Positions 1-64,000 of a DNA stretch of 64,000 nucleotides are shown here, piece by piece. Within the stretch, counting starts at the first letter, position 1. Each line of letters opens with the position of its first letter. This DNA comes from Owenia fusiformis (taxonomy: Eukaryota; Annelida; Polychaeta; Sabellida; Oweniidae): assembly GCA_903813345.2 (NCBI GenBank), contig CAIIXF020000005.1, positions 9,367,375-9,431,374 on the forward strand. The letters are read 5' to 3'. Made by a program: the position numbers and the translations under genes. The notes under the pieces are model-generated. The model saw only the letters and a list, made by a program, of their open reading frames with translations. It was not told the DNA's origin and searched no databases.

Positions 1-3000
1 TCAGATCCTACTTGGCCATGGAGGGATTCATTTTTAAATTGTACTCTGCGCATTCTCATTTAATGGAATTTAAAATCTATAATAACATTCAATTCAAAAA
101 GGTTTTTACATGTTATGTTCTATATTTTACAGACAAAGAATGATAAATCTGTTGGTCACTTCCACCTTGACCAGTTCACTCCAACAGATGTCTGTCAAAA
201 ACTTACAGAACTCTTGCCCTCACTGTGTGCTCACCTAGAGGGCGCCAGTGCATTCTTTCAAGTAAGTGAAAACTTTTAAAAAGAAAGCATGAGCCATTTT
301 CTTTTGTAATGTTATTCTCAAACAATGCACAATCGCATTAAGCTATTAAATATACATTTATGACACTCGTTTTGAAGTTGTGATTTGTGCGCATATTTTT
401 TATTCGCCAAATGATCAAAAATCGTTATTAATGTATCAGTTTTGGAATATGTGATATAAAAACTTTTGGACTGATTTTTATTTAGTTTATGAATTCAAAA
501 ACTTGTGATATCATACAGGAATGACTTATACAATTTTAGATATTTTCTGAATAAAGCCTTAATGGCTTAGTTTTAGTGATGATTCTTTTCAACATATTTC
601 ATAGACGATGATAGCTGAGAATGATGGTGTATTAGATGGTCCCGGTTGTCATAGTGATGAAGCAAACACAATGGCCCGTTGCTATCATCATATTCTACAA
701 ATAATGCTTTCTCTTCTTTCATGGTAAGTTCAATTTTTTACCTATATGTTTAAAGCTCCATTCAGAATAAATCAACAACAAAGCGAGTTATTTCTTTACA
801 TGTGCTAGAAATATTTAACCTCATTCGAATAAAACCGATGACATATGATATCTAACTGTGGCTCTAAGCAAATTCCCTTACAGTGAACATACATGTACAA
901 TATATACACTTTGCTATCAGACCTCATTTATAATATGGGCCTGTTTTTATGACTAGATGGGGAAAATATGACAATAGAATATGGGATATAATTGCTTACC
1001 TCCATTGTAAAGTAAATAAACAAGGCCCATATAATGGAATCCATACTCACACCATCTCTGCATTGCAAAGAATGGAGTGAACTGATAGGAGGATGAGATA
1101 TCTCACAATGCACGTAATGCCATTTTATAGGTGTGGTCATCAGTTGCCTGAGAATAGAGTCAGGTTGAAGGAACTATTGGGTGTCCTTGCATCAAGAACC
1201 AAAACATTTAGTCAGTCGCAACTTCCTATATTAGACCTGTACAGGTAAGAATAATTATTACCCAGAGTTTATGTCACCAAAACAAGTGGTGACATATTGT
1301 TATGATCTCCGACTTTTTTGTGGATGGTGTTCTGTGGTTGGTGTTTGGCATCTGTAACAAATGGCAGGTGGTGACATTTTGCATGCATGTATGCATGTGT
1401 TTTCATCATAATTATTGTCTCTCATGTTAGGGGTGTAGTATATTTAAAAAGTTTAAAAAGTGTAATTTATTATCCCAGCGAACAAAGTTAGAGGGGGATA
1501 TATTTTGTGCTGATGCCTAGAGACAAAGGAGCTTTGCTTTTACTTCTCTTATTAGTTGCTGTTTTCTAGTTTCAATAAGCAAAGTAGGAATATATGTAAT
1601 ACAATACAAGATTAAAAAATATATAGCACAGATTTTTATGCACAAAAACATTATTGGCAGAATGATTTGACAACCATGCATTTTGTATCACATTTTGACT
1701 GACTGAAGGGTGGTATTAAAGGAACTGTCTATTCTGTATGCCCCATTTTTTTGGCTCACACAGTGAGCCTATGGGATCGACCAGGCGTCAGTCCATTGGT
1801 CCGTCCATCCTTCAACATTGGCCGCACAAATTAAAACTGCTATTTTGATTGAGTCATATCCACATTCATTTTATGCATATCCACAATGCCTATTTGACCT
1901 ATCATCGCCATTTCCCAAGTTTGCCCGGTTTCCAAGAAATTGCTGATTTTGACGTCAAAAGTAGAACTTTCAAATAACTTGTAGTAGTAGTTGCTGTATA
2001 TGCAACTTATGTTCTCTGAAGATTTCAAAGCTCTTGAAATTACAGTTTTTGGTGTTTACTCTATAAAAGGACGATTCTCGGTTTGGAGAACGAAGTTCAT
2101 CAATCTAAATGAGCATTATCCCTGCTTCGGACAAATTTGATTTTTTTACATAATATAGATTTGAATGTCTTCTTTTGAATAGTCATACTTTAATTTGGGT
2201 AATATTTCTAGATTTTTCGCAAAAAATATATTAGCGCAGTACACTGATGAACTTCTTTCCCCAAATCGAGACTTGTATTTTATTGAATCAGTCTAATTGA
2301 GCATTATCCCTGCTTCAGACCAATTTGTTATTTTTACAACTTGTAGATTTAAATGTCCTCTTTTGAATATTCATAGTTTAATTTGGGTAATATTTCTATA
2401 TTTTCAATGAAAAAAATTATTAGCCCCGGAGACTGTTCTCCAAACCGAGAATCGTCCTTTGACAAAAAGTAGGACTCATTTTCAAGAAACTTTCTCAGTC
2501 AATGGCAGGTTTTGTGATTGACAAGTTTCTCAAAGTTTGCCTTATACTTGATCATTTCTTGCAATGAATTACATCATTACTAGATTGAAGCATTCCCTAC
2601 ATATTGCTCAATATATGTCAGCATCAGATTTTTACCATTTTTGAGATATTTGACGTCAAAATACCAGTAAAAATAAGATATTTTTCAACTTGCTTCAATT
2701 TAACCAATTTTTTTTGAAAATCATCTACAAATTGCCAGGAGTTCAAATCTGGCATTAGTTTTAGGATTTGACCTTTATTTGACCTTCAGTGACCTTTGAA
2801 AGGTCAAAAAAGTTGATTTTTCAAATTGATTTTTGGATGTAAATCTTAATCACAAAAGACCTTACTGAGCTCTGAATAAGTAACATTTTCAAGGTCAAAG
2901 GTCCTCAAACTAGGTCACACAACTGTGCTATCTAAGTTTCTCAAAGTTCAAGACTACAAATCCAAATCAATATTTTTGTTTGAAAGTCAAGATATACATT

Positions 3001-6000
3001 CCTCTGAAGGTTCCAAACTGTGTGAGCACAGGACCGTGGGTCCTTTATTTGTATGCTGAAATCCTCGTATTACCTAGCATCTCTTGGGTTCACATCTAAA
3101 AAGATACTCTAATGGCCCTAGTAAGTCGTTCATTATTATTCCATCTAACGAAGCCATTTTTATGTGCGTTATTTTACAATTTTTGCTACAACTGCAAAAA
3201 GTGGTGGAGGGATTTTGTAAAAGTAGCAGCCATGGCTGTTCGATGGGATTTGCTACTTTCGGCATTGCTGTTGTCTTGTTTGATTATAATTCCTCTTTCA
3301 TCTTTTCTGGTCCAGGTGTATTGTCCTTGATAATCCGTGGAATAGTTTCACTACATAGTTTTGCAATGTCTTTCCCATAGTCTGCTATCACAGTGGGCTC
3401 TAATTCTAGAGATATTGCTGTGTTTCTTCCATCTGTACTGCTGGTAGGCCAAGGTGGTAGGTTAGGGCCATTTGGGTCACTGAAAAAATTGAGTTTTTAT
3501 AACTGGTGTAGTAAGTCATCGAAGGAAAATTGAATCAACATGATTATGGAAAACTAAGCCAGAGGTTGATGAAAAAATTTGATAAAATTAGGTTATGGGT
3601 AGGTTAGGGCCATTCAGGTTACTGAAAAAGTTTGAGTATTCACACAAATACCTGACTGGGTTTGTTCATATGTTAATATTATTTGTAAATTGTATTCGCC
3701 ACCCACATGAACCACAACAGAGTTTATTGTTATTTGGTCTTTGAGCTCTTATCCCATGATTTTACTAGGATATCTTATTCTGATTAAATTCTAATTATTG
3801 TGGGTCCCCTAATGCAAATATCATTTCTACTCACCCAGTTTTTGCAAAGTTGAGCCAATAGTTTACAAATAATTCTTCCATACGAAGATCCTCTTTGGTA
3901 TAAATAACATTGCTGAACATTGGCTCTTGGCTGTTGTTAGTATGGCTTGAACCATAGCAGAAGAAAATATCATCACCATGGTCTGTTTCTATATAGCTTG
4001 GCCTGAACTTCATTAGGTGACTTGGCCCTTTATTCAGCACATAAAACTTTACATCTGCGCCTATATCTGTAATTGAAATAAAGAAGACGTTATTGTTAAA
4101 ATTCATAACTTGTTAGATACCTCAGAAAAATTACTTTATTCTCAAATCATGCCATCTTTTGTAATAAATGTTATACATGATGGTTTTTAGTCTGTAAAGA
4201 TTCCATTATGAGCTCATGTCGCCATTCATTGGAAATACAATGAATAAGTTTATATTAAAGTATTATATTAAAGTTAAGTTCATTAGTCTGCTTGTTTCTT
4301 ACTGTACCTCTTAATTTGTTAGCAGTTCTTATTACTGGAGCATTAAGTGTTAAATCTCCGCAAACTCTTGCTGTTGCTTTGACCAGCTCTTCCTCTGTCG
4401 GGTCAGAAACTTGGAAGTAGTGATCAATGAGAGCTACAATGAACATGACATCACAGTGTATTTCTGATATGAGTGGTTCACAACTCATACAAGAGGCTGC
4501 CTATTTGTATGTCTATGTATAAGTGCACATAAAAGAACATAGGGCTCCTTCAAGGAGGGGTTTCTGGGTCTGTCGTGTAGGTTGATTAACACGGGTTAAA
4601 AAATTACGACCCAACATATACAGAATACATCCGTGAGGTATTGCTCACCTTCATTGGTGGTAAACAAAATACTATACAAAATAACTAAATTTCACACAGA
4701 AGAGGCTTCCTTGAAGAGTACATATCCCAATACTTCATTTTGTTGAATGAGTACTTAACAGGTATTAACCAGACCTATTGATACTGTGAGCTTGCTTGGG
4801 AGATCATGGCTAAGGCTAAGGCGCAGGCTATGCCTATTAGCAAACTGGGCGGTATACTCAACGAGGATCTTCAAATGCAATCTTAATGCAGGCTACCATT
4901 TTGCATAACACAAGGAGGGGTTAATTGTTTCCTAATAGAATATTAATATCAATGGTTCTATTATAAACTGCAACCCTCACCATAGAATAATAATATCAAT
5001 AGTACCATTATAAACTGCAATCCTCACCATAGAATAATAATATCGATACTATCATTATAAACTGCAATCCTCACCATAGAATAATAATATCAATAGTACC
5101 ATTATATACTGCAATCCTCACCATAGAATAATAATATCAATAGTACCATTATAAACCGCAATCCTCACCATAGAATAATGAAATCAATAGTACCATTATA
5201 AACTGCAATCCTCACCGTAGAATAATAATATCAATAGTACCATTATAAACTGCAATCCTCACCATCTGTTAGTCCATCATATAATGGTTTATTGTCTTCA
5301 CTTGGAGGGGCTATGTATTTATTGTATTGTATTTTGTTTACCACCAATGAAGGTGAGCCAATAGTACCATTATAAAGAGCAGTCCTCACCATCTGCTAGT
5401 CCATCATATAATGCTTTATTGTCTTCACTTGGAGGGGCTATGTCTATGGACATCACCAACACCGTCTTCATGTCATTTCTCCAGTTTTCCAGTGTCTTCT
5501 CAGCAAAAAATGTTGGCATCATTTGAGGTATGAACATGTAGCCTATGAACATATAAATGAGTCATGTTTGATCCCAATGAAAGAAATACACATAACAAAC
5601 ACACATGTTTACAAATAACATCACTATTTGATATCAAATCTACAGTTTGTTGAATGACTTAATGTTATCATTTTAGGATTTGGAGATAAAGATCTTAAAA
5701 TATGTGAGCACATTGGCCAAAAAGGAAATCTAAATTATGTTGAATAAAATACAGTTAAACATTGATTAAACATTCAGTACTCTTCTATTCAATATTTCAG
5801 CTACTGTCTAATGGCTCCCCGATCAAAGACACACTTTAAACCACATGTTCATCTCGAAAAGAACCCAAAATTTCAAGGGACATGAAAAAATACCTTCCAT
5901 ATCATTGATTCCATATATGAACTTAATCCTTTTAAGTTGTTCTTGAATTTCTTTGTCTTCAAGGAGATCATTGGGGTGTTTTGGAAAAGATGTTTCCCCA

Positions 6001-9000
6001 AATCTGAGAGCCCACATCCAATCAAGTGGTGGATCATCCTCTTTTAGTGGTGTTGGTCTTATTAAGTCCATATATGGCTTTGTTCTCAAACAATCCAACA
6101 CTTCATCTTTGTTTTCTGATTCACAACCTATAAAGTAGGCATTTTTTTATCACAACTTTATTTTAATTAACAAACAACCAAATATTATTTTGGACCAATC
6201 TATGGCGCAATCTCTTTTCTTATCATTGTTAAAAGTCTGAAATCACAGAGCTATTGAGGTCTTTGGCAATGGGCAGAATATAATCTGAAGTCATATATTT
6301 GTCATAAATCGTAGAATTGAGGTCTTTGTTATGATTCTAATATGATAAACCAGAAAAATAACTATTTGCATTAACGAAATTTAGTGGTCATATTCAACCC
6401 ACCATAGACCAATTAAATAATAAATTGTTCTTGTGACATCAAATATCATATTAGAATTTTTGTTTAAAGCTAGAACCTGGTTGACAAGTTGAATAATTAT
6501 GTAAAATCTACCTGTCATTGTAGCTAGAGTGTTGACATTAACATTCTGCATTTCTTGAGACTGGATACTGTATGGTGTATATGTAATTGTACCACTCTGA
6601 CCAATAACCTTATTAAACAAGCCCGTAGCCAGTGGTGAAATTGACAGTGCATTGACAGACCAACTGCCGGCACTTTCTCCAAATATGGTCACTTGGAATG
6701 GATCTCCGCCAAATGATGCAATATTTTTCTGGACCCATTTTAGAGCCATCACCTGGTCAAGGAGATTCTGGTTACCAGGAGCGTTCTCATTGTCAGTTGA
6801 CAGCATACCTGCGCAGAATAAGATTCAAGTTCACCATCATCATTCATGGATTTTCTATGTTAATGTAGAATCATGTTTTACCAAATACCTTGAGTTTTAT
6901 TCAAAGGATTTTGATTCACAAAAGTCAGATAGAATAAATCATGTTTTAAGCCTTTAGACAAATTTGATGAATCGTGTTTTACCAAATGCCTTGAAATTGA
7001 TTTCAAAGATTTTGATTCACCTAGTATTCAAACTTGGATAGAATAAATAATGTTTTAAGCTAGTATCTTGTGACTGATTAAATTAATCATGTTTTACCTA
7101 GTGCTGCTAGTCTGTAGTTGATGCTGACCACCACCACATCTCCAAGAGAAGCCAAGGCAGTCCCATCTGGTATCCTACCACTTCCTGGGAATGGGAAATG
7201 AAAGGGAAAATGGAAATAACCTTTTTTCTCTCATTTCCTGAAAAAATCACTGGAAAACCCGCAACACTAGTAGTCACTTTTATGCTGGCAAAATATGATG
7301 ATATGATAGAGCTTGAGGTGCAGCATGTCATTGGCCAAGCTACAGAAAAATGAAATTATGTGAAATATGAAATGAAATGAAATATACTGTAGATGAAAAC
7401 AGTAAACAGACAGCCATGGGGTGATATTTAACTTAAGGGGGTCTAGGGTAACTTAAGTTAACAAAGGGTGAGGATTCAGAAACTAATGACATTTGCGCTT
7501 GAAAATTCCTCGAAATTTAATAGTGGCCAAATGGGGATATTACAAATTATGCCAAATTGAATGGCGTTAAAATATACCGGGAGTACAGTATCAATTCCTG
7601 GAAATGGGAATAAGGAAATGAATGGGAAAATGGGAATAAGTTATTTTCTTCCAGTTCTTGGAAAAAATAAACAATCACAAAGGAAAACTATATGTAATCA
7701 AGATAGAAAACAACCAAAAGAATGTCTAGCTGGTCAAATAATATGATCATGAAGCTGTAACATCTTATTATCCTGGTTTATCCTACCTAGTGCATAGCCT
7801 CCACCATGGATCCAAAACATCACGGGTAAATTAGCCTTTTCATTGAGTGTTGGGGTATAAACACTGAGCACTAAACAACTCTCATTGTCATGCTCTTCAA
7901 TCTCTCCATATCCATAGTCTTGGAATAATTCCTTCATTAGAACATAATCCTGGGGACACTCAACCACTGCAAATAGAAATATTAAGCTCGTACTGTGGTG
8001 TTTTAATTACCTCTGTTAATTACTATAGCAACTTTCTACATTACATTTTTGTTTTATTATCCCAACGAACGAAGTTTGGTAGGGATATAGTGAACCTCTC
8101 TTTCTATCCATCTGTCTGTCAGTCAGACCGTCCACCCGGAAGATAACTCGAATACTAGTGGATGGATTTCTTTCATATTTGGTGGAAAGATGTATATTGG
8201 TAAATAGTTTTACGCAAAAAAAAATTCTCAAGATGGCCAACACTTTAAAAATGGTTGGTTTTTTATTTTGAACCAAAGTAATAAATATTATTGTTTGAAA
8301 TTTTGGTAGTATATTCACAACATCTATCTATTTCACATATATTCCCTGTTTTTCACCCTGACCCCCAGGGGCCGTGTATTGGGGTATGTCTCCTGATCTA
8401 TTCAAACTATGACTATTTTATACTAAAATTAAAGGGATGTTTAGAGTACTATTAGAGTATATCACAATAATGGTCTTGTTTTTCTACTATATACTTTATG
8501 ATTTGTGCCTTTGAAACTCCTAAATGGAAATTCTGATATATCTCTAAAATAAGTCTTAATATCTGCCAATTTAATCAAGGAGAGAGTAGATGATAAATAA
8601 TTACATTGTGACATTACAGATTAATTAATATATGTCTAGTGTTCATTGGGATTTGGTACCAGTTAACATTTCATATCTGTCTGTGCCAGAGGTCGTGAGG
8701 CCATGTATTGTACCTGTGAATGCACACAAGAAATATGAAGGACACTTTAATGAAAGGACTCAAGTACATGTATGTATATGATAGCTAGATTCTCAAATAT
8801 TTTTATAACTGATACAACATAACCCAGGGTGTACTCTTTGTGTGTTATACAGAATATATTAAGTTCGCTATATAACAGTCAGACTTCTCCTTTATATATG
8901 ATGCACATTCACATTGTACAACATTCATGACATCAAATTCCCCCTTTGGCAGTAATATACCATTATTCATATTTCCCGCAAGGATAATCAAAGACCCATA

Positions 9001-12000
9001 CTTGCTTGTGTAGCATCTAGCTCCCCCACCCAAGGTTCTACTTCCTTAGGGGCTTTGAATCTCAATGGTCCAATGGGTTGGGTGGCATAAGGAATTCCTC
9101 GGAAGTTATAGATAGGTTTAACTGCATTGTCTAAGGTGTAGCTAAGGGTGCCTCTAATACTGCCATCTTTGATTGTATGCACCACTGTAGGCCCATCAGC
9201 TGCTACACAACCTAAAGATAAAAAAACACCATTACATGTGCAAGCAAGATTATCATTAAGTTTGTGAAAGGATTGCCCCAAAACAATGTATTTGAAACTG
9301 ATTTATTTAATGAAAGATCCCCTTGAACAAAGTATCTGGTATTTGCAAAAATGTATTTGAAATACACAGTTGGATTTCAAACTAAAATGGCAATCGTAAG
9401 AACCAAAATGGGAGACTTTTCAAACAAACAGCTATTTGTATAGTGTTTGGTTTGTATGGCTCCTATTATTTTTAGGTCTGCTATAATATTTGCTCACCAT
9501 ACCTGTGGAACAGTAAGCTGCAAACATCTACCTATATATTGGCTTAGTAGATATGAATGTAAGACACAAGAGGTCTAAGGTGTTTAATTAATCTATGAAA
9601 GGGTTACTCTGATCTTGTTAATTTGTCTGTACCAATACAAGGGAAATAATATAATAGTATAACATGAATTGTCCTAGTCTGATCAATCTCAATTCATATT
9701 CGGGAAGTTCATATTATGGAAAAATAAAAATTTTACTTACCATATATTCCAAGGAGTAAAATTGTAAGGCTTGCTCCTAACATGTTAAATGCCTTGGTGT
9801 CTGACACTATCTCCAGTCTTGGGATTATAGTTCAAATGTAATGTACCTGTATTTAGACTTTGTTCAGAAATTGTATTGTATTGGTCAGGCAAACATAGTT
9901 AAGTCTTAATGTTCACACACATAAAGTGAGGCAGGTTATTCATGCAATACAATCAAACATGCTGACACTGACTATTTTGTTAAGCATGAAATCATTCCTT
10001 AAAATGCAATGATTCATTCTTCAGGCACTGTACTAATGTATGTCAGAGTCAATAGCAAGTGCTATAATTGACCTGGGTTATTGCAGGCCTATTGTATGTC
10101 CTACTATACCGATACCACTGCTTATAGTGAATACATTAATCATTGTATTATTAATGACATGCACCCCTACATACCAGCTAAAAAAACATTTAAAGAGATA
10201 TTCCTGGCCAGACCATTTCTATTCTGATATGGGTATTATAATCATATTATACTTTCTATATTCAGCAAAACATGGAAAAATGTTTGTTTTTTCTTTTAAA
10301 CATCTACGATGCATCGCTACAATTTGAACAGGGATACGCAAAATGGTGGTTAGTGTCTAAGAGAAACAAGTGGGAGTCCTTCACTGCGTCATCAGCAGGT
10401 ATCTCAGTTTCAACAGCATTTCGCCCCTTAACCTGTATGCTTCCACTGAGTGGGGCAGTGATGGCTGATCTTAGCCATCACTCGCTGAAGGACACCACCT
10501 GTCTTTCCTCTTCAGCCAAATCCACCTTGAGCTGGACTCTGCTACCATACCAACTGCTTTGATTGCTGACTTAAATATAGTCAATATTGATCATTTAAAA
10601 ATGAAATGTTCATTTTAAGTAAGCTGCCATCTTTAGAGATTTCAGTCAGAAAGTGATGTCATAGAATCAACCTAAAAGATGGCAGCCGACTGGAATTGAG
10701 CACTTCATATTGACCAAATCAAAACATTTTTCTGATTTTTGCTAAACATGGAAAGTATATCTATTCAGTGAAGATCCCAGATAAGGCCATAAAAAATAGA
10801 TGCTTTGTTACGCAATAAAGATAAGCTGTCCGCCTGTCTGTTTGTTCATCCATCTGTCCATTTGTCTGTTGATTTGTCTGTGGGATAACTCAAATACCAG
10901 TATTGGTTCAAATTTTATAGCATTGTGCCTCAAGAAGGAACTTTCAATGTGGGCGCTCAATTCAAAACAGAAAAGCCTGCCTTTTTTGTAAAACTGAAAT
11001 CTTTGATAACTCAAAAATGTGTTGACTGATTTGATTTAAATTTCATATGCTGATACCTTTGGATATAGAATACCAGTTAAACAAAAAGTAGGAAATTTTA
11101 TTTTGTAATGTCTAATAGAATATGTTTTGTTCAGTAGGATTTGCTACTCTGTGGTGTCGCAGTTTTCTAGTTTTCTGTGTGAACACAAATCACAAAAATT
11201 CTAGACCATTTGTTGTATTGCACAGTCATTGTGACAATTTGTATTATTTCAGAGATACATTCAAGTACTTTGAAAACTTTGTTAGTGATGTGCCAAATAT
11301 CTCTACTGCTGTTCTCCTGACTCGGCTCCTTGTTACCATAGCAACCAAAACAGAGAAGGAGGAATTCAATAAACGAATAGGTAAGTTTCATCTTATCTTA
11401 GTAATGTAAGAGTAATCTATGATTAATAGCTTCTTTACCATTTTCAAAAATATAAACTGTGATTATACCATTCTAATTAAGTACAAATAGATGTGAATAT
11501 ACTGTGAGATTTTAAAATGGTTAATGATAATGAATCCTATTTTTCGATTAAATTTGAAAAGTGCTACATTGCTTGTCTTGTGGTGATGGGTATTCAAATA
11601 GTGAGAAAATTGCTTTAAACATGCTGGGTAATTTGCAAACCAGCTGATAGTTTATATATTGTTGCATGGTTTTTCATTTCAGAAACTGTGACAGGTGCAA
11701 TTTTGAAGAGGGAATGGTTCAATGAAGATGGGGAGCGGGAAAAAGGTGCAAAGTTTAATGAAAACTTGCAAATTTTACTCAAGTATGTCAGAGATTTTTT
11801 ATTCCAATATTACAGAAATAATATTTAATGAATATATTCTGAAGTTTGATTTCAAATCAGATAATGTAAAAGGTGAGCATATGTTGATAATTTGCCATAT
11901 CCACCAACAATTCATTTAATAATTTGTACATTCATACAAATTCAAAAGGATTATACAGCTTACCATACATGTGCAATCTATATAGCATATAGCTAAAACA

Positions 12001-15000
12001 AAAAAAAATGGAAAAAGAACCATTGTAAAGCACTATCATAGTTATAAGGAAACATCCCAAACATTCAAATCATTGATGTAATACCACATATAGATGTCAA
12101 GTGACTCCCACCCCTTCCCCACCATTAAAGGGATATTCCTTGCGAGCTCATTTCTCTCTCGATATGTTAGCTATGGCTATAAGATTTCACACAGGATAGA
12201 CTAGGAAGTAAGGACCAATCGTGTAGGTGATTGTGTAGATTACTGTAGATTATACTGTTATGGGCAAGTTCTTAAAAGTGTCTAGTCGATGACATCACTT
12301 CCTGTGTGAAATCTTAAAAGACGCCTCCTGGAAATGAGCAATCCACTTTTAAATGATCAATTTTGACCGTCTCAAAATATTTTACCAAGTTTTGCTCTTT
12401 ATGGAATATGAATAGTATAAAAATGGTTATAGCTACTATATCAAGAGAAAAATTGGCTTTATATATACATTTTGTTCATAGCAAAGCGCTTTAAAAGGAC
12501 ACATATTTTTCATCTGCAGGTACCATGTGGAATACAGTGAAGACAAACTAAGCCAGTTAGAGGCAATATCATCTGTCGGAATACCAGAGCTAGTCGAAAC
12601 ACACAAGAAAGGATGTTCAGAGACATATCCAACTTTGACCAGGTTAATATTTATTTATTTTGTAATGGCATAATTGCTGTATTTTACGATGAGATAAACA
12701 AAGGAAATAGACTAAAAGTTACATTTTATGATATTCACTGTACCTATATGCATGTACTGTATAAATATTCTTGATTATTTTTGATACATAATAATAGATT
12801 ATTGAGCTGTTGTTTTTATTTATTAATTTTTTTTCATTGAGGGCCCATTTAAAGTCATCAGCAAAATGCATTTCATTGTCACCAAAATAAATGACAATAT
12901 ATATTATTTTTTAAAGTGAAGTACGTGGACTATATGTTTATATTTATGACCAAATTGAAAGTGATGCCCAAACATTTTTTATGTGAGAAAATGCTGTAGA
13001 ATAACAAAGGCCTTTAGAATGATTATGGAAGTGAATGATTTTTCAAGAAATTCTAGAACAGAAGGATTGAGTGTGTAGAATATATATGTACAGGGTGTCC
13101 TGGTCTACCTATTTATATTCACTATATTTTCTCTGTCAAATGTAGGTGCTCCTATCCTGTGTACTACAAGGTGCTACTGTCAGAACTGGTAGATCATGTC
13201 AAAAACTTTTCGATATCAAAACAAACAGAAACTGCAGAGGTAAAATTTGTTTAAAATTTGTGAACATCAATTATAATATTCTCAAATTAAACGTAATTCA
13301 TAAATAGTTATCATTTACTTATTACTCAGAATCACTAAAGGAGGATAGCTGGTTTTAAGGACAGTTGTAATTCAATAAAACCTGCACTGTGAGAACTTGG
13401 TGTGCATTATATTATATAATAATAAAATGATTCAATGGTCTCCTCACTAAGGGAGCAAAGACTTAGAGCTGCTGCACTCAGTTGAAAATTTCAAAAACCT
13501 CATGCCACCCTGATAAAAATTTCAAAAATGTCATGTCAAACATAGTTTGACCTCATTGGATTAAATGAGCATTTAGCGAGTTGTTGAGGAAATAACCCTT
13601 GGGAAATTGCTGTGTTGTTGCATTTATGTATTGTATACAGCTACCGTACATTGATTCTGATTTCGTGATTGTCGCTTTGTAGAGTCGTCTGGAGAAGTTA
13701 ATAAAGTGGAACTTGGCTGTAAGAATCTTCCACATACTTGTCAACCTTATTAAGGTAGGATTCTTTTACCTTTATATTGATTTCAGTTTTCATGTCACCA
13801 CCAGAAGTTGTGACATATTGTTATAGCCTCCAACTTAATTGTGGACGGTGTTTGACAATAACTTACAAGGTGGTGACATTTTGTTGTGTTAATTAATGCC
13901 TTGTTTTTTCATTATATCCATGTGTACCTGGATACAGGCAATAAATGATAACTTCTATGATGCATTTATTTTATTTCAGGCATTTGATGCAAGAACCAAT
14001 CTAGGTGCTGTACTGAAATATGGGCGTCAGTTTGTTGATCACTTCCTGCGCAGTGGCATGCCACTCATGGATGGGATGTTTAGGGCACACAAAGAGGATG
14101 TACAGGGTTTACTTAAGAACCTTCAGCTTAGCACCAGGTCATTACATCACATGTGTGGACATTCCAAGGTATTTGATTATAATGTTTGTTATCAGTACAA
14201 TTAGGCAATGTGAGGACACAAAGTGTCACCACAATAAAAATATAACTTCAACGTTGCTGTGATATGGATTTTATGACTTCCTTTTATATTCCTGATTTTA
14301 CTAAAGTTGGTTTCATTCATAAAAAATGTTTCAGATCCTCAAAGATGTGTCCATTACAAAGCAAGTGCCACTGTTGAAGAAGACTCTAGAGGCATTTGTG
14401 TATAGAGTGAAAGCCATGCTGACATTGAACAAGTGCCTGGAAGCATTCTGGATGGGCAATCTCAAAAACAGAGACTTAAAGGTGCCCTTCTCATGTTTTT
14501 AATATAAATTGGCATGAAACAAATCATTCAGAAAAGAAAACAGGCACATTTGAAAAACAATACAGTGTAAAATAAACTTCTTGACTAACCTTTCTCAGTA
14601 AACATACACAACTCATACCCCTTCACTCATACCATTCTGCCAGCAGTCCATATAAGGCAAAACATTGCAAAACACCTTAAGATCATGTTAACTTTTGTTC
14701 TATTTGAAAATATGTGAAACTGTAATGTATGTACATGATCTTGATCATAGTGTGAAGGTTTGTCAGATAATATTTTAAATAAAAATCAAATTCCAATGAT
14801 GAAACAACAAGTACTTTACAGGGGGAAGAGATACTGTCCCAGGTGTCTCACAATGCAGATGGTTCAGACACAGATAATGATGCAGAAAGTTTACCAGAGG
14901 ACTCCAGTTCAGACAGTGAACAGGTGAGATCACTTGATGAGATTATTTTTGTTATTGATTATGATTAATAGGTATTTTGTATAGTATTACACATTGGATA

Positions 15001-15338
15001 ATACAATGCAAAAAGACTATATGGACATATTTGATTACCTAAGTACTTTAAAATCTGTCAAATGGAACACCTTTGGAACCTCATAAATGTGTTCCACTTG
15101 TGAGGTGTTCCATTTATAGAGGTTCATTTAACATTAAGTCAGTTTGTCTTGGAACTCTGAAACTGTTCTACTAACAGAGGTGTTCCACTTCTAGAGGTGT
15201 TCCACTTTAAAGCAGGTTTCACTGTATGTTATATTTGTATGTTTCTGTATGTTTCAGGAGGGGAGTGAGCACAGTAACAGCGACACCAGGTCAGAGGTCA
15301 CGGCCATTGAGGAGGAATCTTACAGCGAAAGTTATTAA
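1..15338 (+). CDS. FANCD2: FANCD2, C-terminal part (12 exons, 5' end outside window)
   Basis: Fanconi anaemia group D2 protein, the nuclear DNA-clamp subunit that is monoubiquitinated with FANCI during interstrand crosslink repair. Exons read by phase-consistent splicing: 133-261, 605-723, 1131-1244, 11253-11380, 11683-11782, 12520-12642, 13146-13239, 13683-13754, 13980-14168, 14335-14481, 14822-14923, 15258-15338. They give about 432 residues ending in TAA. Family-typical stretches are [16 protein letters not shown] (exon 1 here), [17 protein letters not shown] with HHMCGHSK (exon 9), and [19 protein letters not shown] with [13 protein letters not shown] (exons 10-11). The tail is acidic and serine-rich, as in FANCD2. 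The N-terminal half, with the ubiquitinated lysine, lies upstream of the window. All junctions are GT-AG. The third intron (10 kb) contains a minus-strand carboxylesterase. Family assignment is from recognised conserved sequence; boundaries are from the sequence. Confidence 0.93.
1268..1400 (+). repeat. Dispersed GTGACAT repeat, copy 1
   Basis: Starts ATGTCACCAAAACAAGTGGT and ends GGTGGTGACATTTTGCATG. Other copies are at 13789-13905, 31058-31160 (partial), 33652-33710 (partial) and 48172-48310. Probably a short non-autonomous element. Confidence 0.7.
1753..3027. mobile_element. GCTCACACAGT-ended element containing a nested fold-back
   Basis: GCTCACACAGT near 1754 and ACTGTGTGAGC at 3017-3027 are inverted ends. 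A second pair of perfect 25-bp inverted ends lies inside at 2066-2090 and 2436-2460 (GGACGATTCTCGGTTTGG core). Between those, a roughly 189-bp unit is tandemly duplicated (GAGCATTATCCCTGCTTC at about 2110 and 2298). It is in the FANCD2 intron downstream of the carboxylesterase. Confidence 0.75.
3406..9783 (-). CDS. Secreted type-B carboxylesterase (10 exons), C-terminus truncated by a 2-nt lesion
   Basis: Alpha/beta-hydrolase of the carboxylesterase/cholinesterase family, hydrolysing ester substrates. Exons in transcript order: 9783-9741, 9211-9002, 7966-7787, 7184-7098, 6808-6512, 6127-5894, 5542-5390, 4433-4308, 4066-3835, 3481-3406, giving 545 residues. Exon 1 encodes a hydrophobic signal peptide ([15 protein letters not shown]), so secretion is likely. 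Visible motifs are the oxyanion loop [11 protein letters not shown], the nucleophile elbow FGESAG (Ser near residue 219), the acid loop GINDMEG (Glu near 350) and the catalytic His in TDHGDD (near 473). All three triad residues are present. The reading stops early at TAG 3408-3406; after removing two bases (CT) the frame would run on through LELEP to a TAA at 3286-3284, for a family-typical 585 residues. The gene lies wholly inside a FANCD2 intron on the opposite strand. Substrate is unknown; no cholinesterase-specific feature was identified. Confidence 0.88.
3598..3640 (-). repeat. Extra copy of the carboxylesterase exon 10 acceptor
   Basis: On the minus strand this reads TTTTTCAGTAACCTGAATGG followed by CCCTAACCTAC, copying the real junction at 3481 (TTTTTTCAG then TGACCCAAATGGCCCTAAC). 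The copies are about 139 bp apart. It is a two-copy version of the junction duplications seen in the larger arrays. Confidence 0.75.
4934..5325 (-). repeat. 47-bp tandem array plus copy of the carboxylesterase exon 7 end
   Basis: Seven units of 47 bp at 4934-5264. On the minus strand each carries ATGGTGAGGATTGCAGTTTA, matching the exon 7 donor ATG|GTGAGGACTGC and the first intron bases. The block at 5265-5323 repeats the last about 60 nt of exon 7 with a few changes (Ala to Pro, Ala to Thr at the codon level) and keeps the donor. Short inverted repeats (4645-4673 and 5328-5357) bound the region. Confidence 0.9.
8058..8340. repeat. Dispersed element with GTCTGTC microsatellite
   Basis: TTATCCCAACGAACGAAG then CATCTGTCTGTCAGTCAG and AAGATAACTCGAATAC. 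Related stretches are at 1470-1530, 10805-11060 and 56500-56760 (tandem, keyed by GATGCTGATGCCTAG). Fragments of one family of intron-resident repeats. Confidence 0.55.
10190..10790. repeat. Dispersed GATATTCC repeat, relative of 12127-12420
   Basis: Both begin near TAAAGRGATATTCC and end with a TTTTGCT..ATGGAA..TATATCT/GAATAG tail. Both cover several hundred bp without a conserved open frame. The two short ORFs at 10040-10562 fall in it and look non-coding. Confidence 0.45.
13789..13905 (+). repeat. Dispersed GTGACAT repeat, copy 2
   Basis: ATGTCACCACCAGAAGTTGT to GGTGGTGACATTTTGTTGTG, then TTAATGCCTTGTT. In the FANCD2 intron before exon 9 of this window. Confidence 0.7.
15056..15232. repeat. 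Dispersed GTTCCACT / CAGTGAAACCTGC repeat
   Basis: Repeated GAGGTGTTCCACTT motifs, ending AAAGCAGGTTTCACTGTA. Relatives are at 30545-30640, 50630-50745 and 60370-60655; the last includes a tandem duplication of about 110 bp and starts CAGTGAAACCTGC. In the last FANCD2 intron. Confidence 0.6.
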
Positions 15339-16914
15339 CATTGACTTGTATGATTGAACTGGAATGAGAGGAATATTACAACATTTAAACCCATAGTCCA
15401 AAGAACATATATCATTTCTTATATTTTCAAATATTCAAAGTGGCGACTTGGCCCACAAATATTAATAGTTTTTGTACAAGTCAGTTCCAATATTACATTT
15501 GCAATTAATTGTATTGAAAGAACAATGTTAAATAATCAAAATATTGATACGTATGCTTAGTACTACATGTACTGTATATTGAATTAAATAAGTGGCAAAT
15601 AAATACATGAACATACCTTATGTATGAGTTTCTTATTATTCTACAATAAATATAATTGTGGTGCCTTATTAAAGAATCTTATAAAGGGTACTCATGTTCA
15701 GTGAAGATATATAAAAAATGTCCCCCTGTCTGACCCGTTCCTTGTTGTGAAAAGATGATCCACCAGGGTGTTTTTATGAATGAATTACTTATTACATCCA
15801 GATCTTAACTCAGTAAACAAATGCCTCTCATAGGCTAATGGCACGGTCCTCTTAACTTAACCATGAAAATTCAATGCAAAATTTGTTTAATATCATGAAT
15901 ATATATGTATCTTTTATTGACTCTCAGTCATTACAATAACATATTAGTCACTACGAACAACAATATACAAAACTGAACTAAGACTAAACTAACTACTGAA
16001 TACAAAATACAAAGTTGTAAAATACAATTTACAACATCACAAAATGTAAAATACAAAAATATGAGATAGTTGTAAAATACAAATACAGCATGACATAATT
16101 ATCATGACAAAATATAAGCGTGATGTATCATTGTCACAATATTAATCCAGTTTTTTGAAAGAATGATAAATAAACTTTGCAAGATGTAAAATTACGTGAG
16201 AACTTTTATGAGACATCAGCTGTTTAGAATTAAGGTCAGAACTGCCTACAACATTAAATTATGTAAGGGTGTCAAACAGAAGTTTTCTCTCTGTTATATT
16301 TTTCTCACAAATCATGATAAAGTGTTGTTCATGAGTACTTGTACAGACTGAAATGGAGATAATCATACCATCCAGAAAGAAACGAAGAGTAATGTCTTAT
16401 TTATATGATAAATGAAATTTAAAGATCTCATATTAGTCCTTGGAACAAATTCCAGTAAAAAGCATTTGGGAGTACCGTTTTGTAATAAATCTATAAATAA
16501 ATACATTTTATTTCTATTCACATGTTTTACTATCAGTCACGATCAAAATTTACTCATTTCATTTCTTGTATTAGAAAATCTCTAAGTTGACCTTTAAATG
16601 ACCCACGTGTCCAATGTCAAAAATATCAGAAATCACATTTAAGTAAGTAATGATTACTTTTCAATTCCATGCTTGTGTTCTAGAAGGGAATGGTAACAAA
16701 GGGGGGCTTACTGATGGTTCCTTATACTGCACATTCTATGAATATTTCATCAGAATATATTGAAAAATATATTGAAATTAGAGAGATATTATGAGAACTC
16801 TTTGATCACTTCTCGTATATACAACACAGATTACACAATATTGTACAATATATAATCAAATTTAATATTTCTCATAATGTTTACAAGAACGTTTTGTTTC
16901 ATTGGAAAACATAT

Positions 16915-17035
16915 AGTCTTGCTCAAAGACTGTATCCACCCCCCCCCCACGTCACCTTCACTCTCTTTACCTGGCAATATACAGAGAGAGAAGGATAAGG
17001 GGGGGGAGTACAGGGTCTTTTAAGCAAGACTAGAA
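16915..17035. repeat. Small hairpin element with C-run and G-run arms
   Basis: GTCTTGCTCAAAGACTGTAT with C10 at the left is mirrored by G8 then TACAGGGTCTTTTAAGCAAGAC at the right. Internal ACTCTCTTTACC and GAGAGAGAAGG also pair in part. Confidence 0.65.
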
Positions 17036-17039
17036 AACA

Positions 17040-17146
17040 TATAAGTGATTTTAGCCATATTTGGGCCAAAATTGTCAAATGTGAACCCCCCTGGAATTTT
17101 TTGAAAACTGACCCCCCCCCCTTGCAAATCCTGGCTACGGGCCTGT
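17040..17146 (-). mobile_element. Half copy of the CAGGCCCGTAGCC-ended MITE
   Basis: Minus-strand reading starts with CAGGCCCGTAGCCAGGATTT, followed by a G-rich run, then a stretch shared with the copies at 27569-27775 and 31172-31372. Only one end is present. It begins immediately after the stop codon of the membrane-protein gene, so that gene's 3' UTR is transposon-derived. Confidence 0.7.
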
Positions 17147-19464
17147 TTATGTAAGATTTATAGTCCTATCGGTCCAATACTCCACGATACTTTGCTTCAG
17201 GGACAGTTTAAACCGTTCATCCCTCGCTGTTTGAACAGAAGACGACCAGAAGATCTCAACCAGATGAGGTAGGATGCCAGCTGTAATTGCTGCGAGGGTT
17301 TTGGCAATAATTGACAGCTGAGCTTGTCTGTTATATGACTGTACCACTGATATGCTTGAATACACAAATGATCCGATGAATGAGAGATACACGCAACAAA
17401 AGAAGAACTGAACTCTGAAAGGAAGGTGCTTCTCAACAAGGTGATCAAAAACGTGCCTTTGCACCCCAGGAATATTTTCTCTGTGTAAAACATATACCAC
17501 ATTATTATTCGAGGGATCTGTTTCTTGAAGATCCTCCGATATGTGTATGGTTTGGTATAAAAGGTCGATATAGCTGGCGTTAACATGATTGATTGCTTTC
17601 CAGATGTACAACAAAATCGCTGAAATCATAATAATGTATGTGATACATTCAGAGGGATAGGCAACAATCCCAACAATCCCAATAAAAGTGAAAGAAATAG
17701 TCTGATAGATATAGGTCATATCATGAATATATATTGTGTAGTAGCAGAACAAAATATAGAGTAGAACAATGAAAATCAACACATTCAGAGTCCAATCCAA
17801 AATGCAGAAAACTCGATGGCTACGGACTCTTTGCCGAATAGATATATCAACACAGTAAGCGATAAAATTAGTTAATAAACTCTTGGTCAAAAAACAAATC
17901 GGAACTCCATAGGCAATGACACATACGGCCAGATCAGAAATGAAAACAATGACATATACAAGAAAAAGAGGAAACATAAACACTAGAAACACGCATTTTG
18001 GAAGGACTTTTGGCTTACTTTTGATCAAACGACTCAACCTCAGAATCCACGTATGGGTAAAAAGTTTCCAAAATTTCCAGTTGAGTAGCATATATAATCT
18101 TGCTCTCAATGATGTTGCAAACATCGACCATCCAACTTTCATTGATGTGAACTCTAATCCCCCTAGGTTCTCAATAACGACAGGGTCCAGGCACTGGAGT
18201 AGCTGGGACCCGTTGGTGTCACGCAACCGTGCACAAAGAATCGCTGAAATGTTATTCGAAATGCAGAGTATTATTCCAGCCATTACAAAAAACAAGGTAT
18301 ATATAACATAGGGGCCTCCCTAAAAAGTACATCCAGTTACGATTACTTAATTGAAATCCAAATGGTATTGCGTTGAATCCTATTGGAATATCTTGCTCGA
18401 TACGGTCACGTAGAGCATCATATTTGTAACTGAAGTAAACAATCATCTTGATATAAATGAAAATAGGTGCTATAAATAGCAAAATGAAGATTTTTGAAAG
18501 TCGTGCCATGAAAGGGGATTGCGTTGTTGAAAATTTACAACAGAAACAACTTGAGGCGCTGATAAATGAAATCGGTGGATCATCTCCAAGATATAGGATC
18601 GTCTCGCGATCATCATTTTGAGACTGTTCATCATTTATACCCAAGTCTTCATAATCGTCACTAATGTTGATGTTCCGACTATCATGAAGGTTGATTTGTT
18701 CAGTAACATTATCTGATCTATTGTCAAATAGATATAGAAATAGTGGGCTGTAAAAGAAGAGGAGACCCCCACAAAGTTGAAGAAATGTTAACCAACGCGT
18801 TTGTCGAAATGTTTCGCTGAATCGAAATGGATTTTCAGGTACACTACACATAAACCCTGTTGAATCTCTATTCACACCGGGAAACATGTACAATAAAGTT
18901 CCATAGTTTTGGCAATTTGAATTTCATCTCGGAGCACCATAATGTTGTTTCTTTATGCCTTGTGGCATCTGTTAAATTGCGTAGCATTACTAATATGTTT
19001 TTCATTGTGTTTGGCGCTCCCCAAACCGTTTTACAGCCACTTGGACTCACTTCAACATTGACCTCAAGATAGTCATACACATACCAGGAAAGAAATCCAA
19101 GTGATAACACATCGAAATCATATGGATAGAATAACATAGGGTAACCTGCGCCTGGTTCTTCTTTGTATGTCCACGTCAAAAAATGTGGGTACAAAAATGA
19201 GTAGTTTCTAGGAGTCGACGATGGTTGAGAAAAGTTGATCTTAACTTTCATAAAGTTTACATCTTTCACATCCACTAAATGTAAAAATTCATTCGCAGAA
19301 TTTTCAGCAATTGTGAAATTGCACCTTTTTGTTTTGTTGCTAATTGTGTCAGTTTTAATATCGCCTGTAGCATTTTGAATAACTAATGTATCAGCATTTT
19401 CCCCACTCACGGTACATATTGTTATAATAACAACGACCATCAAGATCTTTGAGAATTGGGTCAT
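17147..19464 (-). CDS. Unrecognised multi-pass membrane protein, intronless, with two +1 frame interruptions
   Basis: I do not recognise this family. Three minus-strand frames run end to end: A 19464-18868, B about 18915-18252 and C 18319-17147. Skipping one base in each overlap gives 772 codons. Frame A has a signal peptide (MTQFSKILMVVVIITICTVSG), a roughly 170-residue ectodomain with N-glycosylation sequons (NAT, NKT, NFT, NFS, NYS, NLT) and several cysteines. Frames B and C hold about eight hydrophobic segments, including WLTFLQLCGGLLFFYSPLFL, IFILLFIAPIFIYIKMIVYF, YVIYTLFFVMAGIILC, CVFLVFMFPLFLVYVIVFI, LIFIVLLYILFCYYTIYI and FFFCCVYLSFIGSFVYSSI, plus an acidic loop after the first. No innexin YYQW signature is visible. 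The two frame breaks could be sequencing errors, pseudogene lesions or frameshifting; no GT-AG intron that fixes either was found. The stop codon directly abuts a MITE end. Confidence 0.65.
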
Positions 19465-19744
19465 TGTAAAGCCTGTGCTTGAATTTCTCTTTCAAGGAAG
19501 GTAGATAAAATAAATTGAGAAATATAATAACTAAATAATCTCTTTCGGTGCAGTTATATCAAACCGGTCTATCACCTTCAAGTTGCCATTAGTATTCTTT
19601 TGTACTGAAGCTTCAAAATTATTGATTCAATTTGACATAGTTTGATTTTCAGTTGTTTGAACTTCAAGTAAAAATGTTTGATTTCGTATAATAATTTGTA
19701 AAAATGTGATATTATACTTATTGTAGATCTTTAATCGAGATAAA

Positions 19745-19978
19745 TTATTTGCTGTCACGATCGACTACTAAATACAGTCCTTTGGTCATGTATTGTCTGG
19801 TACACCAAATGTAAATCACAATTGCAAAAACTGTCAATTTCCAGTTTTCACAGCTTCTCTTCCATAGAGGTGCCGTATATTTTTGAGGATGATTGTGTCC
19901 CGGATTGTGTTGGCTAGTCACATTTAGAGAGATTAGAGAGTTCAAGTCATCGCTGCCAGTTTGGTCTTTCAATACCTG
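19745..19978 (-). CDS. Possible terminal exon or orphan small membrane ORF
   Basis: A minus-strand open frame of about 77 codons ends in TAA and is preceded by an acceptor-like ATTTTGCAG. It contains one hydrophobic stretch (KLTVFAIVIYIWC). I found no upstream exon and no similarity to a known family. It may be a fragment of a decayed gene, or chance. Confidence 0.2.
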   Translation of the reverse strand, partial: QVLKDQTGSDDLNSLISLNVTSQHNPGHNHPQKYTAPLWKRSCENWKLTVFAIVIYIWCTRQYMTKGLYLVVDRDSK

Positions 19979-20569
19979 CAAAATATGAACCCTAGTAGTT
20001 TGCCCTTGCTCTGATAATACAATGACAATATCAAATACAATGATCTTTTTGATATTCTGTTGAAGCTTCTTTATGTAGCCTGAAAATTAATTTACATGAA
20101 ATCTAGAAAAGTCAAAGTGACACGTAGTTTATCATCAGTCAAAGTTTGAAATTTTTCGCTTTGGAAATATTATTTTTGGGTCAGGTCAAGAAAGTTTAAA
20201 CATCTGTATGCATTGTAAGAACAACTAGCAACAAAAAAGTCAGTGACAACTTTGTCAGATCCATCCTGAGTTAAAGCCACAGATTTATCATCATTAATGA
20301 TGATTTACCACTCAATGTTTTAATATTTTGCAAACTACATGTAAGGCTGTTCTGTGAAATATATCATACTTTAAAAAGATTTCACTTTCAAGTATTATTA
20401 TATCAACTCGAACTTTTGTCTTTTTTCTATGTTAAATAAGGAATTTTTATAGTACATGTATGATAATTACCTAAATGGATCTGCATGTACTTATTTACCC
20501 CGGAATGACATAATTGAATTTTCCCGGGATGAAAATACAGAATATGTATTTCGTTCATGATGATCCAAT

Positions 20570-20600
20570 TACGCATGCGCTTAAATCATTTCCGGTTAAA
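20570..20600 (+). promoter_or_regulatory. NRF1-like and ETS-like sites in the shared upstream region
   Basis: ACGCATGCGC at 20571-20580 is close to the palindromic NRF1 consensus, and TTTCCGG at 20589-20595 matches an ETS core on the minus strand. They lie about 270 bp before the zinc-finger ATG and 1.1 kb from the start of the divergent membrane-protein gene. Both motif classes are typical of housekeeping promoters. Functional use is inference. Confidence 0.35.
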
Positions 20601-20860
20601 TGGAATCTTAAAAAAAAAATCCAACATTTATCTAATTTTAACCTGATTTATGGCTGTATATGCAATTATAATGTCATGATCCAGTTGATAAATAGTATTC
20701 TCGTGTACAACAAAGGTTTAAATCATTTTAATTGATGAATTGGAGGAGTTCTAACGCTTTTCCAAAGAAGGAACAAATACAAAATGAGTGGAAACATCTG
20801 AACTTTTTTCTGAATATTTTCTAGTCTAGATTAGATCTACACCAGAAAAATTTAATTAGG

Positions 20861-23800
20861 ATGTTGACTCCTTCTGAACAAAGGATGGATCTCAACTCTG
20901 CCAACATGACTTTAGCTAAGGGACCGATGAATTTTAGTGAAAATCAACAAGGCAACGTTATACTTGATAAATTACGACTCCAGAAGGACAATGGAAGATT
21001 TTGTGACATCGTTTTTCATGTTGATGAGAAGCAGTATCTAGCTCATCGTAATGTTCTTGCTGCATGTAGTCCATACTTTGACTCTATGCTGAAAATCAAT
21101 AGAGTTGCAAAGGAGCACTTAAGTGTCACTTGTACGAATCATGAAATATTTGAACTACTGTTGGACTATATGTATACTGGGTCAGTACAGATTCACAACA
21201 ATAATGTGCGTGAGTTACTCAAGCTTGCAAATCATTTCCTCATATCAAACCTGAGAAGTTACTGTGGAGATTATTTGGAACAAAGCATGGACCATACCAA
21301 TTGTTTTAGCATCAAGGAGCTGGCGTCAAAAAGTGGTTTGAATAAGCTGTTAGAAAACTCAGAAAATTTTATTAAACAAAACTGGAGTCAAATTATTTTA
21401 CAGAATGAAATACTTGAGTTTACTCAATCCCAATTGGAAATATTTATGAGAAACTCTGAATTGCTTTCTGAAGAAGAAAAGTTCCGTATCATTTTAAGTT
21501 GGGTAAAGACCAATGTGAAACAACGAGATACAATTCTGATCCCCCTGTTGGCAAAAATTGATTGGGCAAAGATCAATCCAGGTATTATCCTAAGCACTCT
21601 TCAGGAGGATCTCACATTTACGCAAAATGAAAAACTGTTGTATTATCTGCTGAAAGCACTTCATGATAATGGAATAGCGTTCCAAGAATATATGGGAATG
21701 TATACAAAGTTGCAAGAGAAATATGATCTTACAAGTCAGGACCTTGAAGATGAAGGCAATAATCTGCTCCAAATTGCTGTTTCGGAAGCTATTGGAGCTG
21801 TGAATGAATTTGTTGAGAATGACTGTAAGTCAGAAATAACGGTTACCCCGTATCGTGCAATGGACCAGGCTGCAATGCAACAAATATATCAACCTCCAGG
21901 CTCTAAAGACAATGACCTTGGGCCAATTGTAGAGGAAGGTCGAAAGCGCAGGAAAGGTATTCCAATCAAAGTCAAAATAAGTAAAGCAAAGATTGAAAAA
22001 GCATTGAAGAAACGTGGCAGAAAGAGAAAGTTGAAGGAAGCTAAACCAACAGTGTCTAAGAAAGAGAAACCTGAAATTGTAAAAGCTGAAGATGCGGCGT
22101 CAGAAAATAATGAAAGCCAAAAAGAAGATGCGCTTAATGAAATGAATGATATTGATACAAAAGATGATGTCGATGAAGACTGGGAAAAAGACATTGAAGA
22201 AAATGATGATAGTGATTTAGATGAAGATTACAACATTGCGGATGACCAAATATCACCAAAACAGAAAAAAAGACGTAGACGTTTCAAAAATAGAAAGGAC
22301 ACTGATGGCCCAATCAAATGTATGGAATGCAATTATAAGGCACCAAATCCATCTAGGCTTGAACTACACATGAACAGTGTACACAAAGATGACATTACAT
22401 ATACATGTAACCTCTGTGATCATACATGTAAATGGAACAGAGAACATCATATTCATATGAAAAGTCACTTTGATGGTCCTCCATATAAGTGTGACAATGA
22501 GGAATGTGATTATTCATCTGAGAGAATTCAGTTGTTGCTGATACATCGTATGAAGCATACAGATGAGCGACCATTTTCTTGTCCCATGTGCAATTTCCGA
22601 TTCAGGACAAAGAATAATCTCCGTACACATATGAGATGTCATACGGGTAAGTCTCAACTAAATATTCAATGTCGTGATTTCCTAAAGTTTTTTAACAGGG
22701 GGCTAAATCCTTATTTTACCAGTTTTGATCACAATATCTCAATTTCATGATTTCATCAGTTTGTCAGGGTTCAAACATATTTTAATAGTGTGGCATGTAT
22801 TTATTAATGTAGCAGCCTGTTGCTCAAATCTTGGGAAGATCACTACAATTATGCCCAAATTATGATAATACATGGGGAAGACGGGAAGTTCAATGAATGA
22901 CCGGGAGTGTTCAAGGCAAAATTAGTATTTTATCCAGACTTTTTCAAATGTTATATGTTTTCATCCTCTTCTGCTGATGGACATGCATGTGTGCATCTGG
23001 GTGGGCAGATAGGCACCATTGTTGGATAAAAAGTGTGATATTTATCTCTGTGTGTGTATTACTGTGTTATATTGTAAGCACTGAAGCACCTATCCCTTTT
23101 TGTGAAAAATCTTGCTCAAGGTTGAATTTTATCAAGATTAATAATTTATAATCATGTGCTGGATGTGCTTGCTGTACATGTATTGTGTGAAAAAAGGTAT
23201 ATGGTCAATATGTCTTCCTTCCAATATGTTATCCTTCACCATCCAGATTCACTACTACTTCAAGAATGAAAGAAATGAAAGTCTCTTTTACTAATCAGTG
23301 ATCTCCCCAGCATTAAAAACAAGTGGGCGCAGCACCCAACAGAGATTTTTAAACAAGCTTGCACCCACTTAAAAAACCATTTGCACCCACTTTAAAATGA
23401 GAAAAATCATAAAAAATGGGCACATTTTGACCACTTTTCGTCTGAATTGTAAAAATGTGAATTTTGCAGCCACTTGAGAAAAACTCCAATAGAGAACATT
23501 GCTAATCAATTGTTTCTATCCACAATATACATTCCAGGAGAAAAACCTTTCAAATGTTCAATCTGTGGCAGGAGATTTGCGACGAAAAACACATTAATGC
23601 AGCATAGTGTAACGCACAGTGACCATAGGCCATACTTATGTGATCTTTGTGGATTCTCAACCAAGTATCAATCGCATCTGATTGCACATAAACGCATACA
23701 CACAGGTAAGAATTACAATCTAATCATAATCGAGAATTTGAGAGATATACAGTGTATAATTATTTACCTCCGCCGAAAGAAATTATTGAAGAAATTAGGA

Positions 23801-25283
23801 TTCATTATATCAATATTTAATGGAGTCCAATGACCATGTCTACACTGTGAATTAATATTACAGGGTCTCCAGAAATTATCATTCAAATTTTCAAAACTCT
23901 GACTTTCCTGTAGCCTTTGACATTCATTGTGATACGCTCTACCTAGGCATTGTTGTTATATAGTTAATTAGCTGGGATAAAATAGTGTTCCCAAGTCCAG
24001 AAGTCCTAAGATTCAAAGTCAGCTTTTGACCTAAATATCAACCATCATTATTTCAAATGAAATGCTGCTCAGAAAGAAGGCAAAATGTTTGGCTGAGATT
24101 GATAATGTTGTGTCTTATTGTATTTTCCAGGCAATGTATTCAAGTGTCAGGAAGCCAATTGCAAATATTCTACCCCCAAACGTAGTCAATTAAAGTGCCA
24201 TATGAGATCACATCTGTGTATCCGTAGTCATATCTGTAGTGTGTGTGGAAGAGGCTTTGTAGGTAAGAAAAATGTTTACTTTAGTTGTATATGAATATTG
24301 AACATGGAGGGCCAAGAGTGAGACATTTTTAACCAGTTAAAGCATGACATCAATAAGAGCTGCACTATGTTCCTCGACAATATATTTTGGTATAAATTCT
24401 GTTAAATATTTTGGTACTTCTGTCATCTAAAATATCAAGGAAAAATGCCAAAAACAGGCAAGTTAATACCACAAGTACAAGAGTACAACAATAGTGTACT
24501 TTTTTCTCAAAAATATCAAGTGACACTTTGAAATACAGTAGAAAGAAATTGCAAGACAGTTTAACTGATTATTGCTATTTCTAGTAGCTGATAATCTATG
24601 AATGTCAAATTTCAGAAAAGAGCCATTTGGTGAGACATGAACGTATCCATATGGATGACAAGGCATTCAAATGTGAACAGTGTGACTATGGCAGCTCTAG
24701 ACGCGACAAACTGAAGGAACATGTTCTTAAACACCACGGAGATAACGCTACTGCTAAGACACCATATAAACCACGACGTCCACGCACTCAGAAGCAATTT
24801 AGTTACCCTGGGATGGAAACTTCCCCATCCTACTACCCTCAGGCTCAAGTGGAGAGCCCTGTTACGCTTGGGAGAGAGCAAGTCAATTTTAGTAATATGC
24901 AGCTTGCTGGGGATGCTAGTTTGCACGAGTCTAAGGAGATACTGATGTCTAATTCACATCAGCACCAAACACCACAGTCTCATGTGATCACAGATTACCG
25001 CCCGCTAACTGTCGATACGTCCAGCATTAGCCTTGCCTCAGACATACGCACATCTAGTGTTAGCAATCAATCCCATAATCACCCCCACAGCCAGGGACAT
25101 TTAGATATGAAGGTCCCCCCTCCCGCTCACTCGCAGTTGCCTATCACTGACCTACGTGTGCCTCACCCTCAGGGATTACAGCCTGTTCAACTAATGTCTC
25201 AACTGGAGCAGCGCCCTCCTGGACCTGGGGGCTATCATCCTGGGGATATGGCTAGCTTTGGAGCCTTTATGCAACTCTTCTAG
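20861..25283 (+). CDS. BTB-BACK-C2H2 zinc finger protein (4 exons, 917 residues)
   Basis: Probable nuclear, DNA-binding transcription regulator. Exons are 20861-22646, 23538-23705, 24131-24262 and 24616-25283, all GT-AG and phase-matched. The BTB domain spans about residues 30-140 ([31 protein letters not shown]) and a BACK-like helical region about 145-260. A basic AT-hook-like stretch (KKRGRKRK) and a long acidic stretch precede the fingers. Nine C2H2 fingers follow: four in exon 1 (from residue 487), two in exon 2, one plus half in exon 3, and half plus one in exon 4. Finger 8 is split by an intron. The tail of about 180 residues is rich in Pro, His, Ser and Gln and ends in FGAFMQLF. The start ATG is the first in frame. 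BTB plus BACK plus fingers suggests the ZBTB family, but I cannot name the orthologue. It is divergent from the membrane-protein gene. Confidence 0.9.
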
Positions 25284-28200
25284 GGATGCAGTAAATAATG
25301 TTTCCCTGATAGTACATTAGGCTACCTTATTCTAATAAGTATTTGGGTCTTTTATGCAGCAATACATACTTTTCACCAACATACCCCTGCATTATGTTTG
25401 GCCTTATATTTGTCATATTTTAGCATGCTATATCTTCTGCATACTACTCTAAAATTCGTACACAGCTACAGTACAGTGCTACAATTGTTTTCATTTCATG
25501 ATGACGTTACATTATTCATTTTGATGATTGATGAGTGAATTCAAATTATGTACATATTCTTTCACATGATTATTTTTTTGTTGTCACTGTAAAGCGGTTC
25601 AATGATAATGATATGCTCCATTATTGTACGGTGAATCTGACTTGTTTTGTGTATACTGAAGGACATGAATTTTCTTTATTTCAAAACCATCAATTTTAAT
25701 TTATTTTATTTTTTTAATTTAAAAAACACAAAAATATCACTGCTATGCATGAATTATATATTTCGAGAGAGACATGATATGGCTTAGTAAGCATTGCAGG
25801 TTTTCAAGACGAAATCTTGATCATATGTAAAATTGTTCATCAAAATAGACTTCAAGACAACACCTTATTCACAATACATTGTAAAGAGTGGTGAACATGT
25901 TATCAAGTTTAAGAACATACTTTATTTGTCTTTAACTTGGCTAGTATGTTTTCTGTTAGATTTTGAGCGCTGTTTAAATTGATTTTTTTTGATCGAAAAT
26001 TATTGAAATAGTCATCTCTGGGCAAAACGTGACAATGTTCTTGATTGAATTGGCACTTTTGACAGTAAGCAGTCATTGTAAAATGAAAGGTGATATGAAT
26101 CCATAGTTAATTGAACAAAAACCTCTGACTTATTGAATTCTATAGGGAGTTAAACAACTATTTGATAATCAAATTCACCAAACTAAAATGCTTGCCAAAT
26201 TAAATATAAGAATGGTACAAAATTTTTACACATGAAAACATATTTTCAAAAACTAAGATATTCTGATGTGAATAAGTGAAACTACAGTAATGTATATTTT
26301 TAATGTCTGACTCAGGAGTCAGAGATGCTGTTTTGTCTTCTACACAATCAAAACCAATTTTGTTGATAGACAGTAAAAGTTAAAAAAAATCATTGTAAGA
26401 GGACCGCTTTTGATTGACTCACATGTTGAGCCTACAGAAACACTCACTTGTTTCACGCTCCCCAAAGTATTTTTGTGTAACGAAAGATTGGTGAGTTGTT
26501 AAGCAATTGATGTAAGCGGTCATATAAAGGATTTTGAGCAAAACCTTTACAACAACCCGTGATGATTTAACCATATGGCTTTTTAAATGTTGTATAATTA
26601 AATGCGTAATAATGCATCTCAATTTACAGTATGCAGTACTATTATATGAGCTAGTACTATAGTATATATGTATGAGGTCAAGTTGAGTTTGTAGGATGCG
26701 GATAAAACATACAGGATGAGCCAATAAGTTAGTTACACATAATGCTTACATATGCTACACAATACAATACAATACAATACATTGCAAAATTAGTATCTTT
26801 CCAGTGGAAGGTTCTTTATTAGCCACTCAACTGGCCAAGAGAATTTAGTTCTAAATAAAAAAAAAATGACAATCTCTGAGCAAAAGTCAATGTAGAATAG
26901 TGACAATCTTATAGTCCCATCCTGTATACTGTTTTATTCATGTAAAACATGCACAATATAAAATGAAATATTATGAAATGTAGATATCAGATTTTCAAAT
27001 ACATTGGCTTTCTACTCTTAGTACATGAAGTAATGTGTCATGCGTCATTTAAAAATGGAAGCAAACTACATCTTTAACTTGAACCAAAAGCCTAAAGAAT
27101 CACTAGAACTCTTCAAAACTAAAAAACAGAAATTTTCAAATCACCAGAAAAATATTTGGCGTATTTGTGAATATATAGTTATTTAATGATTGGCACCCTA
27201 AGAGGTCAGACCAAATGATCAATGAGTTGATTTTATTTTGTAGAGGGTTTATTTGTACTAAGAGTAAGAAAATAGAAATAAATTGGTGTTTCCCAATTAT
27301 TAAAAGAGCGAACCTTTTGCCATTAGAATTGTGATCTATGTCAATATGTATATTATCATTAATTATGATTATTTTAGAGAAAATGAATTAATTTCTGTAG
27401 TTACCATGGTTACCTATATATAACATGTGCAATATGAATCATTTCTATAATTTAGTAGTTGGTATATATTATAATTATGTATATATATTTGTTATATTCA
27501 ATTGTATTATTCTTGATTTATAGTAATATTTAGTAATGCTCCAATTGGGCAATTACTTGCTCATCTGATGCAGACCCGTAGCCAGGATTTGCCAAGGTGG
27601 GGGAGGGGGGGGGGGGGTAACTTTTCAAAAAATTCCAGGGGGGTTCACTAGCTTCACTTAAGACAATTTTGGTGCAAATATGGCCAAAATCACTTGAAGA
27701 GAGTTCAAATGGTGAAAAACGGTATTACTTTGAAAGAATTTTTGACCAGGGGGTGGAGGGCTGGCTACGGACCTGAATGTAATGTAATGTTGATATAATA
27801 TGTTGAATGTGTCGGATCAGTTTGGTAGAATAAGATTATCTTGATTTGGATTTACTGAAATCATTGAAAATAATCCACTCTGGAAAATTGGAAATTGCTT
27901 CTCAGGAGAAAAAGAATTGGCCTGTTATATTTTTTCTAATCCTTAAATAAATCAAAATTGAATAAATCAGATTTTGTAATTTGAGCCATCAATAGACTTT
28001 AATACAGATCTTCATTCCTGTAAATATTGGAGCTTGAGAAAAATAGCTCACATAGTTAGTGAATAAATTACGAGATGAGAAATTCAAGCCTCTGTATTTC
28101 AGGGAAATGGCTGGAACTTTGTATCAAAGTCTTTTTATTGTGCTTTTCAATTTGGGATATTTCAGAGTCAGGCTCCTTTTTCTCCTGAAACAATTATTGA

Positions 28201-29577
28201 ATTACCCAAACCTATTTAATGAATAGAATTTTTAAAGACTTGTGTTATAAATATCTGCGATATGATTGATGGAATATGATGGGTGGCAGCTATGTGACTT
28301 GTCAGATTACAGACAATTACTGTAAGCATTAGTTTACTTACAGCAAAAACGTTCATGCAAAGTGCTTGTTGCATTAGATTTTCAAAATCAAAAAATGGCT
28401 GAAGCACAGTGACAAAAAGAAAAAGGAACAGTACATTGACAAAAAGAAAAAGGAACAGTGAGTTTTAAGAAGAAATTATGATAAGTTATATTTTAATGTG
28501 TCATTTCTGTATGAAAGAATTTTCAGTGTGTCATTACTGTATTAAAGTATTTCCAATGTGTAGTTTCTATGACAATTTTATTTCTCTGTAAAATCGCTAT
28601 TACTACCACATGGCTGTATCGCTGTCTTACCATTTATGTGTATTTACTGTAAAGTACAGGAGGGTTGGTTGCATGTGGTTGCTATGATTTGATTTGGTAC
28701 AAATGGCTATATTTGTATTTTGTGTGTTCTTGCATATTTAGAAACTGAAAATATGGAAATATGTAATATAGATGATATATTTGGAAAACAAAATATACTG
28801 AATTTTTGTTGTATTATTGTTGTGAAAGGTGCTTGAAGTTAATACTTTTTATACTCTCCACAGATATACCTCTCTCCTTGTGTGTTTGTGTGTGTGAAGG
28901 GGGGGGGGTACAAGGGGTATGTACAACTAATAATCCTTAAAATAGTACCGAACCATTAGTTTTAATGATAAAAACTTAACAAATTTTTAATCTGCCTTCC
29001 AATTGCTTTAATGGAAACTAAAATTTCAAAATACAATTTTCTCTGAACCATAATATTCATTTGTTAAAATTTCTCACTTATTTTCAACTAATTTTATGAG
29101 ATGTGTGATGTCAAAAAATTATTTTCATGAGAATGCAATAAATTCACAATTCTTCCTTGAAATTCTATCATGACATGTGTACTGTACTTGATAACATTTG
29201 GTTAGACTACAATATAAGCCGAAGTGGCCATCTTTACATAGGGCCTGAACCTGACAGATTGAGAATGGTGCAGTATGTTTGTTTGTTTGCCCATACAATA
29301 TGGATAGGAAAGTTTGCATTGTTTGAAGAGAAATCTGAGACTAACATTACATGTATGTTAGTCTCAGGAGATATCTAATAGTCTATCACAAAAGTATTTC
29401 AAGTGGCCATTCTTTTTTTTTATGTTAGTCTCAGGTAATAATTAGAGCTGATTGTGATTGATTTGCAACTATGATAATAAGCGAATTGATAAATGCATGA
29501 ATCTCAGTAAAAATAATTTATTGTGAATTCAGAGGCTTTGTTGAATCCAAATGAGAGCATCAGTGACTTGAAATGTT
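25284..29577. other. Zinc-finger 3' UTR and intergenic DNA before STRIP
   Basis: AT-rich DNA with no convincing coding. AATAAA at 27946 and 27961 are candidate polyadenylation signals for the zinc-finger gene, which would mean a long 3' UTR. Includes an (ACAAT)n run near 26760, a MITE (27569-27775), short tandem duplications near 28410-28455 and a hairpin at 29334-29367. Confidence 0.5.
27569..27775. mobile_element. MITE with CAGRCCCGTAGCC ends
   Basis: Left end CAGACCCGTAGCCAGGATTT and right end GGCTGGCTACGGACCTG, with a poly-G run inside. Shares its interior with 31172-31372. Lies downstream of the zinc-finger gene's coding region. Confidence 0.8.
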
Positions 29578-29634
29578 ATGCGTAAATTGTTTTTTCCACA
29601 TCAAATAGATGGCAGCATTTGTCTTATGTTCAAA

Positions 29635-32600
29635 ATGTCAATTGAGGTTGGACCGAATAAACGAGGACTTCCCAAGTTAAGGGACCTTTTACGGCGCCAG
29701 AGAGGGGAATCGGAGGTAATTATACCATCATTGTATTATTCGATTTCAAATGATTGTAGAGAGATGTGATTTTGGCCAATCTATTGCTTTATTTACATCG
29801 AAAAAGCGGTCAAGATTTGGTTAATAATTGTATAACCCTATTATCGCCCAATTAATTAAATTTTTTCATGAATTTTTATCCTCAAGTCTTTTGTTACTTT
29901 GCTTTGACTGGTATTACGAAAAGTTACAAAAACGGAATTTTGTGTTTTCAAAGAATCTAACTAGAAAATAAGAAATGAGTTAAGAGGGGCATCTTCAGGG
30001 TGGCCTCAAGTGTTGAATTTTCTGTAGATAACTTTATAAGAATAGACTAAATTCAGTTTTTGGAAAACACTGGACAAAACTTTTTATACAATTTTCATTT
30101 TCCAGAAGTGGTGTTAACAATAAATAATAAAAAAAGAGTTAAATGCTGAAATTGTGAATATCATGTTATAAAATTGAAGAAAGAGTATTTTTGCTGCTCA
30201 CATGTACAGTACAGTAATCTTCCTGTCTGAGCATAAATTCAATTGGACGATGATTCAAATTCAATTTGAAATCAATCCTTTCCATATTCCTTTAAAGTGC
30301 CTGTCTTGAGTTATGTAAGGTTGGATATTGTAATTTCGATTTTCTAGTAGTACATTTACAATGTACATATGTGATCTATATGGAAATCCGACAGACAAAT
30401 ATATGAATACATAAAAACTTTCAAAAGTCCCGATGCATCCCTCTATATAATAACCGTTATCTATCTGATGACAAGTGTGAGGTTAAGGTTGGTAAGGCCT
30501 GGCCAGATAACTATACCTCCTCGCTGTGTGTGCTCCATCCATTGAACTATTCACAGTGGAACACCTATGACTGAACACATTCCATAAGTTTGGTGAATGT
30601 CTTTTGTTAGTTTTTATATGGAACACCACTATAACAGACATGCTCATAGTTGCTGTGCACTTCATTATTGTAGTTTTCAAGTTTACTGGATAAGTGTAGG
30701 GTTGTTGCTATGAACTATATAACGATGACCATGGATATGACACAAAAAGAGGTCATAAGTTCAAGTTCAAAATCTTACAATTCCTAAATCAATTGCAGAA
30801 TTATTTTGAAATTGTACCATGTCTTTTTGCAGAGTATGCCAGACAGCCCCGACTTAGAGTTTGTGTACGATGACGCTGATACCTACTTGGCTGAAATATC
30901 AGGTAATGTGACTGATAATATCTTTCTGTCACCACAAAGAATCTTAATTAGTTCACAACTTTAAATCATAAAATAATCTAAATCCAAGAATATAAAGGCA
31001 AATGGCCAATGTAAAGCTTTTTGAAAATGCATGCTTTAAAAAATCCCCACTCTGGATTTTTTGTCACTATATCTTGGCACTGATGGTTTGGCATCGTGGT
31101 TGGCAAAAGGAATTCATTGAATGCCCATGCAATAACTTACCAGGTAGTGACATTCTGTCATATTAGTCAGGCCCATAGCATGGATTTGCCAAGGGGGGTT
31201 CACTTTTGAAAAATTCCAAGGGGGGTTCACTTGTGACAATTTTGGTCCAAAAATGCCCCAAATCACTTAAAAAGTGCTCAGAATGGTGAAAAACTGCATG
31301 ATTTTGAAAGATTTTTTTGGCCAGGGGGGGGGTTTCGCTCAAACCAATCGAACCCCCTGGCTACGGGCCTGTTAGTTTAACTGTCTGGTATAATTTGAGT
31401 TATTTTACAAGGAGATGGGATATCTTAGAAAGGCCCCTCAACAGAATAGTAACATCATCTAACTGCTCTTTAACTTTCTGTTTCAGAACTCTACAGTTAT
31501 ACAGAGGAAACTGAATTCCCACAGAACAGAAATGCATTTGAAACACTTTTCCCAAATAGTAAGTTACCATGAAATATGCTGTAAAGAGAGCCTTTCTTTT
31601 AACAAACCATGTGATTTTCCTATTCATGGATTCAAATCATCTTTCAAAGCATGCACATACATGTGCATAGATTATGAATTTGCACATGATATTACAAAAG
31701 AACATCATTAAGTTTTGTCACCATGTGTTGTCTTAGCTCGTATTTGCGAATGCAACTAACACCTGTCAGCTCCCGGATTAACCTACTATTTTATGGGCAA
31801 CTCATTTGAATATGAAAAGTGCCTGCCACTATTCCATTCATAAATAGATTAGTTGGTATTAAAATAGAAAGTTAATCCGGTAGTCAGTTGCAGACAGCCG
31901 TTAGTTGCATTCCCGAATACAAGCTTTAAAAGTCAGAATAAAGGTCTTGCAATATTTCTGTGGTCACTTAGTAACAAAAAGGGATTAAAATATCGAAAGA
32001 AGATGTTGTTAATGGCAGATTGTATTCCTGTTGCTGAATTAAATCTCAAACAATTTATTATTATTTCCATTTTATTTAATAAACGTGTCATAAAAATACA
32101 AGAATAAGAAGGGATGCGTACTGGTGAATAATGAATTGAAGGAATTATTCATTAAATTTTTTTTAGCTCGATGGTTGTCGATAGGAGATGAAGAGAGAAA
32201 AGTGATTTTATTAAATCTACTTGATCGCATAGAAGTTAGTGGACACAAAGAGCGCATACAGGCCCTCCAAGCATTGTTATACTTAGTCCAAGGTAAGTAT
32301 ATTGTCAGTAAAGAGCCCTATGCAATAATCTAAAACTAGACTTATGTGGCAGTTTAAAATATCTGAAATTTAACAAATGGATATTGTTTCGTGAGAAAAT
32401 AACAGTTGGATATTCACAAGGGATTGATGGAGTAATTCGTGCACTTCCAAGTGATCATCAAATCAAAAAGACCCATTTAGACTGTGTAATGTCTCCCAAG
32501 GATTTTTTCAAAAGGGTACAAGGGCCCCCCCCCGTACAAGTAACTTAAAGTCAATAATATACTAGTACCAATTTTTCATGAAATTCCATATGTATTTGAG

Positions 32601-35600
32601 ACATATTTTTAACTATGGGTGCAAAAATCGTTTAGGTGCTTGGGAGATGACTGCTCAACTTTGTTATTCTTAACATCTGTTTTGCATTATTTAGGTGTAT
32701 TTGGAGAGTGTGAAACAGAAGATCAGCAGGTTGACATGACGGCACATAACTGTTACCTCGTCTATGAAGTTGGGGTATTCGCTGTTTGTGTGTCTTTACT
32801 CAACATGGAGTCTGAGTATGTTTATTAATGATCTCATTTTATTTTCAACAGTTTTTTATTATTAAAAGGTGACATCATTGTATAGTGAAAGTATACCAAG
32901 TTATATCTTAGCTTATTAATATCATTTGGAAAGTATTGTAGTTGTGAATCTCATTTGGTTAAGTACATCTACTTCAGAAATATGCTGACAAAATGTGTTA
33001 AGATAAAAGAGACATTACTTAGTTCTAGAGGTGTCAAGTATTAACCGGTTAACCGGTTAACCGCCGATAATGCCTTGACCGGTCTGTGTTTTTATGGGCG
33101 GTTAGTTGACCGTGTATAATTCTGTGATTTCCCGCGCTTATTTTGCATGCTAATCCGTTTGGTTTTATGGTGTCAGTTTCACGTAAGCTACTCATACATG
33201 CCATAAGTCCTATAACTCCTTACAAACATCCAATCAGGAACTTTAATCCCTGGCATATTGCTTTCCCGCGCTTACTTTGCATTTTAATCTGTTTGTTTTT
33301 CAAGCGTCAGTTCCATGTGAGCTACTCATACATGTGATAGGTCCGATAATTCCTTACAAACATCCAATCAGCAACTTTAATCCCTGCCACATTGCTTTCC
33401 CGCGCTTACTTACATAGAATAGAGTAAAGCTTGACGAACGTAAAAAATAAGCGCCGATATATCATTTTTCCAGTTTGTTTCAACTTTCAAGATCGAAGAT
33501 GAAGATTTCATTTGAAATTATCAGTCCAAATTTCCCGCCGGTTAACCGACTTTAACCGGTAAAAACCCCCGGTTAACCGGTTAATGCTCAAGCGGTTAAT
33601 TGACACCACTACTTAGTTCAGTTTGTTTATGATATTACAAATTTGTTGCTTCTTAATTGGCATAACAAATGGTGGCGACATTTTGCATGTTAATGCTTTG
33701 TTACATTTGATTTCTAATGATTAAATTGTTGCACAGACTGAGATCTATTTACCAAATTGGTCATATGAGACTTTAAATGAGATCGATTGTATATTTGTAG
33801 GAATGTAAATGCCGCATCAGCTGCACTTAGAAAACCTGCTGTCTCATTGGCTGATAGTTCAGATCTCAGGTTTGTGGCTTATATTTCTTTAGTATTAAAT
33901 CTATCTAGACATATGTGACTTACAAAAGCATTTAGTATAGGGGTCGAGCCAATAAGTTTGGCTTTTTTTGAGTTATAGGATTTTTGTTGGCTTCATTGGT
34001 AAGTCTATGGAATCATCTAGTTGTCCATGTGCCCCTCCAACTGCCTTACAATCAGTGCATCAATAGTTTTCATATGTTCAGCATGCATAGGAGAACAACA
34101 TGGCAACTTGAAAAGTATGTCAGAATTTTTGATGATGTACAATGTACATGTATTGTATCACCAATTATTAAAAATGTATTTTTTTATTAACTTTATTTGT
34201 TTTGTGCCATTTAGTATCGTTGCAATGTCAAGTTGAAAATAGACATTTAATACAATACAGCAAAATTATTGATTCTACCAAAACACCTATCAATAATTTA
34301 GTCAGTTGTTTTATTGATTGAACATTTTTCAAGATTCTACAATAAAATTCGACTAATGAGTGATATTAAACACATTTGCATTTTATATGTGTTATATATG
34401 CATGATGATTAAAGGCCCCATGCAAAGTCGGAGAATAGTGGTTTAAACTTAAGATGGGGCCTTTAACATAATATTAGATGGTTACTCTGGGTAGTGGTAC
34501 TCGGGGAAAGAAGGAGCTGTTTTCAGAGCATTTTCATCCACCATGGATGCAACCCATGTTCGCCCATATTCATCCACTTGTTTCCTCTCTCTCCTAAGGT
34601 CTTTGCAGGTACCTTTGAATCCCCACATGAACCAGCGTATATCGTTTATGATTCGACCTTTCTCGTTCACACAATCAAGTGGATGTTCACATCTGGGTAG
34701 AAATAAGAAAATATAAAGTGTTATATGAATGAAGTTGATACAGGAAAGATTTGTTCCGCAGTATGGGAGTTTTTTTGCATTATAGCTATAGGTTTGATTT
34801 ACAAAACTATGGCAGACATCTTAATAAAGTTCTCCAAATGTAACAGACAGGTCTAAATCCATAATTGTTGTTTTTGTTTAATGTAATCTGTAGAGAAAAA
34901 AATCTAAATCAGAATGGTATTTCTCTCATATAAATTAGGACATATTCTATCAGTTATCACACGTTTCAGCATGTGATACAGGAAATATTCCACGAAAGGT
35001 AATACTGTATCATCCACGAAAGCGAAGCTTGAGTGGTGATACATTGTTACCCGAGTGGAATATTTCCTGTATCACATAAGCTGAAACGTGTGATGACGAT
35101 TTTATCACATGTCTAGGAATTTTGAAGCATTTTGATTTGGTCAGTTATGATTGTGTTCAGAACCCCGTGTACTTCTGGTAACTATTATAATTTTTGATTT
35201 CGCTTTGAAACAATATGACGTCATACCGTTGTATTCGTACTTGTTTGTGAAATAGTATGACGTCATATTGTTTTCCTTAGCTAGAAGTGATATAATCAGT
35301 GACGTCACATCGTTGCTATTGATCATCACTGGTTGCCTCTAGTAACGTGTGAGACGGCCGTGTGAGACGGGAAAACTCACACGGTGATCAACCAATCAGA
35401 TTACTGGAATTTTACAGAGCATGTGATAAATGTATTTCCTAATTGTTTCCAATTCTTTTATAATTTAGTCGTTCATTAATATATTCCATCTGTGTCGCAA
35501 ATGAAAAAATTAGATCATACGATATTCACTTTTTTACAACTTATGCCCTGCAATACCATTATTAACATATAAATAAGATACATGTATATTGTAAGTTATG

Positions 35601-38600
35601 AAATAAATAAAACTAAACATACATACTTGACAGTCTGTGATGAACATTCTGATCCATGCTTTCTAGCGCAATGTTTGCAGCATGTGTCACACAAGACACC
35701 AGGCACCAATTGACAATCAGCTGATAGTACAACTGGAGGACATTCCTCTACTTTACATTGTGTGCAAGAATATGCATCCGATACTGACAGTTCAAGTAAA
35801 ACTATCAAAATCAATGAGATAAATTGGACGCATTTGCTTTGAGTTTTCATCTTGCATTTATGAGAGCTGATATAAGGTTATTGCGTTTTATTGGTTGCGT
35901 TTTATTGGATGATTAAATTGAGCTATTACAAGGACTGGGTTATTTCCTCTATATTCAGGAGTCATTTATTTCAATAATTTGTAACTGTTCAAACAGTTAA
36001 TGTTCATTGCTAATTTTGTATTTTTCTTCTTTGGGAAATTTAAACAACTGATCATTATGGTGTTTTTAGTTCGGTTAAAATATCAGTGATTTTAGACTGA
36101 CCCTCAATGTCCTCTATATAATATTGTACTTTCAGACTGACCCTCAATGTCCTCTATATAATACTGTATAAGTGGTAATTTTGCCTAATCATTTAATTTG
36201 CCTATTTCCTCATTTTTGCCAGGTTCGGAAAATTAAATGTCGGAAATATTGTCTTTATAATGTTATCCAATGGGAGGTTTCTTGTCATTAGGAAAATTAA
36301 AATTAGGAAAATGATGAAATTTGACCATTCGGAAAATTAACCACTCGGATTAAATACCACTTATACAGTATTGTACTTTCAGACTGACCCTCAATGTCCT
36401 CTATATAATATCGTACTTTCAGACTGACCCTCAATGTCCTCTATATAATATTGTACTTTCAGACTGACCCTCAATGTCCTCTATATAATATTGTACTTTC
36501 AGACTGACCCTCAATGTCCTCTATATAATATTGTACTTTCAGACTGACCCTCAATGTCCTCTATATAATATTGTACTTTCAGACTGACCCTCAATGTCCT
36601 CTATAATATTGTACTTTCAGACTGACCCTCAATGTTCTCTATATAATATTGTACTTTCAGACTGACCCTCAATGTCCTCTATATAATATTGTACTTTCAG
36701 ACTGATCCTCAGTGTCCTCTATATTATATTGTACTTTCAGACTGACCCTCAATGTCCTCTATATAATATTGTACTTTCAGACTGACCCTCAATTTCCTCT
36801 ATATAATATTGTACTTTCAGACTGACCCTCAATGTCCTCTATATTATATTGTACTTTCAGACTGACCCTCAATGTCCTCTATATTATATTGTACTTTCAG
36901 ACTGACCCTCAATGTCCTCTATATAATATTCTCTTTTCAGACTGACCCTCAATGTCCTCTATATAATATTGTACTTTCAGACTGACCCTCAATGTCCTCT
37001 ATATAATATTGTACTTTCAGACTGACCCTCAATGTCCTCTATATAATATTGTACTTTCAGACTGACCCTCAATGTCCTCTATATAATATTGTACTTTCAG
37101 ACTGACCCTCAATGTCCTCTATATTATATTGTACTTTCAGACTGACCCTCGATGTCCTCTATATTATATTGTACTTTCAGACTGACCCTCAATATCCTTT
37201 ATACCATCCTTAATGTGCATATGTCATTTCAGACTCATCCTCAATGTTCTCTATACAGTTGTCGAGACACTCAGGCACAAACATGAAAACGATTCGGAAG
37301 AAGAAGAAAAAACAAGACAGCTTTTCATCACAGAGCTTGGTTTGTTGTTCATTTCAGCTTAAATTTTCATGAACTCCAGTGTAAACAAATTAATTGTTCA
37401 TTATGAAATATTTCAAGGCATAATGTTTTGAATATTTATTACAGAAATTTATAAAAATCTTCAATGAATGAAATCGGTCATTCCAAATCTTTTAGATTCA
37501 TTAAAGTTGAAGCTAACTATTTTATTTTCCAATTCAGATGCTGCTTTTGAGCTTTTATATATTCATGTTTAAAGCCATATTTCCTAAATAAATGTGTAAA
37601 CTGTAGTATCTATGAACTTTCATAATATTTGATTGGACACGCTTGTGATTGTTTAGGTTCTGCTATGTATGAAGAGGAGACCCTGGCAGTGATCCTATGT
37701 GGAATGATAACAAAGTTCTGCAATGGAAGTGCTCCACATTTCCCCATGAAGAAAATATTGCTTCTTATCTGGAAGGTCTTGCTGGTAAGCTAGCAATGTT
37801 CCTTGAGTTATGGAAATATTTTTCTTAAACTAAGCGAAGTAAATTAGTTAAAGTTTTGTACCTGTTAAATTTTATTTTCATTTTTTAATATGATGAGCTC
37901 AAGCTCAAATGCACCGTAAGGCAGAAAGAAGTTATAATTTAGCCTCAATGCAAGAGAATATTGATGATGCAAGAGAATATTGGTGATGCAAGAGAATATT
38001 GTTCATGCAAAAGAATATTGATGATGCAAGAGAATATTGATGATGCAAGAGAATATTATGATGCAAGAGAATATTGATGATGCAAGAGAATATTATGATG
38101 CAAGAGAATATTGATGATGCAAAAGAATATTGATGATGCAAGAGAATATTGTTGATGCAAGAGAATATTATGATGCAAGAGAATATTGTACCATTGCAGG
38201 TATCTTTAGGGACACTTCAGGACTGTTATGAAAGGAAGAATAATGCAAGGGAAGCAGCTGGCCTCCCCAGATACCCAGAAAACACACTAGAAGTTAGTAT
38301 AACTCTGTTCAGATAATAATGTTAACAAATGGGTATGCAATACTTCTGTAAAATGAATAACTCCCAGGTTAAATGCTCTAATGTGTCCATTTAGATACGT
38401 TATGAGTCTTATGTTATATGAGAACTGCCAAATATGAAAATCTATGGTAAACACAATCATGACAAATTAATCAGATTCGCCATTTTCGTGAATTTGTTCT
38501 AAGATTTGATTCGGCATGCTTTAACCCATATTTTCAAGGTTTGTAAAAGTATGAGAGCAGCCTCCCCACCTGCCAGTGCTGCAGACCTCATAGAACAACA

Positions 38601-41600
38601 GCAATTACCCAGAGCCCGCACGAGGAGCTACGCCAGAAAGGTGATGAGTCACAACCCTACCAGTAGTTCTCAGTTTGGTTGTAAAACATTACAATATATT
38701 TCATAATTTTCAGTTTATTTATTTCAATTTCCTTGATATTGATATAAATACAAAAGTATGCCTTTGTTAACTTAATAACATTATCGGCATAGTAAATAAT
38801 GTTAGTTCATAATGGTCATATGAGATTTTATTTTTGAAAAATTATTTTTATACCTGTATATGTACGTATAACGTTTGTACTCTAGACAGTCAAGCATATA
38901 GTTTATGTGTAGTAAGTGATGTGCAACATACATTTAACTGTAGTTAATTGTGACGTTGCAGTAAATGTAAATGTGGTTCATTTATTTGTGATTTCTATGA
39001 TTTGCTATATTTTGTTTTAAAATAAACATTCCCTTGCTTCAGATAAACCCATAATCTGTGAGATATCTAATGCTTACAATAAGCATCTTATATTCAATGT
39101 TATTCATGCATTAGCTACACATGCATTCACAAGCTAACCATTCACCTTTCATAAAAAGAATTTGTGACTTTCATATGGCTCAAATAGATGTTGATTGAAA
39201 TATATAATTTATTGAAGCCATCTCTGTATTCATTCTCTGATGAAATCGCAAACTCTTTTACAAGTAAGCATTTTCATTCATTTAGATATATGTTTATCAC
39301 TTTGGCTACTTCTTTCATTAGAAAAAGTGAGTCAGTTTGAGCCAATATTTTCTTACCATTTCATACAATATTTAGATATATATTCGAGGTAGCTGGGTCA
39401 AATATACAGGCAAAGTTGATTAATCCTAGACAGGCTCCATAACAAGGCGAAAATAATAGTCAATAACCATAATAATAGACATTACTTTCAAGTCAATAGC
39501 CCATTATTTGTGCTAACCATGGTCTTAACAGCCAAGTCATGTAATGGATGTCCAGGATGTGGGTCTGAGTCACTTGGATTGTAAAACAAGTAGCAAACCT
39601 AGACATACCACTACATACATAATTTGCCAGGAGGCTGTTTCTCGAAATTTATCGTTTCTAACGAATCGTTAATAGCGATTTGTGGATTCGTTTCTATGGA
39701 CACCTCATCATGGATAACGAATTAACTTTTGAGAAACGGAAAAATCGTTATTAACAATTGAATTAACGATTTGTTAATAACGAAACTTTCGAGAAACGGC
39801 CCCCTGTACGAGTATAATGAATGGCCTGAGTGATCGAGAATCTACAGATTCATGGTAGAACATTTAGAATATCATTGTAGTGTAATTGTGTGGCGGAATC
39901 CCCTTAGTATGCTGTGGTGCACTAATTGTTAATCTAGTTTCCATATATTATTCTTTTGATAACTTCGTACAACTTAACAGCTAATTGCTAGCTATACATG
40001 TCTAATTTCATCATCATAATTAACGAGGAGATTACAGTACTGTTGATTTTGTCTAATAATAGACTTCATAGTTTTTGTGTTAATTCATTTTTTTTTATTT
40101 CCCACAGTCAAATTTAAGTGTTTAATCACCCATAAAGGAAATTTGTTCATTTGCATCAATCAGAATAACATTTTTGTCATTGCATTGTAAAGCCGTCATC
40201 AATCACTTTATATGTAGATGCTTAATGTAAATGTGTCCAAATGTTTTTCTGTATAAAGCGTAATCACATTTCGATGTTTTGTAGTCTACAAGTTCGATAA
40301 AGTTTTAACATTCAGTATCTAGTTGTGGTGGTTATCTTAATTTTTGTTTGTCATTTATTTTAATTCAGTGTACATGTACCAGTGTTTATTAATTGTAATT
40401 TTAGTATGAGATTTATGAAATTATAAGTAATAAGAGGAAACTATCAGATATGCTTCTGCTTACAATGTAATATTATGGTACGCTATAATAATGATTCTAT
40501 ATTTCCAGTTATGCTTTCCTTACATCCTATAGTCTTGAGATTTTTAATTAAGAATTTCCTTCACATTGAATCCCTCTGGTAAAACATGCTCAATATATAT
40601 ATATTACCCCATACTATTATTGTCATATTGACCTTAAGTGCACCGTTAGGCAGAATGGGGATTCTGCCACGGAGCTTCAGAATTTGTTGTGTCATTCCAG
40701 GCCTTGATCCATCAGAATAGTATGGAGGACCCAACTGGAATTGATCCTAATGGAGATACTCTGGATGGGGAAGATGAGATCACCAAGGAGCTGGCTGGGA
40801 GTGATGATGAAATTCCCCCTACTCCACCTCGACCTAGTACTCCTGCTCCAGCCAGGGGACTCCCCTGGACACCAAAAGTCAGGTAAATGTTATTTACCAG
40901 TAACACCTATGAAAATATACACTATCACTATTGTAATGGCCCGAGGCACCATCAGGGAGCTACCTTGTGTGGCAATCAAGCCCAGGACCTTCCACTTCAT
41001 CGACCGATGCTCTCCACCTGAGCCATAAGGGCTAGTCACTACAGCTGGGCTTGCTTGCTATCAAGGGACATTACACTATTTTATTTCATGCTGAATGTTT
41101 TCACTGCTATAACCTTAGATAAACTTTATTTTTCAGGAAAAAAGATCTTGAGGCATTTCTCGATCACACTCGAGTGAAATTTGTGGGATTCCATGTGCCA
41201 GATGACTTGAATTCTCTAGCTGGTTTGCCCCAGCCTATACATGAAGGTGTGAAGGTATTGAAGCAACACCTATATATCTCCCTGGCAGAGCTTATGGTGA
41301 AGCGTGAAGAAGAGATTGCTGCCAACCCACTCTCCAAACCTGAGGGGGAGGTGAAGGAAACAGCCACTGAGATACTATACCGGGGACTTCTACCTAACCT
41401 ACCACAATATGTGGTGAGTCATTGTCATGGCACTATAGTTCAGAGTATAAACTATATTATCAATGTTTGGCTTTGACGCATGATAACCTTAATTAGAAAA
41501 TTACTGGATATTGAAATATACAGTGTAATTTTAGTAATTAGTAAAAATCCATAGCAAATCCATAATACCTTTATGTGTAAAATATATGATTCCGACAAGA

Positions 41601-44600
41601 ATGCTTTCACTTATGTGTGCAAAGTAAATCCAAACAAATTAGAAAATAGAATTTTTCTGTTTTTTTCTATCTGCATAATGTTGTATTGTTTTGAACTACT
41701 TGATTATCAATCTACATGAGAATTAAGTTCTTTTATTCTGTCTCAGATTGCCTTGTTGAAGATTCTACTGGCTGCAGCTCCCACTTCTAAAGCTAAGACA
41801 GATTCCATCAACATACTAGCAGATGTTTTACCAGAAGAAATGCCGTAAGTTATGACTCACCCTCAGATATAAGTAGATTTGGCCAAAGTTCCGGTCAAGT
41901 TTCACTTTTGGCCTCTCAGCTTGGTATTTCTGACCTTGTGAGTGCAACATTGGTAGTGTGGTGTCTAGTGACCTATGCCGGATTGACGCAAATTATGCAT
42001 TTATTTTAAACCAAACTATGACCAACCCTTTTCTAGTTGAATACGAGGGTTGTCCCATAAGTCTTGATATGAATGATCCATGTTATATTTGCACTGTTTA
42101 ACTCATTCACACTTAAATCACATTGTATAAAGCTGGAAAATATTGATACCGAAGATCGTTTCAGATCTTCAATCTTGCTGTTCTCCCTTGTGGTAACTCA
42201 CTACTGTATATTATTATTCCAGTACAACAGTACTCCAGTCAATGAAGCTAGGCATAGATGTAAATAGACACAAGGAGATCATAGTCAAGTCAATATCAGG
42301 TCTCTTACTCCTCTTGCTGAAACATCTCAAAATAAACCACATATACCAGGTTAGTAATATCTTCACGTTTCAAAGGATGTGCCCTTTTGGTCCCTCAGTC
42401 AAATGTATGTGAAATATGGTTTTTATTACTGTCCTAGTTATTTTTTTTTCTGTTTCAAATATAGTTTATTCCAATTTAGGTTTTTAAGATACAGAAATAC
42501 AATGATACAATTAATTACAATAATGTATAATGAGTTATGTTTTAATCATTTTCCATTTGTTTTTAAAAAATACATTTTTACGAGTACAGATTTCAAAATT
42601 TAAAGTTTTAATAGTGCCTTCAAAATTACGCTTAATTCCATTATTCAGTTCTTGAATATATGTTTTATATATAACAAATGACACAATACTTATAAAATAG
42701 TTTAAAAATTCAGTATAATTGTCATTTCCATCGTAACCAATTATCAATTTTCTGTAAGTTACTCTTAACCCTGAGATATTATAAATATGTTTCCAAATGT
42801 TTTGAGAATATGAGCATGAAAATAACAAATGTTTCAAGGTACATAATTCATTACATAAACTACATTTGTAGGTTTCACTTTTACCAAATATATATAAATC
42901 ACTAAGGCTAGGAAGAATATTGTTGATTATTTTAAAGTTGAAATTACCTATTTTCTTTTCTTTACAACTTATTGTAGTCCTAGTTATATTTGATAAGTAT
43001 ATTTACTTTTCACGAGTTTTAATGCATAATTAACCCCCTGCTGAGAGTCAGAATAAGTATCTTAACAAAACAAAAAATAGTCATTATCATAGAAAAAAAC
43101 ACCAATGGCAACCTGTATGACATACAAAGAAGAAATAACTTAATATAATTTTTTTTCAAATTTTTGAATTTCCCGCCAGTTTAATTTGAAGGGGGAAAAA
43201 CAAGATGGTTGCCATTTGATTATCAGAAAAAAAGTTGCTTCACTTTTAGTTTTCACAAGGAGCACAGTTTTCCGGTTTAGGTTTTTTGACTGATTCTGAC
43301 TCTTCATTACCAGGGTTATGTATAGAGATTATAAAATTGAAACCAAAGTGTTGTGCTCAGCATGAATTTGACTGAAATATGTGTAACATCACCAACACAA
43401 TTGAAGTCTCAAAACTGGATGCTCAGTAACTTTGAGTGGCTATAATCCCTTGATTACCCAGATAAACACCAATTCACTTATCCAGAAATACCATTCAATG
43501 TCTATACAAAGAAAGTAACAATGTTTTTGAAGATATGTTTCAAACTTTCTGCATAAATAATTCATTTAATATTTGCCTTTAATTTTTTTTTCAATTCTGA
43601 CAAAGTGACATGCACTGTCTTTGATGCCAATATTCTTCATCAATTGTGATACAAATTGATATTTTTGTAATCTCAGAAGAAGGATAAGATATTGAAGTTC
43701 AATAATATGTGTGATTGAGTTGGTTTTTCAGACATTACAATTTTCAATATTTTCTAAGTCGATACCCAGACTCATTCCCAGACTCATCCTTTACTTTGAA
43801 TGTCTTAAATAACTTCAAGTAACTTCAAATGGACATAAGAGTAAGGTAAGGCAGGTTCACTTTTAAGTAAATAGATATATAGATCTCCAATAGAAGTACA
43901 TACCAGTATTTAGTAAATATATTTTCTAATGGTGTTAAGGCTTTGAATGTTGTTTATATATTTCCAGTTTGAGTTTCTCAGTCAACATCTGGTATTTGCC
44001 AACTGCATACCTCTTGTGCTGAAGTTCTTCAACCAGAACATCAGCTCCTACATATCAGCTAAAAATGTGTAAGTATTGAGTATATCAGCTCCTACATATC
44101 AGCTAAAATGAGTAAGTATTGAGTACATCAGCACCTTCATATCAGCTAAAAATGAGTAAGTATTGAGTACATCAGCTCCTTCATATCAGCTAAAAATGTG
44201 TAAGTATTGAGTACATCAGCTCCTTCATATCAGCTAATATGTGTAAGTATTGAATACATCAGTACCTTCATATCAGCTAAAATGTGTAAGTATTGAGTAC
44301 ATCAGCTCCTTCATGACAGCTAAAAATGTGTAAGTATTGAGTACATCAGCTCCTTCATATCAGGTAAAAATGTGTAAGTATTGAGTACATCAGCACCTTC
44401 ATATCAGCTAAAAATGTGTAAGTATTGAGTACATCAGCACCTTTATATCAGCTAAAAATGTGTAAGTATTGAGTACATCAGCACCTTCATATCAGCTAAT
44501 ATGTGTAAGTATTGAATACATCAGTACCTTCATATCAGCTAAAATGTGTAAGTATTGAGTACATCAGCTCCTTCATAACAGCTAAAATGTGTAAGTATTG

Positions 44601-45049
44601 AGTACATCAGCTCCTTCATATCAGCTAAGTGTTGAGTACAATCTCTGATATCAACCATGTGACTGTTTATTGTTCATTGGATATTCATACTTCTTGTAAA
44701 GATGTGTCGAACAAAAAATGCATCGATTTTAACATAGTTTAATCATTTTCACCACTAACTGGAAAACTTAACAAGTTTGGCAGTAAAGAAAGAGTTAAGA
44801 AAGGATTGGTATCGATGTGGTGAACTGAATTCAACAATGTGAATGTATTTCTCTTAAAGCAATTATTGAAAGCATTCTGTAAAAACACGGTCATTTATGT
44901 AATGTTGACTGATTGGTTGATCTCACAAAAAATATTCAAAAAAATTAATACAAAAACCCCCAAAATAGATAAAAATTAAGATAAACATTTTTATGTCCCC
45001 ACCACATAGTGTGGGGCCATATTGTCGGCCTAGGCGCGTCCGTCCGTCC

Positions 45050-45080
<31 letters not shown>

Positions 45081-48000
45081 CGTCCGTACGTCCGGCAGTT
45101 TTCTCCTAAACCGCTACAGATATCACCTTCAAATTTTCAGGGATAACTTATGAGTGCATACAGATGTGGACGAAAAAGTTTCAACTCGATACCTACTTCC
45201 TGTCGGCCATTTTGAAGTCAAATGCTAAAATCCTTGTCTGCAAACTTTAAGAAAAATGGCTTCACTGTTGCTTTTAAAACTTTAACATCCTGTTCAATTC
45301 ACTTGATTCTAGATCTGATTAGGTTTTGGACCTGTTAGCCCAGTCATGGCAGCCATTTTGAATGTTTTAAGAAAAGTTAGCGTGCGATAATACTTTGTAT
45401 CATATTGAATGGTGTTTTTGAGTTTTCATACTTAGACTATTTAGTAGCTTTATAAAAAATTTCAGGTGTACTTTATTGTAAAAGCCTATGTTATTGTTAA
45501 CAGTAGTTATATGTGCTAATTTTGTAAAAAGAAATCAGCAAAAACTTATAATCACTTTTTTATTGTCGGCCATTTTGGATTTTTCCATCCTAAAATCTTG
45601 TCTGTTAAGTCTTGTCTATGCGTTTTCAGGCGAACCATTTGGTAGATCATTTCCAAATTTTCAGGGATGTTTCTTAGTATGAAAATCTAGATCTGATTAG
45701 TTTTTTGGCATTCTGGGTAAATGTCAAGGCAGCCATTTTGGATTTTCCGTCCTAAAATCTTGTCTGTGAAGTCTTGTCTATGCATTTCCAGGTGAAGCGT
45801 TTGGTAGATCAATTTCAAATTTTCAGGGATGATTCTTAGTATGAAAATCTAGATCTTCTAAGTTTTTTGGCATTCTGGATAAATGTTAAGGCAGCCATTA
45901 TGGATTTTCCGTCCTAAAATCTTGTCTGTAAAGTCTTGTCTACGCGTTTTCAGGTGAACCATTTGGTAGATCAATTAAAAATTTTCAGGGATGATTCTTA
46001 GTATGAAAATCTAGATCTGATTAGTTTTTTGGCATTCTGGGTAAATATCAAGGCAGCCATTTTGGATTTTCCGTCCTAAAATCTTGTCTGTAAAGTCTTG
46101 TCTACGCATTTTCAGGTGAAGGGTTTGGTAGATCAATTTCAAATTTTTAGGGATGATTCTTAGTATGAAAATCTAGATCTGATTAGTTTTTTGGCATTCT
46201 GGGTAAATGTCAAGGCAGCCATTTTGGATTTTCCGTGATAAAATCTTGCCTGTAAAGTCTTGTCTACGTGTTTTCAGGTGAACTGTTTGGTAGATCAATT
46301 TCAAATTTATAGGGATGATTCTTAGTGTGAAAATCTAGAACTGACTAATTTTTTGGGCATTCTTGGTAAATTTTAAGGTGGCCATTTTGCATTTTCCGTT
46401 CCAAAATTGTAGCAGTAAAGTCTTGTCTACTCATTTTCAGGATAACCATTAGATGGGATCACCCATTGGTGGGGACATATTGTACACGTTTGTGTTCTTG
46501 TATTTCATTAACAAGATCAACCAAACTTTCCTTTGTACAATTACAATATTGAGAGACCTAAACATTTATGTTTATGTCATTTTATGTCAATGAGGTTCGG
46601 ATAGATGTTTTATTTCATTCCGAAAATATGATACCAAGAACAAAAGAAGTGTCTGATGTGTAGAGAAAAGTATATATATTTACTCCAAATTATATTGCTC
46701 CAGTCTCTTTATCATTATAATGTTAATTGATTGATTCTCTTTGTAGAATTTCTGCATTGGATTTCCCCAATTGTGTAATAGGTCCACAACCTGAACTGAC
46801 AGCTGAGAACCTGGTGAGATTGTATTTCTATGTCTATGTCGATAATCTGCAAAAGGCTAATAAGCCCATATAAAGCAGATATATAATTTAACAGTGATAG
46901 AATTTGAATAGAATATAATTTAAAACCTTAACATTTAAAAATAGATCTATGGTTTACAACTCATTTTAAAATTTAAACTAAAGGAACATTCCTGGTTGGC
47001 CCCTGTACCCCCCTAGGAAGTCCATTAATGTTGAAATACCCTGGGGCGACTGTCAGGCTACCGCGTTGACATCACCCCTCTTTACCAGTAGTGCAGGCTT
47101 GTTGCTGTGCACTGGGGACCTTTAACATTAAAACATAGATCTATATATCAAATTAAAAATCTTAACGACTATTTTGAATTAGACTGTTAATTAGACTAGC
47201 TTGGGGACCTCTAATTACTAGATTTTTGTAAAATAAATAACAGGAAATTGGAATCAAGACTGCATTCAACTTAAGAAATGCAAAAATACGAAGACACTGT
47301 ACTAGTTGGGAAACATTTCACCCAGATTCCATAGACTATAAATACATGCCCAATTTAAATCTTACAACATTATTATCCCATACCCTAGACTGAATTATGG
47401 ACAATTATGCAGTAACATGTATTCATCTGGATCTATCTTTTTAACCAATAGCACAAAGCTGAATTTGACTGTTCTTATGTAATATAATATGTTATTCTTT
47501 GTTGTAATATGTAAATTTTATAATGAATGTTTTTCTCAACAGGAGGCTGGTGATAATCAGCAGTTTTGTTGGCGGAATCTCTTCTCCTGCATAAATCTCC
47601 TCCGTATTCTCAACAAGCTTACAAAGTGGAAGCACTCACGAACAATGGTATGACTTCCATTACTATTTTTAAATACAAGAATTACAAGATTACAACGCCA
47701 TATTTTGACATTGTTTTATGCAGGCAGGCTTTGTAAAATGTTAAGCAAATGAGTGTTTGATCTTTCCTGAGTGTGATTGCTCCAGATATTCCTGTTAGAT
47801 TATTTTGCTCAGTAATGCTTGTTTGACATGTACATTCAATTGGAAAACATTGAAATTAATCTTGAAATAAAATCGAAATAAAAAAATTAATCTTGAAATG
47901 ACAAAAAATCTTAACTGCATGTTCTTATTTAAAATTCCTATTTTCCTATTCCAGATGCTTGTAGTATTTAAATCTGCCCCAATATTAAAGAGGGCACTGA

Positions 48001-48851
48001 AGGTCAAGCAGGCAATGATGCAGTTGTATGTTTTAAAACTGCTTAAAATGCAAACCAAATATTTAGGCCGACAGTGGAGAAAAAGTAACATGAAGACAAT
48101 GTCTGCGATATATTCCAAAGTCAGGCACAGGCTTAATGATGATTGGGCATTTGGCAATGGTAAGTTTTTGGGTTTGTGACATATTGTTGTAGTCATTTTG
48201 TGATGGCAATTGGTGTTTGGCATTCTGCAAATGGCGTCTGTTTGGCACCTGTAACAAATGGCAGGTGCCAGGTAGTGACATTTTGCATGTTAATGCCTTG
48301 TTCATTCATAAGATGGTATAGAATAAATGTATGCCAGTGTGATGACTTATGGTTGAATCTTGATTAATCATTTGAGAAAAGATAAATATCCAGGAATTGG
48401 TTCTTTCTTTTGAAGGTGATATTATTTTATAGCCTCTGTTTTTTGTGACTACCAGTCAACATTTGACATTGGCATCTGTAACAAACCGTGTTAATTTCTA
48501 CTTTTCTCATATTTATTTATACTTTGTGTTTGGCCATGTTAATGAGGCATCTATTCACCAATACAGATGTACATAAAATATAAAACCTTATTTCCAGACA
48601 TGGATGCTAGACCCTGGGACTTCCAGGCAGAGGAAAGTGCATTACGGACATGTGTAGACTGTTTTAACACCCGTCGTTATTCCATCAATGGTTATGAGAC
48701 AGAGTATAAAAGTGTCGATAATTGTCTACAGAGTGTACTTGGACAAGATATAGAACTCAGTGAGGAATTCAAACAACATTATGAACGCTGGCTAGAAATG
48801 GAGGTGTATAATTCTCAAATAGACTGGGACCAAGTCATAATGCAGTGTTAA
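29635..48851 (+). CDS. STRIP1: STRIP1/2 orthologue, striatin-interacting protein (19 exons, complete)
   Basis: Scaffold subunit of the STRIPAK phosphatase-kinase complex (PP2A, striatins, GCKIII kinases), acting in the cytoplasm in cell shape, Hippo signalling and axonal transport. Exons: 29635-29715, 30833-30902, 31487-31558, 32167-32292, 32695-32815, 33801-33869, 37233-37339, 37657-37784, 38200-38292, 38539-38640, 40701-40882, 41137-41413, 41747-41844, 42223-42349, 43968-44068, 46747-46813, 47543-47647, 47955-48159, 48598-48851. Total is 795 codons; vertebrate STRIP1 is near 837 residues. Diagnostic stretches are SPDLEFVYDDADTYLAEISE, MRAASPPASAADLIEQQQ, KTDSINILADVLPEEMPTT, APILKRALKVKQAMMQLYV and QWRKSNMKTMSAIY. 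The N1221 region covers roughly residues 30-300 and the DUF3402 region roughly 370-790. In-frame ATGs at 29578 and 29626 could extend the N-terminus. The introns carry two junction-derived minisatellites, a LINE, a hAT element and a nested gene. Confidence 0.95.
31172..31372. mobile_element. MITE with CAGGCCC..GGGCCTG ends
   Basis: CAGGCCCATAGCATGGATTT to CCTGGCTACGGGCCTG, flanked on both sides by TTAGT, a probable target duplication. In the STRIP intron before exon 3. Confidence 0.8.
33026..33611. mobile_element. Non-autonomous hAT element with 8-bp target duplication
   Basis: Ends are TAGAGGTGTCAA and TTGACACCACTA (11/12 inverted match), flanked by CTTAGTTC on both sides (33018-33025, 33612-33619). 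Subterminal regions are rich in GGTTAACCGG motifs, and the interior has a roughly 127-bp sequence in two tandem copies starting at CCCGCGCTTA. The terminal motif and 8-bp duplication are characteristic of hAT. No transposase is present. Confidence 0.9.
34482..35850 (-). CDS. Secreted IGFBP-domain-like protein (2 exons), nested in a STRIP intron
   Basis: Exons 35850-35627 and 34692-34482 join in phase and give 144 residues. A signal peptide (residues 1 to about 26, ending LSVSDA) precedes a cysteine-rich module. Mature cysteines include CTQC, EECPP, SADC, then LCDTCCKHCARKHGSEC, VKC and LDC, twelve in total with one near GTC. The order CP...C...C.xCC..CA...G..C......C...L.C fits the N-terminal insulin-like-growth-factor-binding (IB) domain, as in single-domain SIBD proteins and abalone perlustrin. 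The C-terminal 50 residues are charged, with no recognised domain. Expected role is extracellular binding of insulin-like peptides, inferred from the domain only. A Kazal or other Cys-knot fold is less likely. Confidence 0.62.
34955..35430. mobile_element. Compound TATCACATG-type elements in the IGFBP-like gene intron
   Basis: A hairpin with arms of about 40 bp (TATCACACGTTTCAG..GGAAATATTCCAC and its complement ending near 35095) adjoins a second unit with inverted ends TTTATCACATG (35100) and CATGTGATAAA (about 35420). The second unit holds three perfect TGACGTCA sites. Confidence 0.6.
35216..35307. promoter_or_regulatory. Three palindromic cAMP-response elements (TGACGTCA)
   Basis: Perfect TGACGTCA at 35216-35223, 35258-35265 and 35300-35307, about 42 bp apart. 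They are in the first intron of the nested IGFBP-like gene, carried by a transposon-like unit. CREB/ATF binding is possible; activity is inference. Confidence 0.4.
36091..37232 (+). repeat. STRIP1: Minisatellite derived from the 3' splice site of STRIP exon 7
   Basis: About 23 units of 40 bp. Each contains TACTTTCAG followed by ACTGACCCTCAATGTCCTCT and ATATAATAT. The real exon at 37233 begins ACTCATCCTCAATGTTCTCT after ATTTCAG, so the unit is a copy of that acceptor plus the first exon codons. Two units at 36091-36163 are split from the rest by a 205-bp MITE. Unit variants include TATTAT for TATAAT and a few point changes. Confidence 0.95.
36164..36368. mobile_element. Tc1/mariner-type MITE with TA duplication, inside the minisatellite
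   Basis: Ends are CTGTATAAGTGGTA and its reverse complement, flanked by TA on both sides (36162-36163, 36369-36370). The flanks rejoin to an exact minisatellite unit if one TA and the element are removed. It carries no coding region. Confidence 0.9.
37946..38190 (+). repeat. STRIP1: About 20-bp minisatellite immediately before STRIP exon 9
   Basis: About 13 units of GATGCAAGAGAATATTGAT or a shorter GATGCAAGAGAATATTAT. The array ends about 10 bp from the acceptor CCATTGCAG at 38199, so it forms the branch-point region of this intron. Confidence 0.9.
38641..40700 (+). other. STRIP1: STRIP intron between exons 10 and 11
   Basis: AT-rich; apart from the MITE at 39633-39802 I see nothing coding or structured. 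Confidence 0.6.
39633..39802. mobile_element. Short MITE with GGC(T/C)GTTTCTCGAAA ends
   Basis: Inverted ends GGCTGTTTCTCGAAA and TTTCGAGAAACGGCC enclose several AACGAATCGTTAA-like palindromes. Lies in the STRIP intron between exons 10 and 11. Confidence 0.75.
40929..41038 (-). mobile_element. tRNA-derived SINE head or tRNA pseudogene
   Basis: The minus strand reads GCCCTTATGGCTCAGGTGGA..GAGCATCGG, with a good A box (TGGCTCAGGTGG) and a B-box-like GGGCTTGATTGCC. It does not fold as a clean tRNA. It sits in the STRIP intron just after exon 11. Confidence 0.5.
42441..42976 (-). mobile_element. 5'-truncated non-LTR retrotransposon (LINE) C-terminal fragment
   Basis: The minus frame encodes the end of a LINE ORF2: KIGNFNFKIINNILP, then a zinc-knuckle-like CSLCNELCTLKHLLFSC and SQNIWK, ending at 42535. 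On the plus strand a T-run at 42441 is the 3' poly(A) tail. The element is bounded by GTCCTAGTTA at 42431-42440 and 42977-42986, a 10-bp target duplication. It lies in the STRIP intron between exons 14 and 15. Confidence 0.88.
44029..44635 (+). repeat. STRIP1: Minisatellite derived from the 5' splice site of STRIP exon 15
   Basis: About 14 units of 42-44 bp. Each unit has the exon end (ATCAGCTCC..CATATCAGCTAAAAATGT) followed by the donor GTAAGTATTGAGTA. The first is the real exon/donor (exon ends 44068). Most units keep a perfect GTAAGT. Confidence 0.95.
44993..46478. mobile_element. ATGTCCCCACC-ended element with (GTCC/GTCTG)n and 161-bp tandem core
   Basis: Inverted ends ATGTCCCCACC and GGTGGGGACAT. 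The left end is followed by a TCCGTCCGTCTGTCTG microsatellite. The core has five tandem units of about 161 bp, recognised by GGGATGATTCTTAGTATGA (about 45660, 45829, 45990, 46152, 46313). No open frame of note. Confidence 0.8.
48172..48310 (+). repeat. STRIP1: Dispersed GTGACAT repeat, copy with internal duplication
   Basis: GTTTGTGACATATTGTTGTA to GTAGTGACATTTTGCATG, then TTAATGCCTTGTTCATTC. It has extra TTTGGCAYCTG units. It begins just after the donor of STRIP exon 18, and a fragment follows at 48415-48490. Confidence 0.7.
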
Positions 48852-49759
48852 TAGAAAAAATGAATAGGTCATATTTATTAGAATATATCACTGCGACTTT
48901 GTTTTACAATTTTAAGCTTGGTCTGGCATGTTCCGCACTAAATTCTGCATATAACTGATTTCATATTCAATTCAAACCGTTTTAAAAACGTCTCTTTTGT
49001 TCAGAGATCGCTGAGTCATCGTGCAGTACATGTGGAATTTAGTGTGAAAGCTATTCGAGATGGACATTACCAAGAAAAGTGGACTTGAATTACAAATGCA
49101 GTATAAAGTGGGTAAGATGAGAAAACATATTTCAGTATTTGGGATTAGCTATGAATGAAATCAAAAAGGCTCAGTTAAAAGTTCCATGATACAACGATAC
49201 TTAAGGTGAGAAATGAATGGTAACCATTTAAAGCCTATATTTTATTCTCCATTCTTGCTTTCTGATTAATAGAACCTGCAATTTGTTATATAACTATTCA
49301 TAAGGCCTGAGAGAATAATGTCGAAAAATACAAGATTTTGTTACACTTGGTCTTTTTGTGATTGAAATATTTTGACAACGTTAGGGCCTAGTGAATGTTT
49401 TTTTCTCATGAAAATAATTTTTCTGTTTACCAGTGTTTTGTTTAAAACTTCACGAACATTGTATTTTAACTTTGGTGTAAAAATATCACATTGATATTTG
49501 AACTGACCGAGATGGATTACCGGAGTAATTGATTACAATGACGGACAATGACTGTTGAACTGAAAATGATTATAGCAATGACTGTTGAACTGAAAATGAT
49601 TATAGCAACACAATGGAGTTTTTTATCAGATCAGTCGATTGACATACCACGTACACCTGTGATTTTATATCAGATGGTAATCAAATAATCTTGCTACCTT
49701 GTATTCTTTCAAACAAGAAATCAAGTCGCATATAAATGTCAACATCATGCATGATAATA

Positions 49760-49775
49760 TTTATTACTAAATAAA
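49760..49775. terminator. Adjacent convergent polyadenylation signals
   Basis: TTTATT at 49760-49765 is AATAAA on the minus strand (AKR side, 340 bp past its stop). AATAAA at 49770-49775 is on the plus strand (STRIP side, 920 bp past its stop). If both are used, the transcripts overlap tail to tail. Confidence 0.4.
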
Positions 49776-50097
49776 AAACAAAATACTAAAACACTTATCT
49801 TACATGTGTACAAGTATCAACGTAGAGGTAGAGGCCAATATTAGAATACATCCTGTCTTTTACTGTTATATAAACGATAGCATGGTGAGATATTGTAATT
49901 TGGCATTTGCCAGTCCAGTTCCCTATAGAAATCCCGTATAAATTGCAACATAATATAGCTAATAGTTAATATCTCCTGTAATTCATTGTACCAAAGAAGT
50001 TTACAGTATGTCATTCTTTGGCATCTAAGTTTTACTGGAGTTATACCAGGAACACATTCACCACAAGGCATCCCTCGTCATTTTTTCGTCTGCTCAG

Positions 50098-53000
50098 TTA
50101 GAAATTCTCGTGAAATGGGTAGAATGGATGGTCAGGAAATCTGAAAAATTAAATTAAATCGTTAACAACATGTTTGCATAAAGCACTGGCACAACTTATA
50201 GTATTTTGATTAGATTTGGAAAGTGATATTCCCAGCATAGACATTAAGAAGAGCCATGTCCTATAAATTATCTTGTTAGGTTTTTCTTTTTTTCGATTTT
50301 CCATCGGGAAGTTAAACCAAATGTCATGTAATAAATTTCCATTATACACTTATATAGGGGTTCTATATCGTTATGTTCTTACTCAGCATTGAGTCTATAG
50401 TTTCTATCACAAGCCAGTAATCGGTTCATGTCCTCTGGGCCAAGTGTGAAGTCAAACACATTAATATTCTCAGCAATGCGATGTTTCTTTGATGATTTGG
50501 GACATACTGCGACTCCTCTTTGAAGTTGAAACCGTAATGCAATCTGAAAGTGGACAAACATCCTGATTATTGTGTTACAGAATACCATGTAAGTGATATA
50601 TCTTTGGTACCTTGAAATGGGATGAAGTGTTAAATTTTATGTGTTCCACTTAAAGAGGTTCATTTTATGTTAATGGGTGATGGGACTTGAAAAAGTGTTC
50701 TGCTCAAAGAGGGTGTTCCATTAATGTTTTACTGTATTGCATTTGCCGGTTTCAGAGGTGTAGTTAGGCTGTTTTTCAAGTGTACGCAGGAGTATTCTTA
50801 TTTTACATTCCAAAATGGGAGATGAAACTAATTACTAATATGTTCATTTTATTTTCAATCAATGAATAAATGTAAAAGAATTGATTGTTGTTTCAAAGAG
50901 CAAAAGCCTTTTCTGGGTCACCGCGAATGGCATGATTTCCTCGAGTCTCTTCAGTTGCAAGGCAACCATACTGGGACCGATTCGTGTCGTTCCACTACTG
51001 CCCTTGGTGGGGGCTCGCTACCATACTGTATGACTCCCGAAGTCTACTAAAGCACGTCAGTGGAGGAACCAACCACAGTCTCACAATCTGTCTCTGACAA
51101 TGAGCGGTCAGAGAACCAACCCATGCCAAGGGCCGGTACACGGTTGGACCTTCGGACCGGGTGTCCGTAGTGACAATGATCAACAACTCCGTACCTGGGG
51201 CTCGAACGCGGGACCTCCGTATCCCACCGTACGTTCAACCCACAAAGTAGTCTCTCTACTCCACGAGGCTATTCTGCTTAGGTGTCAGAACTGCTCAAAA
51301 ATGTTATAATAGTTGTTATAACATTTTGCTTGGATAAACATTAGGTGTTTATAATCAATAATCCTATTTCTAAATCACTTGTAAATTGTATTGAATAACT
51401 AATTATAAACAACGACAATCACCGCGCGCTTTCAAACGTTTCGAAATTGGCTTAATGCGTCTTCTGAGACTACGTGAAGGGTATTAAGTACTCCATAAGA
51501 TATCAGTAGCTGAATTCACCAATACACTCCTTACGTAAAACGTTTTAACGTTAACACGTCTTATATAATATAAATCCACACAAAGTTGCTCAAGACATCT
51601 TGGCTACTTCATCCTAGGCTAAGACAGAAGCCATTACATTTTGGGACCCTAGTCATCAGGTCAAAGCAACTCAGCAAGAAGTCTCGAAGCGTAAGACGTC
51701 TGACGGAGGCAAGTCCCATTTTTGATCAAATTGGGTCGTGAATCGCCACAATATAGCATTTTCGATATGGTCAATGACAACGGAATCTGAATTTGAGTAC
51801 TTTAATTACAGTGTCCGTTGTCCCGTATCTCATTTTGATCGGTTAAATTAAGACTTTATTTCGATGGTAGAACAAGTTATTAACTGTACAATGATTATTA
51901 AGACACTTTGATTGATTGCTGTTCCAAAGGAATTTAGTCTAAGTGCTCTATTAAACATACAGTTCATGAAAATCTAATTGAAGCGACAGTTATGTCCGCC
52001 ATTTGTGACAACGGTATCTGACTTTACCGTTGTCAGGCTATTCCGGGGTGATATCTTACCTGTATATATTTCTGAGGGATGTATTCCACTTGCCCTTCGG
52101 GCACAGAAATATATACAGGTATTGCACTCAACAGACTTCAATATTTGTATAGTATTTATTTGTGTAACCATTTGTGAAGATAGAGATTTAGCACATAAAT
52201 ATTTTTTATATACAAATCACTTTATCGTTCTGTTGTTAGGCTACATGTCCGTTCTTTATTTCCTGAAATAAGAAGAGGTCCACCGCCACCACCATTTATT
52301 TTACGAAAAAGTGACTACTGAGAAGATTTCAGAAAGAGAGTGCATCGCTGATAGTGGCAATTAATCACTAAAAGGTAACACTACATCAGCTATCGTAAAA
52401 GCAATGAACATATTTTACTTGGAAAATAATACAGCAATGGTTTAACTGTCCCCACAGAAATTTGCGCAAACTTCAACAGCTCCTTGCTGGAATGAAGAAT
52501 TTGGCCTTGGAAATATTTTTTTCTTATAAACCCGTTTCTGATTGTACATTTTATTGAAATGGCAACTTGAAAATGTATGAAGTAAAAGAAACCCAATTTA
52601 CGGTGAATTTGTGATGGGATTTTATACAACGACATAAGAGATAATTTAATCGAGTTGCTTGTGTAACTTCACCACTTAATTTTTTTTGTTTACAATAGCA
52701 TGAGGTGTGTGAGGCTAGCGCTGAACTGAGAAGGGAGTCATGGCTGGCCGGATAATCATTAATTTTGCAAAGTGGGGCAAAATTCAGCTCGGACCCAACT
52801 TTTAAACATTGCAAAACTTGAAATTACACATTCAGTATTAAAACAACTTTGCTTATAAAATCTTATATTTTACTTTATTCAACTAAAATTATTTAATTCA
52901 GTAATTTACATGATCAAAGAGGGAAATTAGCAATTGTATATCAAAAATGTTATAAAAACAAGACATTAATAGAGAGATTTCGCACATAAGTGAAAATACA

Positions 53001-56000
53001 ACTTATACGTATACGTATAGTATAAAGGGTCATGTCGAACTATTATATTTACTAAAATCAATTTTAAATTGTACTTAATGGAACATAACTATTCCCGATA
53101 CAGAAAAGCTCCATCAACCAGAGACTGTGAAGGCACTGTCATCTGCACGTGTAGATTATGCACATTATACATGATAATTAAATGCTTGCTTCCGTGTCCT
53201 AGTAGTTGTAGTGTATTCTAAACACGATCCTTTAAAGTGAGTCATGATCCTTTCAAGTGAGTCATTACATAAACAAGTTGATTATTTCAAAGTTTTCTTG
53301 ATCAGTATAAGTTCAATGAACTTACAAAATTGTATATACACGTAGATGATAAACGTATACAGTTGGATCTACGTATAAAGCTTTACCTACATGTGTGTGG
53401 AACAATTGACCGCAAGCATTTTCTAAATTAATCGGCTGAGTAGGAACAGTATCCAATCAAATACTTTAACCATCAATTTGAAACACCAATCAAACCAATA
53501 GGTTCTAGCAATTCCTGGAAACGACCCATTCAGTAGCTCAACAGTCCGAGAAGATCTTTCCTGACGAAATACCCACATTATGAAACACCTTGTACGTCTT
53601 CTTATAAGTATAAGTATACGTTATAAGTTGTATTTTACGTATCTGCGAAATCTCTCTAATGTCAAGGATGCAATTCTTATATAATCTGGAACAATATCCA
53701 ATCATTACATCTTCACTTATGTCTGAAATTGTTATACATCGTTGCTTCATTGTGAATTAGTAACTTTTCAGAAAAGAAACTGTTATCAAGAATCGAATTA
53801 AATGGGCAAATACTATATTTTAATATTCTGATAAAATGATTTTGCTCCTAGACATCCCGCTCTTGTTTTAGATTTGAATGGGACTACTACGCTACATACA
53901 TGTAGGTCTACATGAACACAGTAAATGGATAAATCCTTTCTTATACTCATCACATATTTCTGCCTTCAATGAGAAATATGAAGGCCATGATTTCTCATGA
54001 TGGGCTAAATCTTACTTAATTTAATTTATGAACTTTTGTGGGAATTTTTGAAAGGGGGTTCGCAGGAACCCCTCGAACCCAAGTTGGCTACGGGCAATGA
54101 CATGTTTTTTACTTTGCATATTTTGCTGTTACATTTTTGGCACAAACCATCTAATAAGGGCGTCTTGCCATATCATAAAATCATATTCACAGCGGAATAG
54201 CCTGACAACGGTAAAGTCACTCTTGAGTCAGATACTGTTGGCTCAAATGGCGGATATAACCGTCGCTTCAGTTAGATTTTCATGAACTGTATGTTTAATA
54301 GAGCACTAAATTCCTTTGGAACAACAATCAATCAAAGTGTTTTAATACTCATTGTACGATTAATAATGTTCTACCATCGAAATAAAGTCTTTGATTTAAC
54401 CGATCAAAATGAGATACGGGACAACGGACACTGTAATTACCACATGCCTGTATCTTTCTAAATTACTCAAATTCCGTTGTCATTGACGATTCACGGCCCA
54501 ATTTGATCGAAATTGGGATTTCATATGAAACATCATCCCAAGAGCTTAATACATGCGCAGAATTAGCAACGATAAAATCCCATGAAATGAGAACCAAGTG
54601 ATTAAACAGTTGAAGCGACGGTTATGTCCGCCATTTGTGACAACGGTATATGACTTTACCCGTTGTCAGGCTATTCCGGTGTGATATTTACGCTATTCAT
54701 CTTGCAACCTGCAGAGCTTAGCAGACCATACGGCTTAGACTGAGTAATTATAAAGATCTGTAAAGTGTTTTAAATGTATCGATTATAATTCATATGAACA
54801 CTTTATTTAAAGGAAAAGGACTAGACTATCTGAAGAATGATGTCTTATTACAGGATTTGGATGAAATTAAAGTTTTCTAGGCTCTCTATGTCAACAAATG
54901 TACTTATAGGCATGTCTATATTATTATTTATTTATCTAAAAATGGAGTTAAACACAAAATCAAGGGTTGATTCAAATATAAACAATCTGTCTTCAATAAC
55001 ACACTCGACACAATCACAATTTAAGGAATCAATACAATTTACTGAACTCCGTGAGTTCTTTGGATTGTCTTATGATGAATACAGTGATGTTGAACTCAAA
55101 GGGTTACTGGAAGACCATTTACGTTTTGATGAAGCTGTAGCCAAGACTGGCAATCTATTTGCAATTGAACCAGTTACATTTCTGAAACATCTACAGAATC
55201 CATGTTGGATTGGATTTTTGGATGAATCATCATTGGACGGTGGTCAGCACGGCGATTGTTCTCTACCTCTAATTAAGAAAAATGATAAAACAGTTTGTGA
55301 GACGCAACTTGCTATACAGAAAAGGTTATCATCAACATGGCAATCAAGAATACAACAAAATAAACCTTGGAGGTTACGCTGCCTGCCTTATTTTTACATC
55401 ATTGGACCTCCAAAATGTGCTACAACTGATCTAAGCTGGAGATTAACCAGACACCCAAGGATTGAGGACGCTGGTGTCAAGGAATATCACTATTGGAGTA
55501 AAGCACGTTGGGATTTCAATAACACTGAATCTGTTGGTAGAACCAAATTGCTGAAACCTTACGTTGATTCTTTTGATCAAGTGGCGGAACGTATTAGAAA
55601 TTTTTCCACAAGCCAAGGAATCAATAATGTGGTCGCTCATGATGGCACTCCCCATACTATTTATCACCATCATGGCCCGGTGGGTCAATCTCATCTCAAA
55701 CTTGATGTTGATTACATTCAACACATTCAAAAGGACAAAGTGAAATTCATTACAATTTTACGTGATCCCATTTCCCGTTTGTATTCTGATTTTTTCTTCT
55801 GGGGCAATGCTGGACGGTTTGGCCCTGTAAAAGTAAAAGATCATTTTCATGAACTCTGTGAAAAAGCTATCAATCTTTATAAAGATTGCTTAAAACAAAG
55901 GCCATTGAAATATTGTGTGTACCATCAGGCAAACAATGTTGGTTTAGGTAAACAGAATATGTTCAGAATAACTCTAGGTATTTATCATGTTATAATCCAA

Positions 56001-59000
56001 GACTGGTGGAAGAAAGTAGGGAAAGACAACCTCCTCATTCTAAAGACTGAGCTCTATTCAAAAGACCTTCAGGGTAGCATTGATACAATATTGGAATTTC
56101 TAGCTCTAGAAAAACTCAATCAGTTTTCAACTGATGTCAATAGAAATATCTTAGAGCAGGCAAATAGAAATGTACAAAACAGGAAGACCAAGAAGGAACT
56201 GAGGGAAATGCATACAAAGACGAAGACAATGTTAGAAGAGTTCTATAAGGACTATAACCAGGAACTGAAGAACATGTTGGGTAGCACTTACGACTGGGGC
56301 TACTAATCCAAAACCACTAAATGTCATTGACCAGGATAACTATCATTTGATCAATATAATTTTATTGAATTCAATATAATTTCCTAAATTGTTAAATAGT
56401 ATACAGATATATGTCATTGTTAAAATAACATTGAGGCATCGTTTTTCGTAAAAAAGTAATCTTTAATAATTGAATTACCAGTGAACAGATTCGGTCCAAA
56501 TTTTAGATGCTGATGCCTAGAGACACAGTGGCTCTGTTTGAGAAAAATTCAAGATGGCGACTGAATTTCAAAATGGCCAGCATTTTTCGTCAAAATGTAA
56601 TCTTTGAAAACCCAAATAACAGTGAACGGATTTGGTTCAAATTTGATATGCTGATGCCTAGGGACACAGTAGCTATTTTCAAAAAGGAATTTTCAAATTG
56701 GGGCTGAATTTCAAAATGGCTGCCTTTTTTCGAAAAATTGTAACCTTTGACAACTCAAATACCAGTGAACAGAAATTGAGATTATGTTATAGCACACGCT
56801 CAAGGGAATAGATTGTACGTTATACAGACACCAAATACATCTCTGATGATAGAAGAATGAAAAGGCCTTAGGGTCAAAACCTCCCTTGTTTCCATTTTCA
56901 AAAAAGTGAAAAATGAGAAAAGTTATCATAACTTTTTTATAACTCTAATTCACGCGGTAAAAACTTCGACCATTAATTTGAATTTTTGACCGAATAGATG
57001 TTTAAAAATCAAGAATCGATTGCGAGTCTCATACTGAACTATTTTTCTTCACACTTGTTCCATACAAAGCATAGCAAAAACGCCTTTCCTTTGGTACATT
57101 ATTCTGTTATACAGAGTCCCTACTCCGAGTGGCATTTTGGTCTCATGCTATGAGAAGGGCTTCTAACAGCTTGGGACCAAAACGCTGCTAAAACGAGGGA
57201 CTCTTTACAATAAAGCAATGTACCGACAGAAAGGCAATTTTTTAGCTTGGAATGGAACAAGTTTGAAGAAAAACGGCGCAGTATGAGACTCGCAATCCTT
57301 GATTTTCAAACGTCTGGTAGGTCAAAAATCAAATTAACGGTCGAAGTTAGTACCGCGTGTAATAATCGAAATCGATTTCATATTTCGGCGACGGATATTT
57401 GAGACCTACACGATCCGAGCATGCCAGTGCGATTTGTTATATACCTCCAATCAAACGAATTCAATTGTTTAAAAAAGTCGATGCTAGTGCACATGGGAAT
57501 AGGTCGTCTCATGATTAAACCCATTCCGTATTAACACGTGGACTTGTATCGCCACACGAATTTGATGTGAAACACACCAAATTAACACATATGACTTCTG
57601 AAATGTATCATTTATGCCAAACATTACTAAAAATCATAGAGGGCAATAATAGTTGAATTTGATTTACATCGTCCAATTTAGAAAATTCAATATTTTTCTT
57701 CTTTTTACTTCTAGATATAAAATGCCATGGCTTGTCTTTATAACTGACCAATATGTCATTGTGATGACATTAATGAGTCAATAAAACATATATATTTACC
57801 AGCATCATTTATATTAGCCATCTGTTCAATTATTTTGCTGACCTATCCAGCAAAGATGGGACTAAGTTTGAATAATTTTCCCCACAAAAGTCACTGGTGA
57901 TCCACTCGATTATACTGGTTACAGAAACGGTTCGTTCAAGAAGAAAGGAAGTAGTGCGCTCTCCATTATGATCTCCCCATGAAAACAATTTGTTCATCTG
58001 ATTTTTCAAACCAGGAAGTATTTTTGTGTTTGTCAAAATCCATTTGCATCCTACACATCCCTACATCTTATCCAAATATGTTATTAATTAATGAAACATA
58101 ACAGTATAATCTTTGGATTTACAGGGTTGTATGGCATTTCATAAGTGTAAAAGTTGCTTTTGAAGCATTTTTCTATAGCCATTTTGTAGGAAAAAATGAT
58201 GAAAAATGTATATCTTTTTATTTTGAAATATGACGTAAATCGATTGCAAACTTCATATTTGCACATCTGATGTGATATACCATTTATATCATATTGTGAA
58301 GTTATTTAATTTGCAATCGATTCAGGTCATAGTGTATTTTAGGTATTTTTGTGAAAATCAATAGAAACCAATGGCCTCCATTGGAATCTGATGATATCCA
58401 CATGTTAAGTCAATGGAGCACATCCAATGTCAAGTCAATACACCCTTGCTGAACTTAATGACCTCAACCTCAGCTCAAATGCTTAATATTTTCATAAGTA
58501 TTGTGTGACATTGTATTCTTTATGTTACACCTAAAAATGAATCATTTTGTTCTTCGGGAAATCAAAGTGGAGAGAGCACTAGATCCTTTTCAATGTGGCT
58601 GCTATTTATCAAAACATTTTTTTTGTTCAGTGGGATTTGCTACTCCGTGGAATTGCTATTTTCTTGTCGAAAATTGAAAAAGTTAAATCATTTAAAACAT
58701 ATTCCTATTTTATTTATTTTTACTTCACAAAAGATTATTTCTTAAAAATATTGAGTGTACATTTGCATACTTCTCGTACATGTAACTACGCTATTGGGTT
58801 TGATTGCTTCTGAAAATATCTCAAGCTTCTGTGAATTCAAACAATTTTAGTATTGTACACATCAAACAAAATACAAACAAAAGCTAGGTTGAGAGATTGA
58901 GAAAATATATGTTCGGAATACCTAGTCTATTAGATAAAGTCCTACCTGAGCAGGTGATTTTTCATATTTTCTTGCAATAGCCTGTATAGTAGAGTCATTG

Positions 59001-62000
59001 AATATTGAAGGTCCTTCAGTTTCACCATTTCTAAAGAAAGTAGATTTTCCATTTATTAAAAATATTTCAAAAAGTAAGTTCTATAGGTGTTCAGGAATTA
59101 TGCATTAAATTAAAAAGTTATGACATTATTATCTTCATTTCCTGAACACCCTGTATCGCTATATCTAAACACTGTTCTGTCGGCGTCATGAATACACTAA
59201 CCTCCATTTGAATCCGCCCAGGGGTGAGTAGGCCATAACTGTTATATCATGAGACTTGCAGAAAGCAACCAGTTTAGAGTTGGAAAGATATGGGTGCACT
59301 TCAATCTTTAAAAAAATAACAGAGCAATGTTTTATGATTAGTGATCTATTAATCGATCTGATATGTAGTTCAGAGTGGGGGTATGCCCATTCTGATTTAT
59401 CAGAGCCACTCTGATACTTTGCATTCCAAGGAATAGTAAAGACTGTGAATGTCTAGTTGACAGAATTTTGATACAATAGGATATTTCTTTATCTTTTTTG
59501 TGGCATTAAAGTCACTTTTTCATCAGTGGAATCTGAACGGAATCCGATCAGTATGTCGTTCAGACCATTTCAGATCTACATCATCATACCTGTCTACACA
59601 CTTCCATCTTCAAACTATTCAACTTAAAGTAACCAAGTAACATTTTGAATTCCAGAATCACAATGTTTTTCCATGGATACATCTCATTTCGCCTACTTGT
59701 AAATTGACTGGCTTAATTCTACAGGTATCTAGAATTCTCTGTATCTGCTTGCTATTATAGTTGGACAGTCCAATGTACTTTGTCAATCCAAGGTCAACGC
59801 ACGATTCCATTCCCTGATTAAAATTGAAGATAATGAGGCATGACATGAAGTAATTAAACGAAATGTTATATTTCACAATGACACCTCATTACGATTACGT
59901 AGGAATGCTATCAGTAGCATCAAGTTGTTGTATCGTGTTGTATTGTATTGTATTGTATTGTATTTTACTGTATTTTATTGTATTGTATTGTATTGTATTG
60001 TATTGTAATGTATTGTGGTATGGTATGGTATCGCATCGCATCGTATCGTGTTGCATTGTATTCTTTATTGCCCCTATAGATATTTTGTTAAAAAATAAAG
60101 TTTAACATAAGAATTCAATTTACAACTAATGTACTTTGTAGGTTTGTAAATGTGTGTGAGTGAGAGATGGGAGTACATAAGGGCTTGATGAAGGATGGTT
60201 CAAGAGCTGTAACCAGCACAGAATTCATTATATCTACACAGGCCCAAGGAAATATAATTGCCTTCAGGAACCTGAACCTGAACCTGAGTCCAGATAAAAA
60301 GTTAGCCCATCAATGTCAAATCTCCTAAATCATGTAAGTTTCAGCAGATAATATGTTGGAAAAATAACAGTGAAACCTGCATATCCGAACACTTCTCTAA
60401 TCTGAACACCTCTCTAATCTGAACACCTCTTAGTGTGAGTACATTTTCTCAGTCCCAATGTTGTTATCTCCCATAGACTCACATATCTCTAATCTGAACA
60501 CCTCTCTAATCTGAACACCTCTTAGTGTGAGCACATTTTCTCAGTCCCAATGTTGTTATCTCCCATAGACTCACATATTATATCAAGCGAACCTAGAAAT
60601 GTGAACACCTGGTTATCTGAACATGTTTGGCTGGTCCAAGAGGCGTTTGATGAGATTTTACTGTACATACCTTCCAGGTGTCCAGGTAGTCTATACTTGC
60701 ATACTGGAACTTTCCAACCTCATCCTTTGGAAATTGGTTAGGTCCTGATTGGAAGGCAGTTGGCCAATGAATAAGGAAGAGGTCAACATAATCCAACCCC
60801 AGTTCTTGTAAGCTGCTTCTTAAAGATGGCACCACATCATCTGTCCCATGGGCATTTCTCCATAACTATAAAGATCATAATGGGCTCAGGTGTAATACCC
60901 TTATCAATAATATGATCATGCCCCATGATGAGGTGAGGATATTCTTCTTTTTTATTTTATTGAAACATAATAACATTTGTATATTTGTGGCCGTGACACC
61001 TACTTGGGTACATAATTGAACTTTAAAATCATTAATCTAAAATCCTTGAGTGCTTTTTCTAATTTTTATTATTTTATGTTATACAATTAAATCAGATGCA
61101 CTATTATCAAAAACAAATTTGAACTGAAACGAAATGTTGAAAAATATGATAGCATTGAGTTTTATTGCAATAACTGTCCAATTTAGGATCACTTGATTGT
61201 TATTATTCGAAAACTAATCACTCAAAATCTGACTCCTGGACAAGGTAAATCAATTTATGATAACCTACCTTAGTTGTCACAAAAATATCTTCTCTTTTAA
61301 CATCACCAGATTCAATTTTGTCCCTGATGCCTTTTCCCACCCCAGGTTCTGAGCGATATATCTGGGCAGTATCAAAGTGTCTGTAGCCAAGGTCAATAGC
61401 ATCTCGTACTAACTGAGCAACTTGTGCATTATCTGGCTGAAATGAACTAAGAAAATGTACTGAAGCTTTCCCTATGGTATGCCTCAGAGTAATGTGTTGT
61501 ATGGATTGTTATGTACATTGCAGTATATCAAAACTTCTCTATAATTAATTTTTGTGGATTTTAAGAATGGACTTAGCGTTTTTTACTGCTTCTAGGGCCA
61601 ACTTCAATATTTTGGACATTAAAAGTACATATTTACACTTTCTCATGCACTTAAAGGCACTCCCAAGTTTATGCCTTTATGTATTTCATATTGAGCACTC
61701 ACACCTCTATGTTTTCCATCAGAGTACCAAGGGCCACTGTTGGCTTCTTAATTAAAGCCTTTATGTATTTCATATTGAGCACTCATACCTTTATGTTTTC
61801 CATCAGAGTACCAAGGGCCACTGTTGGCTTCTTAATTAAAGCCTTTATGTATTTCATATTGAGCACTCATACCTTTATGTTTTCCATCAGAGTACCAAGG
61901 GCCACTGTTGGCTTCTTAATTAAAGCCTTTATGTATTTCATATTGAGCACTCATACCTTTATGTTTTCCATCAGAGTACCAAGGGCCACTGTTGGCTTCT

Positions 62001-62130
62001 TAATTAAAGCCTTTATGTATTTCATATTGAGCACTCATACCTTTATGTTTTCCATCAGAGTACCAAGGGCCACTGTTGGCATCTTAAAGCCACTCTCAGT
62101 TGTTGTCCAGGCAATGTCCACATCAGCCAT
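50098..62130 (-). CDS. Aldo-keto reductase (8 exons, 320 residues, complete)
   Basis: NADPH-dependent oxidoreductase of the aldo-keto reductase superfamily (AKR1-like), reducing aldehydes or ketones in the cytosol. Exons in transcript order: 62130-62041, 61436-61269, 60865-60671, 59813-59697, 59305-59202, 59030-58946, 50543-50383, 50140-50098. All phases match and the frame totals 321 codons. The catalytic tetrad is visible: Asp 52 and Tyr 57 in GYRHFDTAQIYRSE, Lys 86 in IFVTTK, His 119 in FLIHWP. Cofactor-binding features are IGLSNYN and VAVCPKSSKKHRIAEN. The C-terminus (DHPFYPFHENF) comes from a 43-nt last exon; without it the frame would end at a TAA overlapping the GTAAGA donor after exon 7. 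The 8.4 kb sixth intron contains the sulfotransferase on the other strand. Exon 1 has been copied in an 84-bp tandem array with its donor. Physiological substrate is not deducible. Confidence 0.93.
50900..51290 (-). mobile_element. GC-rich SINE-like element with tRNA-like 5' end
   Basis: A GC-rich island within AT-rich DNA. On the minus strand a tRNA-like stretch (GTGGAGTAGAGAGACTAC..CCCGCGTTCGAGCCCC, with a B-box-like GTTCGAGC) is followed by about 250 bp of unrelated body. In the large AKR intron. The class assignment is tentative. Confidence 0.4.
51724..52046 (+). repeat. Arm 1 of a 323-bp inverted repeat pair
   Basis: Runs from GATCAAATTGGGTCGTG to TTGTCAGGCTATTCCGG. The sequence recurs in reverse at 54194-54515, and its last part recurs directly at 54610-54690. 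It contains a small hairpin (ACAACGGTATCTGACTTTACCGTTGT region). Confidence 0.85.
52962..53663. mobile_element. Non-autonomous DNA element with about 50-bp inverted ends
   Basis: GACATTA..TAGAGAGATTTCGCA with AATACAACTTATACGTATAC at the left, mirrored at 53608-53663 (TATAAGTTGTATTTTACGT..GCGAAATCTCTCTAATGTC). No transposase inside. The superfamily is unclear. Confidence 0.7.
54024..54095. mobile_element. Fragment of the same CAGGCCC MITE family
   Basis: Contains GGAATTTTTGAAAGGGGGTT, then AACCCAAGTTGGCTACGGGC. Only one half is present. Confidence 0.55.
54194..54515 (-). repeat. Arm 2 of the inverted repeat pair
   Basis: Reverse-complement copy of 51724-52046, with scattered substitutions and small indels. 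The spacer between arms is 2.1 kb. Confidence 0.85.
54610..54690 (+). repeat. Third partial copy of the same repeat
   Basis: Matches the end of arm 1 (TTGAAGCGACGGTTATGTCC through GCTATTCCGG). It lies about 150 bp before the sulfotransferase ATG. Confidence 0.8.
54837..56306 (+). CDS. CHST15-like carbohydrate sulfotransferase, single exon, nested in an AKR intron
   Basis: A 489-residue type II Golgi membrane protein transferring sulfate from PAPS to a glycan. A short cytoplasmic N-terminus is followed by one transmembrane segment at about residues 20-36 (NVLIGMSILLFIYL), a stem, then the catalytic domain. The 5'-phosphosulfate loop is FYIIGPPKCATTDLSWRL (about 186-204). The 3'-phosphate motif is ITILRDPISRLYSDFFFWG (about 304-322). 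The phrase RCLPYFYIIGPPKCATTDL closely resembles N-acetylgalactosamine 4-sulfate 6-O-sulfotransferase (CHST15), so a chondroitin-type acceptor is likely but unproven. Start is at the first of two adjacent ATGs; ATGs at codons 9 and 18 are alternatives. No introns in the coding region, which could mean a retrocopy origin. A repeat fragment (54610-54690) sits about 150 bp upstream. Confidence 0.85.
   Translation: MMSYYRIWMKLKFSRLSMSTNVLIGMSILLFIYLKMELNTKSRVDSNINNLSSITHSTQSQFKESIQFTELREFFGLSYDEYSDVELKGLLEDHLRFDEAVAKTGNLFAIEPVTFLKHLQNPCWIGFLDESSLDGGQHGDCSLPLIKKNDKTVCETQLAIQKRLSSTWQSRIQQNKPWRLRCLPYFYIIGPPKCATTDLSWRLTRHPRIEDAGVKEYHYWSKARWDFNNTESVGRTKLLKPYVDSFDQVAERIRNFSTSQGINNVVAHDGTPHTIYHHHGPVGQSHLKLDVDYIQHIQKDKVKFITILRDPISRLYSDFFFWGNAGRFGPVKVKDHFHELCEKAINLYKDCLKQRPLKYCVYHQANNVGLGKQNMFRITLGIYHVIIQDWWKKVGKDNLLILKTELYSKDLQGSIDTILEFLALEKLNQFSTDVNRNILEQANRNVQNRKTKKELREMHTKTKTMLEEFYKDYNQELKNMLGSTYDWGY
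56951..57360. repeat. Fold-back (near-palindromic) element
   Basis: About 200-bp inverted arms: CACGCGGTAAAAACTTCGAC at the left, matched by its imperfect reverse complement ending TACCGCGTGT at 57360, with matching inner blocks such as GCGAGTCTCATACTG and GTACATT. The centre is around 57165. No coding. Confidence 0.85.
58227..58335. repeat. Inverted repeat hairpin
   Basis: TATGACGTAAATCGATTGCAAA and its complement TTTGCAATCGATTCAGGTCATA enclose about 55 bp. In the large AKR intron. Confidence 0.6.
59936..60040 (+). repeat. (TATTG)n microsatellite
   Basis: Interrupted runs of GTATT with variant ATGGT and CGCAT units. In the AKR intron just upstream of exon 4. Confidence 0.9.
60370..60655. 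repeat. Tandem-duplicated CAGTGAAACCTGC element
   Basis: Two copies of about 110 bp keyed by TCTGAACACCTCTTAGTGTG and CCCATAGACTCACATAT. In the AKR intron just after exon 3. Confidence 0.7.
61673..62092 (-). repeat. 84-bp tandem array copying AKR exon 1 end and its donor (5 units)
   Basis: Units start at 61673, 61757, 61841, 61925 and 62009. On the minus strand each reads CCAACAGTGGCCCTTGGTAC..GAAAACATAAAG then GTATGAGTG. The unit at 62009-62092 is the real exon 1 3' end and donor. Two units differ at only a few bases, so the expansion is recent. The period is a multiple of three. Confidence 0.95.
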
Positions 62131-64000
62131 TTTTAGATTTATTATAAGTCTCTCAGTATGTATGCAGTGAGTATTGATATCATAACACATGTATTTACTT
62201 GCTATATTCAGAATATTCAAAATGTTTATGGTTAAATATTAACTTTATTAGTATTCAACTTGTTTGACCTTGATATCCCAGTTATCTTTCAATTTAGACA
62301 TTCAGTACAAGAGTTGTTTGGGTTCACTACATTTAAGCATCCCTTCTGTTCAGACTTTCTGTCCCCTGCAGTTTTAATTGAATCTTATTATACGTTTTGC
62401 ATTGTTTCCAGTAGTTGACAGTTTTTGACTGATCTAATTTATTGTATCATTTTTAATTGTTACTCTGTGTTCTTTTAATCAATCTGATCAGCTCAACAGC
62501 TTTGATAGGGTAGCAGTTTTAATTGTAATGTCAAGGATAACTACAAAATTCAGTCTGTAGTTTGTTCTGTAGTCTGGGGTTTGTTTACCAACCCATAAAC
62601 CTGGTCATGTATAAAACAAACATAACAATTAAGTTAATTTTTTAATTTGCTTTAAAGCACTGGCCTGGATTAGTCATTGTTTTACTATTTCTATAAATTT
62701 AGTACATTTAAGTTACAGAATTTCAAATACATCAACATAATATGATAAGGCAGCACTATTTGTATAATCACCTTATCATAATCAGTCAATACTAATAACA
62801 AATTGTAACCCAGACCTGTGCTTATGAGGGTTTATTCCAGTCAAAGCATTAGATAAAAGCAATTTGTCTTATAAAAAAAAACATCTTTAATATCAGAATA
62901 AATAGATCATTTTGCTTTTGTTGGTACCCATGTGCATTTTGATAATTCATGTAAAAATAAGTTCACCAAAGTAAAAACAATTATTAAAATAACAAATCTA
63001 ATTTCAAATCTACATTTTCGGAAATAAGCTTGAATATGTATAACAAATTCTGCATATATGAGAGTAAAAATTCTGTAAAATACATGTACAAAAATTTGTA
63101 AGAAAATGTATATATTGTGCATATTTTGTAAAATAATATTCACACTTCAAAATATGTGCAACTATAACAAAATAAATAATATTATGCCTATACAGACACA
63201 TTTCAGTCTAGCCTTGCTGTCATGTGAAATTGTCACAAAATATTCAAATATGCAATTTACTGAATTTGGGATTTCTTTCTGTCTTTGCTATTATTTGTGT
63301 AATTTTTGGACTGTTTTAATACATATTGTCAATATGAAATAATATTGTCAATTATTATCAATTATGATAAACTTTTTAATAATGACAAAGACTGATATCT
63401 GAATGTGTAATTTTGAGTCACTTGGCATAAAATCATTCTTTGGCGAGAAATCTGATTTCTCTAAATCTAGAGGTATGCCATAGTTTCCCACATTAACACT
63501 CATACAGTATCAAAATTGCATAATTGATAGAAATTAAATCATTTAAGGCTTACAGTTTTTGTACAACACCCTGTTCATAACAAAATAGACGTAAACTGCA
63601 TTATGAGTTCTACATGTAAACATTTGATAATTAGCCAAGGGAGCCCCGGAATATAACAACTGTGGGTGAAGAATAAAGATGAGAAAACCTTGGACTATTT
63701 GCTGTAGGTTACACTGCATTTTCACTGATTTTCACTGGACGGAATAATCTACATGCACTACAATCTGTTGTGCGTAGGCACAATATGAATTTGAATTCAT
63801 GATGGACGGTATATATTTATATATAACAAATTGAATCCTGCATGTTCTTTTTATACTAAGTGAATGGTACCTCAAGAACTCGCAGAAGAAACATGAGAAT
63901 GTCACATACACTCATAAATGTGAGAGTTGATTTTGGTTTTCTTATCATTCATGCAAATATACCGCAAATCAGGCTCCCATATCTGAGGGTAGCATAAACC
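62131..64000. other. Upstream of the AKR gene, no gene seen
   Basis: AT-rich, with only short ORFs that look like chance. It should contain the AKR promoter, but no clear element was recognised. Confidence 0.5.

Follow-up and report, generated by a model that had tools for sequence, protein, structure and literature searches.

Results

A splice-junction minisatellite in STRIP

The window, a stretch of 64,000 nucleotides (64 kb) from the annelid Owenia fusiformis, carries on its forward strand the STRIP gene, in which a tandem array with a 40-bp unit lies in intron 6. Upstream of the true exon 7 lie 23 near-identical copies, each composed of ~20 nt of the intron 6 end and ~20 nt of the exon 7 start, such that the unit straddles the boundary between intron 6 and exon 7 and includes sequence from each. 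Tandem Repeats Finder (TRF) places the array at 36090–36168 (2.0 copies) and 36362–37203 (21.1 copies, 96% matches), and a fuzzy scan for the exon-start motif recovers 23 copies from 36096 to 37181, plus the copy that opens the true exon at 37233; the two methods agree with the minisatellite of about 23 copies of an acceptor and exon start that had been predicted at this position. The first two copies occupy 36096–36163 (plus strand), the second being cut by an inserted element, while the other 21, followed by the intron tail that leads into exon 7, lie in 36369–37232 (plus strand). Successive exon-start motifs are spaced 40 nt apart, except for one 38-nt step and the interrupted copy 2.

The unit closely resembles the junction beside which it lies. 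Aligned to the true junction it scores 44, a value reached by none of 2000 shuffles (maximum, 26), and the best score elsewhere in the window, taken in 50-base steps over the remainder, is 29; the check for unit-exon similarity attached to the original prediction thus found that similarity present. Each unit had also been described as TTTCAG followed by the first codons of exon 7, and the acceptor and exon start are indeed there, though the first copy reads TTTTAG before the exon start. The AG is kept in all 23 copies and the 14 nt directly before the exon start are identical in 20 of them, in line with the identical pyrimidine tracts originally noted for most decoys. A genome search with three 40-bp units matched a single place, the STRIP locus (the search skips very common words and covers one assembly), which suggests that the unit arose from the local sequence. 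A dispersed repeat as the origin of the unit was rejected on the same search, which, very common words being skipped, returned no second place.

The interruption of the array is due to a MITE-like element of 205 bp (36164–36368, plus strand), which has terminal inverted repeats CTGTATAAGTGGTA/TACCACTTATACAG and a TA target duplication, lies inside the second repeat unit and splits the array in two. Of the 730 first-look candidates in the genome 40 were scored, and 39 places other than this one match the element at 96–100% identity. The insertion appears recent because these other copies are so similar. Together these observations point to an array that is older than the insertion, the insertion itself being recent. 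Tandem arrays are error-prone in assembly and an assembler may inflate or collapse their copy number. Private substitutions in some of the copies, a single copy of 38 nt, the inserted element and the recurrence of junction arrays at many separate loci (see below) all make an assembly artefact very improbable.

The true acceptor of exon 7 and its decoys

The true exon 7 (37233–37339, plus strand; 107 nt) begins with a 24th, diverged exon-start copy. When joined, exons 6, 7 and 8 align without gaps to human STRIP1 (7k36_I; E = 1.7e-33), which fixes the start of exon 7 at 37233. The true exon thus sits at the 3’ edge of the array and, as judged from sequence and homology, would yield an intact protein, while the array copies would yield none. 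Upstream of its acceptor are ~50 nt free of AG, and this stretch includes three branch-point-like motifs, at distances of 48, 32 and 20 nt from the exon.

Acceptors were scored with a position matrix for which 18 myosin stretches of the same genome supplied 123 predicted acceptors. The true exon 7 acceptor scores 9.2, at the 40th percentile of this set, compared with 12.1 (73rd percentile) for 20 of the decoys, 11.9 and 10.1 for one each, and 6.7 for the first copy. Twenty-two of the 23 decoys therefore outscore the true site, and across intron 6 as a whole 26 of 142 AGs equal or exceed the score of the true acceptor, of which 22 belong to the array and 4 do not. Each unit further contains a CTGAC, located 36 nt upstream of the exon start that follows. 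From all 23 decoy acceptors a stop is reached after 14–35 codons. The claim that exon 7 must be chosen over 23 upstream decoys holds in that every unit has an acceptor and all but one of these score above the true site; local strength alone would be predicted to favour the decoys and would not account for the choice of the true site.

It had also been suggested that the units, with the reading LTLNVLYII, preserve an ancestral exon start. This was rejected on comparison with human STRIP1 (BLOSUM62), to which the present exon is closer than the unit over the 8 homologous exon residues (30 vs 27) and over 12 residues (41 vs 32). The unit is ahead only in a window of 10 residues (33 vs 32), and past LY its reading enters intron-tail sequence. 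Three differences separate unit and exon in the homologous 23 nt, two of them silent and the third encoding Thr in the unit and Ile in the exon, where human STRIP1 has Leu.

Other arrays in the window

A second STRIP array is of the donor type. The end of the exon at 43968–44068 (plus strand; donor GT at 44069) seeds a 44-bp array (44038–44628, plus strand; 13.6 copies by TRF) in which the exon end and donor, GTAAGTATT, are repeated, and from 12 of 12 decoy donors TAA follows at once. As read by eye, the next exon begins at 46747 and is in frame with this one. On the minus strand, a 47-bp array (4935–5265; 7 copies by TRF) repeats a donor-like GTGAGG region. A probable carboxylesterase exon has its donor at 5389, and the array starts ~125 nt downstream of this donor; the exon end and donor occur a second time in the intervening stretch. 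A Pfam search returned no match for that exon itself; carboxylesterase exons flank it on both sides. A 19-bp array (37948–38188, plus strand; 12.8 copies) ends 11 nt before the acceptor of STRIP exon 9 (exon start at 38200 by eye), which it abuts and does not clearly contain.

Two further kinds of array were observed. An 84-bp array at 61673–62087 (99% matches) lies within a 171-codon open frame and holds TTTTCCATCAG, and no supported gene was found in that stretch. Dispersed 135–162-bp arrays with GCCATTTT- or GCCATCTT-like motifs occur in the window at 45569–46450 and 56442–56773, as well as in the sampled loci L007, L018, L026 and L030, and probably belong to a family of mobile elements.

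Junction arrays across myosin and dynein loci

The frequency of junction arrays was compared with chance in 277 kb of the same genome, chosen before repeats were looked at. The sample comprised 18 myosin stretches (127.7 kb) covering most myosin places (C9 5.79–5.82 Mb is among those left out) and 18 dynein stretches (149.3 kb), one for each dynein place found. Exons were called by paralogue comparison, giving ~694 exon edges from 347 exons, 25 of which were deduced from family-profile gaps and given random positions. With a period of at least 15 and at least 3 copies, 44 arrays were retained, four of which, long dispersed satellites, were counted as junction-free without inspection. A splice junction is contained in 11 of the 44 (myosin, 7 of 19; dynein, 4 of 25), as judged by eye after the data had been seen, a procedure that biases the count upward; four more arrays lie 8–22 nt from a junction. 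Both acceptor and donor types occur in these unrelated genes, and junction arrays are found at ~1.6% of the sampled splice sites (11 of 694).

The original prediction had taken the several arrays of the window to suggest a process that duplicates exon-intron junctions, and replication/transcription conflict or repair at junctions could underlie such a process in this genome. Several junction arrays in one window, and four more sampled arrays close to a junction, are in keeping with this explanation, as is the count itself when set against random segments matched in unit length: 11 of 44 compares with 5.2 expected (P = 0.008), or with 5.96 once segments that fall within exons are left out (P = 0.023), and a formula version of the test gives 6.25 (P = 0.031). 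The excess is more pronounced once the dispersed satellites are removed (11 of 40 vs 4.08 or 4.85 expected; P = 0.001, 0.0046) or periods are limited to 130 (10 of 38 vs 3.48 or 4.14; P = 0.0013, 0.005), and is also seen in the myosin stretches taken by themselves (7 of 19 vs 3.08 or 3.48; P = 0.018, 0.036). For the full set of arrays, the ratio of observed to expected counts is 1.4 to 2.1, and it reaches 2.9 in the subsets.

Against this explanation, the junction calls were made by eye with the data in view, and the excess shrinks under several changes to the sample. For dynein alone, 4 of 25 compares with 2.08 or 2.51 expected (P = 0.14, 0.23). Removal of L015 leaves 8 of 41 vs 5.23 (P = 0.13), removal of L027 leaves 9 of 42 vs 5.88 (P = 0.11) and removal of both leaves 6 of 39 vs 4.86 (P = 0.35), while 30% more exon edges would raise the expectation for the full set to 7.8 (P = 0.13). 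An automatic count, which was restricted to myosin and misses edges inside arrays, finds 3 of 19 vs 2.31 (P = 0.41; P = 0.51 and 0.70 at lower copy thresholds). Junction arrays are common in the sampled loci, and their excess over chance is possible and not established. The presence of arrays at or beside junctions, as originally described for the window, is therefore upheld, and the specific process is suggested at most: with 11 of 44 arrays against 5.2–7.8 expected, and a result that is unstable when single loci are dropped, we regard a preference for junctions as unlikely.

Other duplications were also observed in the sampled families. On the minus strand at C9:37986009–37994334 (G000), beside a muscle-type myosin gene, a single myosin-head exon (profile positions ~18–84) is matched 12 times in tandem, which probably reflects a cluster of mutually exclusive exons. 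Three diverged copies of one dynein AAA exon, at ~2062, 3228 and 6568 of L022, fall in one gene region and are possibly alternative exons or the outcome of whole-exon duplication. A doubled dynein exon segment of 140 bp at 533–815 of L024 (sense orientation) may be an early stage of a junction array.

Intactness of the decoy splice sites

Among 107 decoy copies in 14 junction arrays, the 11 sampled and 3 from the window, none has a broken splice dinucleotide, compared with 6.1 expected from random column pairs in the same units (P = 0.010, post hoc). Of 51 other AG/GT pairs in these units, 11 have at least one broken copy, as opposed to 0 of 14 splice sites. The test was conceived after the data had been seen, on arrays that had been recognised by their consensus splice site and of which three came from the initial window. 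As it stands, the result speaks against purging of the decoys and is not what pure neutrality predicts; the decoys may be kept.

Intact decoys would suit a regulatory device in which the acceptors divert STRIP pre-mRNA to truncated, degraded transcripts and the length of the array tunes output. Such a device is further favoured by the likeness of the unit to a complete acceptor, with its CTGAC and TTTCAG, by the higher scores of nearly all decoys and by the early stop that follows every one of them. The same architecture is found on unrelated genes, however, and the true acceptor is unexceptional, several AGs of intron 6 outside the array scoring as high or higher; similar arrays in amphioxus are moreover reported, in the available text of that study, to leave splicing undisturbed (PMC3087553). 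We consider a regulatory role of this kind improbable. There is a comparably slim chance that junction minisatellites are a genome-wide feature of this annelid lineage, with decoy sites that stay intact because they are used, whether as backups or to set dosage by draining transcripts into poison isoforms, and with copy numbers that vary between individuals.

Discussion

The STRIP array, as characterised from its sequence, is a splice-junction minisatellite of the kind known as ‘mirages’, minisatellite-like duplications of intron-exon boundaries described, in the available text of the report, from the amphioxus globin genes BflGb6 and BflGb9 and from Adh3 (PMC3087553). The amphioxus mirages are unstable in length, at Adh3 (from earlier work) even somatically, their splicing is apparently normal, as RT-PCR suggests, and they have been proposed as a route of intron gain (PMC3087553). 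Like the STRIP array they are repeats of acceptor or donor boundaries in which many copies keep AG/GT, the true exon lies at the array edge and the inner copies are homogenised, and the 40-bp unit of STRIP falls within the 10–72 bp of the Adh3 mirage units (PMC3087553). The two differ in copy number, 23 in STRIP as opposed to 6 and 3 in two BflGb6 haplotypes, and in host, an annelid rather than amphioxus (PMC3087553). The assembly itself fits an annelid and disfavours amphioxus: it has 3 hits to the annelid haemoglobin linker family PF16915 (best E = 5.0e-7), and a search for the GFP family, of which lancelets have many genes, gave no hit, a result that does not prove absence. COX1 likewise gave no hit in the assembly.

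Related arrangements have been described elsewhere in chordates. In the lancelet PGBD5 gene, 60-bp and 108-bp repeats lie over splice sites, in a report whose available text also cites mirages of troponin C; unlike the STRIP array, the PGBD5 repeats are imperfect, number 2–7 copies depending on the assembly and belong to a chordate (PMC3902484). Human segmental duplications contain internal tandem repeats at exon-intron boundaries, with units of 30 bp on average and 4 copies (PMC2812944). As minisatellites at exon-intron boundaries that alter gene structure, these resemble the STRIP array, whereas they occur in recent primate paralogues and are interpreted, in the available text, as new introns and a source of alternative splicing; STRIP is a conserved single gene (PMC2812944).

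The most plausible account of the STRIP array, and one we hold with some confidence, is that it is a mirage-type minisatellite that arose by a tolerated local tandem duplication and was then expanded. A short tandem duplication would by chance have spanned the intron 6/exon 7 boundary, and it would have been tolerated because the copy next to the exon body still makes a normal transcript, the other copies becoming intron. Unequal exchange or slippage may then have expanded and homogenised the duplication to 23 extra copies. The true acceptor would be used mainly through exon definition, in combination with its own ~50-nt AG-free stretch; exon definition, by favouring the 107-nt exon, is the likely reason for the use of the true site. 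Any transcripts that start exon 7 at a decoy acceptor would presumably be removed by nonsense-mediated decay.

Among the titles and abstract openings listed for an open-access library, none indicates splice-junction minisatellites in an annelid. What is new here is the annelid host, Owenia fusiformis, together with a frequency of junction arrays that is measured against chance, and the finding suggests that amphioxus is not peculiar in having splice-junction minisatellites. The STRIP array itself constitutes a natural experiment in acceptor choice, in which 22 higher-scoring acceptors in near-identical context lie upstream of a weaker true one. A genome rich in junction arrays would, further, allow a test of intron gain by junction duplication, the route put forward in the available text of the amphioxus study (PMC3087553).
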